Shown here: positions 1 to 64,000 of the stretch, in pieces | Layout: every line of letters begins with the position of its first letter | Position numbering within the stretch: the first letter of the stretch is position 1 | Origin: Rhizobium sp. P38BS-XIX | Lineage (GTDB): Bacteria > Pseudomonadota > Alphaproteobacteria > Rhizobiales > Rhizobiaceae | Direction of reading: 5' to 3' | NCBI RefSeq assembly: GCF_012641435.1 | Contig: NZ_JABAIJ010000001.1 | Coordinates: 310,001 to 374,000, forward strand | DNA length: 64,000 nt | Notes under the pieces: model-generated | The model's database searches: none | What the model was told of the DNA's origin: nothing | What the model saw: only the letters and a program-made list of their open reading frames with translations | Program-made: the position numbers and the translations under genes

Positions 1-685
1 CGCCAAGCGCGTTCCGGTGATGGCGGGTGCTGGCTCCAACAATACGCGCGAGGCAATCGAGCTTGCACAGCACGCCGAGAAAGTCGGCGCGAACGCGGTT
101 CTGGTGGTCACCCCCTATTACAACAAGCCGACGCAGAAGGGCCTTTACGCGCACTTCGCGGCGATCGCCGAAGCCGTGAAGCTGCCGATCTACATCTATA
201 ACATCCCGGGCCGTTCGGTTGTCGACATGACCCCGGAGACGATGGGTGCGCTTGCCAAGGCTTATGGCAACATCGTTGGCGTCAAGGATGCAACGGGCAA
301 GATCGAGCGCGTCTCCGAGCAGCGTATCAGCTGTGGTCGCGAGTTTCAGCAACTGTCCGGCGAAGACGCGACGGCGCTCGGCTTCAATGCCCATGGCGGT
401 GTCGGCTGTATTTCCGTGACGGCCAATATCGCGCCGCGCCTCTGTGCCGAGTTTCAGGCGGCAACGCTTGCCGGAGACTATGCCAAGGCGCTCGAATATC
501 AGGATCGTCTCATGCCGCTGCACAAGGCGATCTTCCTGGAGCCGGGCCTCTGTGGCGCCAAGTACGGCCTCTCCCGTCTTGGGCGGATGAACCGCAACGT
601 CCGCTCACCGCTTCTGTCGACGCTGGAGCCTGGGACGGAAGCTGCAATCGACGCAGCAATGCGTCATGCCGGACTGCTGAACTGA
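1..685 (+). CDS. dapA: 4-hydroxy-tetrahydrodipicolinate synthase, 3' part
   Basis: C-terminal three quarters of DapA, the class I aldolase-like lyase that condenses pyruvate with aspartate semialdehyde in lysine and diaminopimelate synthesis. The reading frame is open from base 2 ([15 protein letters not shown]), so the gene begins before the window. Visible motifs are [15 protein letters not shown] (catalytic tyrosine region) and GVKDATG, whose lysine at about 284-286 is the Schiff-base residue. No downstream gene overlaps it; smpB follows after 134 bases that include a hairpin. The family assignment is certain, but the true start cannot be seen. Confidence 0.96.
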
Positions 686-716
686 CGGCATTGCGGGTGC
701 ATCTGATTGTCTGTTG

Positions 717-744
717 GACCGCTCTCTTCACAAGGAGGGCGGTC
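717..744 (+). terminator. hairpin after dapA
   Basis: GACCGC and GCGGTC arms with an inner CTC/GAG extension form a stem of about 10 pairs with one G-T wobble and an 8-base loop. There is no clean T-run after it, so intrinsic termination is plausible but weak. Confidence 0.5.
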
Positions 745-819
745 TCGCTTATTTAGGGAAGAACAACCTGGCGCGCCGACGGCAGCCGCCTGAATGACAA
801 TAAGAAAAGAAGAACAATC

Positions 820-1299
820 ATGGCACCCAAAGGCAGCCAGCGCGTAGTCAACAAGATCGTGGCGGAAAACCGCAAGGCGCGCTTCAACTACGAGATTATC
901 GATACCTATGAGGCGGGGCTCGTACTGATGGGCACCGAGGTAAAGTCGTTGCGCGAAGGCAAGGCGAATATCGCCGAATCCTACGCGTCGGACGAGGGCG
1001 ACGAGATCTGGCTCATCAACTCGTATCTGCCGGAATATCTGCAGGCAAACCGGTTCAATCACGAGCCGCGACGTCGTCGCAAGCTGCTGCTTTCCAGCCG
1101 CGAGATCGGCCGCCTGCGCTCCGCCATCAATCGCGAGGGCATGACGCTCGTGCCGTTGAAGATCTATTTCAACGACAGAGGTCGCGCCAAGCTTGAACTG
1201 GCGCTCGCCAAGGGCAAAAAGCTTCACGACAAGCGTGAGAGCGAAAAAGAACGCGATTGGAACAGGCAGAAGAGCCGTCTGTTGAAAGACAACGGCTGA
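820..1299 (+). CDS. smpB: SsrA-binding protein SmpB
   Basis: This protein binds tmRNA (SsrA) and delivers it to stalled ribosomes for trans-translation. The 159-aa length is normal. The core shows [10 protein letters not shown], then the conserved segment [18 protein letters not shown] and the ANIAESYA strand, followed by a basic tail ([19 protein letters not shown]) that enters the decoding centre. The ATG at 820 follows an A/G-rich stretch (aagaaaagaagaacaatc). The tmRNA gene itself is not in this window. The gene stands alone between dapA and a convergent NYN-domain gene. Confidence 0.97.
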
Positions 1300-1361
1300 G
1301 TACTGCTTATCCGGATTGCCGGCCTCGCTGTAATCGGATTCCGCTCGTTTTTCGCAAGGCA

Positions 1362-1386
1362 CGCCGCACTCAAGATCAGTGCGGCG
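1362..1386. terminator. hairpin between smpB and the convergent NYN gene
   Basis: A perfect 9-bp stem, CGCCGCACT with AGTGCGGCG, around a 7-base loop lies between the two converging stop codons. Neither side has a strong T-run. It is likely a shared transcription end, judged only from position and stem. Confidence 0.45.
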
Positions 1387-1429
1387 CAGACCGAGCCGCC
1401 TGCGACAGATAAATCGGCTTGGCTATGCC

Positions 1430-2023
1430 TTATTGCTCTTCGGAGTCCGCATCTGCGGCGTGCGTCGTCGGCTCGGCCGAGCGATGAGGCCGTTCCGAGG
1501 GCTCGCGTCCGATTTCAGCCTTCAGCGATACGAGATCGATGAAATGATCGGCTTGGCGGCGCAAGTCGTCGGCAATCATCGGCGGCTGCGTCGACATGGT
1601 CGAGATGACCGATACCTTGCGGCCGCGGCGCTGCAGCGCTTCGACAAGCGTCGTGAAGTCGCCGTCGCCGGAGAAGATCACGAGATGATCGACGGTTTCG
1701 GATTGCTCCATGGCGTCGATCGCCAGCTCGATATCCATGTTGCCCTTGATCTTGCGGCGACCCATGGAGTCGGTAAATTCCTTCGCCGGCTTTGTGACGA
1801 CTTTATAGCCGTTGTAATCGAGCCAATCGATGAGCGGGCGGATGGACGAATATTCCTGATCCTCGATCAGGGCGGTGTAATAATAGGCGCGCAGGAGATA
1901 TCCACGCTTTTGAAACGCTTTCAGAAGCTTGCGATAGTCGATATCGAAGCCCAGGCTTTTGGATGCAGCGTAAAGATTGGCGCCGTCTATAAAAAGTGCA
2001 ATTTTTTCGCGTGGGTCAAACAT
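1430..2023 (-). CDS. NYN-domain (LabA/DUF88-like) protein
   Basis: 197-aa protein of the NYN/PIN-like family, predicted metal-dependent RNases. The acidic residues expected for the active site are visible in ALFIDGANLY near the N terminus, in GNMDIELAIDAM mid-protein, and in IFSGDGDFTTLV. The last 30 or so residues are polar, low-complexity and probably disordered. It is transcribed away from rpoZ across a shared 312-base AT-rich upstream region. The substrate is unknown; nuclease activity is inferred from the family and not shown here. Confidence 0.85.
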   Translation of the reverse strand: MFDPREKIALFIDGANLYAASKSLGFDIDYRKLLKAFQKRGYLLRAYYYTALIEDQEYSSIRPLIDWLDYNGYKVVTKPAKEFTDSMGRRKIKGNMDIELAIDAMEQSETVDHLVIFSGDGDFTTLVEALQRRGRKVSVISTMSTQPPMIADDLRRQADHFIDLVSLKAEIGREPSERPHRSAEPTTHAADADSEEQ

Positions 2024-2335
2024 CGTTTACATATCCACTGTTACAAAAACATAATCATTTTATTCAAAGATCAGCTAAAACAATGCCTTGCCGAGCATTG
2101 CAGAATAATTCGTGTTACTTTATGAATTATTCATATAAACGAGACTTAGGGCACGCAAAGCGATATTCCAAGCAATCATAGGTTGAATCCATGGAATGTC
2201 TAAGGTGATTTTAGCACTTTCTGTGACGCTGCGAAGGCGCTCAAACAGGAAAAACTTGAATTTGCCTTCGTTTGCTTGTATCGGGCGTGCTACTCCGAGA
2301 CATGATGACGACATCACGACCGCAAAGGACAGGCA
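2024..2335. promoter_or_regulatory. divergent upstream region of the NYN gene and rpoZ
   Basis: This 312-base noncoding stretch is clearly more AT-rich than its surroundings, as expected for two back-to-back promoters. The best sigma-70-like candidate for rpoZ is CTTGAA at 2255-2260 with a weak TTGTAT-like element about 15 bases later. I see no credible ORF with a ribosome binding site and no RNA gene here. The individual promoter elements are uncertain. Confidence 0.35.
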
Positions 2336-2737
2336 ATGGCCCGTGTCACAGTAGAAGATTGCATTGATAAAGTAGAGAACCGGTTCGAGCTCGTTCTGCT
2401 CGCCAGCCATCGCGCTCGCCTGATTTCGCAGGGCTCCTCGATCACCATCGACCGCGACAACGACAAGAACCCGGTCGTGGCGCTGCGCGAAATCGCTGAC
2501 GAGACCCTCTCGCCGGACGATCTGAAGGAAGACCTGATCCATTCGCTGCAGAAGCACGTCGAAGTGGATGAGCCCGAGCCCGATCCGGCAAGCCTGCTGG
2601 CCGCCGGCGGCGCTGCCGCTTCCAGCGACGAAGAAGAAGATGCACCGGAAGCCGTTACCTTCGACCAGATGTCGGAAGAAGAGCTTCTGGCCGGTATCGA
2701 AGGCCTGGTGCCTCCGGAAAAAAGCGACGATTACTGA
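2336..2737 (+). CDS. rpoZ: RNA polymerase omega subunit
   Basis: The omega subunit helps assemble core RNA polymerase by chaperoning beta-prime. The N-terminal 60 residues ([28 protein letters not shown]) are the conserved fold. Residues after about 80 form an acidic tail ([20 protein letters not shown]), which makes it 133 aa, longer than the enterobacterial protein, as is usual in alphaproteobacteria. It lies directly upstream of rel, the same pairing as rpoZ-spoT in other proteobacteria, but here a terminator separates the two. Confidence 0.96.
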
Positions 2738-2786
2738 TCGTCGGCCTTGATGCTCCAATCAGGAGCGATATGATGTGAAGATGTGT

Positions 2787-2820
2787 GCGCCGGTCAGATG
2801 ACTGGCGCGCTTTTGTTTTT
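2787..2820 (+). terminator. intrinsic terminator of rpoZ
   Basis: GCGCCGGTC pairs with GACTGGCGC (one wobble) across a 4-base loop, followed by GCGCTTTTGTTTTT. This is a classical rho-independent terminator 50 bases after the rpoZ stop, so rel probably has its own promoter or relies on read-through. Confidence 0.8.
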
Positions 2821-2837
2821 GCTGGAGTAGCTTTGGA

Positions 2838-5057
2838 ATGATGCGGCAATACGAGCTTGTTGAGCGCGTGCAGAAATACAAGCCCGATGCCAATGAAGCT
2901 CTCCTCAACAAGGCCTATGTCTACGCCATGCAGAAGCATGGCCAGCAAAAGCGTGCCAGCGGCGATCCCTATATTTCCCACCCTCTCGAAGTTGCCGCCA
3001 TCCTGACCGATATGCGTCTGGACGAATCGACGATCGCGGTTGCGCTTCTCCACGACACGATCGAGGACACGACGGCGACGCGTGCCGAGATCGACGAGCT
3101 CTTCGGTGAGGATATCGGCCGTCTCGTCGAGGGACTGACGAAGATCAAGAAGCTCGATCTCGTCACCAAGAAGGCGAAGCAGGCGGAAAACCTGCGCAAG
3201 CTGCTGCTGGCCATTTCTGACGACGTGCGCGTGCTTCTCGTCAAGCTTGCCGATCGCCTGCACAATATGCGCACGCTCGACCATATGTCGCCGGAAAAGC
3301 GTGCCCGCATTTCCGAGGAAACGATGGAAATCTATGCGCCGCTTGCCGGCCGCATGGGCATGCATGACATGCGCGAGGAGCTGGAAGAGCTCTCCTTCCG
3401 TCACATCAATCCTGAAGCGCACGAGACCGTCACCAAGCGACTGGAAGAGCTGTCGCGGCGCAACGAGGGCCTGGTCAAGAAGATCGAGACTGAACTGCGC
3501 GATCTGCTTGTGGCCAATGGTCTTGCCAATGCGATGGTCAAGGGGCGGCTGAAAAGTCCCTATTCGGTGTTCCGCAAGATGCAGTCGAAGTCGCTGTCGT
3601 TCGAGCAGCTTTCGGACGTCTACGGTTTCCGGCTTCTCGTCGACGATATCCCGTCCTGCTATCGGGCCCTCGGCATCGTCCATACGCGCTGGCGCGTCGT
3701 CCCCGGCCGTTTCAAGGACTATATCTCGACGCCGAAGCAGAATGATTACCGCTCTCTGCACACGACCATCGTCGGCCCATCCAGCCAGCGCATCGAGCTG
3801 CAGATCCGCACCAAGCGCATGCATGAGATCGCAGAGTTCGGTATTGCGGCCCATACGCTCTACAAGGACGGTACCAATGGCAATGGCGGGGACGGCGAGC
3901 TGCTGTCACGCGAAAGCAATGCCTATTCTTGGCTGCGCCACACCATCGAAGCGCTGGCCGAGGGCGACAGCCCGGAAGAATTCCTCGAACACACGAAGCT
4001 GGAGCTGTTCCAGGATCAGGTCTTCTGTTTTACGCCGAAGGGCAAACTGATCGCCCTGCCGCGCGGCGCGACGCCGATCGACTTCGCCTATGCCGTCCAC
4101 ACCAATATCGGCGACACCACCGTCGGCGCGAAGATCAACGGCCGCATCATGCCGCTGGTGACGCGGCTGACCAATGGCGACGAGGTCGAGATCATCCGTT
4201 CCGGCGTGCAGGTGCCCCCGGCGGCCTGGGAAGAGATCGTGGTGACGGGCAAGGCGCGTGCCGCCATTCGCCGCGCAACACGGCTTGCCATCCGAAAGCA
4301 ATATGCCGGCCTCGGCCATCGTATTCTGGAGCGCACCTTCGAGCGCGCCAGCAAGGTCTTCTCGCGCGACGCTTTGAAGCCGGCCTTGCATCGCCTCGGC
4401 CAGAAGGATGTCGAGGATGCGATTGCTGCAGTCGGGCGAGGGGAGATGTCGTCGCTGGATGTGCTGCGCGCTGTCTATCCCGACCATCAGGACGAGCGCG
4501 TAACGGTGAAGCCTGCTGGCGACGAGGGCTGGTTCAACGTCCACAGCGCCTCCGGCATGATGTTCAAGATCCCCGGCAAGAACAAGGCGGATCTCGCCGA
4601 TGGCGCAGAGGCGCCGCCGATCCGTGGCCTCGCGGGCAATGTCGAAGTGCATTTCGCCCCGACCGGCGCCGTTCCTGGCGATCGCATCGTCGGTATCATG
4701 GAAAAGGGCAAGGGCATCACCATCTACCCGATCCAGTCGCCGGTGCTGCAGCGCTTCGACGACGAGCCGGAACGCTGGATCGATGTGCGCTGGGATCTTG
4801 ATGAAGCCAACAAGTCGCGCTTTGCCGCCCGCGTCCTGATCAACGCTTTGAACGAACCCGGCACGCTGGCCAAGGTGGCGCAGACCGTTGCGGATGTGGA
4901 CGTCAATATCCGTATCCTCAATACCGTCCGTGTCGCTGCCGACTTCACCGAGATGGCTCTCGATGTCGAGGTGTGGGATCTGCGTCAGCTGAACCAGCTT
5001 TTGGTGCAGCTCAAGGAGCTCGACTGTATCGCCACCGTGAAGCGGCTTTACGAATAA
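2838..5057 (+). CDS. rel: bifunctional (p)ppGpp synthetase/hydrolase
   Basis: A single long RelA/SpoT homologue of 739 aa that makes and degrades (p)ppGpp in the stringent response. The order is an HD hydrolase domain with the metal-binding pair in LLHDTIEDT (about residues 70-77), a synthetase domain with GRLKSPYSVFRKMQSK and NDYRSLHTTI, a TGS domain (VFCFTPKGKLIALPRGATPIDFAYAVH), and a C-terminal ACT domain (LINALNEPGTLAKVAQTVADVDVNI). Because both the HD motif and the synthetase motifs are intact, both activities are expected. It is the only Rel-type gene in the window; rhizobia usually carry one long Rel. The start is one of two adjacent ATGs. Confidence 0.96.
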   Translation: MMRQYELVERVQKYKPDANEALLNKAYVYAMQKHGQQKRASGDPYISHPLEVAAILTDMRLDESTIAVALLHDTIEDTTATRAEIDELFGEDIGRLVEGLTKIKKLDLVTKKAKQAENLRKLLLAISDDVRVLLVKLADRLHNMRTLDHMSPEKRARISEETMEIYAPLAGRMGMHDMREELEELSFRHINPEAHETVTKRLEELSRRNEGLVKKIETELRDLLVANGLANAMVKGRLKSPYSVFRKMQSKSLSFEQLSDVYGFRLLVDDIPSCYRALGIVHTRWRVVPGRFKDYISTPKQNDYRSLHTTIVGPSSQRIELQIRTKRMHEIAEFGIAAHTLYKDGTNGNGGDGELLSRESNAYSWLRHTIEALAEGDSPEEFLEHTKLELFQDQVFCFTPKGKLIALPRGATPIDFAYAVHTNIGDTTVGAKINGRIMPLVTRLTNGDEVEIIRSGVQVPPAAWEEIVVTGKARAAIRRATRLAIRKQYAGLGHRILERTFERASKVFSRDALKPALHRLGQKDVEDAIAAVGRGEMSSLDVLRAVYPDHQDERVTVKPAGDEGWFNVHSASGMMFKIPGKNKADLADGAEAPPIRGLAGNVEVHFAPTGAVPGDRIVGIMEKGKGITIYPIQSPVLQRFDDEPERWIDVRWDLDEANKSRFAARVLINALNEPGTLAKVAQTVADVDVNIRILNTVRVAADFTEMALDVEVWDLRQLNQLLVQLKELDCIATVKRLYE

Positions 5058-5245
5058 GGCCGCTCATCGGCCTTGATCGGGGCGTTTTGCATATTTTGTG
5101 ATCATTTAATGACCAAAATCGAGCAGCTTTCCGGATTGATATGCGTTTAGCGCATGGCTGTCTGTATTTTAGAGCGGTGGTAATTAACCCTTGTCGAGCC
5201 TATCTTCTGGTCATCGCAGAAACGAAACAGAGATGAGAGAAGACA

Positions 5246-5395
5246 ATGTTTACCCCGATCAAGAAAATCGCCCGTGCCTTGCGCGTTCCGAGCGTTGAAG
5301 AACGCGAAATGGCTTACCTGAATGGCTCGCATGACCGTTTTGACCTTGAATATCGTCAGCGTCAGGTCGACCGCGGTCTGTTCCGTCAGCGCTAA
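5246..5395 (+). CDS. small DUF3563-type protein
   Basis: 49-aa protein (MFTPIKKIARALRVPSVEER, then YLNGSHDRFDLEYRQRQVDRGLF) resembling the small DUF3563 family common in Rhizobiales; function unknown. It starts with an amphipathic basic segment and ends with a polar R/D/Q-rich helix. The ATG follows agagatgagagaagacA, an adequate ribosome binding site. It sits alone in the 560 bases between rel and the DUF2062 gene. The family call is from recognition of the YLNxSxxRxDLExRxRxVDxGLF pattern. Confidence 0.75.
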   Translation: MFTPIKKIARALRVPSVEEREMAYLNGSHDRFDLEYRQRQVDRGLFRQR

Positions 5396-5422
5396 TAGCT
5401 GTTAATACTTGAAGTAACCAGG

Positions 5423-5445
5423 AGGGCGCGGTGTTTATACGCCCT
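5423..5445 (+). terminator. hairpin after the DUF3563 gene
   Basis: AGGGCG and CGCCCT arms flank an 11-base loop 28 bases after the stop. There is no T-run; low-strength terminator candidate. Confidence 0.35.
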
Positions 5446-5616
5446 TGGAGCATCCCGATATTGCGGTGATGCTTCGCTAGGAATGAAGAAGCGTTTCAAC
5501 TCGGCATCCTGAACCGGTGACGCTCCAAAAAAGGGCCGCAGTTTCGGCTCTTAATCAGTGCTTGATATGTAAGGCCGGTCTTGTCATGACGGCCCTCAGT
5601 GCACTAGATAAGCCGC

Positions 5617-6207
5617 ATGCTATTTCGTCGCCGAAAACCACTGACGCTGAAGGAAAAACTGCGGGATCACATCTGGCCCCGTAAAGGCTTCGTTCGCTCG
5701 TTCCAATATTTTGGCAAGCGTCTCGTTCGCCTTGCAGCATCGCCGCATTCCGTTGCTGCCGGCTTTGCTGCCGGCATCGTCGTGTCCTGGACGCCGTTCA
5801 TCGGCGTGCACTTCGTGATGGCGATCATCATTGCCTATCTGATCGGCGGCAACGTCATCGCGTCAGCGCTTGGCTGTCTGGCGGCGGGAAACCCGATCAC
5901 CTATCCTTTCATATGGGCTCTGACCTGGGAAATCGGTCATCTGATCCTTTCGCGTGACAGCGGAAGCGGGCAGGGTGCGGGCATCGATCTGCCGGCCCTC
6001 TGGCACAAGGGCGATCTCCTGCAGATCTGGGACCCGGTTCTGAAGCCGATGCTCATCGGCGGCATCCCTCCGGCAATCGTTACCGGCGTAATCGTCTACG
6101 CGCTCACCTATTGTGGTGTGAAAACCTTCAAGACGCGCCGCAAGGAGCGCCTGATGGAACGTGCGCGCGAGCGCATGGCGCTGGCCGAAAACACGTCCAG
6201 CGTCTGA
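5617..6207 (+). CDS. DUF2062 domain membrane protein
   Basis: 196-aa inner-membrane protein. A basic N terminus (MLFRRRKPLTLKEKLRDHIWPRKG) is followed by a small-residue segment and the DUF2062 hallmark region SPHSVAAGFAAGIVVSWTPF, then a hydrophobic helix (HFVMAIIIAYLIGGNVIASALG) with the NPITYPFIW motif, a loop, and a last helix near residues 145-165. The tail is basic and helical. It precedes acpS by 36 bases in the same direction and may be cotranscribed with it. No biochemical role is established for this family. Confidence 0.85.
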   Translation: MLFRRRKPLTLKEKLRDHIWPRKGFVRSFQYFGKRLVRLAASPHSVAAGFAAGIVVSWTPFIGVHFVMAIIIAYLIGGNVIASALGCLAAGNPITYPFIWALTWEIGHLILSRDSGSGQGAGIDLPALWHKGDLLQIWDPVLKPMLIGGIPPAIVTGVIVYALTYCGVKTFKTRRKERLMERARERMALAENTSSV

Positions 6208-6243
6208 CGCATTGTGACGCCTGGGCCGTCAGGAGGGCTTTTC

Positions 6244-6648
6244 ATGATCATCGGTATTGGCAGCGATCTCATCGACATCCGGCGGGTGGAGAAGACGATC
6301 GAACGTTTCGGCACACGATTTACCGATCGATGTTTTACCGACATAGAACGTGCAAAGTCGGAAGGCCGCAAGAACAAGGCCGCCTCCTACGCCAAGCGTT
6401 TTGCCGCCAAGGAGGCCTGTTCGAAGGCGCTCGGCACTGGCCTTGCGCAAGGTGTCTTCTGGCGCGACATGGGCGTCGTCAATCTGCCGAGCGGCAAGCC
6501 GACCATGCGGTTGACGGGCGGAGCCGCCGAGAGACTCGCTGGCATGCTGCCGGAAAATCATCGCGCCGCCATTCATTTGACGATAACCGATGATTTTCCT
6601 CTTGCTCAGGCTTTTGTGATCATCGAAGCGCTGCCGATCAGTGCCTGA
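6244..6648 (+). CDS. acpS: holo-[acyl-carrier-protein] synthase
   Basis: This enzyme transfers 4'-phosphopantetheine from CoA to the serine of acyl carrier protein. At 134 aa it has the usual length. Metal-binding residues are seen in [21 protein letters not shown] (Asp near residue 8) and in [17 protein letters not shown] (Glu near residue 58). The ATG at 6244 follows caggagggcttttc, a strong ribosome binding site. Its substrate gene acpP lies at 58.4 kb. In E. coli acpS is at the end of the rnc-era-recO-pdxJ-acpS cluster; here it is at the front. Confidence 0.96.
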
Positions 6649-6762
6649 ATCACAGCCATGTGTCGCTTTTGGCATCCGCGCCATTGCCGCGATGATATGA
6701 AGCGAGTAGACAATGCCTGAATGCAAGTGCGCCGGTGGGGTGCAAAAAAGGAATAAGACTGC

Positions 6763-7509
6763 GTGTCCGAGAAAGCCGTAAAACAGCAGAACGCCCTGTG
6801 GGAGAATATCAAGGTCATCGTACAGGCACTCGTCCTGGCCATGGTCATCCGCACGGTTCTCTTTCAGCCATTCACCATTCCGTCCGGCTCGATGATGCCG
6901 ACACTTCTGGTTGGCGACTATATCTTCGTCAACAAGTTCGCTTACGGCTATTCGAAATATTCACTGCCGTTCTCGCCGGACCTGTTCAGCGGCCGTATTT
7001 TCGGCAGCGAGCCGAAGCGTGGTGACGTCGTCGTGTTCCGCTTCCCGCCGAATCCCGATGTCGACTACATCAAGCGCGTGATCGGTCTCCCCGGCGACCG
7101 CATCCAGGTGAAGAACGATATCCTCTATATCAACGGTCAGGCCGTTCCGCGCGATCCGCATGGGACGTTCTCGTCCGACTACAGCCAGGAGCCGGGCGAC
7201 AACATCCCGGTTTACAGCGAGCGTCTGCCGGATAGCGGCAAGGTCTATGACACGCTGGACCTGTCGCCGAATTCGCGCGGCGACAATACGCAGGAATATG
7301 TCGTGCCGGCCGGCCATTATTTCATGATGGGCGACAACCGCGACAATTCCGACGACAGCCGTTTCGATGTCGGCTACGTGCCGGCTGAAAACCTGATCGG
7401 GCGCGCCAGCGTCATCTTCTTCTCGCTCGGCCATGACACGTCGTTCCGGGAAATATGGAAATGGCCGACCAACATGCGTTGGGATCGCATCTTCAAGGTT
7501 GTCGAATGA
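6763..7509 (+). CDS. lepB: signal peptidase I
   Basis: Membrane serine protease that removes signal peptides from exported preproteins. One N-terminal transmembrane helix (VIVQALVLAMVIRTVLF) is followed by the PSGSMMPTL motif with nucleophile Ser43, the general-base lysine in DYIKRVIGLPGD, and the late box GDNRDNSDDSR. 248 aa is normal for alphaproteobacteria. The start is GTG at 6763 after aaaaaaggaataagactgc. The stop overlaps the rnc start as ATGA, so the two are translationally coupled. Confidence 0.96.
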   Translation: MSEKAVKQQNALWENIKVIVQALVLAMVIRTVLFQPFTIPSGSMMPTLLVGDYIFVNKFAYGYSKYSLPFSPDLFSGRIFGSEPKRGDVVVFRFPPNPDVDYIKRVIGLPGDRIQVKNDILYINGQAVPRDPHGTFSSDYSQEPGDNIPVYSERLPDSGKVYDTLDLSPNSRGDNTQEYVVPAGHYFMMGDNRDNSDDSRFDVGYVPAENLIGRASVIFFSLGHDTSFREIWKWPTNMRWDRIFKVVE

Positions 7510-8225
7510 CGAAAGCGCAGGCCCTCTCGCAGGCGGAACGTACCAAGCTTGAAACTGCGATAGGTTACGAGTTCGTCGAGAAGGATCGTCTTGATTGGGC
7601 GCTGACACATGCCAGCGCCCGCACGCACAAGGCGGGCAACTACGAACGGCTTGAATTTCTGGGTGATCGGGTTCTCGGCCTGTGCATCGCCGAGTTGCTG
7701 TTCAAGACGTTTGGTGCCGCGACCGAAGGTGAGCTTTCGGTGCGGCTCAACCAACTCGTCAGCGCCGATACCTGCGCCGAGGTTGCCGATGAGATGCAGC
7801 TGCATCTCTATATCCGCACCGGCGCTGACGTGAAGAAGCTGACCGGCAAGCGCATGCTCAACGTGCGCGCCGATGTCGTCGAAAGCCTGATTGCCGCCCT
7901 TTATCTGGACGGCGGCCTCGAAGTGGCCCGCAAGTTCATTCTGAGCTATTGGGAGCGTCGTGCCGTTCGGCCCGACGGGGCAAGGCGCGACGCCAAAACG
8001 GAATTGCAGGAATGGGCGCATGCGAAATTCGGCGTCACCCCGGTGTACAGGGTTGATGATCGCAGCGGACCGGATCATGATCCCCGCTTCACGGTGACGG
8101 TGGAAGTGGCGGGAACCGCGCCCGAAACAGGAATAGACCGCTCAAAGCGCGCAGCCGAACAGGTGGCGGCGACTCGGATTTTGGAGCGTGAAGGTGTATG
8201 GCAGTCTCAATCGATTGAGAAATGA
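7506..8225 (+). CDS. rnc: ribonuclease III
   Basis: Double-stranded-RNA endonuclease that processes rRNA precursors and some mRNAs. The 239-aa protein has an N-terminal RNase III domain with the signature ERLEFLGDRVLGL (acidic Glu and Asp present; Arg stands where many species have Ser), a second acidic cluster in ADVVESLIAALYLDGG, and a C-terminal dsRNA-binding domain from about residue 160 (DAKTELQEWAHAKFG). The start was chosen at 7506 because it overlaps the lepB stop as ATGA. The lepB-rnc-era order matches other proteobacteria. Confidence 0.96.
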   Translation: MTKAQALSQAERTKLETAIGYEFVEKDRLDWALTHASARTHKAGNYERLEFLGDRVLGLCIAELLFKTFGAATEGELSVRLNQLVSADTCAEVADEMQLHLYIRTGADVKKLTGKRMLNVRADVVESLIAALYLDGGLEVARKFILSYWERRAVRPDGARRDAKTELQEWAHAKFGVTPVYRVDDRSGPDHDPRFTVTVEVAGTAPETGIDRSKRAAEQVAATRILEREGVWQSQSIEK

Positions 8226-8247
8226 CTGCCTGGAAACGACGGAAAAG

Positions 8248-9192
8248 ATGACCAATCAGCAAGACACGCCCGCCGAAGACGGCGCGGTTGAACATATCGG
8301 CCCGACCCATTCCGGCTTCGTGGCGCTCATAGGCCCGACCAATGCCGGCAAGTCGACATTGGTCAATCGCCTGGTCGGCGCCAAGGTGTCGATCGTCAGC
8401 CACAAGGTGCAGACGACGCGCGCGATCGTGCGCGGCATCGCCATCCATAACAACGCGCAGATCGTCTTCATGGACACGCCCGGCATCTTCAAGCCGCGTC
8501 GTCGTCTCGATCGTGCGATGGTGACTTCGGCCTGGGGCGGTGCCAAGGATGCGGATCTCATTGTGCTCCTGATCGACAGCGAGCGTGGCCTGCGGGGTGA
8601 TGCCGAAGCCATTCTGGAAGGCTTGAAGGAAGTTCCGCAGCGGAAGGTCATGCTGCTCAACAAGATCGACCGCGTTCGCCGCGAGGATCTGTTGGCCTTG
8701 GCCGCCGCCGCCAACGAGAAGATCGCCTTCGATAAGACGTTCATGATCTCGGCCGAGAATGGCTCCGGCTGCGACGACGTGATGGATTATCTCGCAAAGA
8801 CCCTGCCGGAAGGTCCTTGGTATTATCCGGAAGACCAGATTTCCGATCTGCCGATGCGCCAGCTCGCCGCCGAAATCACGCGCGAAAAGCTGTTCCTGCG
8901 ACTGCATCAGGAGCTTCCCTATTCTTCGCATGTCGAAACGGAGAAGTGGGAAGAGCGTAAGGACGGCTCTGTTCGGATCGAACAGGTGATCTATGTCGAG
9001 CGCGAAAGCCAGAAAAAGATCGCGCTGGGCAAGGGTGGCGAGGCCATCAAATCGATCTCGACGGCATCCCGTAAAGAACTCTCCGAGATCCTGGAGCAAC
9101 CCGTCCATCTCTTTCTCTTTGTAAAGGTTCGCGAGAACTGGGGAGACGATCCGGAGCGCTTCCGGGAAATGGGTCTCGACTTCCCGCGTTGA
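8248..9192 (+). CDS. era: GTPase Era
   Basis: Ras-like GTPase required for 16S rRNA maturation and 30S assembly. G motifs are GPTNAGKST (G1), QTTR (G2), DTPG (G3) and NKID (G4). The C-terminal KH RNA-binding domain contains IALGKGGEAIKSISTASRKE. I chose ATG 8248, preceded by acggaaaag, giving 314 aa; an in-frame upstream ATG at 8188 would overlap rnc and add 20 residues unlike other Era proteins. It is cotranscribed with lepB and rnc. Confidence 0.95.
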   Translation: MTNQQDTPAEDGAVEHIGPTHSGFVALIGPTNAGKSTLVNRLVGAKVSIVSHKVQTTRAIVRGIAIHNNAQIVFMDTPGIFKPRRRLDRAMVTSAWGGAKDADLIVLLIDSERGLRGDAEAILEGLKEVPQRKVMLLNKIDRVRREDLLALAAAANEKIAFDKTFMISAENGSGCDDVMDYLAKTLPEGPWYYPEDQISDLPMRQLAAEITREKLFLRLHQELPYSSHVETEKWEERKDGSVRIEQVIYVERESQKKIALGKGGEAIKSISTASRKELSEILEQPVHLFLFVKVRENWGDDPERFREMGLDFPR

Positions 9193-9278
9193 TGGAACTT
9201 TAGTTCAATTAGTGCTTTATATTGCGGCAGTTTATCGGGCGGCGTTGCTTGATCTGGCGCGATTCAGGGGAGTACTAT

Positions 9279-10031
9279 ATGGGGAAGGCCGCAGCGATGC
9301 ATGGGCAAAGAACGCCCTGCCAGCAATGTCCGTTGAGGTCTTTACCACATTTTCGAGAGTTTGGACGGGAAGAGCTGAGTTTCATCAGCAGCTTCAAGAA
9401 GGGTGAGATGCTGGTTGATGCCGGCGCAACGGTCTTTCTTGAGGGGTCCCACAGCGCGCATCTGTTCACCATCCTCTCGGGCTGGGGCTTTCGTTACAAG
9501 ACACTCGAGGACGGCCGTCGGCAGATCCTCAACTATGTGATGCCCGGCGATCTCATCGGATTGCAAGGCTCCATCATGGGCGAGATGCAGCATTCCACCG
9601 AAGCGCTCTCGCCGGTTTCGCTCTGTGTTTTCGAGCGTACCGACTTAATGACCCTCTATAATTCCCATCCTTCGCTGGCCTTCGATCTGACCTGGATTGC
9701 GGCGCGCGAAGAGCGGATATTGGACGAACACCTGTTAAGCATCGGGCGCCGGTCTGCGCTCGAGCGCGCCGCCTATCTCATCGCTTACCTGCATCAGCGT
9801 GCCAGCGCGCTTCATCTGTTCAACGGCAGCAAGGTTATCCCCATCACGCAGCAGCATGTGGCGGACACGCTTGGCCTTTCCGTTGTTCATACCAACAAGA
9901 CGTTGAAAAAGCTGGCGGAACGCGGATTGATCGTTTGGCAGGAGCGTGGTTGCGCCGTTCGCGATGCCAAGGCGCTTGCAGATGTGGCCGGATGGGACGG
10001 CCTTGATTCGGGCAAGCGACCCTTTATTTAA
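9279..10031 (+). CDS. Crp/Fnr-family transcriptional regulator
   Basis: 250-aa regulator with a cyclic-nucleotide-binding-like beta barrel (about residues 35-145, FKKGEMLVDAGATVFLEGSH, VMPGDLIGLQGSIMG) and a C-terminal winged helix-turn-helix (VIPITQQHVADTLGLSVVHTNKTLKKL). The N terminus has PCQQCPLR, a CxxC pair; FNR proteins use four cysteines for an Fe-S cluster, and only two obvious ones are here, so oxygen sensing is unproven. Start chosen at the ATG after caggggagtactat. It lies between era and recO, which are neighbours in many other proteobacteria. Ligand and targets are unknown. Confidence 0.85.
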   Translation: MGKAAAMHGQRTPCQQCPLRSLPHFREFGREELSFISSFKKGEMLVDAGATVFLEGSHSAHLFTILSGWGFRYKTLEDGRRQILNYVMPGDLIGLQGSIMGEMQHSTEALSPVSLCVFERTDLMTLYNSHPSLAFDLTWIAAREERILDEHLLSIGRRSALERAAYLIAYLHQRASALHLFNGSKVIPITQQHVADTLGLSVVHTNKTLKKLAERGLIVWQERGCAVRDAKALADVAGWDGLDSGKRPFI

Positions 10032-10361
10032 AGATAGTCATTGTTGTCGACGGCATGTCTTTTTTAAATGTCGGCATGACCTGTATCAGCTTAGATTATC
10101 GCGTCCGTCACTTTTCGACCAGTTTCACCTTTTACTAACCGCGGCGGCAAATGCGATTGGAGCACATTGACGAGCCCATAGTACCGCAGTGCAAAAAGTG
10201 CGAAGCGGAATGGAGGTTAGGTCGTGTCACAAAGGACTGAGCCAGGACGGATGGGGCATACCATCCATTCAATACGGGCCGATGATTGGCGCCGGAGGGA
10301 TAGATGTGGGATTTTTTACGAGCGGCGTGGCTTGGGGCTGGCGTGCGGGGATGGCGTTGAG
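10032..10361 (+). promoter_or_regulatory. 330-base region upstream of the response regulator
   Basis: I see no convincing ORF, RNA gene or terminator here. The direct repeat GTCGACGGCATG / GTCGGCATGAC occurs at about 10047-10079. The response-regulator frame stays open back to a GTG at 10224, with an ATG at 10251 after gccaggacgg, so part of this region could be translated if that start is used instead of 10362. Confidence 0.3.
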
Positions 10362-10736
10362 ATGACGTTTCGACGCGTTCTTATTCTGGAAGACAATCTG
10401 ATCATTGCGATGGAGGCGGAAGAAATACTGCGCCTTGTCGGGATTAACGAAGTCGAGATTGCTTCCAATCTGGAACAGGCTGTGAATGCCGTTCATTCCG
10501 ATCATTATGATTTCGCGATGCTGGACGTAAATCTCGGGGAATCCACGAGTTTCGGTTTTGCGCGCCTGCTGATGGAGCGTGGCATCTCTTTCGGTTTTGT
10601 CAGTGGCTATTCCGATACGCTGGATTTCCCGCCGGACTTGCAGAATGTGCCGCTTTTGAACAAGCCTTTCGATGAGCAGTCCATGCGCCTGTTTGTCGAG
10701 ACAATGATAAAAGCCGGCAAGCCTTCCACGATGTGA
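10362..10736 (+). CDS. single-domain response regulator
   Basis: 124-aa CheY-like receiver with no output domain. It shows RRVLILEDN (acidic pocket), the phosphoacceptor aspartate in FAMLDVNLGES, a T/S position in FGFVSGYSD, and the conserved lysine in PLLNKPFD. Such proteins act by phosphotransfer or protein contact; no histidine kinase is nearby, so its partner is unknown. The start is uncertain: ATG 10362 begins the fold directly, while ATG 10251 or GTG 10224 would add 37-46 residues of no recognised domain. Confidence 0.8.
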   Translation: MTFRRVLILEDNLIIAMEAEEILRLVGINEVEIASNLEQAVNAVHSDHYDFAMLDVNLGESTSFGFARLLMERGISFGFVSGYSDTLDFPPDLQNVPLLNKPFDEQSMRLFVETMIKAGKPSTM

Positions 10737-10796
10737 CAGCCGCCGCCGTTTGTCCTAAACTCGAATCGAGACATTCCTTTTGGGGCATACCAGCCT

Positions 10797-11588
10797 ATGC
10801 AGTGGCAGGATCAAGCGATCATCCTGGGCGTGAAGCGTCTTGGCGAGACCAGCGTCGTCGCCGAGGTGATGACGCGGGCGCGCGGCCGGCATATGGGCCT
10901 GGTGCGCGGAGGCCGATCCCGATCCATGCAGCCGGTGCTGCAGGCCGGCAATCTGGTCGAAGTCACCTGGCGGGCGAGGCTGCACGAGCATCTCGGCGAG
11001 TTCAGGATGGAGCCGGTTGCGCTGAGGGCGGCGCGCCTGATGGAAACCGCGACTTCGGTCTACGGCGTGCAGGCCATGGGTGCACTTCTGCGACTTCTGC
11101 CCGAGCGCGACCCGCATCCGCATCTCTATGATGCGCTTGATGTCATCCTCGAAAATCTCGGCAATCCCGCCGATGCCGGCGAGCTCTTCGTGCGTTTCGA
11201 ACTCGCGGTATTGAACGATCTCGGCTTCGGTCTCGATCTCACGGAGTGCGCGGCGACTGGCATACGCGAAGATCTGGCATTCGTCTCGCCAAAGACAGGC
11301 CGGGCCGTCTGCCGGTCGGCGGGCTTGCCATGGGCGGACAAGATGCTGGCATTGCCGCCTTTTCTGACCTCTGGAGCCATGATCGCCGCCGATAGCGAAA
11401 GCCTGGCTGCGGCTTTCCGCCTGACTGGCTTCTTCCTGCATCGCCATGTCTACGAACCGCGTGGTATCGAAATCGCCGCGGCACGCGAGGGGTTTATTCA
11501 GGCGGCAATGAAGGTGATGCGCGCCGCGCCGGCAGAGCAACCGGCAAGCCCTGCTGCGATGGCAATGGAACGGGCAATCGAACGCTGA
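10797..11588 (+). CDS. recO: DNA repair protein RecO
   Basis: Recombination mediator that, with RecF and RecR, loads RecA onto SSB-coated gaps. The N-terminal OB-fold begins [20 protein letters not shown] and includes the basic strand [13 protein letters not shown]; the rest is the helical C-terminal domain. 263 aa is typical for rhizobia. It is separated from era by the Crp/Fnr regulator and the response regulator, and is followed by a repeat element and the convergent MOSC gene. Confidence 0.94.
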
Positions 11589-11626
11589 GGTTCAGCCCTG
11601 GCAGTTCCCTTGAACCAATGAATTAT

Positions 11627-11735
11627 CTCTAGAGCGGTTCAGCTTTTCACGGAATCCCCGAACCGTTCTATCTCTATGTTTTCGCGTAATTCCGGACGGA
11701 AAACCGCTGCGCACTTTTCCTGGAATTACTCTAAA
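11627..11735. repeat. RIME-like intergenic palindromic repeat
   Basis: A unit of about 110 bases made of two imperfect palindromes. The first pairs TAGAGCGGTTC with GAACCGTTCTA; the second pairs AATTCC-GGAC-GGAAAA with TTTTCC-T-GGAATT. The unit is bounded by CTCTAGAG and ACTCTAAAG. This structure matches what is known of rhizobial intergenic mosaic elements (RIME1), and I recognise the sequence style from memory only. It lies between the converging recO and MOSC genes and may also end transcription from both. Confidence 0.7.
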
Positions 11736-11743
11736 GACGCCGC

Positions 11744-12592
11744 TCATCGGCGCTTGAAAGCCCAGCCTTCCGGTCGTTCCTCGAGCACGGTCACCGCATC
11801 GCCGATCTTCACCGAGCCTTCGCCGCGCGGCACGACATTCCAGCCGAACAGCGGCCCCGGCACACGGCGGTCTGCCGACATGCGCACCCGGCCCATGGCG
11901 GGCATCGGGTTCGGCACGTCGCGGGAGCCGGTTTTCTGGTCTTGGGTCGTCATGATACAGCGGGCGCATGGCTTGACGAGATCGAGGCGAATACCACCGA
12001 TCTCAATGGCCGCCCAGCGATCCTCGGGCCATTCCTCGTCGATATCGATGACGATATTGGGTCGAAAGCGTTCCATGCCGATGGCGCCTTCACCGTGGCT
12101 GGCAAGATTGGCGTTGAGTGCCTTAAGCGATCCGGTCGTGGTGACCAGGATCGGATAGCCGTCGGCAAACGTGACAGGCGTGTTATCTCCCGCCCATTCC
12201 GGGCTTGCGATGCGCTTGGCGAGCCTGTCGAAGAAAACCATCCTGACATCGCGATCGAGCCAGGCGGACAGAGCCTTGTTCGTCGCCTCATCGGCGACGG
12301 AAGCGCTGACGGGAGACTTCCAGATGACCACATCCATGCGATTGTCGGGATGTGGCGGTGGAACGATGATATCTGGCTTTCCTTCCATCTTCAGGCGCAA
12401 ATAGGACGGAGCCGGTTGGATGTCGATGCGCGCAAGCGCCTGCAGATCGCGCTGCGTGATGAAGTTGCCTGAGGGATCGACCACCATGGCCCGACGATCG
12501 CCGGCAAGGCCGAAGGCGTCGATGCTGGCAGACGGGATGGCAATGCCGCGCGCGCTCTTGAGCGGATAGATGAAAAGATCGCTGACGCGCAT
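11744..12592 (-). CDS. MOSC domain protein (YcbX-like)
   Basis: 282-aa protein with an N-terminal MOSC_N beta-barrel domain (MRVSDLFIYPLKSARGI, FGLAGDRRAMVVDPSGNFIT) and a C-terminal MOSC domain. The conserved cysteines are in VKPCARCIMTT, like the RPCxRC site of YcbX and mARC proteins, which bind molybdenum cofactor and reduce N-hydroxylated compounds. GDAVTVLEERP ends the fold. The enzymatic role is inferred from that similarity. It precedes, in the opposite order of transcription, no obvious partner; the upstream HD gene ends 8 bases before its start and is probably cotranscribed. Confidence 0.88.
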   Translation of the reverse strand: MRVSDLFIYPLKSARGIAIPSASIDAFGLAGDRRAMVVDPSGNFITQRDLQALARIDIQPAPSYLRLKMEGKPDIIVPPPHPDNRMDVVIWKSPVSASVADEATNKALSAWLDRDVRMVFFDRLAKRIASPEWAGDNTPVTFADGYPILVTTTGSLKALNANLASHGEGAIGMERFRPNIVIDIDEEWPEDRWAAIEIGGIRLDLVKPCARCIMTTQDQKTGSRDVPNPMPAMGRVRMSADRRVPGPLFGWNVVPRGEGSVKIGDAVTVLEERPEGWAFKRR

Positions 12593-12600
12593 GGATGACC

Positions 12601-13254
12601 TCAGATTTCGTCGATGAACATGTCCAGCACGGTCTTCAGCCGCTCATGACGGGCCTCGGCAAACTTTCGCCCCGTCTCCGTCTGGAATCCGTCCGCAAGT
12701 TTGAACAGCTTCGTCTCGAAATGATCGATCGCGAAGCGCTTGTCGTCAAGCGGCCGCTCGGCCGCAAGCGGATCGAACGGATCGTAGAGGCCGGAGCCAA
12801 GTCTTCCGGCGATATAGAAACAGCGTGCCGCGCCAACCATGCCGATGGCATCGAGTCGATCCGCGTCCTGCAGCATTTTCGCCTCCAAGGTTTCGGGCGG
12901 CAGATTGGCGGAAAAGCTATGCGTGGTGATTGCGTGCGCCGTGGCTGCGATATCGGCATCGCTCCAGCCGAGCGCTCGCAAAATTCCGGAAGCCTTTTCT
13001 GCGGCGAGACGCGACGCCTGAGCCCGATGCGGCGAATTCTTTTCCACGGCAACGCAGTCGTGCAGAAGAACGGCGGCAGCAAGAATCCTGGCATTCCCGC
13101 CTTCTTCCCCCTGGATGGCCATGGCATTTTTGAACACGCGCAGGATATGGGCGATATCATGCGAGCCGTCGTCGCCGTCCGCGGCATGCGGAATCAGATC
13201 CGCAGCTAGTGCTTCGAACGGGGCAAACGCCCGGGCCATCCTGTTTGTATCCAT
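12601..13254 (-). CDS. HD-domain phosphohydrolase
   Basis: 217-aa HD-superfamily protein. Metal ligands are visible as His in DGSHDIAHILRV, the HD pair in AAVLLHDCVAV, and a downstream Asp in MLQDADRLDAIGMVGAARC. This pattern fits the YedJ-like group of predicted nucleotide or phosphate hydrolases; the substrate is unknown. ATG 13254 was chosen over the upstream in-frame codon at 13320, which would overlap the DUF2339 stop region and add unlike residues. It lies between the DUF2339 and MOSC genes on the same strand. Confidence 0.85.
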   Translation of the reverse strand: MDTNRMARAFAPFEALAADLIPHAADGDDGSHDIAHILRVFKNAMAIQGEEGGNARILAAAVLLHDCVAVEKNSPHRAQASRLAAEKASGILRALGWSDADIAATAHAITTHSFSANLPPETLEAKMLQDADRLDAIGMVGAARCFYIAGRLGSGLYDPFDPLAAERPLDDKRFAIDHFETKLFKLADGFQTETGRKFAEARHERLKTVLDMFIDEI

Positions 13255-13320
13255 TATCGCACTCGCTCCGGAACGGTCTGTCGGCAGCCCCGTCCTAAAG
13301 GGCGAAGGGATTCGCTGCAA

Positions 13321-16089
13321 TCACTCCGTCACCTTCTTGCGGGTCAGGATCTTCTGGTAGAACAGGCCGATACCGATGAGAACCGCGCCGAGCCCGATGA
13401 AGGACAGCGCACGCAGGAAGCCTTCGAGATTGGCCATGTCGATCAGGAAGGCCTTGAGCACGGCAATGGAGACCAGTGCCGCCGAGGCGACGCGCAGGCT
13501 TCGTGCCTCGAAGCGTGTGCCGAGCCCGAGAAGAGCGATGCCGATCAGCAGCCAGACGACCGAATAGGAATAGAGCTCGCCCTGGATGAAGTCGTTCCAG
13601 AAGGGAATATACTCCCCCTGCCAGAATCGCCGCACCGAAAGCGTCGCCCAGGAAAAGGCCATGACCGCCCCGGCAACCGCCAGCATGCCGACATAAGGCT
13701 GTGGCCGTCGGCTTCGCGCAAGGAGCGCCAGGCCGCCATAGGCGATCGCAGGCAGCAGATAGCCAAGCAGCAGCAGATTGAAGACCGGGATCCGGCCGGT
13801 GCTTTCGCCCGTGATGAACGGATTGAGGCCAAGCAGATGCAGCGTCAGGATCATGATGACGGAGATGATGCCAAGCGCCATGCTGCCGTATCGGAAGACG
13901 GGGCTTGCGGCACTCAGATCGAGGGCCATGAGCGTTGCCGACGCGCCGATCGCGAGCAGCGTGTAGATCGATTGCTCACCAAGTGTCGGCACGGCGTCAT
14001 TCAACACCCCGCCATTCATGGCATGGCGCACGAGAATGGCGATCGTCAGCAAGACGAGGAACGACGCCAATGCCTGCAACGCGCTGCGCAGCCGGATATC
14101 CGGAGAGCGCCGCACGCCAAAGGCGGCCCATGTCGCGAGCAGCGCAGGGATGCCGTAGCCCGCCAGCAGCATGTTGAAGACCGGCGTCGTGCCGAGCTCT
14201 GCCGGATCGACGATCGTCGGCTGCCAGGCAATGCGCATCATGGTGATGATCAGTGCCGCCACCATGGTCCAGGGAAGCACCGGCCACGCCCGCAGGCGTC
14301 CTGCCGAGAGATAGGCCATGCCGAGTACAGGCAGAAGCATCGTCGGCACGGCATGGTGCGTCAGCATGTGCAAGGCAAAGACCGACGCTGCGAAGGAGCC
14401 GGCGGCGAGAATATTGGCAGGCAGGTCCAGCCTGTCTCTCGAACGGCGATATTGCCATTCTGCCAGCGCCATCAACACGATCGCCAACCCGATGCCGTAG
14501 AGGCCGTGCAGCCAATCGAGCATCCAGTTGCCGAAATTGACGAAGCTGATCGTCGCTATCGCCAGCGGCGTGGCAACCATGATCAGGCTCCAAAGCGCCG
14601 CGAAAGGCTTTTCATCCCTTGCGAAGCGCTTGAGGAAAAAACCGCCGACGAGCACGAAGATGGCGCCCAGGCCGAGCGCCTCATGGATTACCGTGCTGTC
14701 GAGCGGCACCACCGCGTTGGGGTTAGCGGGGTCGAAGTCACTGATCCAGCTTGCCAGCACGCCGAACGCGCCGACGATGGCGATGACCGCGGATAGGGCT
14801 GCGGCCAGGGCCGCATGGAGCCGGCCGGCGCCAAAGGCCGCCACCGCGGCGACGATGGCGGCAAACGCAAACATAGCTTCCACGATCGGATATCCATGCT
14901 GGAGGCTATAGGTCAGCAGGCAGATGGAGACCGTAAGAGCGCCGACCGCGGCCGTCAGCGTCATGCCAAGCGGCGGCCGCGCGATGAAGGCGCTCCAGTC
15001 GCCGGCGCCTTTACGCTGTGGAGGCGCGACCTCCGTGTTGTTTGTCGCCCCATCCGTCTCTTTCACAACGCCAACATAGCGTCCCGGCCAGATGAAGATG
15101 GTGCCGGCGATCATGGCCAGCATGCAAAGCGTTACCGGCACGAGATCGACGGCCGCGCTATAGGAAAGATAGAGGAGCGGCCAGAAGCTCAGCAACGCAT
15201 TGGCAAGCGAGGGCGCGATCAGCCAGCGCCGCAGCCGCGATGCCAGCAGGGTCGCGAGCCATGTAAGCGTGAGATAGCCGAAAAGAATCCAGGGTCGCGG
15301 TGCCGTGGAGGCGATGAGGGCAGGGGTCACCATCGAGGCTAACAGGCCAAGGCCTGCCAGCGCCTGTCCATGCAACAGCGAGAGCGCAAGCGTGGCGAGC
15401 GAAATCAGGGCAAGCAGAATGAACGCTGTTGCCGGGCCGATGAAACCATAGATCCCATGGGCGGCATAGGTCGAACCGAACAAGGCGACGACACCGGCGG
15501 CGGTCAGTACGCCGGGGATCATCGCGTTCTGAAAGGCATTGTCGAGCACAGGCTCCGAGCGGCGGCGGATGATTTCACCGGCCGCAAGCAGAAGCAGGCC
15601 GAAGACTGCGGCAAGTACCAGCCGGACGCCCGGGCTCAAGAGGCCGCTTTCGATGGAATACTTGACCATGAAGATGCCGCCGAACGCCAGCGCAATGCCG
15701 CCGACCCAGACTGCCCATCGCGCACCGATTGTGCTTTCCAGGCTTTCCTTCGGACGCACCGTTTCCTGAGCTGCGGGATACTGACGGCCAGGCGTCGGTG
15801 CCTCGGCCGCCTCGCGGGCGGCGATCGCGGTTTCCGGCGGTTCCGCGTCGGGCGCCGCCGTCACGACTTCGGTGGAGGCTGCTTCTTCGGGGAGTGTTAC
15901 GTCTTGCGGGGTGTCTGCGATTGGTTCTGCGAGAAGATCTGATTCGCCTGCCGGTGCTGCAGCCACCTGTCCCGCGAGGGCATTTTGCAGCTCCTGAACG
16001 CGCGATTCCAGCTGCTTTATCCGTAGGTTGTGGCCCCGCAATATGAAAATGCCGACAACCACGATAACAAGCGGCAACAGTTCCATCAT
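13321..16089 (-). CDS. DUF2339 polytopic membrane protein
   Basis: Very large 922-aa inner-membrane protein. It has an N-terminal anchor (LLPLVIVVVGIFIL), a short coiled coil (LRIKQLESRVQELQNALAG), an Ala/Pro/Glu-rich linker to about residue 125, and then some two dozen predicted transmembrane helices to the C terminus. The block ESTIGARWAVWVGGIALAFG starts the DUF2339 region. Function is unknown for the family. The ATG is preceded by ggagaagac; the chosen start is the first of two adjacent ATGs. It ends 66 bases before the HD-domain gene on the same strand. Confidence 0.88.
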   Translation of the reverse strand: MMELLPLVIVVVGIFILRGHNLRIKQLESRVQELQNALAGQVAAAPAGESDLLAEPIADTPQDVTLPEEAASTEVVTAAPDAEPPETAIAAREAAEAPTPGRQYPAAQETVRPKESLESTIGARWAVWVGGIALAFGGIFMVKYSIESGLLSPGVRLVLAAVFGLLLLAAGEIIRRRSEPVLDNAFQNAMIPGVLTAAGVVALFGSTYAAHGIYGFIGPATAFILLALISLATLALSLLHGQALAGLGLLASMVTPALIASTAPRPWILFGYLTLTWLATLLASRLRRWLIAPSLANALLSFWPLLYLSYSAAVDLVPVTLCMLAMIAGTIFIWPGRYVGVVKETDGATNNTEVAPPQRKGAGDWSAFIARPPLGMTLTAAVGALTVSICLLTYSLQHGYPIVEAMFAFAAIVAAVAAFGAGRLHAALAAALSAVIAIVGAFGVLASWISDFDPANPNAVVPLDSTVIHEALGLGAIFVLVGGFFLKRFARDEKPFAALWSLIMVATPLAIATISFVNFGNWMLDWLHGLYGIGLAIVLMALAEWQYRRSRDRLDLPANILAAGSFAASVFALHMLTHHAVPTMLLPVLGMAYLSAGRLRAWPVLPWTMVAALIITMMRIAWQPTIVDPAELGTTPVFNMLLAGYGIPALLATWAAFGVRRSPDIRLRSALQALASFLVLLTIAILVRHAMNGGVLNDAVPTLGEQSIYTLLAIGASATLMALDLSAASPVFRYGSMALGIISVIMILTLHLLGLNPFITGESTGRIPVFNLLLLGYLLPAIAYGGLALLARSRRPQPYVGMLAVAGAVMAFSWATLSVRRFWQGEYIPFWNDFIQGELYSYSVVWLLIGIALLGLGTRFEARSLRVASAALVSIAVLKAFLIDMANLEGFLRALSFIGLGAVLIGIGLFYQKILTRKKVTE

Positions 16090-16253
16090 GTCTTCTCCGT
16101 GGGCAATCCGCTGCACATTATACCAAACGGGTCCAAGGGTAAGAACCGATGGCCGAATTCACCCATGATTTCAGTGGATTATCCTTCGCACGCCGGCATT
16201 TGTCATAATGCGGAAATATTAGATCGTTCCGATTTACGACTTGGGAACTATGG

Positions 16254-16268
16254 TTAATAGCCATTAAC
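16254..16268 (+). promoter_or_regulatory. GTTAA-N6-TTAAC box upstream of the first EF-hand gene
   Basis: TTAA-TAGCCA-TTAAC, an inverted repeat about 115 bases before the EF-hand start. It resembles the CtrA recognition pattern TTAA-N7-TTAA but is one base short. A similar box lies at the same distance from the second EF-hand gene. Binding by CtrA is inference. Confidence 0.35.
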
Positions 16269-16381
16269 AATTTGTCTTTACGCAAGCGGCGAAGCAGCTT
16301 ATGAAGACCGCATAGTTTAACTCCAAGTGTATTGCGTACAAACGACGTCGCATGAGGCGGCTCCTACCAAAGGAGGTTTGT

Positions 16382-16717
16382 ATGTCCCATGTATCTTCCA
16401 TATCCAACAGCTCGTATCCCTATCGCGGCACGCTTTCGCGCCTCGATTCGAACGGCGATGGTGTGCTGAGCCGCGAAGAGCGCGAGGCGGCCGATCGTCC
16501 TGGTATTCTTGAGCAAGACAACACGAGCGGCGGTGACGGCTCCAGCCCTGCAATGAGCAGCCTGATGGCGAAGCTTATGCAGTTGCCGATTGCCGACAGC
16601 GCCTCGAAGACGAGGGCGCCGGATGCGAATATCGCATACGACGTCGATCTTCTTTCGCCGATGGATGCTTATAACAGCACCTACGGCCAGTATGACGTTA
16701 ACGACATAGCGGCCTGA
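16382..16717 (+). CDS. small EF-hand protein
   Basis: 111-aa protein with one clear EF-hand loop, LDSNGDGVLSREE (about residues 21-33), having Asp/Asn/Asp/Glu at calcium-ligand positions. A Ser/Gly/Asp-rich linker follows and the protein ends STYGQYDVNDIAA. There is no signal peptide. ATG 16382 follows the strong site aaaggaggtttgt. The C-terminal STYGQYD is shared with the EF-hand protein at 17613, and a sodC gene lies between them. Calcium binding is expected; the partner and location are unknown. Confidence 0.82.
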   Translation: MSHVSSISNSSYPYRGTLSRLDSNGDGVLSREEREAADRPGILEQDNTSGGDGSSPAMSSLMAKLMQLPIADSASKTRAPDANIAYDVDLLSPMDAYNSTYGQYDVNDIAA

Positions 16718-16742
16718 TATCAGGCGCATTGCGTGATTGTGC

Positions 16743-16782
16743 GAGCGGTCTGCCTGATAAAGGCTGGCCGCTCTATCATTTT
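16743..16782 (+). terminator. hairpin after the first EF-hand gene
   Basis: GAGCGG pairs with CCGCTC and an inner GCCT with AGGC, followed by TATCATTTT. A plausible terminator that would separate the EF-hand gene from sodC. Confidence 0.55.
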
Positions 16783-16867
16783 GATATAGGTTCAATTTCG
16801 CCGATTTTCGGAACAGTCGCGCCCGCCATGCGTTGGACCATTGCCACGCAAACAGGGAGGGCGCTCC

Positions 16868-17380
16868 ATGAAACGGATGATGATGGCGACAATTCTGGCT
16901 TTTTCCGCAGCCATGCCTGTTGCCGCGCAGACCCAAAGTCAGAATACGGCAACGGCCAATTTTGTCGGACTTGATGGCAAGGAGGCAGGACGAGCCACTT
17001 TGACCGAAGGCAAGAAAGGCGTGCTGATCGAGATGGAAGTCTCCGGCATGCCCGCAAATCGGTGGGTTGCCTTTCACATTCACGAAAACAGCAGCTGCGA
17101 CCACAAGCACGGCTTTGAATCGGCCGGCGGCCACTTCAATCCGACCAAGGCAGAGCATGGTTTCCTTGCGGCAAAAGGCCCGCATGCCGGTGATATGCCG
17201 AATCAATATGTCGATCAGGACGGCAAGCTGCGCGCTCAGGTCTTCAACGGCATGGTGTCGTTGAATGGCAAGAACGGGATTCGCGGCCGCACCCTGATGA
17301 TCCATGAAGAGTCGGATGACTATCGCAGCCAGCCCGTTGGAGGCGCCGGCAAGCGCCTGGCTTGCGCCGTTATCGAGTAG
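16868..17380 (+). CDS. sodC: superoxide dismutase [Cu-Zn], periplasmic
   Basis: Converts superoxide to peroxide in the periplasm. A signal peptide (MKRMMMATILAFSAAMPVAAQ) precedes the mature enzyme. Copper and zinc ligands are visible in VAFHIHENSSCD, SAGGHFNPTKAEHGF and LMIHEESDDYRSQPVGGAG; the C-terminal LACAVIE holds the cysteine that pairs with the first. The usual HxHExGxC appears here as HIHENSSC (Ser for Gly). 170 aa is typical. ATG 16868 follows gggagggcgctcc. It is flanked by two EF-hand genes in the same direction. Confidence 0.94.
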   Translation: MKRMMMATILAFSAAMPVAAQTQSQNTATANFVGLDGKEAGRATLTEGKKGVLIEMEVSGMPANRWVAFHIHENSSCDHKHGFESAGGHFNPTKAEHGFLAAKGPHAGDMPNQYVDQDGKLRAQVFNGMVSLNGKNGIRGRTLMIHEESDDYRSQPVGGAGKRLACAVIE

Positions 17381-17412
17381 ATCAGCCATAAGGCATGATT
17401 CGATCCCTTGCG

Positions 17413-17441
17413 CGAGGCTGTGCAAAGCCTCGGTTGTTCTC
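17413..17441 (+). terminator. terminator of sodC
   Basis: CGAGGCT pairs perfectly with AGCCTCG around a 6-base loop, followed by GTTGTTCTCTT, 33 bases after the sodC stop. Confidence 0.6.
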
Positions 17442-17490
17442 TTAGGGCGAGTGCCCACCGGCAATATGATTCGATGCCTGTCAATTATGG

Positions 17491-17518
17491 TTAATGGTGA
17501 CTTAACACCAATCTATAT
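17491..17518 (+). promoter_or_regulatory. CtrA-like box and promoter of the second EF-hand gene
   Basis: TTAA-TGGTGAC-TTAAC at 17491-17506 fits the TTAA-N7-TTAA CtrA consensus exactly. CTATAT at 17513-17518, the common rhizobial -10 hexamer, is placed so that the box covers the -35 region, as in CtrA-activated promoters. The EF-hand start is about 95 bases downstream. Regulation by CtrA is inference from the pattern. Confidence 0.45.
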
Positions 17519-17612
17519 CTGACCGACCAAATCGACCTATTCTGTCGGCAGGTGATGAAGCGTGCCGGGGGGCAATCGAACACGCCGATGGCGTTTGCTT
17601 TAGGAGATTTGG

Positions 17613-18284
17613 ATGAGTGGCGTTTCTTCAATTGGAAGCAGCATGACGGCTGCCTCGTACAGTCCCCTTGATAAGAACCAGGACGGTGTTGTGGATGCTC
17701 AGGAGTTGCAGGAGGCCGCCCAGTCCGGCCTTCTGTCCGCGAGCCTTCTCAACGATGAGGACAGCGACAACAGCAGCGATCCAAGCGCCACGGACGTATT
17801 CTCCGGCAATCTGGCCTCGATGCTTCTGCAGATGCAGCAGGCAAATTCCGGTCAGTCTGGCTCATCCTCCTCAAGCGACGGATCTTCGGACCAGTCGCCG
17901 ATGGATCAGCTGTTCGCCAGCCTGGACACCGACAAGGACGGAAAGATTTCCGAGAAGGAATTCGTCGCAGGGCGTCCGCAGGATATGAGCGAGAGCGACG
18001 CCGAAAATCTGTTCCAGAGCATCGATGCGCAGGGATCCGGTGCCCTCAACAAGGATCAATTCGCCGAAGGTCTAGACGCGCTGAAATCTTCCGACGTTTC
18101 CGCTGCGGATATGTTGTCTCTTGAGCCTGCTTCGACAACAGGTAACAGCGGTAAGGGATCGGCAACAGCGGCTCAGGACCAGGCATTCGATGTGTTTCTG
18201 AGCGAAATGCAGAACCCCTCAGGCCTCTATCAGAGCACCTACGGGCAGTACGACCCCGATCTGACGAATGGTATCGGCGGCTGA
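17613..18284 (+). CDS. EF-hand protein with three loops
   Basis: 223-aa acidic Ser-rich protein. Loops are LDKNQDGVVDAQEL (about 19-32), LDTDKDGKISEKEF (about 107-120), and a degenerate third IDAQGSGALNKDQF. A low-complexity SSSSSDGSSDQS linker separates the first two. No signal peptide is seen. It ends STYGQYDPDLTNGIGG, sharing STYGQYD with the small EF-hand protein at 16382. ATG 17613 follows ttaggagatttgg. Rhizobia have a known exported calcium-binding protein, calsymin, that also lacks a classical signal; whether this one is exported is unknown. Confidence 0.85.
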   Translation: MSGVSSIGSSMTAASYSPLDKNQDGVVDAQELQEAAQSGLLSASLLNDEDSDNSSDPSATDVFSGNLASMLLQMQQANSGQSGSSSSSDGSSDQSPMDQLFASLDTDKDGKISEKEFVAGRPQDMSESDAENLFQSIDAQGSGALNKDQFAEGLDALKSSDVSAADMLSLEPASTTGNSGKGSATAAQDQAFDVFLSEMQNPSGLYQSTYGQYDPDLTNGIGG

Positions 18285-18315
18285 TCCAAGAGGGTGAGCA
18301 TGCCTTGACGTGAAC

Positions 18316-18344
18316 GGAGGCAGCGATAGCGCAGCCTCCTTTTT
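18316..18344 (+). terminator. terminator of the second EF-hand gene
   Basis: GGAGGC pairs with GCCTCC across a 12-base loop and is followed directly by TTTTT. It lies between the EF-hand gene and the convergent phosphatase gene. Confidence 0.75.
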
Positions 18345-18345
18345 C

Positions 18346-18879
18346 CTATATGGAAACGCCGATCGCGGCGGGCGAGAGTATGAACGGCGCATTGCCGTCC
18401 GCATCCGCGCCGCGTCCAATATCCTTGACCGCTGCTACCAGCCGACCCTTGCGCTGAAGCATCTCGTCGGCAATCGCAATCAGGCGCGTGTTCGGCGTCG
18501 CGAAAGGAGAGGCCGAACGCAGATGACGAACAAGCGTCTGATCGTCCAGCTCGGGATGAACGGCAAGAGCTGCAATCAACGCCGCCGCCGGAGAGCGCGA
18601 AACACCCATCCAGCAGTGAATCAGGAGAGGGGTACTGCGATCCCAGCCCATCGCAAAATCGATGATGGCGCCGACATGGGCTTCCTGCGGAGCGATGAGA
18701 TCGCCTGTACCGGCGAAACTGATATCGTTCATGGTCAGCAGGAGATGCCGGTCGGCCTTGATGACGGCGGGTCGATGGAACGTATGTTCCTTCGACATGA
18801 GGCTGATCATCTCGCTTGCCCCATGGCGAACGGCCATTTCGGCAATCCGCGCCAGGGGCGACACCACGATTGTCGTCAC
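18346..18879 (-). CDS. protein tyrosine phosphatase-like protein
   Basis: 177-aa protein with the cysteine phosphatase P-loop HCWMGVSRS (HCx5R) in LLIHCWMGVSRSPAAALIAAL at about residues 85-105, and an Asp-containing stretch before it that could supply the general acid. It resembles short rhizobial dual-specificity-like phosphatases; the substrate is unknown. Its start overlaps the stop of the upstream HD-domain gene as ATGA, so it is the last gene of a coupled three-gene operon. Confidence 0.85.
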   Translation of the reverse strand: MTTIVVSPLARIAEMAVRHGASEMISLMSKEHTFHRPAVIKADRHLLLTMNDISFAGTGDLIAPQEAHVGAIIDFAMGWDRSTPLLIHCWMGVSRSPAAALIAALAVHPELDDQTLVRHLRSASPFATPNTRLIAIADEMLQRKGRLVAAVKDIGRGADADGNAPFILSPAAIGVSI

Positions 18880-19493
18880 GCCTCGATCCTCACGGCTGCG
18901 CGCTCGGCTTCGATCTCCTCGAAACGCTGCAGGAAGAGCCGCTGCGCCTCGATTGCCGGGAGAGGGGAAATCGGCAGCATTTCGCGCGTGATGTCGCGCG
19001 GCTGGCCGAAGAATTTGCGCGCCTCTTCCGGCGTGAAGCCGGCGAGCAGCGTTGCCTCGAAATAGGCTGAGACCGTATCGGCCTTCTTGATCTTATCCTT
19101 CAGCTGCGGTGCGCAGTGCGGCGGCAAGGCAAAACGGCGGTAGATCGCGGCTTCGAGGCGCTTTTCCACTTCCTTGTAATCGCCACCAACCACGGATTTG
19201 AAGGGGGAAATCATGTCGCCGATGACATATTCCGGCGCGTCGTGCAGGAGGGCCGCCAGCAGTTCATCCGGTGTGGCGCTATTCAGGTGTCGAAAAATGG
19301 CTTCGACGACGAGGCTGTGTTGGGCGACCGAGAAGGCATGATCGCCTGACGTCTGGCCGTTCCAGCGAGCGACTCGGGCAAGGCCATGCGCGATATCGCC
19401 AATCTCGACGTCGAGCGGCGATGGATCCAGCAGATCGAGCCGCCGCCCGGAGAGCATGCGCTGCCAGGCGCGCGCTGTCTTGCCCGACGTCAT
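18876..19493 (-). CDS. HD-domain hydrolase (YfbR-like)
   Basis: 205-aa HD-superfamily protein similar to YfbR-type 5'-deoxynucleotidases. Metal ligands are His in FSVAQHSLVVEAIF, the HD pair in AALLHDAPEYVIGDM, and Asp in KIKKADTVSAYFEA. The motif GDMISPFKSVVG is characteristic of this subgroup. It overlaps by ATGA with ygfZ upstream and with the phosphatase gene downstream. A role in nucleotide-pool clean-up is inferred from the family. Confidence 0.87.
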   Translation of the reverse strand: MTSGKTARAWQRMLSGRRLDLLDPSPLDVEIGDIAHGLARVARWNGQTSGDHAFSVAQHSLVVEAIFRHLNSATPDELLAALLHDAPEYVIGDMISPFKSVVGGDYKEVEKRLEAAIYRRFALPPHCAPQLKDKIKKADTVSAYFEATLLAGFTPEEARKFFGQPRDITREMLPISPLPAIEAQRLFLQRFEEIEAERAAVRIEA

Positions 19494-20329
19494 GCCGAAG
19501 CCTCATCACTCGAGGTCGGGAAAGACAGGCCGGACCAGACCGGTAGTGACAGGGAGACCTGTACACCGCACGTCTCAATCGCAGTGCCCTGTGCGAGCGC
19601 TTCGCCAGCTCTGTCGATGCGCACGATGGCCAGGCCCTTGTTGCCTGCCGCCGAGCCGAGCGTGCCGATCGGCTTGCCGCCTGCCGTCAATTCTGTGCCG
19701 GAAGCGGGCAGTTCGGCGTGACCGGATACGAGGACTACGCGCCGGCGGGCTGTGCCGCGATGGTGCATGCGCGAGACCACTTCCTGACCGACATAGCAGC
19801 CCTTGCGAAAACCCAAGCCACCATTGAGGTCCATCAGTACGTCATGCGGGAATGCATCCTGCAATGCGAAGTCGCGACCGGAAACGGCGATGCCATTGGC
19901 AATGCGGAGATCTTCGTAGAGAGCTTCGGCGTCGCTTCCATGGTCACCCGGCAGGCGCGTCAGGACGATTCCTGCCTTGGCGAAACGGCTATCCTTGGCG
20001 CCATCGCCGGCCTCCGCACCCCATGCAACGGTGACGCCCTCAATATCGTCGACGCTGAAATCGACCTTCGCGCGCAGCCGATACATGGTGAGGCGTTTCA
20101 GCAGGCTGTCTCGCTGGGCAGCATCCGTTTCGATGACAAAGCCGGCACCATCTCGCCAGATCATGAAGTCAAACAGGATCTTGCCCTGCGGCGTCAATAA
20201 CGCGCCGGGGCGTGCCTCGTCCGCGCCGAGAGAGGCGAGATCGGTGGTGATGAGATTGTGCAGGAACGTTTCTGCTTCCGCGCCGGCGACACGGATAAAG
20301 GAACGCTCTCTCAGGAATACGGCTGGCAT
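19490..20329 (-). CDS. ygfZ: folate-binding protein YgfZ
   Basis: 279-aa GcvT-like protein that uses folate to support Fe-S cluster enzymes. The start MPAVFLRERSFIRVAGAEAETFLHNLITTDL is typical; the YgfZ signature with its conserved cysteine is KGCYVGQEVVSRMHHRGTARR (cut here to its core KGCYVGQE). The ORF stays open 57 codons upstream, but the fold begins at the ATG at 20329. Its stop overlaps the next gene's start as ATGA. First gene of the YgfZ-HD-phosphatase operon. Confidence 0.93.
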   Translation of the reverse strand: MPAVFLRERSFIRVAGAEAETFLHNLITTDLASLGADEARPGALLTPQGKILFDFMIWRDGAGFVIETDAAQRDSLLKRLTMYRLRAKVDFSVDDIEGVTVAWGAEAGDGAKDSRFAKAGIVLTRLPGDHGSDAEALYEDLRIANGIAVSGRDFALQDAFPHDVLMDLNGGLGFRKGCYVGQEVVSRMHHRGTARRRVVLVSGHAELPASGTELTAGGKPIGTLGSAAGNKGLAIVRIDRAGEALAQGTAIETCGVQVSLSLPVWSGLSFPTSSDEASA

Positions 20330-20402
20330 GATGAATCCGCTGATTTGGCCTATCTCGCAGAGGTAGGGCCTTCCGGCGGTAACCGCAAGTTCGCAGATCG
20401 GA

Positions 20403-21164
20403 TCATTCGCCCGAGGTGAAGAATTTCCAGCGGCCATCCGGGGTGATGCCGACGCGATAGAAATTGTAACCGCCGAATTCCAGCATGTCGGCATAGTCAC
20501 CGGCCGTGACGATGCGCATCAAATCGACCTTCTCCGGTGTGGAAAGCGTCTTGATGTCTTTTTCGGCGAAATATGGCCAGACATACATTTCGTCCGGCGT
20601 ACCCTGGCCGACATGGGCAAAGCCGGTCGACATGATATCAAGCAGGATTGACAGGATCTCGATGCCATCAGGATCGCCCGACAGGTCGTGCAGGGTCTTT
20701 ATCGGATCTTCACCGGGATCATCGGCGGTGACTTGCGTCTGCTTGAGCCCGCCTCCGACGTTCATCAACGGGCGCAGACGCTCGAGATCACCGGAGGCTG
20801 CCGCCTCGACGATGGCTTCGCGCAGCTTGCGCACAGGCTCGGGCGCCTTGTTGATATCGAAAAGAAACTCGATGGATTTGTTCGAGCTCGAGGCGTCACC
20901 GCTGCTCTGGCCGGCCTGCTTGTTGATCAGCGGGTCGGGCGCCGGGATCGTATTTTCCGTGCTTGGTGCTTCCAGAGCTTGCTCGATCGGCTTGTCGTTT
21001 TTCTGCTGGTTCTGCGTGCCCTGTGCGCTCGGCAGCGATGCCGGCGGATTGAGCTGAGAAAACGCGAAGGCCGGCATCGGCACCGCCACGCCGCCAACGA
21101 TCAGGGTCACAGCGGCAAGCGAGGCAATGGAACAGCGGAACTCATTGCCTGGGAAGATACGCAT
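20403..21164 (-). CDS. secreted hypothetical protein
   Basis: 253-aa protein I do not recognise beyond its being of a rhizobial conserved type. It has a signal peptide (ASLAAVTLIVGGVAVPMPAFA) preceded by MRIFPGNEFRCSI, then a Gln/Pro/Ser-rich spacer, and a folded C-terminal half containing KAPEPVRKLREAIVEAAASG and ending FYRVGITPDGRWKFFTSGE. ATG 21164 was chosen so that the signal peptide is at the N terminus. The downstream ygfZ start is 73 bases away. Location is probably periplasmic. Confidence 0.75.
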   Translation of the reverse strand: MRIFPGNEFRCSIASLAAVTLIVGGVAVPMPAFAFSQLNPPASLPSAQGTQNQQKNDKPIEQALEAPSTENTIPAPDPLINKQAGQSSGDASSSNKSIEFLFDINKAPEPVRKLREAIVEAAASGDLERLRPLMNVGGGLKQTQVTADDPGEDPIKTLHDLSGDPDGIEILSILLDIMSTGFAHVGQGTPDEMYVWPYFAEKDIKTLSTPEKVDLMRIVTAGDYADMLEFGGYNFYRVGITPDGRWKFFTSGE

Positions 21165-21180
21165 AAGCAATCTCTGGTTG

Positions 21181-21438
21181 TTATTGCAGGGTACGGTTCG
21201 GTGAGAACTCGCCGGCGAGCATGCGTTCGCGAAGCGATTCGAGCAAGGCCTCTGCGCCCTGTTCACCCTGAATACGGATGGTCTCGCGAATCGCATGAGC
21301 GATCGCAGCATCGGCAATGATCTCAGGCTCAATACCATCAGCCATGCCATCGGCCCAAGCTTCGTTCTGGTATTCCAGCGCTGCCTGCATCTTTTCATGG
21401 ACGATCATGTCGTCGATTTCGTTCAGGCTGGTTTCCAT
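21181..21438 (-). CDS. small acidic conserved hypothetical protein
   Basis: 85-aa helical, acidic protein (METSLNEIDDMIVHEKMQAA, then AIRETIRIQGEQGAEALLES). No known domain recognised. ATG 21438 follows cgaggaaagaaaca, a strong site; an upstream ATG at 21462 is also in frame. It starts 16 bases before the secreted protein downstream and is likely cotranscribed with it. A TTAA-N7-TTAA box lies about 95 bases upstream. Confidence 0.72.
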   Translation of the reverse strand: METSLNEIDDMIVHEKMQAALEYQNEAWADGMADGIEPEIIADAAIAHAIRETIRIQGEQGAEALLESLRERMLAGEFSPNRTLQ

Positions 21439-21531
21439 TGTTTCTTTCCTCGAGACGTTCATGTCCTTACCACTTGCTTAATAACTTTATCAGCCTTTTC
21501 TCAAAACGACACGGCTCGGTACGAAAAGGGG

Positions 21532-21546
21532 TTAATAAAACGTTAA
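21532..21546 (-). promoter_or_regulatory. CtrA-like TTAA-N7-TTAA box
   Basis: TTAA-TAAAACG-TTAA upstream of the 85-aa protein gene, overlapping the stop codon of the TIGR02301 gene. It matches the CtrA spacing, but TTAA-rich sequence can arise by chance in this AT-rich gap. Confidence 0.3.
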
Positions 21547-21977
21547 TTTCCAAAGCGGGCTGTAATTTCTGTGGCCAGTGTTGCACCTTCGTTACGGTAC
21601 CTCTCCTCGGCAATACGGGCCTGTTGCGTGCAATCGGCGTAGACTGATGCGAAAGACCTATACCCACGGTTGAAGGCGGCCGTCAGCCGCTCCTTGCGTT
21701 TCGGTTCGCCCTTGGTTTCGGTGTCGAGCAATTGCTGCATGTCGCCGCGCCACCCGTCCTCCCGCGAAGCGCTGCAGAGATTGCGCAGATAGTCGATGGA
21801 ACCGAGGATTTCAGCGAGACGGGAAAGCTGCTGATCGTAGGGCGTCGGACGTTCCGCATCCGCATTGTCGGCCGGCTGTGTCTGCGGCGCATTCGCAGTC
21901 GGCTGCGCGACGACGGCGGATGCCGCGGTCAGCGCAATGCAGATCAGAAGTGGTCGGCCGAGGCGAATATGAATCAT
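21543..21977 (-). CDS. TIGR02301 family secreted protein
   Basis: 144-aa protein with a signal peptide (LLICIALTAASAVVAQ) and a helical mature part with YDQQLSRLAEILGSIDYLRNLC and RKERLTAAFNRGYRSFASVYADC, a pair of cysteines likely to form a disulfide. The family is conserved in Rhizobiales with unknown function. It lies 90 bases downstream of the NUDIX gene in the same direction, a pairing seen often in the order. Confidence 0.85.
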   Translation of the reverse strand: MIHIRLGRPLLICIALTAASAVVAQPTANAPQTQPADNADAERPTPYDQQLSRLAEILGSIDYLRNLCSASREDGWRGDMQQLLDTETKGEPKRKERLTAAFNRGYRSFASVYADCTQQARIAEERYRNEGATLATEITARFGN

Positions 21978-22067
21978 GTGTTAACATGATCGGACAAGCA
22001 TGACGTGAACAAGGCGTCAGGCCGTCTTTTCACCCCGTTATTGCTTGGTATCGTTAATATCGGCGTT

Positions 22068-22490
22068 TTACGGACGGTCGGCTGCGGCAATTCTTTCGAC
22101 GCATTCAAGCACGCTTGCCGGCACCGGCAGCCGGCGAATCTCTTCCAGAGTGTACCAGCCGATGGCGGCGGCATCGTCAGCAGCCTCCGCGATCGCATCC
22201 CTGTCGGCATCGACAAGGAAGACTGAGAGCAGGAAATGGCTGGTAAGGGTTCCGTCAGCCGCGTGCGAGCGCAGATCATAGGTTTCGAACAGGCGCGGAT
22301 TGCGCGCAGTTATACCCGTTTCCTCCTTGAATTCGCGCAGTGCCGCGGCATCCGGCGTTTCGCCATCTTCCGCCCTGCCGCCCGGAAAAGCATACATGTC
22401 GGCAGAGGGAGGGTTGCGACGAAGTACCAGCAGAAACCGGCCGTCGCGTTCGAGGATTGCGGAGGCGGCGGGGCGGGGAATAGACATCAT
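22068..22490 (-). CDS. NUDIX hydrolase
   Basis: 140-aa NUDIX protein that hydrolyses nucleoside diphosphate-linked substrates. The Nudix box is GGRAEDGETPDAAALREFKEETGI (Gx5Ex7REUxEExGU), residues about 37-60. The exact substrate cannot be told. It has two adjacent ATGs at the start and is divergent from ynfA. Confidence 0.92.
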   Translation of the reverse strand: MMSIPRPAASAILERDGRFLLVLRRNPPSADMYAFPGGRAEDGETPDAAALREFKEETGITARNPRLFETYDLRSHAADGTLTSHFLLSVFLVDADRDAIAEAADDAAAIGWYTLEEIRRLPVPASVLECVERIAAADRP

Positions 22491-22649
22491 CGTTCGTTTC
22501 GCATTTCGGATAATCGGACTGAAAGGCGATGGCCGAAGCCCTCGTTGATCGATCTCTACAGGAGTCGACCCTTGCTGTCCTTAGGCAAAGCCTCTTTAGT
22601 CCTGTGCTATCGGGAGCAATTCGAATACGGCGAGTGTAGGAGCGATTGA

Positions 22650-22970
22650 ATGATGTACGGACTCTATGCTCTTGCGGCGCTTGCCGAGATTGCCGGTTGC
22701 TTTGTCTTCTGGGCATGGCTGCGATTGGCAAAGCCGATCTGGTGGCTTGCGCCCGGTCTCGTGTCACTAGCGCTTTTCGCCTGGCTGCTGGCTTTGGTGC
22801 CGAGCGAGGCTGCCGGGCGTACGTTCGCGGCTTATGGCGGCGTCTATATCGTCGCCTCGGTCCTTTGGCTCTGGCTGGCGGAAGGGCGGTTACCGGATCG
22901 TTGGGATATCTCCGGTGCGGCCATATGCCTTGCCGGGGCGGGCCTCATTCTCTTCGGCCCGCGCGGCTGA
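22650..22970 (+). CDS. YnfA family membrane protein
   Basis: 106-aa protein with four predicted transmembrane helices ([73 protein letters not shown]). The motif [12 protein letters not shown] is the YnfA signature. It is an SMR-like inner-membrane protein of unknown transport role. Divergent from the NUDIX gene; the SRAP gene follows 43 bases later. Confidence 0.92.
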
Positions 22971-23013
22971 GCTTGCGCTTGACCCCAGGCGTTGCGGGTG
23001 CAAAACAAGCTAT

Positions 23014-23778
23014 ATGTGCGGACGCTTTGCTTTGACATCGACGGCGGAATATGTGGGCGAGGCGCTGGGCGTCTTGCTGCGGGAAGGTTTTCCCGCGCGA
23101 TACAACATCGCGCCAACGCAACCAATTCTGGTTGTTGTCTCGGGCGAGCGGCAACAGCCGGGTAGCAATCTGCCGGATCGTCAGGCGCTATTGGTTCGCT
23201 GGGGCTTCACGCCGTCCTGGGTCAAGGATCCCAAGGAGTTTCCGCTCCTGATCAACGCGCGTGCCGAAACGGCGATCGGCAAGGCATCCTTTCGCGCTGC
23301 AATGCGCCATCGACGCATCCTTATCCCGGCCTCGGGTTTCTACGAGTGGCGTCGGCCCTCAAAGGAAAGCGGAGAGAAATCGCAGGCCTACTGGATCCGG
23401 CCGCGCCGGGGAGGCGTCATCGCATTTGCCGGCCTGATGGAGACCTGGTCGTCGGCGGACGGCTCGGAGGTGGATACCGGCGCGATCCTGACGACGGCCG
23501 CCAACAGCGCCATGCGGCCGATCCACGATCGCATGCCCGTTGTCATTCAACCGGAGGATTTTGCGCGCTGGCTCGATTGCAAGACGCAGGAACCGCGCGA
23601 TGTGCTTGATCTGATGGCGCCGGTTCAGGAAGATTTTTTTGAGGCGATTCCGGTTTCGGATCGCGTCAACAAGGTCGCAAATATGGGAGCGGATCTGCAA
23701 ACGCCAGTGGCGATCGAGCCTGCCAGGAAGCCTGTTAAAAAGGCAGATCCCGACGACGGCCAATTGAGCCTTCTTTGA
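23014..23778 (+). CDS. SOS response-associated peptidase (SRAP/YedK-HMCES)
   Basis: 254-aa protein that forms a covalent thiazolidine link with abasic sites in single-stranded DNA. Catalytic Cys2 (MCGRFALTS) becomes the N terminus after Met removal. Other conserved elements are PTQPILVV, INARAETAIGKASF (Asn and Glu), ILIPASGFYEWRR and IHDRMPVVI with the active histidine. ATG 23014 gives Cys at position 2, which decides the start over the longer frame from 22834. Confidence 0.94.
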   Translation: MCGRFALTSTAEYVGEALGVLLREGFPARYNIAPTQPILVVVSGERQQPGSNLPDRQALLVRWGFTPSWVKDPKEFPLLINARAETAIGKASFRAAMRHRRILIPASGFYEWRRPSKESGEKSQAYWIRPRRGGVIAFAGLMETWSSADGSEVDTGAILTTAANSAMRPIHDRMPVVIQPEDFARWLDCKTQEPRDVLDLMAPVQEDFFEAIPVSDRVNKVANMGADLQTPVAIEPARKPVKKADPDDGQLSLL

Positions 23779-23854
23779 ACGACCGCCATGTGGCGGCCGA
23801 CATCGGGATAGTCGTTACACCCAGCGACGATCCTGCCGAAGGGTGACTTCCGAT

Positions 23855-23995
23855 TTAGGCGACTTTCTTCTTTGCCGGCTTGGCTTTCAGCATCAGATGA
23901 GCTGCAAGAACTGCCTTCAGACCCAGCGGGCGGTAAAGCTTGCTGGGGTCGATCTTTGCCTGCGGTTGTGCCGGTACGTCTTTCTTCTGCGTCAT
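23855..23995 (-). CDS. small basic hypothetical protein
   Basis: 46-aa protein: MTQKKDVPAQPQAKIDPSKL, then YRPLGLKAVLAAHLMLKAK and a Lys-rich end. It is strongly basic with one amphipathic helix. It is supported by a good ribosome binding site (tgaggagaaaatc) and by an ORF shape typical of small rhizobial proteins, but I do not recognise a family. It is on the strand opposite to the SRAP gene. Confidence 0.6.
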   Translation of the reverse strand: MTQKKDVPAQPQAKIDPSKLYRPLGLKAVLAAHLMLKAKPAKKKVA

Positions 23996-24337
23996 GATTT
24001 TCTCCTCACCATGCTCCCCCGGAGCATTTCGCGATTCACTGCCGTGCACCGCTATCTCATGTTAAATCATGACAAATCGAAGGCGTTTTCCAATCAGCTT
24101 TTGTAAACAATGACCATATTTCGAGAGATTAGCGCGGAATCCTCGTGTGACAGGCTTTGCATCAGAGGGGGCGAATTCGCTTGAAAACGCGCGGTGCATA
24201 GGGCGTTGCCGGTCGTTCGGCGTCTATCCGCACAGCACAAAAACTGAAAGAAATTGACACACTTGCGGTTGCGGTCATTGGTCGCATCGGCGATCGCCGC
24301 CTGAGGCGCGGCCTATGAGCAACTGAGCCGTTGCGCG
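23996..24337. promoter_or_regulatory. 342-base noncoding region between pssA and the small protein
   Basis: No ORF or RNA gene is seen. It must hold the pssA end and the upstream region of the 46-aa protein gene. A TTGACA hexamer at 24255-24260 faces + but has no good -10 and no gene downstream. The GGCGATCGCC palindrome near 24290-24300 is noted without function. Confidence 0.3.
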
Positions 24338-25198
24338 TCAGATATGTCGGCCAATATCATCGTTGGAATCGTCGACATCCGGATCGTTCGGGCCGTTGAT
24401 GGTGTAGGTTCCGTATTTCTTGGCCCAGGAGCGTGCGCCGAGCGGCAGCGACAGCAGGTAGGCAACGACGGTCACCACCATGACATGCCAGGTATAGCTC
24501 ATCAGCAGCGCCACGTAGACGACGAGAGCCAGCATGACTGGCAAGACGAGATCGCGGCGGATGCGGCTGCTTTCGGACTTGCCGGACCAGACGGGCAGGC
24601 GGCTGACCAAAAGGAAGCCGATCAACACGGTGTAGCCGGCGCCCCAATAGGCGAAAGTCCGATCCGGCGTCAGGCCGAGAAAACCGAGATAGACCGGTAG
24701 CAGCACCAGCATGGCGCCTGCGGGCGCAGGCACCCCGACGAAATATTCCGATTGCCAGGAGGCCTTGTGTTCGCGCTCGGCCATGACGTTGAAGCGCGCA
24801 AGGCGCAGGGCCGCGGCGATGGCATAGATCAGGGCGGCGATCCAGCCCAGCGATCGAGCCTGATCGAGCAGGAAGATATAGACGACGAGAGCCGGGGCCA
24901 CACCGAAATTGACGATATCGGCGAGCGAATCCATCTGCGCGCCGAATTTCGACGTCGCCTTCATCAGTCGCGCGACACGGCCGTCGATGCCGTCGAGAAA
25001 GGCTGCGACCAGAACCGCAACAACGGCGAGCTCATACCGGTTTTCGAACGCCAGACGAATGCCTGTCAGCCCCGCGCAGATCGCCAGCACGGTGATCATG
25101 TTCGGCACGATCAGCCGCATAGGGATTTCCCGCAAGCGCGGCCCGCGCGCTTCATCATTGGGGCCGTGCGGTTCGAAAGGCGGAAAAGGCGTCTTCAT
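24338..25198 (-). CDS. pssA: CDP-diacylglycerol-serine O-phosphatidyltransferase
   Basis: Makes phosphatidylserine from CDP-diacylglycerol and serine in the inner membrane. The CDP-alcohol phosphotransferase signature DGx2ARx8Gx3Dx3D is seen as DGRVARLMKATSKFGAQMDS-LAD (about residues 71-94). The 286-aa protein has about eight hydrophobic helices and a basic and acidic C-terminal tail. psd, which decarboxylates its product to phosphatidylethanolamine, ends 21 bases upstream, so both steps are one operon. Confidence 0.95.
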   Translation of the reverse strand: MKTPFPPFEPHGPNDEARGPRLREIPMRLIVPNMITVLAICAGLTGIRLAFENRYELAVVAVLVAAFLDGIDGRVARLMKATSKFGAQMDSLADIVNFGVAPALVVYIFLLDQARSLGWIAALIYAIAAALRLARFNVMAEREHKASWQSEYFVGVPAPAGAMLVLLPVYLGFLGLTPDRTFAYWGAGYTVLIGFLLVSRLPVWSGKSESSRIRRDLVLPVMLALVVYVALLMSYTWHVMVVTVVAYLLSLPLGARSWAKKYGTYTINGPNDPDVDDSNDDIGRHI

Positions 25199-25219
25199 GT
25201 CGCTCCGAATGCTCCAGAC

Positions 25220-25918
25220 TCAGCTGCGGCGGCTAATCGTCGGTCCCTTCACGGAGCCGAATTCCGCAATAACCGTTTCTCCGGCAATCGCCCGCTGGCC
25301 AATCGCCACGCGCGGCGCTGCACCATCCGGCAGGAATATGTCGAGGCGGGAGCCGAAGCGGATGAGGCCGATGCGCTCGCCAGCATCCAGCGGCTCGTTC
25401 GGATTGACGAAGCAGAGGATGCGGCGGGCGACGAGGCCGGCAATCTGCACGACGCCGATTTCGCCATGCTTGGTCTCGATGACGAGGCCGTTGCGCTCGT
25501 TCTGCTCGCTCGCCTTGTCCAGCTCCGCATTGAGGAAGCTGCCCTGACGGTAGGCGATGTTGGTGATGCGTCCGCGCATCGGCGAACGGTTCACATGGCA
25601 GTCAAAGACGTTCATGAAGATCGAGATGCGCAACATCGGCAGGGTGCCAAGGTTCAACTCCGCCGGCGGCGTAACCATCTGCACACCGGAAACCCTGCCG
25701 TCGGCGGGCGATATGGCAAGGTCGTCATCCTGGGGTGTCATGCGCTCGGGATCGCGAAAGAAATAGGCGCACCAGAGCGTGAAGATCAATCCAACCCAGA
25801 AGAGAGGCTTGAAGATCCAGCCGAGCACCAGCGACGCGACGAAGAAACCTGCAACGAAGGGATAGCCTTCCTTGTGCACTGGAACGATGACGTTGCGCAC
25901 GCTGTTCAACAAGCTCAT
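25220..25918 (-). CDS. psd: phosphatidylserine decarboxylase proenzyme
   Basis: 232-aa short-form (type II) Psd that produces phosphatidylethanolamine. Two N-terminal membrane helices ([35 protein letters not shown]) precede the enzyme domain with [27 protein letters not shown] and the self-cleavage site GS in [11 protein letters not shown], where the serine becomes the pyruvoyl group. First gene of the psd-pssA operon. Confidence 0.95.
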
Positions 25919-26220
25919 CTACAGCCTACTCCGTTATGGCGCACCCGTGATCACCGAACCCCGGTGCCCTCGAGCCCTTGCCAGTCAAAAGACGAGAACA
26001 AGATAAGCGGTCTTGCTCTGATTACCAGTCGACGGTGACTACAGGCAAACGCTGTCATGGGCAATGGTTTCGCGTGCTCGCCCCCAGCGCAATCAGCGTG
26101 GCGGCAAGGTGCTAACGTCGGAGGATTGCAAGACGCTATCCGTAGAAAAACCTTGGGTGGTGGCGAGAAGGCCGCCGATGCGAGGCGGCGACCTTTCAGA
26201 TTTGCGGTGATCGGAGAGGA
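25919..26220 (-). promoter_or_regulatory. 302-base region upstream of psd
   Basis: Noncoding. It should contain the psd promoter, but I cannot point to clear hexamers. An imperfect GC-rich hairpin (AAGGCCGCC with GGCGG-CGA-CCTT) at 26168-26195 lies just after the acid phosphatase stop and may end its transcript. Nothing else seen. Confidence 0.35.
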
Positions 26221-26919
26221 TCAGAGGCCGAGAGCGCCGCGCAGCTCAGCCTTGGCGGCTTCATACTCGGTCTTGTAGTCGTGGTGCGTCATGATGGTCT
26301 GAGCGATGACGATGCCCGAGATGCGGCCAGCTTCGATATCGGTTGGGTAGTGAATGCCGCCGACGACGCGGTTATGGCCATATTCCCAGGCCCGAGCCAT
26401 GATCACACCGCGCTTTTCCGGCAGCATGTTCGAAAGCACCACGCCCATGAGCGTGCCGAGCGTCGTGTGACCCGACGGATAGGAGCCGGACTTGGAAAGC
26501 GGAACAATCGGCTTGACCAGATCGCTGTAGAGATGCGGGCGAGGGCGCTTCCAGACATCCTTGGCCGGATCGACGACGGCGCCTTCGGTCTCGACGATGC
26601 GATCGAAGAAGGCCGTGAACTTCGGCAGGTTTTCCTTGGTGAACTTCGGATTGTCGATGACGTCGGAGAAGCGCCAGACATTTTCTTCGGCATCGGCGAC
26701 GGCGCGCGCGGCCATTTCCGGCGTGCGGGTCACCTGGATCGTCAGCAGTTCGCCGAGCTCGGCCTTCATCTGTGCCGAATCGTTGGCGGGCGGCGGCGGC
26801 AGCAGGTTGAGGAGGTTGACTTCCTTGGCGTCGGTAAAGGGCTTGGCATCGCCGGCAAGAACCGGCGAGGACATGCCGACCACGAGCACGAGCGCTAAAG
26901 CTTTGGCAAATGTACGCAT
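26221..26919 (-). CDS. class A acid phosphatase (PAP2 family)
   Basis: 232-aa periplasmic phosphatase. It has a signal peptide (ALALVLVVGMSSPVLAG) and the three PAP2 motifs: KDVWKRPRP (Kx6RP), SYPSGHTT (PSGH) and RVVGGIHYPTD (Rx5Hx3D), all catalytic residues present. The PhoN-like class hydrolyses phosphomonoesters nonspecifically. It is transcribed alone between the Atm1-type exporter and psd. Confidence 0.92.
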   Translation of the reverse strand: MRTFAKALALVLVVGMSSPVLAGDAKPFTDAKEVNLLNLLPPPPANDSAQMKAELGELLTIQVTRTPEMAARAVADAEENVWRFSDVIDNPKFTKENLPKFTAFFDRIVETEGAVVDPAKDVWKRPRPHLYSDLVKPIVPLSKSGSYPSGHTTLGTLMGVVLSNMLPEKRGVIMARAWEYGHNRVVGGIHYPTDIEAGRISGIVIAQTIMTHHDYKTEYEAAKAELRGALGL

Positions 26920-27049
26920 TTTGGGGCTCCCTAGATGTGAGAGCCGTACCTAGCAAGCTGTTATCTCAACTGCGTGACAAGCCAGGTCCGCAGCATTTGT
27001 CGACGCTTGTTACCCACAGCGAGAAGCGCTGCGCTGGCAGTGCAATTCC

Positions 27050-28936
27050 TCAGCTTGCCGGCGCCAGCCGGTTTACGACGCCCAGATCGTCGTTTTCGCG
27101 CACCTGCTTCAGATGCTCCTCGGCCTGCGTTGCCTCGCGTTGGCGGCTCCACATGGAGGCGTAAAGCCCGTTCTGTGCCAGCAGGTCGGCATGCGTGCCG
27201 CGCTCGGCAATCACGCCGCTCTTCAGCACGATGATCTCGTCGGCGCCGATCACGGTCGAGAGACGGTGGGCGATGACCAGCGTGGTGCGGTTCTTGGATA
27301 CGACGTCAAGGGCAGCCTGTATTTCCCGCTCGGTTGTCGTGTCGAGCGCCGAGGTTGCTTCATCGAGGATGAGAACCGGCGGTGCCTTCAGAACGGTGCG
27401 AGCGATCGCGACACGCTGTTTCTCCCCGCCGGAGAGCTTGAGGCCGCGTTCGCCGACCTTCGTCTCGAAGCCCTCGGGCAAATTGCGGATGAAATCGCCG
27501 ATCTGCGCGATTTCCGTCGCGGCCGCCACTTCAGCATCATCGGCGCCGGGACGGCCATAACGGATGTTGTAGGCGATGGTGTCGTTGAAAAGCACGGTAT
27601 CCTGCGGCACCATGCCGATGACGTTGCGCAGGCTCTTCTGCGTCACCGTGCGAAGATCCTGTCCGTCGACGGTAATCGTGCCGCTCTGAACGTCATAGAA
27701 GCGATACAGCAGGCGAGACAGGGTCGATTTTCCGGCACCGGATGGGCCGACCACGGCGACGGTCTTGCCAGCCGGCACTTCGAATGAAATGCCCTTAAGG
27801 ATCGGCCGCGCCGGATCATAAGCGAAGTGCACGTCCTTGAACGAAATCGCGCCGCTGCCGATGACGAGTTCCTTTGCATCGGCGGCATCGACGACTTCGG
27901 GCTGAACCTCGAGCAGATCGAACATTTCTTCGATGTCGGTCAGGCCCTGGCGGATTTCGCGGTAGACGAAGCCGATGAAGTTCAGCGGCACCGACAGCTG
28001 CAACAGCATGGCATTGATGAAGACGAAATCGCCGACCGTTTGATGGCCGTTAAGCACCGACAGACCGGAGATGACCATCATGACAGTCGTGCCAAGCCCG
28101 AAGATCACACCCTGGCCGAAGTTCAGCCAGCCGAGCGACGTCCACACGCCGGTCGCCGCCTTTTCATATTTCGCCATCGATTGATCGAAGCGCTTCGCCT
28201 CCATCTCTTCGTTGCCGAAATATTTGACGGTTTCGAAGTTCAGCAGTGAATCGATCGCCTTGGTGTTGGCGTCGGTGTCGCTGTCGTTCATCGTGCGGCG
28301 AATGGAGATGCGCCAGTCGCTCGCCTTTACGGTAAACCAGATATAAACAACGACGGTAACGGCTGTGACGGCCAGGTATGAGAAGCCATAGCCGCGCCAG
28401 AAGATGATGGCGGTCAGCAGAAATTCGATGAAGGTGGGGAAGGTGTTGAGGATCGTGAAACGAACGATCGTCTCGATACCTTTGGTGCCGCGCTCGATGA
28501 TGCGCGAAAGGCCGCCCGTCTTGCGCTCGAGGTGAAAGCGCAGCGACAGCTCATGCATATGGACGAAGGTGCGGTAGGCGAGTTGACGGACGGCATATTG
28601 GCCGACACTGGCAAACAGCGCATCGCGCAGCTGGTTCAGTCCGAGCTGGATCAGGCGGGTCACATTTGTCGCGATAACGAGAGCGATGGCGCCGACCATG
28701 AAGGCCGGCAGAATGCCCTGCATGTCCAGCTTGCCGTTCAGCGCATCGACGGACCATTTGAAGAAATAGGGGACCAGCAGCAGGAAGAACTTTGAGACCA
28801 GCAGGAAGACGGTCGCCCACACCACGCGCATCTTCAGGTCCATGCGGCCCGCCGGCCACATGTAGGGCCAGAGATTGACGATCGTGTTCAAAGGATTGCT
28901 GGAATCCGCCGATATGGTCTTCTTGCGGTCTGCCAT
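27050..28936 (-). CDS. ABC transporter, Atm1/HMT1-type exporter
   Basis: 628-aa fused half-transporter: N-terminal six-helix membrane domain (about residues 20-330) and C-terminal ATPase with GPSGAGKST (Walker A), LSGGEKQRVAIART (signature) and VLILDEATSALD (Walker B). The N-terminal block NPLNTIVNLWPYMWPAG and the sequence style match the ABCB7/Atm1 group, which export glutathione-linked metal or sulfur compounds. ATG 28936 after ggagacggac was chosen; the ORF is open 33 codons further up. Substrate is inferred. Confidence 0.9.
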   Translation of the reverse strand: MADRKKTISADSSNPLNTIVNLWPYMWPAGRMDLKMRVVWATVFLLVSKFFLLLVPYFFKWSVDALNGKLDMQGILPAFMVGAIALVIATNVTRLIQLGLNQLRDALFASVGQYAVRQLAYRTFVHMHELSLRFHLERKTGGLSRIIERGTKGIETIVRFTILNTFPTFIEFLLTAIIFWRGYGFSYLAVTAVTVVVYIWFTVKASDWRISIRRTMNDSDTDANTKAIDSLLNFETVKYFGNEEMEAKRFDQSMAKYEKAATGVWTSLGWLNFGQGVIFGLGTTVMMVISGLSVLNGHQTVGDFVFINAMLLQLSVPLNFIGFVYREIRQGLTDIEEMFDLLEVQPEVVDAADAKELVIGSGAISFKDVHFAYDPARPILKGISFEVPAGKTVAVVGPSGAGKSTLSRLLYRFYDVQSGTITVDGQDLRTVTQKSLRNVIGMVPQDTVLFNDTIAYNIRYGRPGADDAEVAAATEIAQIGDFIRNLPEGFETKVGERGLKLSGGEKQRVAIARTVLKAPPVLILDEATSALDTTTEREIQAALDVVSKNRTTLVIAHRLSTVIGADEIIVLKSGVIAERGTHADLLAQNGLYASMWSRQREATQAEEHLKQVRENDDLGVVNRLAPAS

Positions 28937-29081
28937 GTCCGTCTCCGGCGAATATCTGAAGCAGCTGGACAGGCAACCGTATTGGGTCGGCCCGGCTGGG
29001 GGAGGCCTTGGCACGCAAAGGCACGGCCGTTGCATGAAGGCGATGGGGTCGCGCGACGCTTATACTATTTTTATGACGCGT

Positions 29082-29119
29082 AAAAGCATTGGCCAGGCGT
29101 TGATCGCGCCTGGCCAATG
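29082..29119 (-). terminator. terminator of the LysM protein gene
   Basis: A 13-bp perfect stem, CATTGGCCAGGCG with CGCCTGGCCAATG, around a 7-base loop, followed on the minus strand by CTTTTA. Strong intrinsic terminator 30 bases after the stop codon. Confidence 0.82.
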
Positions 29120-29148
29120 AATGTCGTTATCGGCTAACGCCTGGGAGA

Positions 29149-31221
29149 CTAGAGATGCTCGCCCGAAAGACGCTTGCGGTGAAGCTCTTCGGCATTCGGC
29201 AGCGCGTCTTTCGGCAGGCCGAACACTTGTCCCGGCAGGATACGGTCGGGATTGTTGATCTTGTCCTCGTTGGCCAGGTAGATCGTCGTATAGCGCACGC
29301 CGGCGCCATAGATGCGGCGCGAGATCTGCCAAAGCGTGTCGCCACGCCGGATGATGACGGCATTGGCATCCTGCGAAAGCGGAGCCTGCTCGATCGTTTT
29401 CGGTCCACTCTCGGTCGAGGAAACCTGGGCATTCGGCTGGGCCGGTGCCGTTTGGGCCGGAGTGGTGATGGAGGCGATCAGCTCTTCCAGGCCGGGCAGT
29501 GCGGCGCCGACGGACTTCGCGTCCTTCGGCAGTGCCAGCAGGCTTGCAAGCGCCTTGCCGGCCGCGCTCGACGCATCGGCCGCTGCTTTCTTCAGCTCGG
29601 TGCTGGCGCCGATCGAGGGACGGAATTCGGAGAGCGATTTCAGCGCAATCTCTGTGCCGGAGCGGGCAGCCGCGAGCTGCTCCACATTCGGCTGCTTGCC
29701 ATCGGCAAAGAGGCCTTTCAGCAGTGCGAAAGCCTTGCCGGCACCTTCCTTCAGCTTGGCAAGCTCACCTTCGTCGAGCGGCACCATCGTCGCAGCCGGT
29801 GTCGATTGCGCTTGCGGATTGGCAGCTGGCGGCGTTTGTGCGGCAACCGTCACCTGATTGCCTTCGGGGCGGGTGAAATTGACGCTGGTGCGCACGACGA
29901 CCTTGCCGGCGTCGTCAAGCACGTCGACACGGATCTTGTGATCGCCAACGGCGAGCGGCATCACGCCATCGACGACGAAATGGCCATCCGCTCCGGCGGC
30001 GATCTCGCCGATCAGCTTGTCATCCGCATAGGCGCGGACCTTGGCGTTGGGCTTCGTCGTCCCGGCAACGAAGATGCGATCGTTTTCGATCTCGACTGCA
30101 TTGACCATGACATCCGGCGCGGCGTCGGTCTTTGCCGGCGGCGGAGTGGTGGTTCCGGCAGCGGGGTTGGCCGACGCTACGTCGGTGCTTTGTTGCTGCG
30201 GCTTGGCGTCTGAAGCCGCTGCTCCGTTAGCCTGTGCATTCGTGCCTGGGGCATTCGCTGCGCCAGCATTTTGATCGGCCGTGTTTACGCGACCCTGCTT
30301 GGACGAAGGTGCGGTGATGATACGGCTTGCCGTGCCCGGCTTGGAAACCATGGCGAGCAGCTGGGTCGAGTCGTCCTTCGGCACCGAAACCGTCGCAACC
30401 TCTTCGGAATTGACAGCCTTGCCGTCCTTGCCGGTGGCGCGCAACACAAGCTCATGGTCGCCGGGTGGCAATGGATTGTCGAGCACGGCGGCGAAATCGC
30501 CGCTGGGGCCGACATTGGTGGTGGTAACGACCTTGTTGCCGTCAACGATTTCAAGCTTCGCATTCGGCTCGGCCGAGCCGGCAATCACGGTCGAGCCATC
30601 CGGCTCCACGCGCAGCACGTCGAATGATGGCGTGGACGACTTGGCGGCGTCCGTCTGCGCTGCGGGCTGACCGGTCAGGGCTGCAAATGCCTTGTCGATA
30701 GCAGCGCTTGCCTCGGCTGCGTTGTCAGGCAGCGATTGTACGATCGCAAGCGCCTTGCCGGCACCATCCTGCGCCTTCTTGATCACGGCCGTCGTGGTCG
30801 CATCGATGCCCTGAGGCAGTGCAAAGCCGACGATCGACTGTAACGACGTGATCGCCTTCGTCTTCGCGGCCGCAAAAATATCCTGGCCCGGCGTATTGCC
30901 GTCGTTGAACAGCGCCTTCAGCTCGCCGAGAGATGTCGTGGCGGCGCTCGTGAGATCGGTCAGCTTCTTGGCGAGATCGGCCGTGTTGACGGCATTCGCC
31001 GTTGCGTTCTGTGTTGCCTGCGTCGCGTTTTGCGCGGCTTCATTCGCCTTCTGCGCATTTTCGTCGATGGTGTTCTTCACCGTGCTGCTGGCTTGATTGA
31101 CGGCGTCGCCGATCGGATTTTTCGTGCCGTTGATACGTGGCATCACGAAAAAGACCATCAGCAAGGTCGCAATTATCAGCACCAACAGAGCCAGCCAACC
31201 GGCACGGTTCTTCATCATCAT
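29149..31221 (-). CDS. LysM/Ig-like cell-envelope protein
   Basis: 690-aa protein, membrane-anchored at its N terminus (GWLALLVLIIATLLMVFFV, residues 8-26). Order: an Ala/Asn-rich helix, helical repeat A (about 83-185), Ig-like strand domain 1 (about 200-285), a Pro/Ala/Gln linker, Ig-like domain 2 (about 370-450), helical repeat B (about 487-585), and a C-terminal LysM (about 621-670, VIIRRGDTLWQISRRIYGAG). Repeats A and B share LGELKALFNDG/LLKGLFADG and GAGKALAIVQSLP/AAGKALASLLALP. LysM implies peptidoglycan binding; the rest is undescribed to me. Confidence 0.85.
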   Translation of the reverse strand: MMMKNRAGWLALLVLIIATLLMVFFVMPRINGTKNPIGDAVNQASSTVKNTIDENAQKANEAAQNATQATQNATANAVNTADLAKKLTDLTSAATTSLGELKALFNDGNTPGQDIFAAAKTKAITSLQSIVGFALPQGIDATTTAVIKKAQDGAGKALAIVQSLPDNAAEASAAIDKAFAALTGQPAAQTDAAKSSTPSFDVLRVEPDGSTVIAGSAEPNAKLEIVDGNKVVTTTNVGPSGDFAAVLDNPLPPGDHELVLRATGKDGKAVNSEEVATVSVPKDDSTQLLAMVSKPGTASRIITAPSSKQGRVNTADQNAGAANAPGTNAQANGAAASDAKPQQQSTDVASANPAAGTTTPPPAKTDAAPDVMVNAVEIENDRIFVAGTTKPNAKVRAYADDKLIGEIAAGADGHFVVDGVMPLAVGDHKIRVDVLDDAGKVVVRTSVNFTRPEGNQVTVAAQTPPAANPQAQSTPAATMVPLDEGELAKLKEGAGKAFALLKGLFADGKQPNVEQLAAARSGTEIALKSLSEFRPSIGASTELKKAAADASSAAGKALASLLALPKDAKSVGAALPGLEELIASITTPAQTAPAQPNAQVSSTESGPKTIEQAPLSQDANAVIIRRGDTLWQISRRIYGAGVRYTTIYLANEDKINNPDRILPGQVFGLPKDALPNAEELHRKRLSGEHL

Positions 31222-31373
31222 TCATCTCCACGCGGCGCAGTCGTCGCAACTCCTGAAATTGCTAGCGATTTCGCCTGTTTTTACAAGCTTTCTCAGCCAT
31301 ATTCGCATGCCGGGACACAAGTTTTCCGTCGAAAATTCTTGACTGAGCATTTGCAGCATAGTTGTTTGCAGTC

Positions 31374-31997
31374 ATGACCGACGATTCTGTGCCAATTCGA
31401 TCCATCTGCGTCTATTGCGGCTCACGGCCGGGGCGCGATTCTTCCTACATGGATGCCGGCCGCGAGTTGGGCAAAAGCATTGCCGAGAACGGCTTGCGCC
31501 TGATCTATGGCGGCGGCACGAAGGGCATCATGGGCGCTGTCGCAGCCGGCGTGCTTTCGCATGGCGGGCAGGTCACCGGCATCATTCCGGAATTCCTTGT
31601 CGACATGGAAGCGACGCGCCATTCGCTCGGCCAACTCGACGAGTTGATCATAACGTCCGACATGCATGAGCGCAAACATGGCATGTTCGAGCGCGCCGAC
31701 GCATTCGTGGCGTTGCCGGGCGGCATCGGCACGCTGGAGGAGATCGTCGAGATCATGACCTGGGGTCAGCTCGGCCGTCATGAGAAGCCGATGGTCTTCG
31801 CCAATATCAACGGCTTTTGGGATCCGATGATGGAGCTGATCCGTCACATGACGGAAGAAGGCTTCGTCCACACGGCCCACCGTGTCCAGCCGCTCGTCAT
31901 CGACAAGGTTGCCGACATCATTCCGGCCATCCGCAAGCATGTCGCCGAAACACGCGGTGAGCGCGGCGGCGAAGAGGCCGTGATCTCCAAGCTGTAG
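31374..31997 (+). CDS. LOG-family (TIGR00730) nucleotide 5'-monophosphate ribohydrolase
   Basis: 207-aa Rossmann-like protein. The family motif PGGxGTxxE is present as PGGIGTLEEIVEIMTWGQLG, and the N-terminal SICVYCGSRPGRD and IYGGGTKGIMGAVA are typical. LOG proteins cleave cytokinin ribotides or purine monophosphates; in a plant-associated rhizobium cytokinin release is possible but not shown here. Start chosen at ATG 31374; an upstream TTG would add 4 residues. Divergent from the LysM protein gene. Confidence 0.92.
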   Translation: MTDDSVPIRSICVYCGSRPGRDSSYMDAGRELGKSIAENGLRLIYGGGTKGIMGAVAAGVLSHGGQVTGIIPEFLVDMEATRHSLGQLDELIITSDMHERKHGMFERADAFVALPGGIGTLEEIVEIMTWGQLGRHEKPMVFANINGFWDPMMELIRHMTEEGFVHTAHRVQPLVIDKVADIIPAIRKHVAETRGERGGEEAVISKL

Positions 31998-32025
31998 TTA
32001 GCAATCTGCTAACCATATCGAGTTG

Positions 32026-32937
32026 TTAGCGCACTCTGCTCTGACGCAGCATTGACCAGCTGTAGAGAACGAGCCCTGCCCAGATCAGCGTGAATGCGAT
32101 CATCTGCGTTGTGCCGAAGGGTTCCTTGAACAGGAAGACGGCGATGAGGAAGACCATCGTCGGCACGATGTATTGCATGATGCCGATGGTCGACATCTTC
32201 AGAAGCTTCGCACCATTGGCAAAAATCATCAGCGGCAGCGCTGTTACAAGACCGCAGCCGAGCAGGAGCGCCGTGTCGGCGAGGCCCGTCTGATAGAAAT
32301 GGCCTTCGCCGCGTGCTTCCAGATAAAGGATGTAAAGCGTCGCGGGCAGGCAGAGCAGCAGCACCTCAATGAAGAAGCCCTGATTGGCGCCCACAGGCAA
32401 TGTCTTGCGGAAAAAGGCATAAAAGCCCCAGGAGAAGGTCAGCGACAGCGCGACCCATGGCAGGGTGCCTGCTTCGATCGTCAAAATCACGACAGCAATG
32501 GCCGCCAGACCGATCGCGACGATCTGGGTCGGGGCCAGCTTTTCCTTAAGCAGGATGGCGCCGAGCGCGATGCTGAACAGCGGATTGATGAAATAGCCGA
32601 GAGCGGCGTCGAGCGAATGGCCGGCGCCAATGGCCCAGACATAGGTTCCCCAGTTGATCGTCACCAGCGTCGCCGTCAGGGATGCCATGGCGATCGTGCG
32701 CGGATTGCTGAGCGCCGCCTTCACGTCGCCCATACGACCCAGTGCCAGCAACACGATGCCGGCGACGGGGACGGACCAGAAGATGCGATGGGCGATGACT
32801 TCGAAGGCCGGGATGTGCGCGAGGGCCTTCATATAGAGCGGCAAAATACCCCAGAAGAGATAGGCCGTCATCGCGAAGCCGAAACCTCGCATCGCATCGT
32901 TTTTCTGGATGTCCGGTTTGACCGTATCAAGGGCCAT
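32026..32937 (-). CDS. rarD: EamA-family transporter RarD
   Basis: 303-aa inner-membrane protein with about ten helices and the RarD pattern AYLFWGILPLYMKAL near the start, VIAHRIFWSVP, and NWGTYVWAIGAGHSLDAALGYFINPL. It belongs to the drug/metabolite exporter superfamily; the substrate is unknown. ATG 32937 begins MALDTVKPDIQKNDAMRGFG. It converges with the LOG-family gene and is 109 bases downstream of cimA. Confidence 0.92.
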   Translation of the reverse strand: MALDTVKPDIQKNDAMRGFGFAMTAYLFWGILPLYMKALAHIPAFEVIAHRIFWSVPVAGIVLLALGRMGDVKAALSNPRTIAMASLTATLVTINWGTYVWAIGAGHSLDAALGYFINPLFSIALGAILLKEKLAPTQIVAIGLAAIAVVILTIEAGTLPWVALSLTFSWGFYAFFRKTLPVGANQGFFIEVLLLCLPATLYILYLEARGEGHFYQTGLADTALLLGCGLVTALPLMIFANGAKLLKMSTIGIMQYIVPTMVFLIAVFLFKEPFGTTQMIAFTLIWAGLVLYSWSMLRQSRVR

Positions 32938-33046
32938 GAATGTTTCCCGCCGCAATCTGTTCTTGCAGACGGGATTACTCCAATGACCATCGCGTGGCCA
33001 ATTCATTTACTTGACGGCATCGTCAAGCTTTTTGATAGGCCGCAGA

Positions 33047-34663
33047 TCACTCCGCCGCGATCTTGCCTGCCATGTGCCGGTTTTTCATCAGCTTGTAGAT
33101 GACGGAATCCATCAGCGCCTGGAAGGACGCGTCTATGATGTTTTCCGAAACGCCGACGGTCCACCAGCGCACGCCGCTGCTATCGGTGGATTCGATCAGG
33201 ACGCGGGTGATGGCTTCCGTGCCGCCGTTGAGGATACGCACCTTGAAGTCGGCCAGCACAAGATCGTCGATCTCGTGCTGGTATTTGCCGAAATCCTTTC
33301 GCAGCGCCAGGTCGAGTGCGTTGACCGGACCTTCTGCCTCGGCGACGGACATCAGCGTCTGGCCATCGATCGTGATTTTCACCACGGCCTCGGAGACGAC
33401 TTTCACCCGGCCATGGGAATCGAACCGGCGCTCGACCATGACGCGGAAGCCGTCTATTGCGAAAAATTCCGGAATGGCGCCGAGCGTGCGGCGCGCCAAG
33501 AGCTCGAAGCTCGCGTCCGCACCTTCGTAAGCATAGCCTGTCGCTTCGCGTTCCTTGACGATGTGGATCAGCCGATCGAGCTTCGGATCGTCCTTGCCGA
33601 CATCGATGCCGCGGCGTTTCAGTGCGTTGATGAAGTTCGACTTGCCGCCCTGGTCCGACACCATGACCTTGCGGAAGTTGCCGACGCTTTCCGGCGTCAC
33701 ATGCTCGTAGGTTCGGGGATCCTTGAGCAGCGCCGAGGCATGGATGCCTGCCTTAGTCGCAAAGGCGGACGCGCCGACATAGGGCGCCTGATGATCGGGC
33801 GAGCGGTTCAACAGCTCGTCGAAGGCGTGGGAGAGCCTGGTAAGGCCTGACAGTCGCTCCTCGTCGATCGTCATGTCGAAGCGGGCGCTATAGGTTGGCT
33901 TCAGCGCCAGCGTTGCGATCAGCGTGATGAGGTTGGCATTGCCGCAGCGCTCTCCGATGCCGTTCAGCGTGCCCTGGATCTGCCGCACGCCGGCCTCGAC
34001 GGCCGCAAGCGAATTGGCGACGGCCTGCCCAGTGTCGTTGTGGGCATGGATGCCGAGACAGTGCCCGGGAATGCCGCAGGCAATCACGGCTTCAACGATG
34101 GCCCGGATTTCCGGTGGCTGAGTGCCGCCGTTGGTGTCGCACAGCACGACCCAGCGTGCGCCCGCATCATAAGCCGTCTTGGCGCAGGCAAGCGCATAGG
34201 TCGGATTGGCCTTGTAGCCGTCGAAGAAGTGCTCGCAATCGACGAGAGCTTCCTTGCCGGCGTTGACGGCTGCCTTGACGCTCTCGTCAATGCTCTCGAG
34301 GTTTTCCTCATTGGTGCAGCCGAGCGCGACCTTGACGTGATAGTCCCAGCTCTTGGCCACGAAACAGATCGCATCGGACTTTGCCTGCAAGAGGCTTGCA
34401 AGGCCCGGATCGTTGGAGGCGGAGACGCCGGCGCGCTTCGTCATGCCGAAGGCGACGAAAGACGCCGATTGCGTGCGCTTCTTGTCGAAGAAGGCCGTAT
34501 CCGTAGGGTTTGCACCCGGATATCCGCCCTCGATATAATCGAGGCCGAATTCATCCAGCATGGCCGCAATCGAAACCTTGTCCTCGACGGAGAAATCGAT
34601 ACCGGGCGTCTGCTGTCCGTCCCGGAGCGTCGTATCGAAGAGATAGATTTTTTCGCGTGTCAT
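33047..34663 (-). CDS. cimA: (R)-citramalate synthase
   Basis: 538-aa LeuA-superfamily enzyme (TIGR00977 type) that condenses pyruvate with acetyl-CoA, a threonine-independent entry to isoleucine. Metal and substrate residues are in FDTTLRDGQQTPGIDFS and GIHAHNDTGQAVANSL; FEGGYPGANPTD-like EGGYPGANPTD marks CimA. The C-terminal LeuA-dimer regulatory domain runs from about residue 400. ATG 34663 follows ccggaggaaacatc, a strong site. Whether it prefers citramalate or another product is known from family only. Confidence 0.92.
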   Translation of the reverse strand: MTREKIYLFDTTLRDGQQTPGIDFSVEDKVSIAAMLDEFGLDYIEGGYPGANPTDTAFFDKKRTQSASFVAFGMTKRAGVSASNDPGLASLLQAKSDAICFVAKSWDYHVKVALGCTNEENLESIDESVKAAVNAGKEALVDCEHFFDGYKANPTYALACAKTAYDAGARWVVLCDTNGGTQPPEIRAIVEAVIACGIPGHCLGIHAHNDTGQAVANSLAAVEAGVRQIQGTLNGIGERCGNANLITLIATLALKPTYSARFDMTIDEERLSGLTRLSHAFDELLNRSPDHQAPYVGASAFATKAGIHASALLKDPRTYEHVTPESVGNFRKVMVSDQGGKSNFINALKRRGIDVGKDDPKLDRLIHIVKEREATGYAYEGADASFELLARRTLGAIPEFFAIDGFRVMVERRFDSHGRVKVVSEAVVKITIDGQTLMSVAEAEGPVNALDLALRKDFGKYQHEIDDLVLADFKVRILNGGTEAITRVLIESTDSSGVRWWTVGVSENIIDASFQALMDSVIYKLMKNRHMAGKIAAE

Positions 34664-34781
34664 GATGTTTCCTCCGGCGAACCGGTGCTTGTTTTCGATC
34701 TCTCCGCCTCGAGGCGATCGGCGGCGAGAAAATTCGCGACGTCTATTGCTTGCCGGCAAACTTATCCGTTGCGCGGATCAA

Positions 34782-36167
<1,386 letters not shown>

Positions 36168-36175
<8 letters not shown>

Positions 36176-36653
36176 GGCGCTTCTCCTGTGGCCAGCTTGG
36201 GGTATCGTAATCGGGGTGTTGAAAGGATTTAATTTCGAGCACGAAGGGGGCCTGTTCAGCATCCTCTTCCGTGCGATGACCCGGCAGAAGGTGCAGTCGG
36301 TCGACAAAGGCAATCTTGGCTTCGGTGCCGTATTGCACGACGGGCGGCAGCATTGCGGGATCGTCGAAGGCTCCGGCGGCGATGGCAATGCCGTCGGGCG
36401 CCTCGTAGGTCAGCGGCGTGCCGCAGTCCGCGCAGAATCCCCGCTCGACATAGTTGGAGGAGCGGAATTTCTTCCGTTCTCCACGCGTCCAATCAAGCTC
36501 GGCACCGCGCGTCGAGACCAGCGGCGCATAATAGGCGCCGAAGGCCTTCTGACACATGCGACAATGACAGATCGAAGCATCCTGCAGCTCGCCCCGCACC
36601 CGGAAACGAACCGCACCGCACTGACAGCCGCCGGTGTAGATGGAGATCGTCAT
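36168..36653 (-). CDS. GFA-family zinc protein, copy 2
   Basis: 161-aa paralogue of the neighbouring GFA gene, with GGCQCGAVRF, ICHCRMCQKAF and FCADCGTPLTY intact. The two copies look like an old tandem duplication: matching order and motifs, but many differences between them. Its start overlaps the stop of the DUF559 gene as ATGA. Confidence 0.92.
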
Positions 36654-37018
36654 GCCTTATCCTTTCCGGCGATGATGAGGATATGCATACAGACGTTGTC
36701 GATATCCTTTAGGACATCGTCGTTCCAGAAACGCAAAACAGTCCAGCCGTCTGCTTCGAGCCGGCGTGTACGAACCTGATCATAGGTTTGATCGTGGTTG
36801 TTTGCATGTTGAGAGCCGTCTACTTCAACGATGAGTTTCTCGGCAGGACATGCGAAATCGACAATGTAGCCGGCGATAGGCAGTTGGCGGCGGAAGCCCA
36901 GGCCCATAAGGCGATGGGCACGCAATTCGTTCCAGAGCCGAAGCTCCGCATCCGTCATAGCCTTACGCATGCGGCGGGCATTACTTCTGATCTTCGGCGG
37001 CACTAAAGTATGCGGCAA
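36650..37018 (-). CDS. DUF559 domain protein (Vsr-like endonuclease fold)
   Basis: 122-aa protein from a proposed TTG start. The DUF559 features RMRKAMTDAELRLWNELRAH, RRQLPIAGYIVDFACPAEKLIVEVDGSQH and VLRFWNDDVL match the restriction-endonuclease-like fold with E/D residues in IVEVDGSQH. TTG 37018 is chosen because homologues start MPHT-like and because gaggggggtac lies just upstream; alternatives are ATG 36970 or GTG 37234, the last overlapping cysS. First gene of the coupled operon with both GFA genes and pip. Its role is unknown. Confidence 0.82.
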   Translation of the reverse strand: MPHTLVPPKIRSNARRMRKAMTDAELRLWNELRAHRLMGLGFRRQLPIAGYIVDFACPAEKLIVEVDGSQHANNHDQTYDQVRTRRLEADGWTVLRFWNDDVLKDIDNVCMHILIIAGKDKA

Positions 37019-37020
37019 AG

Positions 37021-37069
37021 TACCCCCCTCTGTCACTTCGTGACATCTCCCCCACAAGGGGGGAGATCG
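37021..37069. repeat. left arm of a perfect 49-bp inverted repeat
   Basis: Perfect reverse complement of 37175-37223. Each arm itself holds two small hairpins: TGTCAC-TTC-GTGACA, and CCCCC-ACAA-GGGGG. The arm abuts the proposed TTG start of the DUF559 gene and supplies its G-rich Shine-Dalgarno-like sequence. The style matches REP-type repeats dispersed in rhizobia. Confidence 0.9.
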
Positions 37070-37174
37070 TTTGCGGCGAAACCTCTGTATTCCGCCTTTA
37101 CTTGAGAGTATGCGGCTATTCTGTGCTGTCGACAAAGGTTCAGTATTCAAGTCAATGCGTTCGGCATACACCCT

Positions 37175-37223
37175 CGATCTCCCCCCTTGTGGGGGAGATG
37201 TCACGAAGTGACAGAGGGGGGTA
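37175..37223. repeat. right arm of a perfect 49-bp inverted repeat
   Basis: Perfect reverse complement of 37021-37069, ending 7 bases before the cysS stop codon. The 105-base spacer between the arms has no recognisable content. Read as RNA, the two arms could form one long hairpin that ends the cysS transcript. Confidence 0.9.
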
Positions 37224-37230
37224 GCAAAGC

Positions 37231-38622
37231 TCACCGCTTGATTTCCCAGCTCGTGGTCCGTTCACCTGTCGCCGCATCCTTGCCGTCCTTGAGCTGGACG
37301 CCCATGGCGGTCAGCTCCTCGCGCAGCTTGTCGGCCTCGGCGAAGTTCTTGGCCTTCAGCAGCTCCAGGCGCTGACGCACTTTGGCGTCGATTTCCGCAA
37401 CAACGGCGTTGTCGACCTCCGCCTTCTTCGGCAGCAGGCCGAGAAGGTCGGCGCTGGCGGCGAAGACGGGCAGGAGGCTAGCGTCGGCATTGGCGGCTTG
37501 CGCCAGGGCATGCAGCGCCTGAATGGCGGCAACGGTGTTGAGATCGTCGCCGAGGGCGCCAAGTACCGTCGGATCCGGCGAGGCGTCGCCGACATCGGCC
37601 GCCGGCCATTTGGCGATCAGCCGCTCTGCTTCCTCGAGACGCTTTACCGAGAAGTCGATCGGCTCGCGATAATGCGTCATCAGCATGGCAAGCCGCAGCA
37701 CGTCGCCCGGCCATGTCCGGTCGCCGAGCTTGTCCGTCTCCAGCAGTTCGTAGATTGTGACGAAATTGCCTTCCGATTTCGACATCTTGCGGCCTTCGAC
37801 CTGCACGAAGCCATTGTGCATCCAGAGGTTCGCCATCGCATGCGTGCCATGCGCGCAACGTGACTGCGCGATCTCGTTTTCATGGTGTGGGAAGATCAGG
37901 TCGAGGCCACCACCGTGAACGTCGAAGACGTCGCCGAGATAGCGGCCGCTCATGGCCGAGCACTCGATATGCCAGCCCGGACGGCCGCGGCCCCAGGGGC
38001 TTTCCCAGCCGGGCTCGTTCTCGTCGGAGAGCTTCCACAACACGAAATCGCCCGGGCTTTTCTTGTGCTCGTCGACGGCAACGCGGGCGCCCGCCTGCTG
38101 TTCATCGAGGTTCCGCTTCGAGAGCTGGCCGTAATCGGCCATCGACCTGGTGTCGAACAGCACTTCGCCGGCAGCGCGATAGGCGTGGCCCTTGGCGATC
38201 AGCGTTTCGATGATGGCGATCATCTGCGCGATATTGTCCGTTGCCCGTGGTTGGACCGTAGGCTCCAGGCAGCCGAGTGCGGTCGTATCCTCGCGATACT
38301 GCCGTTCGGTCTTTTCGGTGACCAGCCGGATCGCTTCGTTGAGCGGGAGACCGGGGTGGTCACGCAAGGCACGCGCATTGATCTTGTCGTCGACGTCGGT
38401 GATGTTGCGGACATAGGTCACGTGGCTTTCGCCATAGACGTGGCGCAGCAGCCGGAAGAGCACGTCGAAAACGATGGCCGGTCGCGCATTGCCTATATGG
38501 GCGAAGTCATAGACCGTGGGACCGCAGACATACATGCGGACGTTATTGCGGTCGATCGGCTGGAAACCGACCTTTTCGCGCGTCAGCGTGTTGTAGAACT
38601 TCAGTTGCGGCTCGGCGCCCAT
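37231..38622 (-). CDS. cysS: cysteine-tRNA ligase
   Basis: 463-aa class I synthetase that charges tRNA-Cys. HIGH motif as HIGNARP after [15 protein letters not shown] motif as [10 protein letters not shown]; zinc-site residues around [10 protein letters not shown] and the [14 protein letters not shown] stretch. ATG 38622 follows tttgggagagtgac. The C-terminal anticodon region ends WEIKR. It stands upstream of the DUF559 operon, separated by the inverted repeat. Confidence 0.96.
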
Positions 38623-38818
38623 GTCACTCTCCCAAAGGCATAAATCCGAAAAAATACCGTCACCGGCAGGCCGGACGTTTGTCATCTTGGATTTTGGGAG
38701 ACGAAAACGGCCAGGCCAGCGAAACGCTAGCGAATAATTTTCCGGCAGATAATGCAGATAACCGTTTTCATGGGCGGCTTTATCGCGCGCCGGAAGAATT
38801 TGGTCAAGTAGGGGGAGC

Positions 38819-38841
38819 GCCTCTCGCGTATGGGGAGAGGC
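38819..38841 (-). terminator. hairpin at the end of the SDR gene
   Basis: GCCTCTC pairs with GAGAGGC across a loop of about 8 bases just after the SDR stop codon. The T-run lies on the + side, so it may instead end transcripts running the other way. Weak call. Confidence 0.4.
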
Positions 38842-38847
38842 TGTTTT

Positions 38848-39588
38848 TTATTCCGGCATCCGATAGTCGACGAGCTTGTTTTCGCGCACGACGAAAAGCT
38901 TGCCGGTTTCGGTGACGTTAGGGCCGACGAGCGGGATAATCGCTTTGGCGACATCGCGGGGATGCGGCAGCGTATCGGGATCTTCGCCGGGCATGGCCTG
39001 GGCGCGCATGGCCGTGCGGGTTGCGCCCGGATCGACGCTGGTAATGCGCAGCGGCGTGCTCTGCGTCTCTCCTGCCCATGTGCGGGCCAGCGCCTCGACG
39101 GCAGCCTTCGATGCGGAGTAGGGACCCCAGAAGGGCCGGCAGCGATGTGCGGCGGCCGATGACAGGATGACGGCACGGCCGGCTTCGGAGCGCATCAGCA
39201 GCGGCTCGACCGAGCGGATCAGCCGCCAGGTGGCTGTCACGTTGACGGTCATCACCTTTTCAAAGACTTTCGCCTCGACATGGCCGATCGGCGAGATCAC
39301 GCCGAGCACGCCGGCATTGGCGACGAGAATGTCGAGTTTGCCCCAGCGTTCGAAGATCGAAGCGCCGAGCGCGTCGATGGCATTCATGTCTGCAAGATCG
39401 AACGGCACCAGCGTTGCCGAACCACCGGCGGCCTTGATGGCATCATCGAGCTCTTCCAGTCCGCCGACAGTGCGGGCACAGGCGATGACATGCGCGCCTG
39501 CCTTGGCCAGTTCCAATGCGGTGAAGTAACCGATGCCGCGCGACGCGCCCGTGACGACGGCGATCTTGTCCTTGAGATTGACGCTCAT
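38848..39588 (-). CDS. short-chain dehydrogenase/reductase
   Basis: 246-aa NAD(P)-dependent oxidoreductase of the SDR superfamily. The cofactor motif is VVTGASRGIGYFTA, then LVANAGVLG, a serine in ILSSAAAH and the catalytic YSASK in GPYSASKAAVEALA. No substrate can be named. It is downstream of purF on the same strand but a terminator lies between them, so it may have its own promoter. Confidence 0.92.
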   Translation of the reverse strand: MSVNLKDKIAVVTGASRGIGYFTALELAKAGAHVIACARTVGGLEELDDAIKAAGGSATLVPFDLADMNAIDALGASIFERWGKLDILVANAGVLGVISPIGHVEAKVFEKVMTVNVTATWRLIRSVEPLLMRSEAGRAVILSSAAAHRCRPFWGPYSASKAAVEALARTWAGETQSTPLRITSVDPGATRTAMRAQAMPGEDPDTLPHPRDVAKAIIPLVGPNVTETGKLFVVRENKLVDYRMPE

Positions 39589-39614
39589 GCTGCCTTGATC
39601 CGAATGCTGGGAAG

Positions 39615-39639
39615 AGAAAAAAGGGCGCGAACGCCCCTT
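39615..39639 (-). terminator. terminator of purF
   Basis: On the minus strand AAGGG-GCG pairs with CGC-CCTT around a UUCG tetraloop (one bulge), followed by TTTTTT. Strong intrinsic terminator just after the purF stop codon. Confidence 0.8.
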
Positions 39640-39654
39640 CAATCATGGCTTGGG

Positions 39655-41139
39655 TCAGCCGTTGCTTGCGAGAACGGAAAGCTTGCGCACATTGCTGGTG
39701 CTTTCCTCGTCGAGCAGGCGGGTCGGATAGTCGCCGGTGAAATAGTGATCGGTGAACTGCGGTGCGGCGGCATCGCGCGGAGCGCCGCCGACAGCGCGAT
39801 AAAGACCGTCGATCGACAGGAACTCCAGCGAGTCCGCGCCGATGAAATCGCACATTGCCTGCATGCTGGAATATTGATTGGCGAGCAGCTTGGCGGCGTC
39901 GGGAGTGTTGATACCGTAGAAATCCGGATAATAGATCATCGGGCTCGCAACGCGGATATGCACCTCACGGGCGCCAGCCTCGCGAATCATCTGCACGATC
40001 TTGACCGAAGTCGTGCCGCGCACGATGGAATCGTCCACCAGGATCACACGCTTGCCTTCGATGATGGCACGGTTGGCGGAGTGCTTAAGCTTGACGCCAA
40101 AGGCGCGAATCTGCTGCGTCGGCTCGATGAACGTGCGGCCGACATAATGGTTGCGGATGATACCGAGTTCGAAGGGGATGCCGCTTTCCTGCGCGTAGCC
40201 GATCGCAGCAGGCGTGCCGCCATCCGGGACGGGTACGACGACATCGGCTTCGACAAAGGCTTCCTTGGCGAGATTGATGCCCATGTTCTTGCGCGCGACA
40301 TAGACGTTGCGACCGCCGACAACGGAATCGGGGCGGGCGAAATAGACATATTCGAACAGGCATAGCCGCTCGGGCTTGGTCACGTCAGGCTTGCGGGCAT
40401 CGATGGTGATGGAGCCGTCCGGTTGGATCTCGCAAATGACAACTTCGCCATTTTCGACATCACGTACGTATTTCGCGCCGATAATGTCGAGGGCGCAGGT
40501 TTCCGAACAGAAGATCGGCTTGCCGTCGAGTTCACCCATGACAAGCGGGCGGATGCCGGTCGAATCGCGCGCGGCAATCAACTTGGTGCGAGTCATCGCG
40601 AGCATCGAATAGCCGCCTTCCATCTGCCGGATGGCATCGATGAAACGATCGGAGGAAGACGAAAACTTGGAGCGTGCGATCAGATGAAGAACGACTTCGG
40701 TGTCCGACGTCGACTGACAGATGGCGCCATCGGCAATCACCTGCCGGCGCATCGTCAGGCCGTTGGTGAAGTTGCCGTTGTGAGCGATCGCGATACCGCC
40801 GACCTCAAGTTCGGCAAACAATGGCTGAACGTTTCGCAGCGCGACTTCGCCGGTCGTCGAATAACGCACATGACCGATAGAGCGGTCGCCAGGCAGGCGG
40901 GCGAGGGTGGCCGGGTCGGTATAATGGTCGCCGACAAGGCCCATCCGCCGCTCCGAATGGAAGCGCTGTCCGTCAAAGGAAACGATGCCGGCTGCCTCCT
41001 GACCGCGATGCTGCAGGGCATGCAGGCCGAGTGCCGTCAACGTCGCCGCGTCCGAATGTCCCAGAATGCCGAAGACACCGCATTCTTCATGCAGCGTATC
41101 GCCGTCGATATCGTCCTCGAAGGAAACGGAATGGTTCAT
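39655..41139 (-). CDS. purF: amidophosphoribosyltransferase
   Basis: 494-aa enzyme for the first step of purine synthesis, PRPP plus glutamine to phosphoribosylamine. The class II glutaminase cysteine is in HEECGVFGILGH at residue 20, so a 19-residue propeptide is expected. The phosphoribosyltransferase PRPP-binding motif is RVILVDDSIVRGTTS. It is third in the likely radA-cvpA-purF operon. Confidence 0.96.
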   Translation of the reverse strand: MNHSVSFEDDIDGDTLHEECGVFGILGHSDAATLTALGLHALQHRGQEAAGIVSFDGQRFHSERRMGLVGDHYTDPATLARLPGDRSIGHVRYSTTGEVALRNVQPLFAELEVGGIAIAHNGNFTNGLTMRRQVIADGAICQSTSDTEVVLHLIARSKFSSSSDRFIDAIRQMEGGYSMLAMTRTKLIAARDSTGIRPLVMGELDGKPIFCSETCALDIIGAKYVRDVENGEVVICEIQPDGSITIDARKPDVTKPERLCLFEYVYFARPDSVVGGRNVYVARKNMGINLAKEAFVEADVVVPVPDGGTPAAIGYAQESGIPFELGIIRNHYVGRTFIEPTQQIRAFGVKLKHSANRAIIEGKRVILVDDSIVRGTTSVKIVQMIREAGAREVHIRVASPMIYYPDFYGINTPDAAKLLANQYSSMQAMCDFIGADSLEFLSIDGLYRAVGGAPRDAAAPQFTDHYFTGDYPTRLLDEESTSNVRKLSVLASNG

Positions 41140-41206
41140 GGCTGCGGGCCTTTGCTCTCAACGTGGGCGGATCGGGGCGGCGTCACGAGTGACCATTAAA
41201 ATAGCT

Positions 41207-41239
41207 TAAAATCCGGCCGGAAAAAATATCGGGCCGGAT
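41207..41239 (-). terminator. hairpin between cvpA and purF
   Basis: ATCCGGCC and GGCCGGAT arms around a 13-base loop; on the minus strand the stem is followed by TTTTAAGC. It lies after the cvpA stop codon and may end or attenuate the transcript before purF. Confidence 0.55.
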
Positions 41240-41303
41240 CTTTCAATGTCACGCCGCTCAAATGGCGATTCCCGGGCTGCAGGTCAAGCCTGTAAACGCA
41301 CTG

Positions 41304-41918
41304 TCAATTGTTTGTCTGCGGCGCGGGCGCGTCGTCGGAGGGCGCCGTGTCGTTCGTCGTGCCGTTTTCGCCGCCCTGCGTCTGTCGCTGCTGGTTCGGC
41401 GCGATCTTGTTGATGATTTCAGCCGGCAACTTGGCCTGGATATCCTGTGGAAGCGCCGCGGTCAGCTTTTCGACCATCGAATCGAGGAAAGGCTTCGACT
41501 TGGCGTTGTTGACCCAATCGGGACGCGCCGCAGGTGCCACCAGCCAGTTCCAGAAGGCGACGACCACGACCATCAGGAGCAGGCCGCGGGCAGCGCCGAA
41601 CAGGAAGCCGAGCGTCCGGTCGAGTGCGCCGATGCGGCTGTCGATGATGAAATCCGCGATCCGGATGGTGATGAAGGAAATGATGATCAGCGCCAGCAGG
41701 AAGATGACACCGGCGGAGGCGATTGTCGCGATCTTGGTATCGGCCTTGTACTGCAGTGCATAGGGAAGCAGCAGAGGGTAGAGATAGTAAGCCGCGACGG
41801 CCGAGCCGCCCCAGCTGACGATCGACAGAATTTCGCGGGAAAACCCGCGAACCATGGCCAGCACGGCAGAGAACAGAAGAACGCCGATAACAATACCGTC
41901 GAAAATCGTAATTGGCAT
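41304..41918 (-). CDS. cvpA: CvpA family membrane protein
   Basis: 204-aa inner-membrane protein with four predicted helices and an N-terminal MPITIFDGIVIGVLLFSAVLA. The RGFSREILSIVSWGGSAVAAY and GALDRTLGFLFGAARGLLL blocks are the CvpA signature. The C terminus is a Gln/Asn/Thr/Pro-rich tail. CvpA is linked genetically to purF in E. coli, where they are cotranscribed, as seems so here. The mechanism is unclear. Confidence 0.93.
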   Translation of the reverse strand: MPITIFDGIVIGVLLFSAVLAMVRGFSREILSIVSWGGSAVAAYYLYPLLLPYALQYKADTKIATIASAGVIFLLALIIISFITIRIADFIIDSRIGALDRTLGFLFGAARGLLLMVVVVAFWNWLVAPAARPDWVNNAKSKPFLDSMVEKLTAALPQDIQAKLPAEIINKIAPNQQRQTQGGENGTTNDTAPSDDAPAPQTNN

Positions 41919-42006
41919 GTACAATCCTTCAAGACTTGCCACGCCAGGTGGCGGGCATCGGCCTCAATATGAGCCTCTTCTCCGTCAAGGACGGCTGAAA
42001 TATGGC

Positions 42007-43410
42007 TCAGTCTTCATCTTCCGCACGCTTGAGCGCGCCTTTCGATCCGGCTATTCGCGCCACCAAATCCGGCAGGCTGTCGATCTCGCTCCAGCGTCCG
42101 CTGCCGACCTTCTGCAGGTCGACGGAAGCGGCAGGGAGAACAGCTGCTGAAAATCCCAGCTTCTCGGCTTCCTTGAGACGCTGGGCAGTATGCGCAACCG
42201 GCCGGACGGCGCCCGACAGGCTGACTTCGCCGAAATAGACGCAATCGGCGGGAAGGGCAATACCGGCCAGGGAGGAAACCAGTGCAGAGGCGACGGCGAG
42301 ATCCGCGGCCGGCTCGGAAATACGGTAGCCGCCGGCAATATTGAGGTAGACGTCGTGCTGGCCGAGGCGCACGCCGCAATGGGCCTCAAGAACAGCGAGA
42401 ATCATCGAAAGTCGGGCCGAATCCCAGCCGACGATGGCGCGCCGGGGCGTGCCGAGCGATGTCGGCGCCACCAGCGCCTGCACCTCCACAAGCACCGGGC
42501 GCGTCCCTTCGATGCCTGCAAAAACGGCTGCACCCGGCGATTTTTCGTTGCGTTCTCCCAGGAAAAGTTCCGAGGGATTCGGCACGTCGCGAAGCCCGGC
42601 GTCGGACATTTCGAAGACGCCGATTTCGTCGGTGGGGCCGAAGCGGTTCTTGACCGTGCGCAGGATGCGATAGTGATGGCCGCGATCGCCCTCGAAATAG
42701 AGGACGGCGTCGACCATGTGTTCGACCACACGTGGCCCGGCGATCTGGCCATCCTTGGTGACGTGACCGACGAGCACCATTGCGGTTCCGGTCTGCTTCG
42801 CGAAGCGGATCATCGCCTGAACGCCCGTGCGCACCTGGGTCACGGTGCCAGGTGCGGATTCGGCAAGCTCGCTCCACAGCGTCTGAATGGAATCGATGAT
42901 GACGAGATCCGGCCGCTTGCCTTCCGCGATCGTCGCCAGAATGTCCTCGACATTGGTTTCGGCGGCGAGCATGACTTCGGTGTCTGCCGCTTTCAGGCGC
43001 TGAGCGCGCAAGCGCACCTGCGCCACGGCTTCTTCGCCCGACACGTAAACGATCTTGTGCCCCTGACTCGCCAGCGCTGCCGCAGCCTGCATCAGCAATG
43101 TCGATTTGCCGATTCCGGGATCGCCGCCGACGAGGACGGCCGACCCACGCACGAAGCCGCCGCCGGTCGCACGATCGAGTTCGGAAATTCCCGTATGGAT
43201 GCGCGGCGCTTCCTCGATCTCTCCCGAAAGCGACGTCAGCGTAACAGGCTTTCCCTTCCGTGGGGTCTTCGCAGGGCCGCCGCCGATCCCGCCCATCGGA
43301 TCTTCTTCGACGATGGTGTTCCAGGCGCCGCAATTGTCACACTTGCCGGCCCAGCGATTATGGACCGTGCCGCAGTTCTGGCAGATGAATTGTGTACGGG
43401 CTTTCGCCAT
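42007..43410 (-). CDS. radA: DNA repair protein RadA
   Basis: 467-aa RecA-like ATPase that helps process recombination intermediates. Order: zinc finger CQNCGTVHNRWAGKCDNCGAW (cysteines at about 10-27), Walker A GGDPGIGKSTLL, the RadA-specific KNRFG motif in RTVKNRFGPTDEIG, and a C-terminal Lon-like domain (about 290 onward, PADCVYFGEVSLSGAVRPV). First gene of the radA-cvpA-purF run. Confidence 0.95.
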   Translation of the reverse strand: MAKARTQFICQNCGTVHNRWAGKCDNCGAWNTIVEEDPMGGIGGGPAKTPRKGKPVTLTSLSGEIEEAPRIHTGISELDRATGGGFVRGSAVLVGGDPGIGKSTLLMQAAAALASQGHKIVYVSGEEAVAQVRLRAQRLKAADTEVMLAAETNVEDILATIAEGKRPDLVIIDSIQTLWSELAESAPGTVTQVRTGVQAMIRFAKQTGTAMVLVGHVTKDGQIAGPRVVEHMVDAVLYFEGDRGHHYRILRTVKNRFGPTDEIGVFEMSDAGLRDVPNPSELFLGERNEKSPGAAVFAGIEGTRPVLVEVQALVAPTSLGTPRRAIVGWDSARLSMILAVLEAHCGVRLGQHDVYLNIAGGYRISEPAADLAVASALVSSLAGIALPADCVYFGEVSLSGAVRPVAHTAQRLKEAEKLGFSAAVLPAASVDLQKVGSGRWSEIDSLPDLVARIAGSKGALKRAEDED

Positions 43411-43563
43411 CGGATGCTGTTCTCAAAGTTCGGATGCTTCGCTTGTGCGACGAATCGCTTCGGCTGTCAGATAATGTCTTTCGCGGGCCATCAAAACTAA
43501 TGATTTCCGTATCAACGGCGATCATGCCAGGCTTTATGCCAGTGTTTTTACGGATGACTGCCG

Positions 43564-44199
43564 ATGTTCGACTATTCGCTGGCCCATTGGGTCGCTTTTT
43601 TGACTGCAGCGACGCTGCTTAACCTGTCACCGGGGCCGGATATTGCTTTCATCCTCGGTCATACAATCCGGAGCGGCATGCGCTCGGGCTTTGCAGCTCT
43701 GTTCGGCATCTGGAGCGGGGCGTGTCTGCATGTGTTGATGGCCGCCGCCGGACTGTCGGCGATCCTCGCCGCCTCGGCACTTGCTTTCTCGACGATCAAG
43801 TGGATCGGTGCCGCCTATCTCATCTGGCTTGGGATACAGGCGCTGCGATCGAAGGGCGAGGCGGCGTGGATCAAGGAAGCGGGCAAGGCGCTATCCTTTG
43901 CTCGCATCTATCGGCAGGGCATTCTGGTCTCGCTGCTCAATCCGAAGGTGGCGATCTTCTTTCTGGCGTTCCTGCCGCAATTCGTCGTCGAAGGCGCCGG
44001 TCCCGTATGGGCGCAGCTTTTGCTGCACGGCAGCCTCATCATCGTCGTCGCAGCCTTCATCGAGCCGCCGCTTATCCTGCTTGGCGGTCGTCTGAGCGAG
44101 GCGCTGCGGCGCAACCGCAGTCTCGGTCTTTGGCTGGATCGCGGGCTTGGAACCCTGTTCGTGGCTCTCGGCGTGCGCCTCGCGATCAGCGCACGCTAA
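43564..44199 (+). CDS. LysE/RhtB-family amino-acid exporter
   Basis: 211-aa inner-membrane protein with about six helices. The LysE family start is present: NLSPGPDIAFILGHTIRSGMR, followed by AYLIWLGIQALRS and SLLNPKVAIFFLAFLPQFV. The exported amino acid cannot be told. It is divergent from radA and convergent with alr, the two stops being 12 bases apart. Confidence 0.93.
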   Translation: MFDYSLAHWVAFLTAATLLNLSPGPDIAFILGHTIRSGMRSGFAALFGIWSGACLHVLMAAAGLSAILAASALAFSTIKWIGAAYLIWLGIQALRSKGEAAWIKEAGKALSFARIYRQGILVSLLNPKVAIFFLAFLPQFVVEGAGPVWAQLLLHGSLIIVVAAFIEPPLILLGGRLSEALRRNRSLGLWLDRGLGTLFVALGVRLAISAR

Positions 44200-44211
44200 C
44201 GAATTATCGGG

Positions 44212-45375
44212 CTATTCCTCAGTCTCTTCCGAGATATACCGCCGCTCGTGACGCAGGCCCATGCTGGTCAGCATCTCGTAGCCGATCGTGCCGGCTGATC
44301 TGGCCGCATCATCCACCAGGATGTTGCTGCCGAAGAGCTCGATATAATCGCCGGCGCGGACCGTGTTTTCCGGCAGGTCGGTGACGTCGAAGATCGTCAG
44401 ATCCATCGTGATACGACCGGCAACAGGCACCTTGTGACCGGCGATGAAGCCGTGGCCGGCGGGAACACCGGTCTGGCGCAACGGCACGCCGGCGCTCGAT
44501 TGGCTGCGCATGTAGCCATCGGCATAGCCGGCTGAAACGATTGCCAGGCGACTGTCGCGCGTCAGCTGCAGCGCGCGGCCGTAACTGACTGTTTCTCCCG
44601 CCTTGACCGAGCGGGTCTGGATGATCCGGGCCTGCGCCGTTGCCACCGGACGCATCGGATTGGCCATGCCGGGAACGGCTTCCCCGCCATAGGTGGCGAT
44701 ACCCGGACGGGTAAGGTCGAAGTGATAGTCCGACCCAAGGAAGATACCGGCGGAATTGGCAAGGCTTGCCTCGATGCCCTCGAAAGCCTGGCTGACCGTT
44801 TGAAAGGCTTCCAGCTGCTGCTTGTTCATCGCATTGGAAGGGTCGTCGCCGCAGGCAAGATGGCTCATGACGAGCACGGGCGCAAAGCTTGCGGGGCGCG
44901 ATACGTCGTCGGCAAGCGCGATGGCATCGGCCATCGGCAGGCCCAACCGATTGAAGCCGGTATCGACCTGCAATGCGCAAGGGTAATCGCCATAGTCGGC
45001 CAGCACCGCCATCCAGAAGCTCAACTGTTCCTCGGACGCGATGACGGGAACGAGATCATTTTCGAAGAAGGTTCGCTCCATCCCCGGCCATATGCCGCTG
45101 AGGACGAAGATGCGTGCCTCGGGCGCATAAAGCCGCAGGCTCGCGCCTTCATCCGCTGTGGCGACGAAAAAGTCGCGGGCTCCAACCGAATAAAGGGTTT
45201 CGCCGACATCCTCGATGCCGAGCCCATAGGCATCGGCTTTGACGACGGCTGCGGTGCGGGCCTTGCCCGAGCGCCGCGCCATCTCGCGCCAGTTCTCGAC
45301 GAGGGCACCGAGATCGACCGTCAACCGCAGACCAGCCGAAGCGAAAGCATCATAGTCATCGAAAGTGTCTGTCAT
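44212..45375 (-). CDS. alr: alanine racemase
   Basis: 387-aa PLP enzyme that interconverts L- and D-alanine for peptidoglycan. The PLP lysine is in AAVVKADAYGLGIE and the second base tyrosine in AIVSAGYADGYMR; VAGRITMDLTIFDVTDLP holds the substrate-binding region. ATG 45375 gives MTDTFDDYDAFASAGLRLTV. It lies downstream of dnaB, with a hairpin between them. Confidence 0.95.
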   Translation of the reverse strand: MTDTFDDYDAFASAGLRLTVDLGALVENWREMARRSGKARTAAVVKADAYGLGIEDVGETLYSVGARDFFVATADEGASLRLYAPEARIFVLSGIWPGMERTFFENDLVPVIASEEQLSFWMAVLADYGDYPCALQVDTGFNRLGLPMADAIALADDVSRPASFAPVLVMSHLACGDDPSNAMNKQQLEAFQTVSQAFEGIEASLANSAGIFLGSDYHFDLTRPGIATYGGEAVPGMANPMRPVATAQARIIQTRSVKAGETVSYGRALQLTRDSRLAIVSAGYADGYMRSQSSAGVPLRQTGVPAGHGFIAGHKVPVAGRITMDLTIFDVTDLPENTVRAGDYIELFGSNILVDDAARSAGTIGYEMLTSMGLRHERRYISEETEE

Positions 45376-45397
45376 AGAGCCGCCTTGACGAAGAAAT

Positions 45398-45421
45398 GGC
45401 CGGAGGGGTGTCGCTCCGGCC
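45398..45421 (-). terminator. hairpin between dnaB and alr
   Basis: GGCCGGAG pairs perfectly with CTCCGGCC around an 8-base loop, followed on the minus strand by ATTTCTTC. A dnaB terminator, or an attenuator before alr, which starts 22 bases later. Confidence 0.6.
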
Positions 45422-45488
45422 AAGGATAATGGTCATAGATGAAAAGAAAAAGTGTGGCGGCGCAGATATGCGTCGCCCATCGCTTTTA

Positions 45489-46985
45489 TCAGTGCTCTTC
45501 GTATTGAAGGAACGAGGAGTCGGCGAGATCCGCGAAGCGGGTGAATTCCGACTGGAAGGCGAGTTTCACGGTACCGGTCGGCCCGTGACGCTGTTTGGCG
45601 ATGATGACGTCGGCCGTACCCTTCACGCGGTCGAACAGGGCTTCCCATTCGCCGTACTTCGGATCGTTCGGGTCACGCGGCTCCTGGTTCTTGACGTAGT
45701 ATTCCTCGCGGAACACGAAGAGTACCACGTCGGCGTCCTGCTCGATCGAGCCGGATTCACGAAGGTCCGATAGCTGCGGGCGCTTGTCGTCGCGGCTTTC
45801 GACGGCACGCGAGAGCTGGGAGAGCGCGATGATGGGAACGTTGAGTTCCTTGCCGAGCGCCTTCAGGCCCGTGGTGATCTGGGTGATTTCCTGCACACGG
45901 TTCTCGTTCGATTTGCCCGAGCCGGTCATCAGCTGAACGTAGTCGACCACCAGAACGTCGAGGCCGCGCTGGCGCTTCAGGCGTCGGGCACGCGCGGACA
46001 GCTGGGCGATCGAGATACCACCCGTCTGGTCGATAAAGAGCGGCACCTTCTGCATCATCATCGAGCATGCCACCAGCTTTTCGAAATCGGCGTCGTTGAT
46101 ATCGCCGCGACGGATCTTCGACGAGGAGACTTCCGTCTGCTCGGAGATGATACGCGTTGCGAGCTGTTCGGACGACATTTCGAGCGAGTAGAAGCCGACG
46201 ACGCCGCCGTTCTTCGCTTTGGTGGAGCCATCCGCCTGCACCTCGCCTTCGAAGGCTGCTGCGATATTATAGGCAATGTTGGTGGCAAGCGAGGTCTTGC
46301 CCATGCCGGGACGGCCGGCAAGGATGATCAAGTCCGAGCGCTGCAGGCCGCCCATCTTGCTGTCGAGCGAGTGGATGCCGGTGGAAATGCCCGACAGGCC
46401 ACCATCGCGCTCCTTGGCAACGGCGGCGAGATCGATGGCGAGCGCCACGGCATCGTTGAAAGCCTGGAAGCCGCCGTCGTAGCGACCGTTTTCGGCCAGT
46501 TCGAAGAGCCTGCGTTCGGTGTCCTCGATCTGCGTCTGCGGCGGCATGTCGAGCGGCGCGTCATAGGCGATATTGACCATGTCCTCGCCGATGGTGATCA
46601 GCGCGCGGCGTAGCGCCAGATCGTAGATGGCGCGGCCATAGTCTTCGGCATTGATGATCGAAACGGCTTCTACGGCCAGGCGTGCGAGGTATTGCGCCAC
46701 CGTCATGTCGCCGACCTTGTCGTCGGCCGGCACGAAGCTCTTGATGGTGACGGGGTCCGCCTTCTTACCCATGCGAATGATATCGCCCGCGACTTCGAAA
46801 ATCTTCCTGTGCAGCGGTTCATAAAGGTGGATCGGTTTCAGGAAGTCGGAGACGCGATAATAGGCATCGTTGTTGACGAGGATGGCGCCGAGAAGAGCCT
46901 GCTCCGCCTCAATATTATTCGGGGCTTCGCGATAGTGCTGTTCGGCGGGCGTAATAGCGGCAAGCTTGCGCGCAGCTTCGTTCAT
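45489..46985 (-). CDS. dnaB: replicative DNA helicase DnaB
   Basis: 498-aa hexameric fork helicase. The N-terminal helical domain (EQHYREAPNNIEAEQALLGAI) is followed by the RecA-like motor with Walker A LAGRPGMGKTSLAT, Walker B-like DVLVVDYVQLM, and QLSRAVESRDDKRPQLSDLRESGSIEQDAD. ATG 46985 follows aagagatggaaa. An in-frame codon 29 residues upstream lacks homology. rplI and the S6/S18 operon, usual neighbours of dnaB, lie 3.6 kb away here. Confidence 0.96.
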   Translation of the reverse strand: MNEAARKLAAITPAEQHYREAPNNIEAEQALLGAILVNNDAYYRVSDFLKPIHLYEPLHRKIFEVAGDIIRMGKKADPVTIKSFVPADDKVGDMTVAQYLARLAVEAVSIINAEDYGRAIYDLALRRALITIGEDMVNIAYDAPLDMPPQTQIEDTERRLFELAENGRYDGGFQAFNDAVALAIDLAAVAKERDGGLSGISTGIHSLDSKMGGLQRSDLIILAGRPGMGKTSLATNIAYNIAAAFEGEVQADGSTKAKNGGVVGFYSLEMSSEQLATRIISEQTEVSSSKIRRGDINDADFEKLVACSMMMQKVPLFIDQTGGISIAQLSARARRLKRQRGLDVLVVDYVQLMTGSGKSNENRVQEITQITTGLKALGKELNVPIIALSQLSRAVESRDDKRPQLSDLRESGSIEQDADVVLFVFREEYYVKNQEPRDPNDPKYGEWEALFDRVKGTADVIIAKQRHGPTGTVKLAFQSEFTRFADLADSSFLQYEEH

Positions 46986-47262
46986 TTTCCATCTCTTCGT
47001 ACTTTTGGAGTATCGAATGGTTTGCGACGATCCGATGTCATGGTCAACCACGCAATGCTCTGCTTTTCGCAAACGAGGGCAATTACGGCGACGCTATCAA
47101 CGTTGTTCCACTCGTCCACAGGGCCAAGTTTCTGCCGCTTAAAAAATCCCTTGTCGCCACTTTGCAACGCTACGACCGACACACGAATCACGTAGGCAAG
47201 TTGTTCGTGGGGCATTTTAGCCGGGTATTTTGCTGTGCGCATCCGCCTGCTTGGCCATGATG

Positions 47263-47291
47263 CTTGAAAAGACGGGAAAATCCCGATAATG
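47263..47291 (+). promoter_or_regulatory. promoter of the MarR-EmrB-EmrA operon
   Basis: CTTGAA at 47263-47268 and ATAATG at 47286-47291, separated by 17 bases, lie 43 bases before the MarR start. The hexamers are close to the rhizobial sigma-70 pattern. Confidence 0.5.
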
Positions 47292-47308
47292 CCTATGAAT
47301 AGGGTAGG

Positions 47309-47321
47309 ATACTAATAGTAT
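47309..47321. promoter_or_regulatory. palindromic operator candidate for MarR
   Basis: ATACTA-A-TAGTAT, a perfect 6-bp-arm palindrome, lies 12 bases before the MarR start and downstream of the promoter. MarR proteins usually bind such short AT-rich palindromes and repress their own operon. The match to this regulator is inference. Confidence 0.55.
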
Positions 47322-47333
47322 AAAGTTGCAATA

Positions 47334-47777
47334 ATGTCCGGTGCGCCATCAAGACGTGAGCTTTTCGACGACCTTTCTTCGTTCAACCGCAAGCTGAGGG
47401 CGGCATTCGACGCCCTTGTTCGCGAGCACGGTATGACGCTTGCGCGCGCAAGGGTTTTTCACAAGCTCTCGCGCCGCGACGGGATCAATCAGCGGGAGCT
47501 CGCCGACGAGCTGGAACTTGAGACGCCGACCCTCGTGCGCATCCTCGATGCCATGGAGGCGCAAAGCTTCATTGAGCGTCGCGCGGTGCCATCGGATCGG
47601 CGCGCCAAGCAGATATTCATGACGGAATCGGGAAAAGTCGTCGCTGCGGAGGTCGAGGCTCTTGCCACAGGTGTGCGCGCAGATATCTTGGAAGGAATTT
47701 CGGATGAGGATGTTGGCATGGCGCTCAAGGTTATCCGCGCCATGACCGCCAATCTTCAAAATGTGGGCAAATCATGA
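47334..47777 (+). CDS. MarR-family transcriptional regulator
   Basis: 147-aa winged-helix regulator: HGMTLARARVFHKLSRRDG, then INQRELADELELETPTLVRILDAMEAQSFIERRAVPSDRRAKQIF with the wing (DRR). Start at ATG 47334. The MFS transporter starts 8 bases after its stop. In E. coli EmrR represses emrAB and is released by drugs; the same arrangement here suggests local autoregulation. Confidence 0.92.
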   Translation: MSGAPSRRELFDDLSSFNRKLRAAFDALVREHGMTLARARVFHKLSRRDGINQRELADELELETPTLVRILDAMEAQSFIERRAVPSDRRAKQIFMTESGKVVAAEVEALATGVRADILEGISDEDVGMALKVIRAMTANLQNVGKS

Positions 47778-47785
47778 GGTAGTGC

Positions 47786-49432
47786 ATGAGCGGTCAGCCG
47801 GGTCCGGTGCCCACAGGGGAAACCAATGCAACCCCTGCTGCTCCGCCACCGATGCCTGGCTGGAAAGTGCCTCTCTATATCGCCGCCTCGGTCATGTTTT
47901 TTCTGACCCAGGGACTGGGTCTCAATCTCGCCTTCGCCAACCTGACCCAGATCCAGGGAACCATAGCGGCAACGACAACCGAGTCCGCCTGGCTCTCCGC
48001 CGCCTATATGGCGCCCAACGTCAGCCTTGCCATCGCTCTGGTAAAGATCCGCCTGCAATACGGGGTGCGCAATTTCGCCGAGGTCAGCATTCTCGGCTTC
48101 GTCGTGGCCTCGCTGCTCAATCTCTTCGTGTCCGATCTGCATTCGGCGATCGTGGTGCGCTTCCTGAGCGGCATTGCCGGTGCGCCGCTTTCGACGCTCG
48201 GTTTCCTCTATATGCTGGAAGCGTTCGAGCCGGCGAAGAAATTGACCGTCGGCGTCAGCCTTGCAATGACGAATACGCTGCTTGCCGCACCGATCACCCG
48301 TCTCGTGTCGCCCTCGCTGCTTGACTACGGCGAATGGCGCGGCCTCTACACGCTGGAGATGGCGCTGGCGCTGTTGGTCATGCCGATCATCTATCTGCTC
48401 CCGCTCACCCCGCCGCCGCGCGTCAAGGTCATCGTTCTGGGTGATATCTTCAGCTACCTGCTGGTGGCGATCGGTTTCGGCTGTCTGGCCGTAGTGCTGT
48501 CGGTCGGCCGACTCTATTGGTGGCTCGAAGTGCCCTGGCTCGGCGTCGTGCTGGCGATTGCGATTGCGTCCCTCACCGTGGCGATCGTCGTCGAGGTGAG
48601 GCGATCGACGCCGCTGATCGACGTTCGATGGCTGCTTCGGCCCGAGATCCTGCATCTGACGGCGATCCTGCTGATCTTTCGCCTGATCGCGGCCGAGCAA
48701 ACCTCGGTTATCATGACGTTTTACCAGAACGCCGTCGGCCTGCTCTACGATCAGCTCTCGCTGCTCTATTGGATCATACTGGCCTTCTCGATCATCGGCG
48801 GGCTCATCTGCACGCTCTTCATGAGCTATGGCTTCAGCTGGCAGATCCAGTTCGTCGCTCTGATCCTCATGGGAACGGGCGCGCTGATGGATTCGCAGCT
48901 GACGAATCTGACGCGGCCGGAGCAGATGTATCTGAGCCAGGCATTGATGGCGGCCGGCGCCGCGCTTTTCCTGCCGCCATCCATGTCTGAAGGGTTCAAG
49001 GCGGCCATAACCAAGGGGCCGCCGTATCTGGTGACCTTCTTCGTCGTGTTTACCTTTACTCAGAGTGTCGGCGGCCTGATCGGTTCGGCGTTCTATGGCA
49101 CGCTGATCACCATTCGCGAAAAATTTCATTCCGCCGTTCTGACCGAACGCGTGCTGTTGACGGATCCGCATGTGGCCGAGCGCGTCAGCCAGCTTTCATC
49201 GTCTTACGGCAAGGTGATCGGCGACAGCGCGATCTTGAAGGGCGAGGGGGTCGCACTGCTCGGCGCGCAGGTGAGCCGCGAAGCCAACATGCTTGCTTAC
49301 GGCGACGCATTCCTCGTCGCTGCGCTCATCGCCTTTGCTTCGCTTGCCGCATTGTCACTGCATGTCTTTTACCGCTTCATCAAAGCTCGGCTCGCTGAAG
49401 ATCGGCCGCAGCCCGTGGCGTCCAACCCGTGA
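47786..49432 (+). CDS. DHA2-type MFS drug exporter (EmrB-like)
   Basis: 548-aa inner-membrane protein with about 14 hydrophobic helices, an N-terminal proline-rich lead-in (PAAPPPMPGW) and TESAWLSAAYMAPNVSLAIAL near helix 2. The length and helix number fit the EmrB/QacA branch of proton-coupled drug exporters. It pairs with the membrane-fusion protein gene 17 bases downstream. Substrate unknown. Confidence 0.9.
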   Translation: MSGQPGPVPTGETNATPAAPPPMPGWKVPLYIAASVMFFLTQGLGLNLAFANLTQIQGTIAATTTESAWLSAAYMAPNVSLAIALVKIRLQYGVRNFAEVSILGFVVASLLNLFVSDLHSAIVVRFLSGIAGAPLSTLGFLYMLEAFEPAKKLTVGVSLAMTNTLLAAPITRLVSPSLLDYGEWRGLYTLEMALALLVMPIIYLLPLTPPPRVKVIVLGDIFSYLLVAIGFGCLAVVLSVGRLYWWLEVPWLGVVLAIAIASLTVAIVVEVRRSTPLIDVRWLLRPEILHLTAILLIFRLIAAEQTSVIMTFYQNAVGLLYDQLSLLYWIILAFSIIGGLICTLFMSYGFSWQIQFVALILMGTGALMDSQLTNLTRPEQMYLSQALMAAGAALFLPPSMSEGFKAAITKGPPYLVTFFVVFTFTQSVGGLIGSAFYGTLITIREKFHSAVLTERVLLTDPHVAERVSQLSSSYGKVIGDSAILKGEGVALLGAQVSREANMLAYGDAFLVAALIAFASLAALSLHVFYRFIKARLAEDRPQPVASNP

Positions 49433-49449
49433 GGATATGAAATAGCTCC

Positions 49450-50517
49450 ATGTCGAGGCTCGTTCGCTCCCCCATCGAAGTTATCGCAGTTCTTGCCGGC
49501 ATCGGCGGCGTCATGCTGGTGCTTTATGCCTGGCACCTGCCGCCGTTCAAAACTTCCGTCGAGACCACCGACGACGCCTACGTCAAAGGCTATGTCACGA
49601 CGATCAGCCCGCAGGTGAGCGGCTATATCACCGGCGTCCCGATCAAGGACTACAAGCTCGTCAAGCAGGGCGACGTGCTGGCCCAGATCGATGACCGCAT
49701 CTATCGGCAGAAGGTCGCGCAGGCGCATGCCACACTGGATGGGCAGAAGGCGGCGCTCGCCAATTCACAGCAACAGGAGCAGGCGGCCAAGGCCGGCATC
49801 GTCTCCAGCCAGGCGCAGATCGACAGCGCCAACGCCGCACTCAAGCGCGCTCAGCTTGCCGCAGATCGCGTGACGACGCTGGTCTCCAAGGGTGTCTCGA
49901 CGACGAGCGATTCCGAGCAGGCGCAGGCAACGCTGCAACAGGCGCAGGCCGCCCTCAATCAGGCAAAGGCCGGCCTGGATGTATCCGAGCAGAACCTGAC
50001 GACCATCATCGTCAATCGCGCTTCGCTCGAGGCCGGCGTCAGCGGCGCGCAGGCTGCCGTTCAGCTTGCCGATATCGATCTCAAGAACACGACGATTATC
50101 GCGCCGCAGGACGGGCGGGTGGGCGAAGTCGGTGTCCGGCTCGGCCAATATGTCACGGCCGGCACACAGCTAATGGGACTGGTGCCGAAGGATATCTGGG
50201 TGATCGCCAATTTCAAGGAAACGCAGCTCGATGGCATGAAGCTTGACCAGCCGGTCACCATCTCCGTCGATGCGCTCGGGCATCGCAAGATCAAGGGGCG
50301 CATTCAGCGCTTTTCGCCGGCGGCCGGTTCTGAATTCGCCGTCATTAAACCAGACAATGCGACCGGCAACTTTACGAAGGTAGCGCAACGCATCGGGGTT
50401 CGGGTGAAGATCGAGCCGAACCAGCCTCTGGTGGACCAGTTGGCTCCCGGCATGTCCGTGGTCGTTTCGATCGACAAGGACTCTGCGCCCATGCCGGAAC
50501 CCGACGCTAACGATTGA
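49450..50517 (+). CDS. HlyD-family membrane-fusion protein (EmrA-like)
   Basis: 355-aa periplasmic adaptor for the adjacent exporter. N-terminal anchor (IEVIAVLAGIGGVMLVLYAW), biotinyl-lipoyl halves at TTDDAYVKGYVTTISPQVSG and TTIIAPQDGRVGEVGVRLGQ, a coiled coil between them (about 95-195, Ala/Gln-rich), and a beta-barrel C-terminal region. No TolC-type outer-membrane gene is in the operon, so a shared one elsewhere must be used. Confidence 0.92.
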   Translation: MSRLVRSPIEVIAVLAGIGGVMLVLYAWHLPPFKTSVETTDDAYVKGYVTTISPQVSGYITGVPIKDYKLVKQGDVLAQIDDRIYRQKVAQAHATLDGQKAALANSQQQEQAAKAGIVSSQAQIDSANAALKRAQLAADRVTTLVSKGVSTTSDSEQAQATLQQAQAALNQAKAGLDVSEQNLTTIIVNRASLEAGVSGAQAAVQLADIDLKNTTIIAPQDGRVGEVGVRLGQYVTAGTQLMGLVPKDIWVIANFKETQLDGMKLDQPVTISVDALGHRKIKGRIQRFSPAAGSEFAVIKPDNATGNFTKVAQRIGVRVKIEPNQPLVDQLAPGMSVVVSIDKDSAPMPEPDAND

Positions 50518-50542
50518 TCCAGTGTGCAATTGTGCCAAAAGA

Positions 50543-50570
50543 AAAGCCCGGATCGTCTGATCCGGGCTTT
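50543..50570. terminator. bidirectional terminator between EmrA and rplI
   Basis: AAAGCCCGGATC pairs perfectly with GATCCGGGCTTT around a 4-base loop, with A- and T-rich ends on both sides. It sits between the convergent exporter and ribosomal-protein operons. Confidence 0.88.
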
Positions 50571-50594
50571 CGCGTTCCAGCAATCGGCTGAAAA

Positions 50595-51176
50595 TTATGC
50601 GTCGTCGTCTTCGGCGTTGCCGTCAGCTTCCGGATCGAAGAAGTCTTCCGGACGCAGGGCGTCTTCGTCGACGCCATAGATGGCGTCAGCGGAGGTGAGG
50701 GTTTCGCCCTTGGACTGACGTTCTGCTTCTTCAGCCGAACGGGCAACGTTGAGCTCGACGCTGATTTCGACTTCAGCGTGAAGGCCGATGGCAACCTGAT
50801 GCAGGCCGATAGCCTTGATCGGGGTGTTCATGTGAACCTGGCTGCGGCCGATGTTAAAGCCTTCTGCAGCGAGGATTTCAACGACGTCACGAGCTGCGAC
50901 CGAACCGTAGAGCTGGCCGGTTTCGCCAGCCGAGCGAACGACGATGAACGACTTGCCGCCGAGAACGTCTGCAACCTTCTGGGCTTCGCTTTTGCGCTCG
51001 AGGTTACGAGCTTCGAGCGTTGCGCGCTCGGCTTCGAAACGAGCCTTGTTGGCGGCATTGGCGCGCAGCGCCTTGCCGAGCGGCAGCAGGTAGTTGCGAG
51101 CAAAGCCGTCGCGAACCTTTACGGTTTCGCCCATCTGGCCGAGCTTGGAGATGCGTTCAAGAAGAATGACTTCCAT
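50595..51176 (-). CDS. rplI: 50S ribosomal protein L9
   Basis: 193-aa ribosomal protein. N-terminal domain [20 protein letters not shown] followed by the basic connecting helix and the C-terminal domain, then an acidic tail ([22 protein letters not shown]) beyond the usual 150 residues, as in other rhizobia. ATG 51176 is chosen; the ORF is open 19 codons up. Last gene of the rpsF-rpsR-DUF2232-rplI operon. Confidence 0.96.
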
Positions 51177-51195
51177 GTTTCTATTCCTTTCGATG

Positions 51196-52176
51196 TCAGA
51201 TTTTCGTGTCTGTTGGTTTGGATGTATCGGCATTCTTGTTCGGGGTCAGCGATATCGCCTTGCGGGTATCGTAGAGGCCGAGAACAAGGATGATGAAGAG
51301 TGGTAGCGTCAGGAAGAACGAGACCAGATAGCAGACGACCAGGATAAGGATGCGCCAGTCGTTGCCCCGCGTTCTGTAGTGCAGGGATGCGAAGCCGGAA
51401 GCAATGAAGCCTGCGCCGAATGCGCCGAGGACGGCGGCAGCGATCAGGCCAATCACTCCACCAAGGAAGATGGCGACGATTGCCACGAGAAAGACGAAGA
51501 TCGCGTTGCGGTTCATGCGCAGCGATGAGGGGATATCTTCACGCGGGCGCAGATTGTGCTTTGAGGCGGCAACGACGCGGATCGCGACATAATAGGCTGC
51601 GAGCAACATCAAAACCCAGATCATGCCCCAGGCGATCGGGATCGTGTACAGCATCAGCGACTTCATCTTCGTGATCGCAACCGGATCGAGCTGAATATCG
51701 GGTGACTGCTGATTTACGGCGCTGATGTAGGCATCGACAACCTGGCCGACCAGATCCGCATTATAGCCCATCACCGCACCGGCAATGACGACCATCACGG
51801 CGGTCAGGCCACAGAGATGCAGCATGATGTCGGAGAGCGGATACCATGCCATCAGGTGATCCGGGCCACCCAGCTCGGAGGCCGGACGCGCAAGATTGGC
51901 AAGATGGCTAAGCCATGCCGGGATCAGAGTGAGGACGACTGTAAAGATGCCGAAATAGAACGATTGCCAGACCGTGCCGATGATGCCGGCCACCACGACT
52001 GCCGTAATGACAGCCATGTTGCCCCAGCCAAGGCCAACAATCAGGATCGGAAGAAGGGAAAGAGCGCCGAACAGGATGAACATGAACGGCTGCACCGTCG
52101 CGCCATACACGAGTAAGGCGGCGGTCAGTCCGGCGAGCGCGCCGATGCCAAGCTCTTTTGCGTTCAACTGTTTCAC
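51196..52176 (-). CDS. DUF2232 membrane protein
   Basis: 326-aa inner-membrane protein with about eight helices, in the operon position between rpsR and rplI that this family holds in Rhizobiales. The start [25 protein letters not shown] is typical. Function is unknown; an S-component-like transporter fold has been suggested for related families. It is 19 bases upstream of rplI. Confidence 0.88.
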
Positions 52177-52291
52177 GTCGCTGTCCTGCTTCGTATCGAG
52201 CAGTTAGAGGATGCTTTCGGCACTTTGGCCTCAAAGTCGTCCCCAACATGGGTTTTCTGGTTCCGATCCGCGCCCATCGCGAAAGGGAGAA

Positions 52292-52313
52292 GGGAAGGCA
52301 TTGCTGCCTTCCC
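52292..52313 (-). terminator. hairpin between rpsR and the DUF2232 gene
   Basis: GGGAAGGCA pairs perfectly with TGCCTTCCC around TTGC, followed on the minus strand by TTCTCCCTTT. It may end part of the transcript after rpsR, lowering downstream expression. Confidence 0.65.
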
Positions 52314-52339
52314 TCAGATTCATTCTGCGTCTGTCGCTA

Positions 52340-52588
52340 TTAAGCGACGACGTAAGGCAGCAGGCCGAGGAAACGGGCGCGCTTGATCGCCTGAGCGAGT
52401 TCGCGCTGCTTCTTCTGGGAAACGGCCGTGATGCGGGAAGGAACGATCTTGCCGCGCTCGGAAATGTAGCGCTGCAGGAGACGAACGTCCTTGTAGTCGA
52501 TGCGCGGCGCATTCGCACCCGAGAACGGGCAGGTCTTGCGGCGGCGATGGAACGGACGGCGGACCGGTGCGGAGGAAACTTCAGACAT
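52340..52588 (-). CDS. rpsR: 30S ribosomal protein S18
   Basis: 82-aa protein with the S18 core [21 protein letters not shown] and [20 protein letters not shown], ending FLGLLPYV. It forms a heterodimer with S6 on the 30S platform. It begins 12 bases after the rpsF stop. Confidence 0.96.
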
Positions 52589-52600
52589 TCTCAAATCTCC

Positions 52601-53047
52601 TTATGCACGGTCTTCGCGCGGACGGCGCGGACGGTCTTCGCGGTCACCACGATCCGGACGCGGACCACGATCGCCGAAGCTGCGCTCCGGACGGTCGCCA
52701 TCGCGGCGCGGACGGTCGTCACGGTCGCGCTTCTGCATCATGGCAGACGGGCCATCTTCGTGCTTTTCAACAGCGATCGTCATGTAACGCAGGACGTCTT
52801 CGCTGATGCGCATCTGACGTTCCATTTCCTGGATCGCAGCGGCCGGTGCTTCGATGTCCATCAGGGCGTAATGAGCCTTGCGGTTCTTCTTGATGCGGTA
52901 GGTGAGGGACTTGAGGCCCCAGTTCTCGATACGCCCGACTTTACCGCCGTTAGCTTCGATAACACCCTTGTACTGTTCTACGAGGGCGTCGACCTGCTGC
53001 GCGGAAATATCCTGTCGGGCAAGGAATACATGTTCGTAAAGAGCCAT
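52601..53047 (-). CDS. rpsF: 30S ribosomal protein S6
   Basis: 148-aa protein. The S6 fold ([44 protein letters not shown]) ends near residue 100. The last 40 residues are an R/D-rich mixed-charge tail ([14 protein letters not shown] and similar), seen also in other rhizobial S6 proteins. First gene of the operon, with a leader of about 200 bases. Confidence 0.96.
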
Positions 53048-53434
53048 GGATAGCTTTGCCTTTCTTGCGTTGGTCTGAACCCGATATTCGGCGGCTAAGC
53101 CTCAACGACTGCTCCTGAGAGGGTAAACCCAAGCAAGAAAAGCGTTTCCGAGACGGTCGAGAGCGGAGACACGGGAGGCTGGAACGCTTCCGTTCCGAAC
53201 GATTCCCTTGCGGGAACCGGCCCTCCGTTCAGCCACCAGCCAGAAGACCGGGTTGCGAACAGGGCGGCTTATACGGATTTTTCTCAGAAAGGCAAGGGGA
53301 GCCCGAGCAATTGCCTTAGTTCTATGACTGGGGACGATGGCCTGCAGCAAATCGCGAGCGCCGATGCTTATGAGATTGCGTGGCTCGCGCTCTCCCATAT
53401 GATACGTGACCAGTGGCAGCAATATGGATTGTTC
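53048..53434 (-). promoter_or_regulatory. leader and promoter region of rpsF
   Basis: 387 noncoding bases between rpsF and the divergent phosphatase gene. The minus strand carries TTGCCT (53290-53295) and TATAAG (53268-53273) with a 16-base spacer, a good promoter. The transcript would then have a leader of over 200 bases. That leader contains two perfect hairpins: TTCCC-GCAA-GGGAA (53203-53216) and GGAACG-GAAG-CGTTCC (53181-53196). S6-S18 is known to bind leader RNAs in several bacteria; whether this is such a site is undecided. Confidence 0.5.
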
Positions 53435-54181
53435 ATGCGCATTTTCCTCGTCCGGCACGGCGAATCCCTCGGCAATATCGACGATCGGGCCTACCAACAG
53501 TTCGGCGATCACAACGTACCGCTGACCGAATGGGGACATCGCCAGGTGCTGCAGGCCGGGCAGGCGATCGCAACCTATCTGAAGGCGTTGCCGAGCGCCG
53601 ACCTGCGCAAGCTCAATGTCTGGTATTCGCCATTCCTGAGAACGCGGCAGAGCAAGGATATTTTGCTGGAGGTTCTGCCGGCGGAGTTCATCGACGATGT
53701 GCGGGAAGACTATCTGCTGCGCGAACAGGATTTCGGCCTCTTCACCGAAATCTATGATCACGCCGAACAGCGGCGGAAGTTCCCTGACGAGTTCGAGAAG
53801 TGGGCGAGGCTGCGCAACAACAACGGCAAGTTCTATGCGCGTCCGCCGGATGGAGAAAGCCGCGCCGACGTTGCCCAGCGCGTCCGCCTATTTCTGCAAA
53901 CGGTCATGCGCGAATCCGAGGATGGAAAGAACAATACGATCATCGTTGGCCATGGCGTGACCAATCGGGCCTTCGAGATGAATTTCCTGCATCACCCTGT
54001 CGAGTGGTTCGAGCGATCGGACAATCCCGGCAATGCCGATGTTACGTTGATCGAGGGGCGCAGCTCGGAAGATTACAGATCGACCTTGCTGCACAAGTCC
54101 GTGGACCGCTTACAGGGGCAGGAGGAGTTGAAGGAGGCTTACGGCACCGAGCTGACGGTCTTGCCGAAGACGACCAATTAG
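53435..54181 (+). CDS. histidine phosphatase (phosphoglycerate mutase-like)
   Basis: 248-aa member of the histidine phosphatase superfamily. The RHG motif is IFLVRHGESLGN, with a second arginine in YSPFLRTRQSKDILLE and the late histidine in IIVGHGVTNRAF. It is broader than cofactor-dependent phosphoglycerate mutase and may act on other phosphoesters. ATG 53435 starts MRIFLVRHGES; the longer frame from 53324 overlaps the leader region and lacks similarity. Confidence 0.88.
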   Translation: MRIFLVRHGESLGNIDDRAYQQFGDHNVPLTEWGHRQVLQAGQAIATYLKALPSADLRKLNVWYSPFLRTRQSKDILLEVLPAEFIDDVREDYLLREQDFGLFTEIYDHAEQRRKFPDEFEKWARLRNNNGKFYARPPDGESRADVAQRVRLFLQTVMRESEDGKNNTIIVGHGVTNRAFEMNFLHHPVEWFERSDNPGNADVTLIEGRSSEDYRSTLLHKSVDRLQGQEELKEAYGTELTVLPKTTN

Positions 54182-54270
54182 CCGGAGTTTACGGCGGGAA
54201 ATTTCATCGGACGCCCTCTGTCATCCGAAGTTGGCCGCAAAAGCGGATCGCCGTTTTGCCAGTCTGAACC

Positions 54271-55047
54271 TCAAACATCCGGTCGACCGCTGTTTTCGAC
54301 AAGATTGCCCAGATAGAGATCGAGATGGTCCTTCCACAGGGCCGGCTTGAACAGCAAAGCGTGGCCAGCGTTGGCCGCAACGAATTTCCCTTGCCCTCCG
54401 GCTGATAGGAATGTCTCAAAATTTCTGCGGCAATGCTCCATTCGATAATATTGGTCCCGGGTGCCATGCAGCCAAAGCGTCGGGATTGCAGCCGATGCGC
54501 CCCGCGCAAAGATCGTCGGGTTTACGCTCTCATAATTGACACAGCCGCGACCTAGCCATCCGCCGTTGAAGTTGACGGCGCCGCGGAAGACCCCCGGGCG
54601 CATGCCCGCATATGCTATCGACAGGATGCCGCCGCGCGAAACGCCACCGATGGCAAGTTGTGTCGGATCCACATCTGGGTGGTCGCGCAGGTGGCCGACG
54701 ACCGCATCCAGATCTTCAATGGCCCGCTCGAAGCCCGCAAGCGCGACCTCAACGTCGCAGGAATAGCCGGAGCCGTCCGGAGCAAGTCCTTCTCCGTAAT
54801 GACCGCCCGATTTCCCTCTGCCCCGTCGCTGCGGAAACAGGATCATCCAGCCCCTTTCAACGAAATAGTCTCCGACGACAGTCGGAGACCATGTTCTTGA
54901 ATAGAGCGATTTGTTCTGTCCACGGCCCGTAGAGCCGTGGTTGAAGATCATGGTTGGATACGGTCCCGGATGCAGGGGCTTTGCGACAACAATTTCCAAC
55001 CGTGCATCGGCCTCTGGTGAGGGTATGAAAAACCTCTCATACTTCAC
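54271..55047 (-). CDS. alpha/beta hydrolase
   Basis: 258-aa esterase-like protein. Oxyanion region NHGSTGRGQNK, nucleophile serine in AIGGVSRGGILSIAYAG, and acid and histidine in LHGTRDQYYRMEH and AANAGHALLF. It resembles prolyl-oligopeptidase/dienelactone-hydrolase-type proteins; the substrate is unknown. It converges with the phosphatase gene and is followed, upstream on the same strand, by the aldo-keto reductase. Confidence 0.85.
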   Translation of the reverse strand: MKYERFFIPSPEADARLEIVVAKPLHPGPYPTMIFNHGSTGRGQNKSLYSRTWSPTVVGDYFVERGWMILFPQRRGRGKSGGHYGEGLAPDGSGYSCDVEVALAGFERAIEDLDAVVGHLRDHPDVDPTQLAIGGVSRGGILSIAYAGMRPGVFRGAVNFNGGWLGRGCVNYESVNPTIFARGASAAIPTLWLHGTRDQYYRMEHCRRNFETFLSAGGQGKFVAANAGHALLFKPALWKDHLDLYLGNLVENSGRPDV

Positions 55048-55152
55048 AGGATTTGCCTCGACTAGCCTTGCGCCCCGCGTATCGAGGATTGCTTTAAGGC
55101 GGATTTTGCAACCTTCCGCAAAAATCGCAAGCTGACTTCGAGGCTTCCGGCC

Positions 55153-56196
55153 TTACATCGGCATTGGATATTTCCGGTGAACCTGCTCGATCTCGGCCAA
55201 AACTTCGTCCGGCAGCGTCACGTATACCGCGGCGATATCGGTTTCGAGCTGAGCTGCCGTCGTGGCGCCGATGATGACGGAGGCCATGAAGGGCTTGGTA
55301 AGGCAGTAGGCAAGCGCCAGTTTCGACGGATCGATGCCGTGCTTGGCAGCAATTTCGAGATAGGCCTTGACCGGCGGCTCCTGCAGCGGCTGAAGGCGGC
55401 CGCCGATGTCCAGGTTGATCGAGCCGCGCGAGCCGGCCGGCCGCGCGCCGCCGACATACTTACCCGTGAGGATGCCGCCGGCGAGCGGCGAATAGGCGAG
55501 TAGCCCGACATCCTCGTGATGCGACAGTTCTGCCAGATCGAGATCGAAATGCCGGTAGAGCAAGTTATACTCGTTCTGCGTGGTGGCGACGCGCGGCAAA
55601 CCCTTTTGCTCGGAGATCGTCAGATACTTCTGGATGCCCCAGGTCGTCTCGTTCGAGAGGCCGATGGCGCGAATTTTGCCGGCCTTCACCAGCTCTCCCA
55701 TCGTCTCCAGGATTTCCGTGATATCGGCGACGGCCTTCTCGCGATCCTGCGTGAACGGGTTGTAATGCCAGTTCTGGCGGAAATGGAAATGGCCGCGGTT
55801 CGGCCAGTGAACCTGATAGAGATCGATGTAATCGGTCTTCAGCCGCTTGAGGCTGGCGTCGACGGCCGCATTGATATTGGCGGCATCAGGGCCCTGGCCA
55901 CCACGAAGATAGTCGCGGCCAGGGCCAGCGACCTTGGTCGCGAGCACGACGTCGTTACGCTTGCCGGTCTTTTCGAACCATGTTCCGATGTACTCTTCGG
56001 TGCGGCCTTGCGTCTCGGGACCGACGGGCGTCGTTGGATACATTTCGGCGGTGTCGAAGAAATTGACGCCCTTGTGGAGGGCATAATCCATCTGCTCATG
56101 GGCTTCGGCTTCGCTGTTTTGTGTGCCCCAGGTCATCGTGCCGAGGCAAATCTCGGAAACGGAAATGTCGGTGCGGCCTAAACTCTTATATTTCAT
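55153..56196 (-). CDS. tas: aldo-keto reductase, Tas-like
   Basis: 347-aa NADPH-dependent reductase. The start MKYKSLGRTDISVSEICLGTMTWG, with NFFDTAEMYPTTPVGPETQG, matches E. coli Tas closely in style. The catalytic tetrad residues are in FFDTAEMY (Asp, Tyr), VLATKVAG (Lys) and YQVHWPNRGHFHF (His). ATG 56196 is chosen over the open frame to 56355, which overlaps the fabD upstream region. Confidence 0.9.
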   Translation of the reverse strand: MKYKSLGRTDISVSEICLGTMTWGTQNSEAEAHEQMDYALHKGVNFFDTAEMYPTTPVGPETQGRTEEYIGTWFEKTGKRNDVVLATKVAGPGRDYLRGGQGPDAANINAAVDASLKRLKTDYIDLYQVHWPNRGHFHFRQNWHYNPFTQDREKAVADITEILETMGELVKAGKIRAIGLSNETTWGIQKYLTISEQKGLPRVATTQNEYNLLYRHFDLDLAELSHHEDVGLLAYSPLAGGILTGKYVGGARPAGSRGSINLDIGGRLQPLQEPPVKAYLEIAAKHGIDPSKLALAYCLTKPFMASVIIGATTAAQLETDIAAVYVTLPDEVLAEIEQVHRKYPMPM

Positions 56197-56391
56197 GGGA
56201 AAACCTTGGGGGCTGGGAGAAAGTAAAAATTGCAAAGGTCGCGCAAATTTAGGCGGGAACTGAGCAAGCGCAAGAGGAAAATCAATTTGTTTCGCAGGCG
56301 CAAAAGCCTGTGGCTCCAGGGGCTGCGCTATTGACTCCGCCGCAAACAATGTCATTGGGGAGCGAAACGACCCCCAAAAGGACGCTTTAAA

Positions 56392-57336
56392 ATGACCATT
56401 GCTTTCACATTTCCCGGCCAGGGTAGCCAGGCCGTTGGCATGGGCAAGGATCTTGCCGACAATTTCGCCGAGGCGCGTGCCGTCTTCGAAGAAGTCGATG
56501 AAGCGCTCGGTGAAAAGCTCTCCGACGTCATCTTCAACGGCCCGGAAGAGACGCTGACCCTGACGGCCAATGCGCAGCCCGCGCTGATGGCTGTATCAAT
56601 GGCAGTCATCCGTGTGCTGCAGGCCCGCGGCCTCGATCTGAAGAGCAAGGTCGCCTATGTCGCCGGCCATTCGCTCGGCGAATATTCCGCTCTCTGTGCT
56701 GCTGGCACCTTCTCGCTCGCCGATACGGCACGCCTGCTGCGCATTCGCGGCAACGCGATGCAGGCCGCGGTTCCCGTCGGTGTCGGCGCCATGGCGGCGA
56801 TCATCGGTCTGGAGCATGCCGACGTCATCGCCGTCTGCGCCGAGGCTTCCGCGCTCGGAGCCTGCCAGATCGCCAACGACAATGGCGGCGGTCAGATCGT
56901 CATTTCCGGTGAGAAGGCGCCTGTCGAGAAGGCTGCGGAGCTTGCGACCGGCAAGGGTGCCAAGCGCGCCATTTTGCTGCCGGTCTCCGCTCCCTTCCAT
57001 TCCTCCTTGATGGCTCCGGCCGCCGACGCGATGCGTGAGGCGCTTGCCGGGGTTGCCAAGTCCAATCCGGTCGTGCCTGTCATCGCCAATGTCCGTGCTG
57101 CTCCTGTTACGGATGCCGAAGAGATCGCCAAGCTTCTCGTGGAGCAGGTGACCGGCCAGGTGCGCTGGCGCGAAACGGTCGAATGGTTTGCCGCCAACAA
57201 TGTGACAACATTGTATGAAATTGGCGCGGGCAAGGTGCTGACGGGTCTCGCCCGCCGCATCGACAAGTCGGTGAATGGCATTGCCGTCAACAACGCTGCC
57301 GACATCGACACCGCGCTCGCCGCATTGCTCGGCTGA
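56392..57336 (+). CDS. fabD: malonyl-CoA:ACP transacylase
   Basis: 314-aa enzyme that loads malonyl groups onto acyl carrier protein. The nucleophile is Ser94 in AGHSLGEYSAL, with the catalytic histidine in VSAPFHSSLM and Gln in FPGQGSQAVGMG. ATG 56392 follows ggacgctttaaa. fabG follows 25 bases later. It is divergent from the Tas-like gene. Confidence 0.96.
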   Translation: MTIAFTFPGQGSQAVGMGKDLADNFAEARAVFEEVDEALGEKLSDVIFNGPEETLTLTANAQPALMAVSMAVIRVLQARGLDLKSKVAYVAGHSLGEYSALCAAGTFSLADTARLLRIRGNAMQAAVPVGVGAMAAIIGLEHADVIAVCAEASALGACQIANDNGGGQIVISGEKAPVEKAAELATGKGAKRAILLPVSAPFHSSLMAPAADAMREALAGVAKSNPVVPVIANVRAAPVTDAEEIAKLLVEQVTGQVRWRETVEWFAANNVTTLYEIGAGKVLTGLARRIDKSVNGIAVNNAADIDTALAALLG

Positions 57337-57361
57337 TAAGTTTAAGGAACGAGGGACAAAC

Positions 57362-58099
57362 ATGCTTGATTTGACCGGCCGCAAGGCCCTGGTAACCGGT
57401 GCATCCGGTGGCATCGGCGAAGAAATTGCCCGGCTCCTGCACAAGCAGGGTGCCGTCGTCGGCCTGCACGGCACGCGCGTTGAAAAGCTCGAGGCGCTGG
57501 CCTCCGAACTCGGCGATCGCGTCAAGATCTTTGCGGCCAACCTGTCGGACCGCGACGAGGTGAAGGCGCTCGGTGCCAAGGCCGAAGAAGAACTCGGCGG
57601 CGTCGACATTCTCGTGAACAATGCCGGCATCACCAAGGACGGCCTGTTCGTGCGCATGAGCGACGAAGACTGGGATGCTGTGCTCGAAGTCAACCTGACG
57701 GCCGTCTTCCGTCTGACGCGCGAACTCACCCATCCGATGATGCGCCGCCGCTACGGCCGCATCATCAACATCACCTCGGTCGTTGGCGTCACCGGAAATC
57801 CGGGTCAGGCAAACTACTGCGCTTCCAAGGCCGGCATGATTGGCTTTACCAAGTCGCTGGCGCAGGAAATCGCCACCCGCAACGTCACGGTCAACTGCGT
57901 TGCCCCCGGCTTCATCGAAAGCGCGATGACGGGCAAGCTGAACGACAAGCAGAAGGAAGCCATCATGGGCGCCATCCCCATGAAGCGCATGGGCAACGGC
58001 GCGGAAGTTGCTTCCGCAGTGGCCTACTTGGCGTCTTCGGAAGCCAGCTACGTGACGGGGCAGACCATCCACGTCAACGGCGGCATGGCGATGATCTAA
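57362..58099 (+). CDS. fabG: 3-oxoacyl-ACP reductase
   Basis: 245-aa SDR that reduces 3-oxoacyl-ACP with NADPH. Cofactor loop VTGASGGIGEEIA, NNAG in ILVNNAGITKDGLF, Ser in NITSVVGVTGNPG, and the active YCASKAG. ATG 57362 after ggaacgagggacaaac begins MLDLTGRKALVTGASGG. Together with fabD, acpP and fabF it forms the fatty-acid elongation cluster. Confidence 0.96.
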   Translation: MLDLTGRKALVTGASGGIGEEIARLLHKQGAVVGLHGTRVEKLEALASELGDRVKIFAANLSDRDEVKALGAKAEEELGGVDILVNNAGITKDGLFVRMSDEDWDAVLEVNLTAVFRLTRELTHPMMRRRYGRIINITSVVGVTGNPGQANYCASKAGMIGFTKSLAQEIATRNVTVNCVAPGFIESAMTGKLNDKQKEAIMGAIPMKRMGNGAEVASAVAYLASSEASYVTGQTIHVNGGMAMI

Positions 58100-58386
58100 T
58101 GGAATTGCTGTTGGAGGGAACTTTCGCTCCAATAGCATGTTGAGCAACCCGGAGCCGGCTATTTTCTGGCTTTGCGACGGACTTAAACCGTGTTAAGCGG
58201 GCCATGACTGTGAACAGTCGTCCGGAAAATGCAGACGGACTGGGCCGCATTCATGGCGCCGGACCGGATCTCAATGCCGGGTTGCACGGGTTTGCCAGTG
58301 GCTTCAGGATTGATGCTGCAGGTTTTGAATTAGGGTAGGGATGTCACAAGGCATTCTGATCAGGACATAAGGTCGAGGAAACCGAC

Positions 58387-58623
58387 ATGAGCGATATCGC
58401 AGAACGCGTAAAGAAAATTGTTGTTGATCATCTTGGCGTTGACGCCGACAAGGTTGTTGAAAGCGCAAGCTTCATCGACGATCTGGGTGCGGACTCGCTC
58501 GACACCGTCGAACTGGTCATGGCCTTCGAAGAAGAATTCGGCGTTGAAATCCCGGACGACGCTGCTGACTCGATCCTGACGGTCGGCGACGCTGTAAAGT
58601 TCATTGAAAAGGCTCAGGCCTAA
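58387..58623 (+). CDS. acpP: acyl carrier protein
   Basis: 78-aa acidic carrier of growing acyl chains. The phosphopantetheine site is Ser37 in [22 protein letters not shown] 58387 follows ggtcgaggaaaccgac. The 287 bases upstream probably hold its own promoter, since fabG has a hairpin after its stop. AcpS at 6.2 kb activates it. Confidence 0.97.
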
Positions 58624-58642
58624 TCCTTTGCGCTTTTTGAGG

Positions 58643-58670
58643 GGGCGGGCTGAAGAGTCCGCCCTATTTC
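58643..58670 (+). terminator. terminator of acpP
   Basis: GGGCGGGCT pairs with AGTCCGCCC (one wobble) around GAAG, followed by TATTTCG. A strong stem 20 bases after the stop. Confidence 0.75.
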
Positions 58671-58736
58671 GTCCGGCAAGGTCGGGCGACCTATTGTTAT
58701 ACGCATATCATCATAAAAAGACGGGGTCTGCGGGCG

Positions 58737-59999
58737 ATGAGACGTGTCGTTATCACGGGTACCGGCATGGTATCACCTTTGGGCTGTGGCACTGAGGTGT
58801 CCTGGTCGCGCTTGATCGCCGGCCACAATGGCGCACGCCTCGTGACGGAGTTCGAGGTCGAAGACCTCCCGGCAAAGATCGCTTGCCGCATTCCGGTCGG
58901 CGACGGCACCGACGGCACTTTCAATGCCGACGACTGGATGGAGCCGAAGGAACAGCGCAAGGTCGATCCGTTCATCATCTATGGCATGGCCGCCGCCGAT
59001 ATGGCACTGGCGGACGCCGGATGGCACCCCGCAACGGACGAGGATCAGATCGCGACCGGCGTCATGATCGGCTCCGGCATCGGCGGCCTCGAAGGGATCG
59101 TTGAAGCCGGCTATACGTTGCGCGACAAGGGTCCTCGCCGTATTTCTCCCTTCTTCATTCCAGGCCGCCTCATCAATCTCGTCTCCGGCCAGGTATCCAT
59201 CCGCCACAAGCTGCGCGGCCCGAACCATGCCGTTGTCACCGCATGCTCGACCGGCGCGCACGCCATCGGCGACGCTGCCCGCCTGATCATGCTTGGTGAT
59301 GCCGACGTCATGGTAGCGGGCGGCGCCGAAGCTCCAGTCTGCCGCATCTCGCTGGCCGGCTTTGCCGCCTGCAAGGCGCTGTCGACAGACTACAACGACA
59401 ATCCGCAGAAGGCTTCGCGCCCCTATGACCGCGATCGCGACGGCTTTGTCATGGGCGAGGGCGCCGGCATCGTCGTTCTCGAAGAGCTGGACCATGCCAG
59501 GGCACGCGGCGCCAAGATCTACGCCGAAGTCGTTGGCTACGGCCTTTCCGGCGACGCTCATCATATTACTGCGCCGGCCGAAGATGGTGATGGCGCATTC
59601 CGTTGCATGACTTCGGCCTTGAAGCGTGCCGGACTGACGCCTGATGATGTCGACTACATCAACGCGCACGGCACCTCGACCATGGCCGATACGATCGAAC
59701 TCGGCGCCGTCGAGCGATTGGTCGGCAACGCAGCAGCGAAGATCTCGATGTCCTCCACGAAGTCGGCCACCGGCCATCTTCTTGGCGCTGCGGGCGCGAT
59801 CGAGGCGATCTTCGCCACGCTCGCCATTCGCGACAATATCGCGCCGCCGACGCTCAATTTGGACAATCCGGAGCGCGAAACCGCCATCGATCTGGTTCCG
59901 CACACGGCTCGCAAGCGCGAAATCAACGTCGCACTGTCGAACTCCTTCGGATTTGGCGGCACGAACGCATCGCTTGTCCTGCGTCGTTTTGAGGCTTAA
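58737..59999 (+). CDS. fabF: 3-oxoacyl-ACP synthase II
   Basis: 420-aa condensing enzyme of fatty-acid elongation. Cys in VTACSTGAHAIGD, histidines in INAHGTSTMADTIELG and SATGHLLGAAGAIEAIF form the active site. The start MRRVVITGTGMVSPLGCGTE is typical. It is separated from acpP by a terminator and may have its own promoter. Confidence 0.96.
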   Translation: MRRVVITGTGMVSPLGCGTEVSWSRLIAGHNGARLVTEFEVEDLPAKIACRIPVGDGTDGTFNADDWMEPKEQRKVDPFIIYGMAAADMALADAGWHPATDEDQIATGVMIGSGIGGLEGIVEAGYTLRDKGPRRISPFFIPGRLINLVSGQVSIRHKLRGPNHAVVTACSTGAHAIGDAARLIMLGDADVMVAGGAEAPVCRISLAGFAACKALSTDYNDNPQKASRPYDRDRDGFVMGEGAGIVVLEELDHARARGAKIYAEVVGYGLSGDAHHITAPAEDGDGAFRCMTSALKRAGLTPDDVDYINAHGTSTMADTIELGAVERLVGNAAAKISMSSTKSATGHLLGAAGAIEAIFATLAIRDNIAPPTLNLDNPERETAIDLVPHTARKREINVALSNSFGFGGTNASLVLRRFEA

Positions 60000-60110
60000 T
60001 AACAGCGCGTAATCGTCGAGGCGGGGGTGCCTTTGGCAGTCCCGCTCAAAGTCCTTGATAGCTGCTGCGCCTGCCTCTCGGGAACATGGTGCGGAATGCC
60101 TGATCGGTCG

Positions 60111-60140
60111 AAGGCGGAGCCTGGGTTCCGCCTTATCTTC
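60111..60140 (+). terminator. terminator of fabF
   Basis: AAGGCGGA pairs perfectly with TCCGCCTT around an 8-base loop, followed by ATCTTC. It lies in the 206 bases before mltG. Confidence 0.65.
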
Positions 60141-60205
60141 TGAACCTGTTTTTTGCCGCATTGCTTGGCCAAAGAGCAGGCAATGACAAAAGGGAAGGAT
60201 TGCCG

Positions 60206-61420
60206 GTGAGCGATACGAACCAGAGCAACGGAACTCCGAACGGGCAGAAAGGACCGATTATCCCGAAATCGGCCAATGAAGCCTTGCGTCCGGAGCGTGT
60301 TCCGGATCCGCCCAAGCGTTCGCGCAAAGCTCGCAGTCAGATGGTCATCTTCCTGAACTTCCTGATGACGCTTGTCGTTTTCGTCGTCATTGCGGCCGTT
60401 GCAGGGACCTATTACGCCTTTTCGATCTATCAAAGCCCAGGCCCGCTGACGACCAACACGAATTTCATCGTGCGCAGTGGCGCCGGACTGAACGAAATCG
60501 CCAATCGCCTGGAATCCAACAATATCATCACCGACCAGCGGATCTTCCGCTGGATTACCGCAACGCAGCTGCGTAACAACGAAACGCTGCGGACCGGTGA
60601 GTATGAGATCAAGGCTGGCGCCTCCATGAAGGACATCATGGAGCTGCTGAAATCGGGCAAATCCATCCTTTACTCCGTAACCTTGCCTGAAGGGCTGACG
60701 GTTCGACAGATCTTCAACAAGCTGCAGGCCGACACGGTGCTGGAAGGCGATCTGCCCTCCGCGTTGCCGCCGGAAGGCAGCCTGCGGCCGGATACCTACA
60801 AGTTCACGCGTGGCACCAAGCGCACGGAAATCGTGGAACAAATGGCGGCGGCGCAGACGAAGGTGGTCGATCAGATCTGGGAGAAGCGCGATCAGAGCGT
60901 CCAGCTGGCCAACAAGCAGGACTTCATCACGCTGGCGTCGATCGTCGAAAAGGAAACCGGCCAGGCGGACGAGCGCGCTCACGTCGCTTCCGTCTTCCTC
61001 AATCGCCTTGGCAAGGGGATGCGCCTGCAATCCGATCCGACCATCATCTATGGTCTTTTCGGTGGCGAAGGGAAGCCGTCGGATCGTCCGATCTATCAGT
61101 CGGACCTGAAGAAGGAAACGCCCTACAATACCTACATCATCAAGGGTTTGCCCCCGACGCCGATCGCCAATCCCGGCAAGGATGCGCTTGAGGCGGTCGC
61201 CAATCCCTGGAAGACACAGGACCTCTACTTCGTCGCCGACGGTACGGGCGGCCATGTGTTTGCCGCGACGCTGGAAGAGCACAATGCCAACGTCAAGCGC
61301 TGGCGCAAACTGGTTGCCGAAAAGGGTGAAGATCCAAGCGCTATTGCCGTGGATGGCCAGCCCGACGATGGGACGACGGCACCTGGCTCCGGCACGCAGC
61401 AAAAGAAGAAAACCAACTGA
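60206..61420 (+). CDS. mltG: endolytic murein transglycosylase
   Basis: 404-aa YceG-family enzyme that cuts glycan strands and ends their growth. A polar N terminus, one membrane helix (VIFLNFLMTLVVFVVIAAVAG, about residues 48-68), LysM-like region and the catalytic domain with the glutamate in ASIVEKETGQADERAHVASVFLNRL. GTG 60206 is chosen for its agggaaggattgccg site; an ATG-type upstream frame from 60161 lacks conservation. Confidence 0.94.
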   Translation: MSDTNQSNGTPNGQKGPIIPKSANEALRPERVPDPPKRSRKARSQMVIFLNFLMTLVVFVVIAAVAGTYYAFSIYQSPGPLTTNTNFIVRSGAGLNEIANRLESNNIITDQRIFRWITATQLRNNETLRTGEYEIKAGASMKDIMELLKSGKSILYSVTLPEGLTVRQIFNKLQADTVLEGDLPSALPPEGSLRPDTYKFTRGTKRTEIVEQMAAAQTKVVDQIWEKRDQSVQLANKQDFITLASIVEKETGQADERAHVASVFLNRLGKGMRLQSDPTIIYGLFGGEGKPSDRPIYQSDLKKETPYNTYIIKGLPPTPIANPGKDALEAVANPWKTQDLYFVADGTGGHVFAATLEEHNANVKRWRKLVAEKGEDPSAIAVDGQPDDGTTAPGSGTQQKKKTN

Positions 61421-61529
61421 TCCTTGTTGCGCCATGGCTTCCACGAACCCTTGGCGCGGTTTCACTTTACATTGATCCTCATTCCGATGATTTTCGATGG
61501 ATTGGGGATGGGAATAATCGGAGGCTTGC

Positions 61530-62417
61530 ATGGTATTGCAGTCCATGACCGGCTTTGCCCGGCGTGAGGGAACGAGCGGGCGCGGTCGCTGGGCGTGGGA
61601 ATTGCGGTCAGTCAACGGCAAGGGGCTGGATGTCCGTCTGCGCCTGCCACAAGGGCTTGAACGCACTGAAACAGATGTGCGCAAGCTGATCTCAGATCGG
61701 TTTTCTCGTGGGAATCTCCAGGTTAGCCTGTCGCTTGCCGTTGAAGACAGTCGCGTCGAGGTCGTCGTGAACCAGGATGCGCTGGCGGCCGTGCTGGCAT
61801 TGCGTGATCAGTTGACAGGTATCGTCGATCCCGCGCCGCTGAGGCTTGATAGCCTCATGGCGGTTCGCGGCCTTGTCGAATTCAAGGAAGCCGAGGAAAG
61901 TGAAGAGGCGCTTGCCAAGCGTGATATCGACATAATGGCGGGCCTGACGGCTGCTCTTGCCGATCTTCGTGAGATGAGAGGCAGGGAGGGCGACGCGCTC
62001 GGCCAGATCCTGCTAGGCCATGTCGCCACGATAGAGGGTCTGACGGCAACCATTGAGCGCGATCCCTCACGTTCGCCGCAGGAGATTGCGACACGCCTGG
62101 CGGCACAGGTAGCCATGCTGATCGACGGATCGTCCGGTCTCGATCGTGACAGGCTGCATGCTGAGGCGGCTCTACTGGCCACCAAGGCCGATCTCCGCGA
62201 GGAAATCGATCGGCTGAAGGCGCATGTCGCGGCAGCGAGAGAGCTGATTTCCAAGGGTGGCCCAGTCGGCCGCAAGCTCGATTTTCTTGCACAGGAATTT
62301 AACCGGGAATCGAATACCATCTGTTCGAAATCGAATGCCGCAGCGGTCACAGCCGCCGGTATCGAGCTGAAAGTCGTTATCGACCAGTTCCGCGAACAGG
62401 TCCAGAATTTGGAGTAG
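61530..62417 (+). CDS. yicC: YicC family endoribonuclease-like protein
   Basis: 295-aa protein of the YicC group, recently linked to RNase activity. Blocks are [11 protein letters not shown] at the start, [17 protein letters not shown], and the C-terminal [22 protein letters not shown]. It precedes gmk by 4 bases and is cotranscribed with it, a common pairing. Confidence 0.93.
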
Positions 62418-62421
62418 GGCC

Positions 62422-63084
62422 ATGAAGCCGGCGACATCAACATCCGTTCCGATTGCCCGCCGGGGGCTGATGCTAGCGATCTCCTCGCCATCGGGCGCAG
62501 GCAAATCGACAATAGCGCGCACCCTGTTGGACAAGGACAAGCAGGTCAGCCTTTCGGTAAGTGTCACCACCCGGCAGCGCCGGCCGAGCGAAATCGAAGG
62601 CGTGCATTATCATTTCGTCTCGCATCGCGAATTCGAGCGTCTTCGCGATTCCGACTCGCTGCTCGAATGGGCTGAGGTCCACGGCAATTTCTACGGCACG
62701 CCGCGCGAGCCGGTGGAAACCGCGATGGCCGAAGGCCGCGACATGCTTTTCGATATTGATTGGCAGGGTGCCCAGCAGCTTCAGGAAAAGATGCCCGCCG
62801 ATGTCGTTTCCATTTTCGTACTGCCGCCAACCATGACCGAATTGCAGTCGCGCCTGCATCGCCGTGCCGAAGATTCCGAAGAGGTCATCGCCATGCGGCT
62901 TGCCAATTCCCGCGCCGAGATCGGCCACTGGCGCGAGTATGATTACGTCATCGTCAATGACGATCTGAACGTCGCTTTCGATGCGGTGCAGTCGATCGTG
63001 AAGGCCGAGCGCCTGCGCCGCGACCGCAGACACGGGATGTTCGATTTCGTTCGGGATTTGCTCGAAGAGACACCGAAGCTCTAA
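62422..63084 (+). CDS. gmk: guanylate kinase
   Basis: 220-aa enzyme that phosphorylates GMP to GDP. P-loop [16 protein letters not shown]-binding region [20 protein letters not shown], and late [11 protein letters not shown] 12-residue N-terminal extension precedes the fold. It converges with rsmA after 86 bases. Confidence 0.96.
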
Positions 63085-63170
63085 AGCGCGTCGCGCAAAG
63101 CTTCTAGCGGTCTTGCGATGCGCCTTGCAGAAGATCAGGGATGTCATCGTCTGGATCGCCTCACGGCGGT

Positions 63171-63998
63171 TTACAGGCAATTGGCAAGCCGGCAGAACTC
63201 TTCGACGGAAAGCGTCTCGGCACGCCGTTGTGGATCGATTTCAGCCTTGAGCAGTAATGCTTCGCCGCCGATCGGCTTCAAGCTCTGGCGAAGCATTTTC
63301 CGGCGCTGGCCGAAAGCGGCTTGCGTCACTTTCTCCAACTTCTCGATAGCGCAGGGAATTGGGTTTTCCTTCGGCGTCAGATGCACCACCGTTGACGTGA
63401 CCTTCGGTGGGGGCGTGAAGGCCTGCGGAGATATGTCGAAGGCCATCTGTGCCTGCGTGCGCCAGCCGCAAAGAACGCCCAGTCTACCATAATGATCGTC
63501 GTCTTCGGCTGCGACGATCCGCTGGCCGACTTCCTTCTGGAACATCAAGGTGAGGGATTGCCAGAAGGGAGGCCACTCCGGCGGCAGCAGCCAATTGACG
63601 AGCAGCTGGGTGCCGACATTGTAGGGCAGATTGGCAATGATCTTTACCGGCCCTTGCGGTACGAGCGCCGCAAAATCGGTCTTCAATGCGTCGCCCTCGA
63701 TCACCTCGAGGCGGCCCGGGTAATGATCGGCAATTTCCGCCAGGGCAGGCAGACATCGCGCATCGCGCTCGACAGCAATAACCTTCGCGGCACCGAGCGC
63801 CAGGATGGCGCGGCTAAGGCCACCAGGCCCTGGCCCGACCTCAAAAACGGTAACGCCTTCGAGAGAACCAGCCGTGCGGGCGACTTTCTGTGTCAGGTTG
63901 AGATCAAGAAGAAAATTCTGGCCGAGCGCCTTGCGCGCGTCGAGGCCATGGCGCTGGATGACATCGCGAAGAGGCGGCAAGCCGTCGAGAGCAGCCAT
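63171..63998 (-). CDS. rsmA: 16S rRNA dimethyladenosine transferase
   Basis: 275-aa SAM methyltransferase that dimethylates two adenines at the 3' end of 16S rRNA. It shows [19 protein letters not shown] motif [16 protein letters not shown], and motif IV in [14 protein letters not shown]. The start lies 2 bases from the window edge, so its promoter is not visible. Confidence 0.95.
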
Positions 63999-64000
63999 TA

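Follow-up and report, generated by a model that had tools for sequence, protein, structure and literature searches.

Calsymin (CasA) of Rhizobium etli is built of domains with two EF-hands each and is secreted without N-terminal cleavage. Beside its gene lies that of CasR, a divergent TetR-type regulator. To our knowledge the route by which calsymin leaves the cell is unsettled, and we know of few clear targets of calcium signalling in bacteria. Published accounts describe calsymin as exported or secreted (PMC6421345, PMC9860679) and as having three EF-hand domains (PMC10574481); the bacteroid-induced EF-hand genes RHL1101 and RHLb6093 (PMC6421345) and RLTA1_RS09750 (PMC9860679) are possible counterparts of the short gene treated below.

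Other calcium-binding proteins of rhizobia are linked to type I secretion. RapA2 (pRL100451) and the cadherin-like proteins RL2961 and pRL100309 are prsD-dependent, and calmodulin-like motifs have been attributed to two large PrsDE-type proteins (PMC2275737); NodO has been named as a PrsDE substrate (PMC10574481). For the related strains CIAT 899 and PRF 81 the excerpted text of PMC3557214 gives secretion systems of types I, IV and V and no identified type III system. Sites of the cell-cycle regulator CtrA are described as TTAA-N7-TTAA and TTAACCAT, a 6-bp spacing being known as well (PMC6180460), and work in Agrobacterium relies on the same motifs (PMC11527210). In S. meliloti CtrA acts mainly as a positive regulator, with flagellin genes among its direct targets (PMC4433202).

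We analysed a stretch of 64,000 nucleotides of Rhizobium sp. P38BS-XIX, here called the window. A first-pass annotation had pointed to two EF-hand proteins flanking sodC that share the C-terminal sequence STYGQYD, and had proposed this tag as an export or anchoring signal. In our search of the open-licence literature on calsymin, PrsD, sodC and CtrA in Rhizobium the tagged pair was absent from the titles and abstract starts among the matches listed. The results below shift the focus away from a putative export tag tied to the SOD and towards a family of regulated genes.

The two EF-hand genes and their kinship

The features of the locus, all on the + strand, are as follows.

16250..16268, +, CtrA-type site 5' of the short gene, ATGGTTAA (reverse complement of TTAACCAT) overlapping TTAA-N6-TTAAC (upstream-region comparison)
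16382..16717, +, short EF-hand protein P0001, 111 aa
16445..16480, +, single EF-hand loop of P0001, DSNGDGVLSREE (PF13202 match below cut-off; sequence)
16670..16696, +, tag YNSTYGQYD of P0001 (pattern search, pN/pS)
16868..17380, +, sodC, Cu/Zn superoxide dismutase, 170 aa (Pfam Sod_Cu, 131.4 bits; the start at 16868 is our reading)
17413..17432, +, terminator-like hairpin 3' of sodC (consensus match only; 4 such sites found against 1.7 expected)
17487..17506, +, CtrA-type site 5' of the long gene, ATGGTTAA overlapping TTAA-N7-TTAAC (upstream-region comparison)
17613..18284, +, long EF-hand protein P0002, 223 aa
17670..17705, +, EF-hand loop 1 of P0002, DKNQDGVVDAQE (Pfam; homologous to the P0001 loop by BLASTP)
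17925..17960, +, EF-hand loop 2 of P0002, DTDKDGKISEKE (Pfam; first member of the calsymin-type pair)
18024..18059, +, EF-hand loop 3 of P0002, DAQGSGALNKDQ (non-canonical last position, Q instead of E, from the sequence)
18228..18254, +, tag YQSTYGQYD of P0002 (pattern search)

The coordinates, lengths and common STYGQYD given in the first-pass annotation were right, as seen from the ORF list and from a 15-base YGQYD pattern, which occurs at exactly two places in the window, both in the genes of P0001 and P0002, and in none of 100 shuffles. sodC lies between the two genes, and both proteins end with Y[NQ]STYGQYD followed by a short tail. The large membrane protein (DUF2339-like), sodC and the phosphatase-like, HD-like and YgfZ-like genes, which we take to be the neighbours in the window, were named from their sequences.

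P0001 has one EF-hand (16.7 bits against a Pfam cut-off of 25.9) and no family above cut-off in the Pfam scan, whereas P0002 has three over the cut-off and, besides EF-hand families, exceeds it only for SPARC_Ca_bdg (22.4 against 22 bits). The best NCBIfam match of both is the XopAW family (NF041410), whose cut-off of 120 bits is not reached by their scores of 51.0 and 18.5. Both proteins are acidic (pI 4.05 to 4.28, a range that includes the calsymin-like proteins) and contain neither Cys nor Trp. By eye no signal peptide is visible in either protein: the N-termini, beginning MSHV in P0001 and MSGV in P0002, are Ser-rich and show no hydrophobic stretch. The earlier statement that signal peptides are lacking agrees with this inspection of the sequence.

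The two proteins had been regarded as otherwise dissimilar, which turned out to be wrong. BLASTP aligns their N-termini (42% identity, 43 aa, E 4e-5) and, as a separate segment, their tails (E 1e-4). Five upstream regions, taken from short and long loci together, have in common GGTTAAT (or GTTAAT), a further TTAA element and a stretch before the start codon. Judged from these sequences, P0001 and P0002 are paralogues, because promoters, N-termini including the first EF-hand, and tails are alike. The tag is thus one end of a duplicated gene, as the BLASTP and upstream alignments indicate, and not an isolated element on two unrelated proteins.

Compared with P0001, P0002 contains an extra EF-hand pair of the calsymin type. 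Calsymin had been named as a relevant relative, and it is real kin of P0002: this protein, and P0002 only, aligns with P0003 of R. johnstonii 3841 (50% identity, 60 aa, E 5e-16). P0003 and its counterpart P0004 are called calsymin-like here from architecture and neighbours, their records reading 'EF-hand domain-containing protein'. At locus L144 (genome G281, about 6025-6470) the long gene lacks the EF-hand pair in frame but keeps the N-terminal EF-hand and YQNTYGQYD. Since the pair is lost there and both ends are retained, the core module consists of the first EF-hand, linker and tail. A third EF-hand paralogue occurs at another locus of R. leguminosarum-type genomes (two genomes: L175 about 6979, L182 about 6629; GTG start); it ends with LQAYNNTYG or LQAHRNTYG followed by a different tail. 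The 5' part of the long gene of R. freirei PRF 81 (L024, about 5980-6575) does not share the reading frame of the remainder, through either a mutation or an error in assembly.

CtrA-type boxes upstream of both genes

A TTAA-N6/7-TTAA box is situated 112-130 nt 5' of the start codon in 62/62 upstream regions of distinct short proteins and in 44 of 47 long-gene rows, mostly 119-124 nt before the start (L093 at 183); both counts come from related genomes and are hence not independent, and four of the 47 rows (L001, L005, L027, L060) are copies of the window locus itself. Three long-gene rows have no box; L009 and L080 contain a ATGGTTAA half site, and L136 has neither. The spacing is 6 in the short-gene box and 7 in the long-gene box. 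Within the window the octamers ATGGTTAA or TTAACCAT occur twice, exactly at the two upstream sites of the EF-hand genes, and among TTAA-Nk-TTAA arrangements with k from 0 to 13 only k = 6 (three) and k = 7 (two) were found. A pattern fitted to the long-gene site has a single occurrence in the own genome, and 38 loci (430 kb) hold 77 TTAA-N6/7-TTAA boxes in total.

From this pattern of sites it is probable that CtrA controls both EF-hand genes via the conserved boxes. The conserved CtrA-type boxes 5' of both genes are new. In its main text the paper on CtrA in S. meliloti (PMC4433202) does not use the term "EF-hand". Twelve wider family members, calsymin-like genes included, showed no CtrA-type motif in their upstream regions, and neither did the third EF-hand paralogue. 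Three further TTAA-N6/7-TTAA boxes of the window are located at 21532, 41196 and 58183.

Constraint on the C-terminal tail and its independence of sodC

The profile of the short protein matches 147/148 Rhizobium genomes (E <= 0.001), the single miss (G305) being 82% complete. Among 199 Rhizobiaceae genomes it gave eight matches at E <= 0.01, those in the four Rhizobium genomes full length and the other four weak and partial; a plasmid search with P0001 gave no match. Twenty loci related to the long gene were found in genome contigs. Two of them are distant (Schlesneria) and were set aside; the other 18, from Rhizobium or, more broadly, Rhizobiales, carry the long gene, and in 18/18 the short gene with the tag is present as well.

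TYG[QE][YF] is kept in 62/62 distinct short proteins, 15 of which came from loci fetched by the tag pattern, and in 47/47 when the pattern-fetched loci are left out, although the profile that detected these 47 was itself derived from tagged proteins. The long protein is represented by 47 ORF strings, of which 25 stop at the locus edge before the tail and were not counted; the tail is kept in all 22 that could be counted. Pairwise, uncorrected pN/pS of the short gene is lowest in the nine codons of the tag (0.156), followed by the EF region (0.261), residues 1-10 (0.444), the part after the tag (0.593) and the linker (0.778). The same order was obtained after removal of the pattern-fetched loci (0.139, 0.256, 0.414, 0.562 and 0.702, respectively). 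In the tag pS is high at 0.705, and pN is the lowest among the five segments at 0.110. The tag is shown to be the most constrained segment of the short protein, under purifying selection, and the conservation of the tail that had been supposed earlier is borne out in both sets.

It had also been supposed that the tag goes with EF-hand proteins. This stood for the full form: TYGQ occurs in none of 21 other YGQ[YF]D loci (L029, L148-L167, outside the short gene; counted by eye). Five of these 21 belong to a single protein, about 480 aa long, whose motif lies 311 aa before the end, and the remaining loci are frames of 18 to 310 aa, several of them probably not genes. A general C-terminal tag was rejected on the same 0/21. 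In the own genome the YGQYD pattern occurs at three places, the third inside a 23-aa frame. Relaxed forms are present in other proteins as well. Y..TYG[QE][YF] was found at 16 places across 199 Rhizobiaceae genomes, five in EF-hand genes and 11 in three AraC-type regulators, six permeases, one other membrane protein and one 23-aa frame (kinds named by eye). The AraC-type matches lie 10-18 residues before the C-terminal end, so that a near-terminal YxxTYGEY alone is no proof of kinship. The relaxed form also matches 147/148 Rhizobium genomes, a figure not used to count tagged EF-hand genes, because AraC-type genes are among the matches listed. At L189, L196, L198, L202, L209, L213, L216 and L224 the AraC-type regulator contains Y[KR]xTYGEYPS close to its C-terminus; this sequence is probably a look-alike of the tag and not kin.

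sodC has a match in 142/148 Rhizobium genomes. It adjoins the short gene in 35 of 38 loci, the other three (L135, L141, L142) having no sodC match there, and a comparison of match coordinates in 15 further genomes puts the two genes 121-353 nt apart in 14 of them and 1529 nt apart in the last. Nevertheless, the short gene is retained in five of the six genomes that have no sodC match. The neighbourhood is stable, yet the tail is independent of sodC. Because the third paralogue has a TYG tail and the five sodC-less genomes retain the short gene, the tail belongs to the EF-hand family and not to the SOD. The syntenic site in three other genera (L173, L174, L176), next to the same phosphatase-, HD- and YgfZ-like genes, is occupied by an EF-hand gene whose N-terminus is similar; TYGQYD and a sodC match are absent at these loci. 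The supposed tie of the tag to the SOD is thus positional only, and a partnership with the SOD is not supported by the genomes that lack sodC. Between short gene and sodC no TTAA-N6/7-TTAA box was found in any of the 35 loci measured, from which we infer that sodC may share the transcript of the short gene.

The AlphaFold models have pTM values of 0.17 (P0001) and 0.33 (P0002), and the EF pair of P0002 is the only well-modelled part. Fifty Foldseek matches were listed, mostly calmodulins and relatives, with none at E <= 0.001; the best 60 of 62 matches of the PDB sequence search were mainly calmodulin-like or kindred EF-hand proteins aligned over the EF pair. None of the three approaches was informative on the tail. 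A family-wide C-terminal amphipathic helix was dropped for P0001 and P0002: the best moments in the last 45 residues range from 0.24 to 0.61 across the family (0.25 and 0.39 in the window proteins) and often lie outside the tag.

Function of the tail, export and known systems

We considered several explanations of the pair. To the first we would give an even chance: P0001 and P0002 would be CtrA-controlled, calsymin-related paralogues, derived from the duplication of an entire transcription unit and equipped with a C-terminal docking motif. One unit of operator, N-terminal EF-hand and C-terminal tail would have been duplicated to give both genes, and CtrA would act on each of them through the TTAA-N6/7-TTAA boxes. 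The acidic proteins would bind calcium via their EF-hands, and the nine-residue tail, which a variable Ser-rich linker connects to the EF-hand, would be a short docking motif for a partner protein. Here the argument is drawn from conservation, because the models are of low confidence (tail pLDDT 55 or less). Points against this explanation are that the lone EF-hand of P0001 falls under the Pfam cut-off, that CtrA-type motifs were not found 5' of the 12 wider family members and the third paralogue, and that AraC-type regulators and permeases contain relaxed forms of the tag. From the relationship with calsymin we lean towards non-classical export of the pair, without use of the tag.

Second, both proteins could be cytoplasmic, cell-cycle-controlled calcium sensors whose tail binds a cytoplasmic partner. 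The lack of a visible signal peptide, the predicted CtrA-type control and the near-universal presence in the genus (147/148) are all consistent with this alternative, but the relative calsymin is described as exported or secreted (PMC6421345, PMC9860679), and we regard it as somewhat unlikely.

Third, an N-terminal signal that is rich in Ser and Thr and is not cleaved could send the proteins out through the flagellar type III apparatus, the tail being a chaperone or partner site. Family members with differing tails have a Ser/Thr-rich N-terminus in common, mostly M[ST]x[VI]S, and the start MTSI occurs in 5/18 family rows and, in the own genome, in 4/7 Flagellin_N loci, among which L237 was translated in a wrong frame. 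A calsymin-like gene adjoins flgE and flgK on pRL12 and pRetIE4771d, and CtrA-type boxes are present here while flagellin genes of S. meliloti are direct CtrA targets (PMC4433202). Four common residues are, however, weak evidence, and P0001 and P0002 start with MSHV and MSGV. Moreover, FlgE, FlgK and DUF1217 were matched in 0/14 wider regions, flagellar neighbours being seen for calsymin-like genes only. This route is clearly unlikely. A broader version is very improbable in our view: a genus-wide, CtrA-timed calcium system in which the EF-hand proteins would be made with flagellins, leave by flagellar type III export through the Ser/Thr-rich N-terminus and dock by YxxTYGQYD to a cell-surface or chaperone partner, with sodC in the same CtrA-driven unit.

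Fourth, in keeping with the first-pass proposal, calcium-binding proteins that have no signal peptide could be secreted by the type I (PrsDE) route, with the C-terminal tail as their signal. An N-terminal signal is not visible in P0001 and P0002, the motif begins inside the last 20 residues, a single PrsD-type ABC transporter of the own genome scores over the curated cut-off, and type I systems are reported for CIAT 899 and PRF 81 (PMC3557214). But TYG is absent from the last 80 residues of RapA2, NodO and the cadherin-like protein of pRL10, where the cadherin-like ORF was equated with pRL100309, and a 'calcium-binding protein' ORF beside the rhi genes with NodO, by position and annotation. 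In addition, RTX or Ra/cadherin-like repeats are not among the Pfam matches of P0001 and P0002, the calsymin-like proteins have no such tag, and the excerpted text of the R. leguminosarum 3841 secretome paper names no small EF-hand protein (PMC2275737). A type I signal therefore seems a poor candidate. With P0003, P0004 and three PrsDE-type proteins all lacking the tag, the proposal of an export or anchoring signal is not supported, and a role of the tag in export is doubtful.

Finally, the genes are paralogues and the shared tail could be a functionless remnant of their duplication, but this is disfavoured and almost certainly wrong, given the low pN at high pS of the tag in both sets and the retention of the tail in L144, where the EF pair is lost.

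A near-universal Rhizobium EF-hand protein with a strongly constrained nine-residue motif and a predicted CtrA operator offers a simple handle for a partner search, and the combination of predicted operator and EF-hand provides a way to ask whether the cell cycle and calcium binding are coupled.

The calsymin-like genes themselves (L168:3518-4393, L169:3545-4396) lie between a divergent TetR gene and the flagellar hook genes flgE and flgK on the R. johnstonii and R. etli plasmids pRL12 and pRetIE4771d. In the own genome a calsymin-like gene (G000:C2:116310-116750; L049, L170) and the PrsD-type transporter (G000:C2:59764-61389) are on the same contig, about 55 kb apart.

Among known systems, XopAW (NF041410) is the best NCBIfam match, yet far under the curated cut-off. 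The PrsDE type I proteins RapA2 and NodO resemble the pair in being calcium-binding and in showing no visible signal peptide, but the C-terminus is not common to them. Calsymin shares with P0002 the EF-hand pair EFVAGRPxDxxExxAxxLFxSxDxxGxGxL and a Ser/Thr-rich N-terminus, and the calsymin-like proteins are, like P0001 and P0002, acidic and free of Cys and Trp. Calsymin has three repeats, whereas P0002 has one in addition to its lone first EF-hand and P0001 has a lone EF-hand and no repeat. P0003 and P0004 end with GSLSVQSAG and GSLSVQSAS, respectively, instead of the TYGQYD tail. Their genes have a divergent TetR gene and flagellar neighbours and no upstream CtrA-type motif, unlike the loci of P0001 and P0002, where no divergent TetR-type regulator was found among the window neighbours. 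In their upstream regions the two genes resemble members of the CtrA regulon of alphaproteobacteria, with predicted full or half sites of the types TTAA-N7-TTAA and TTAACCAT.
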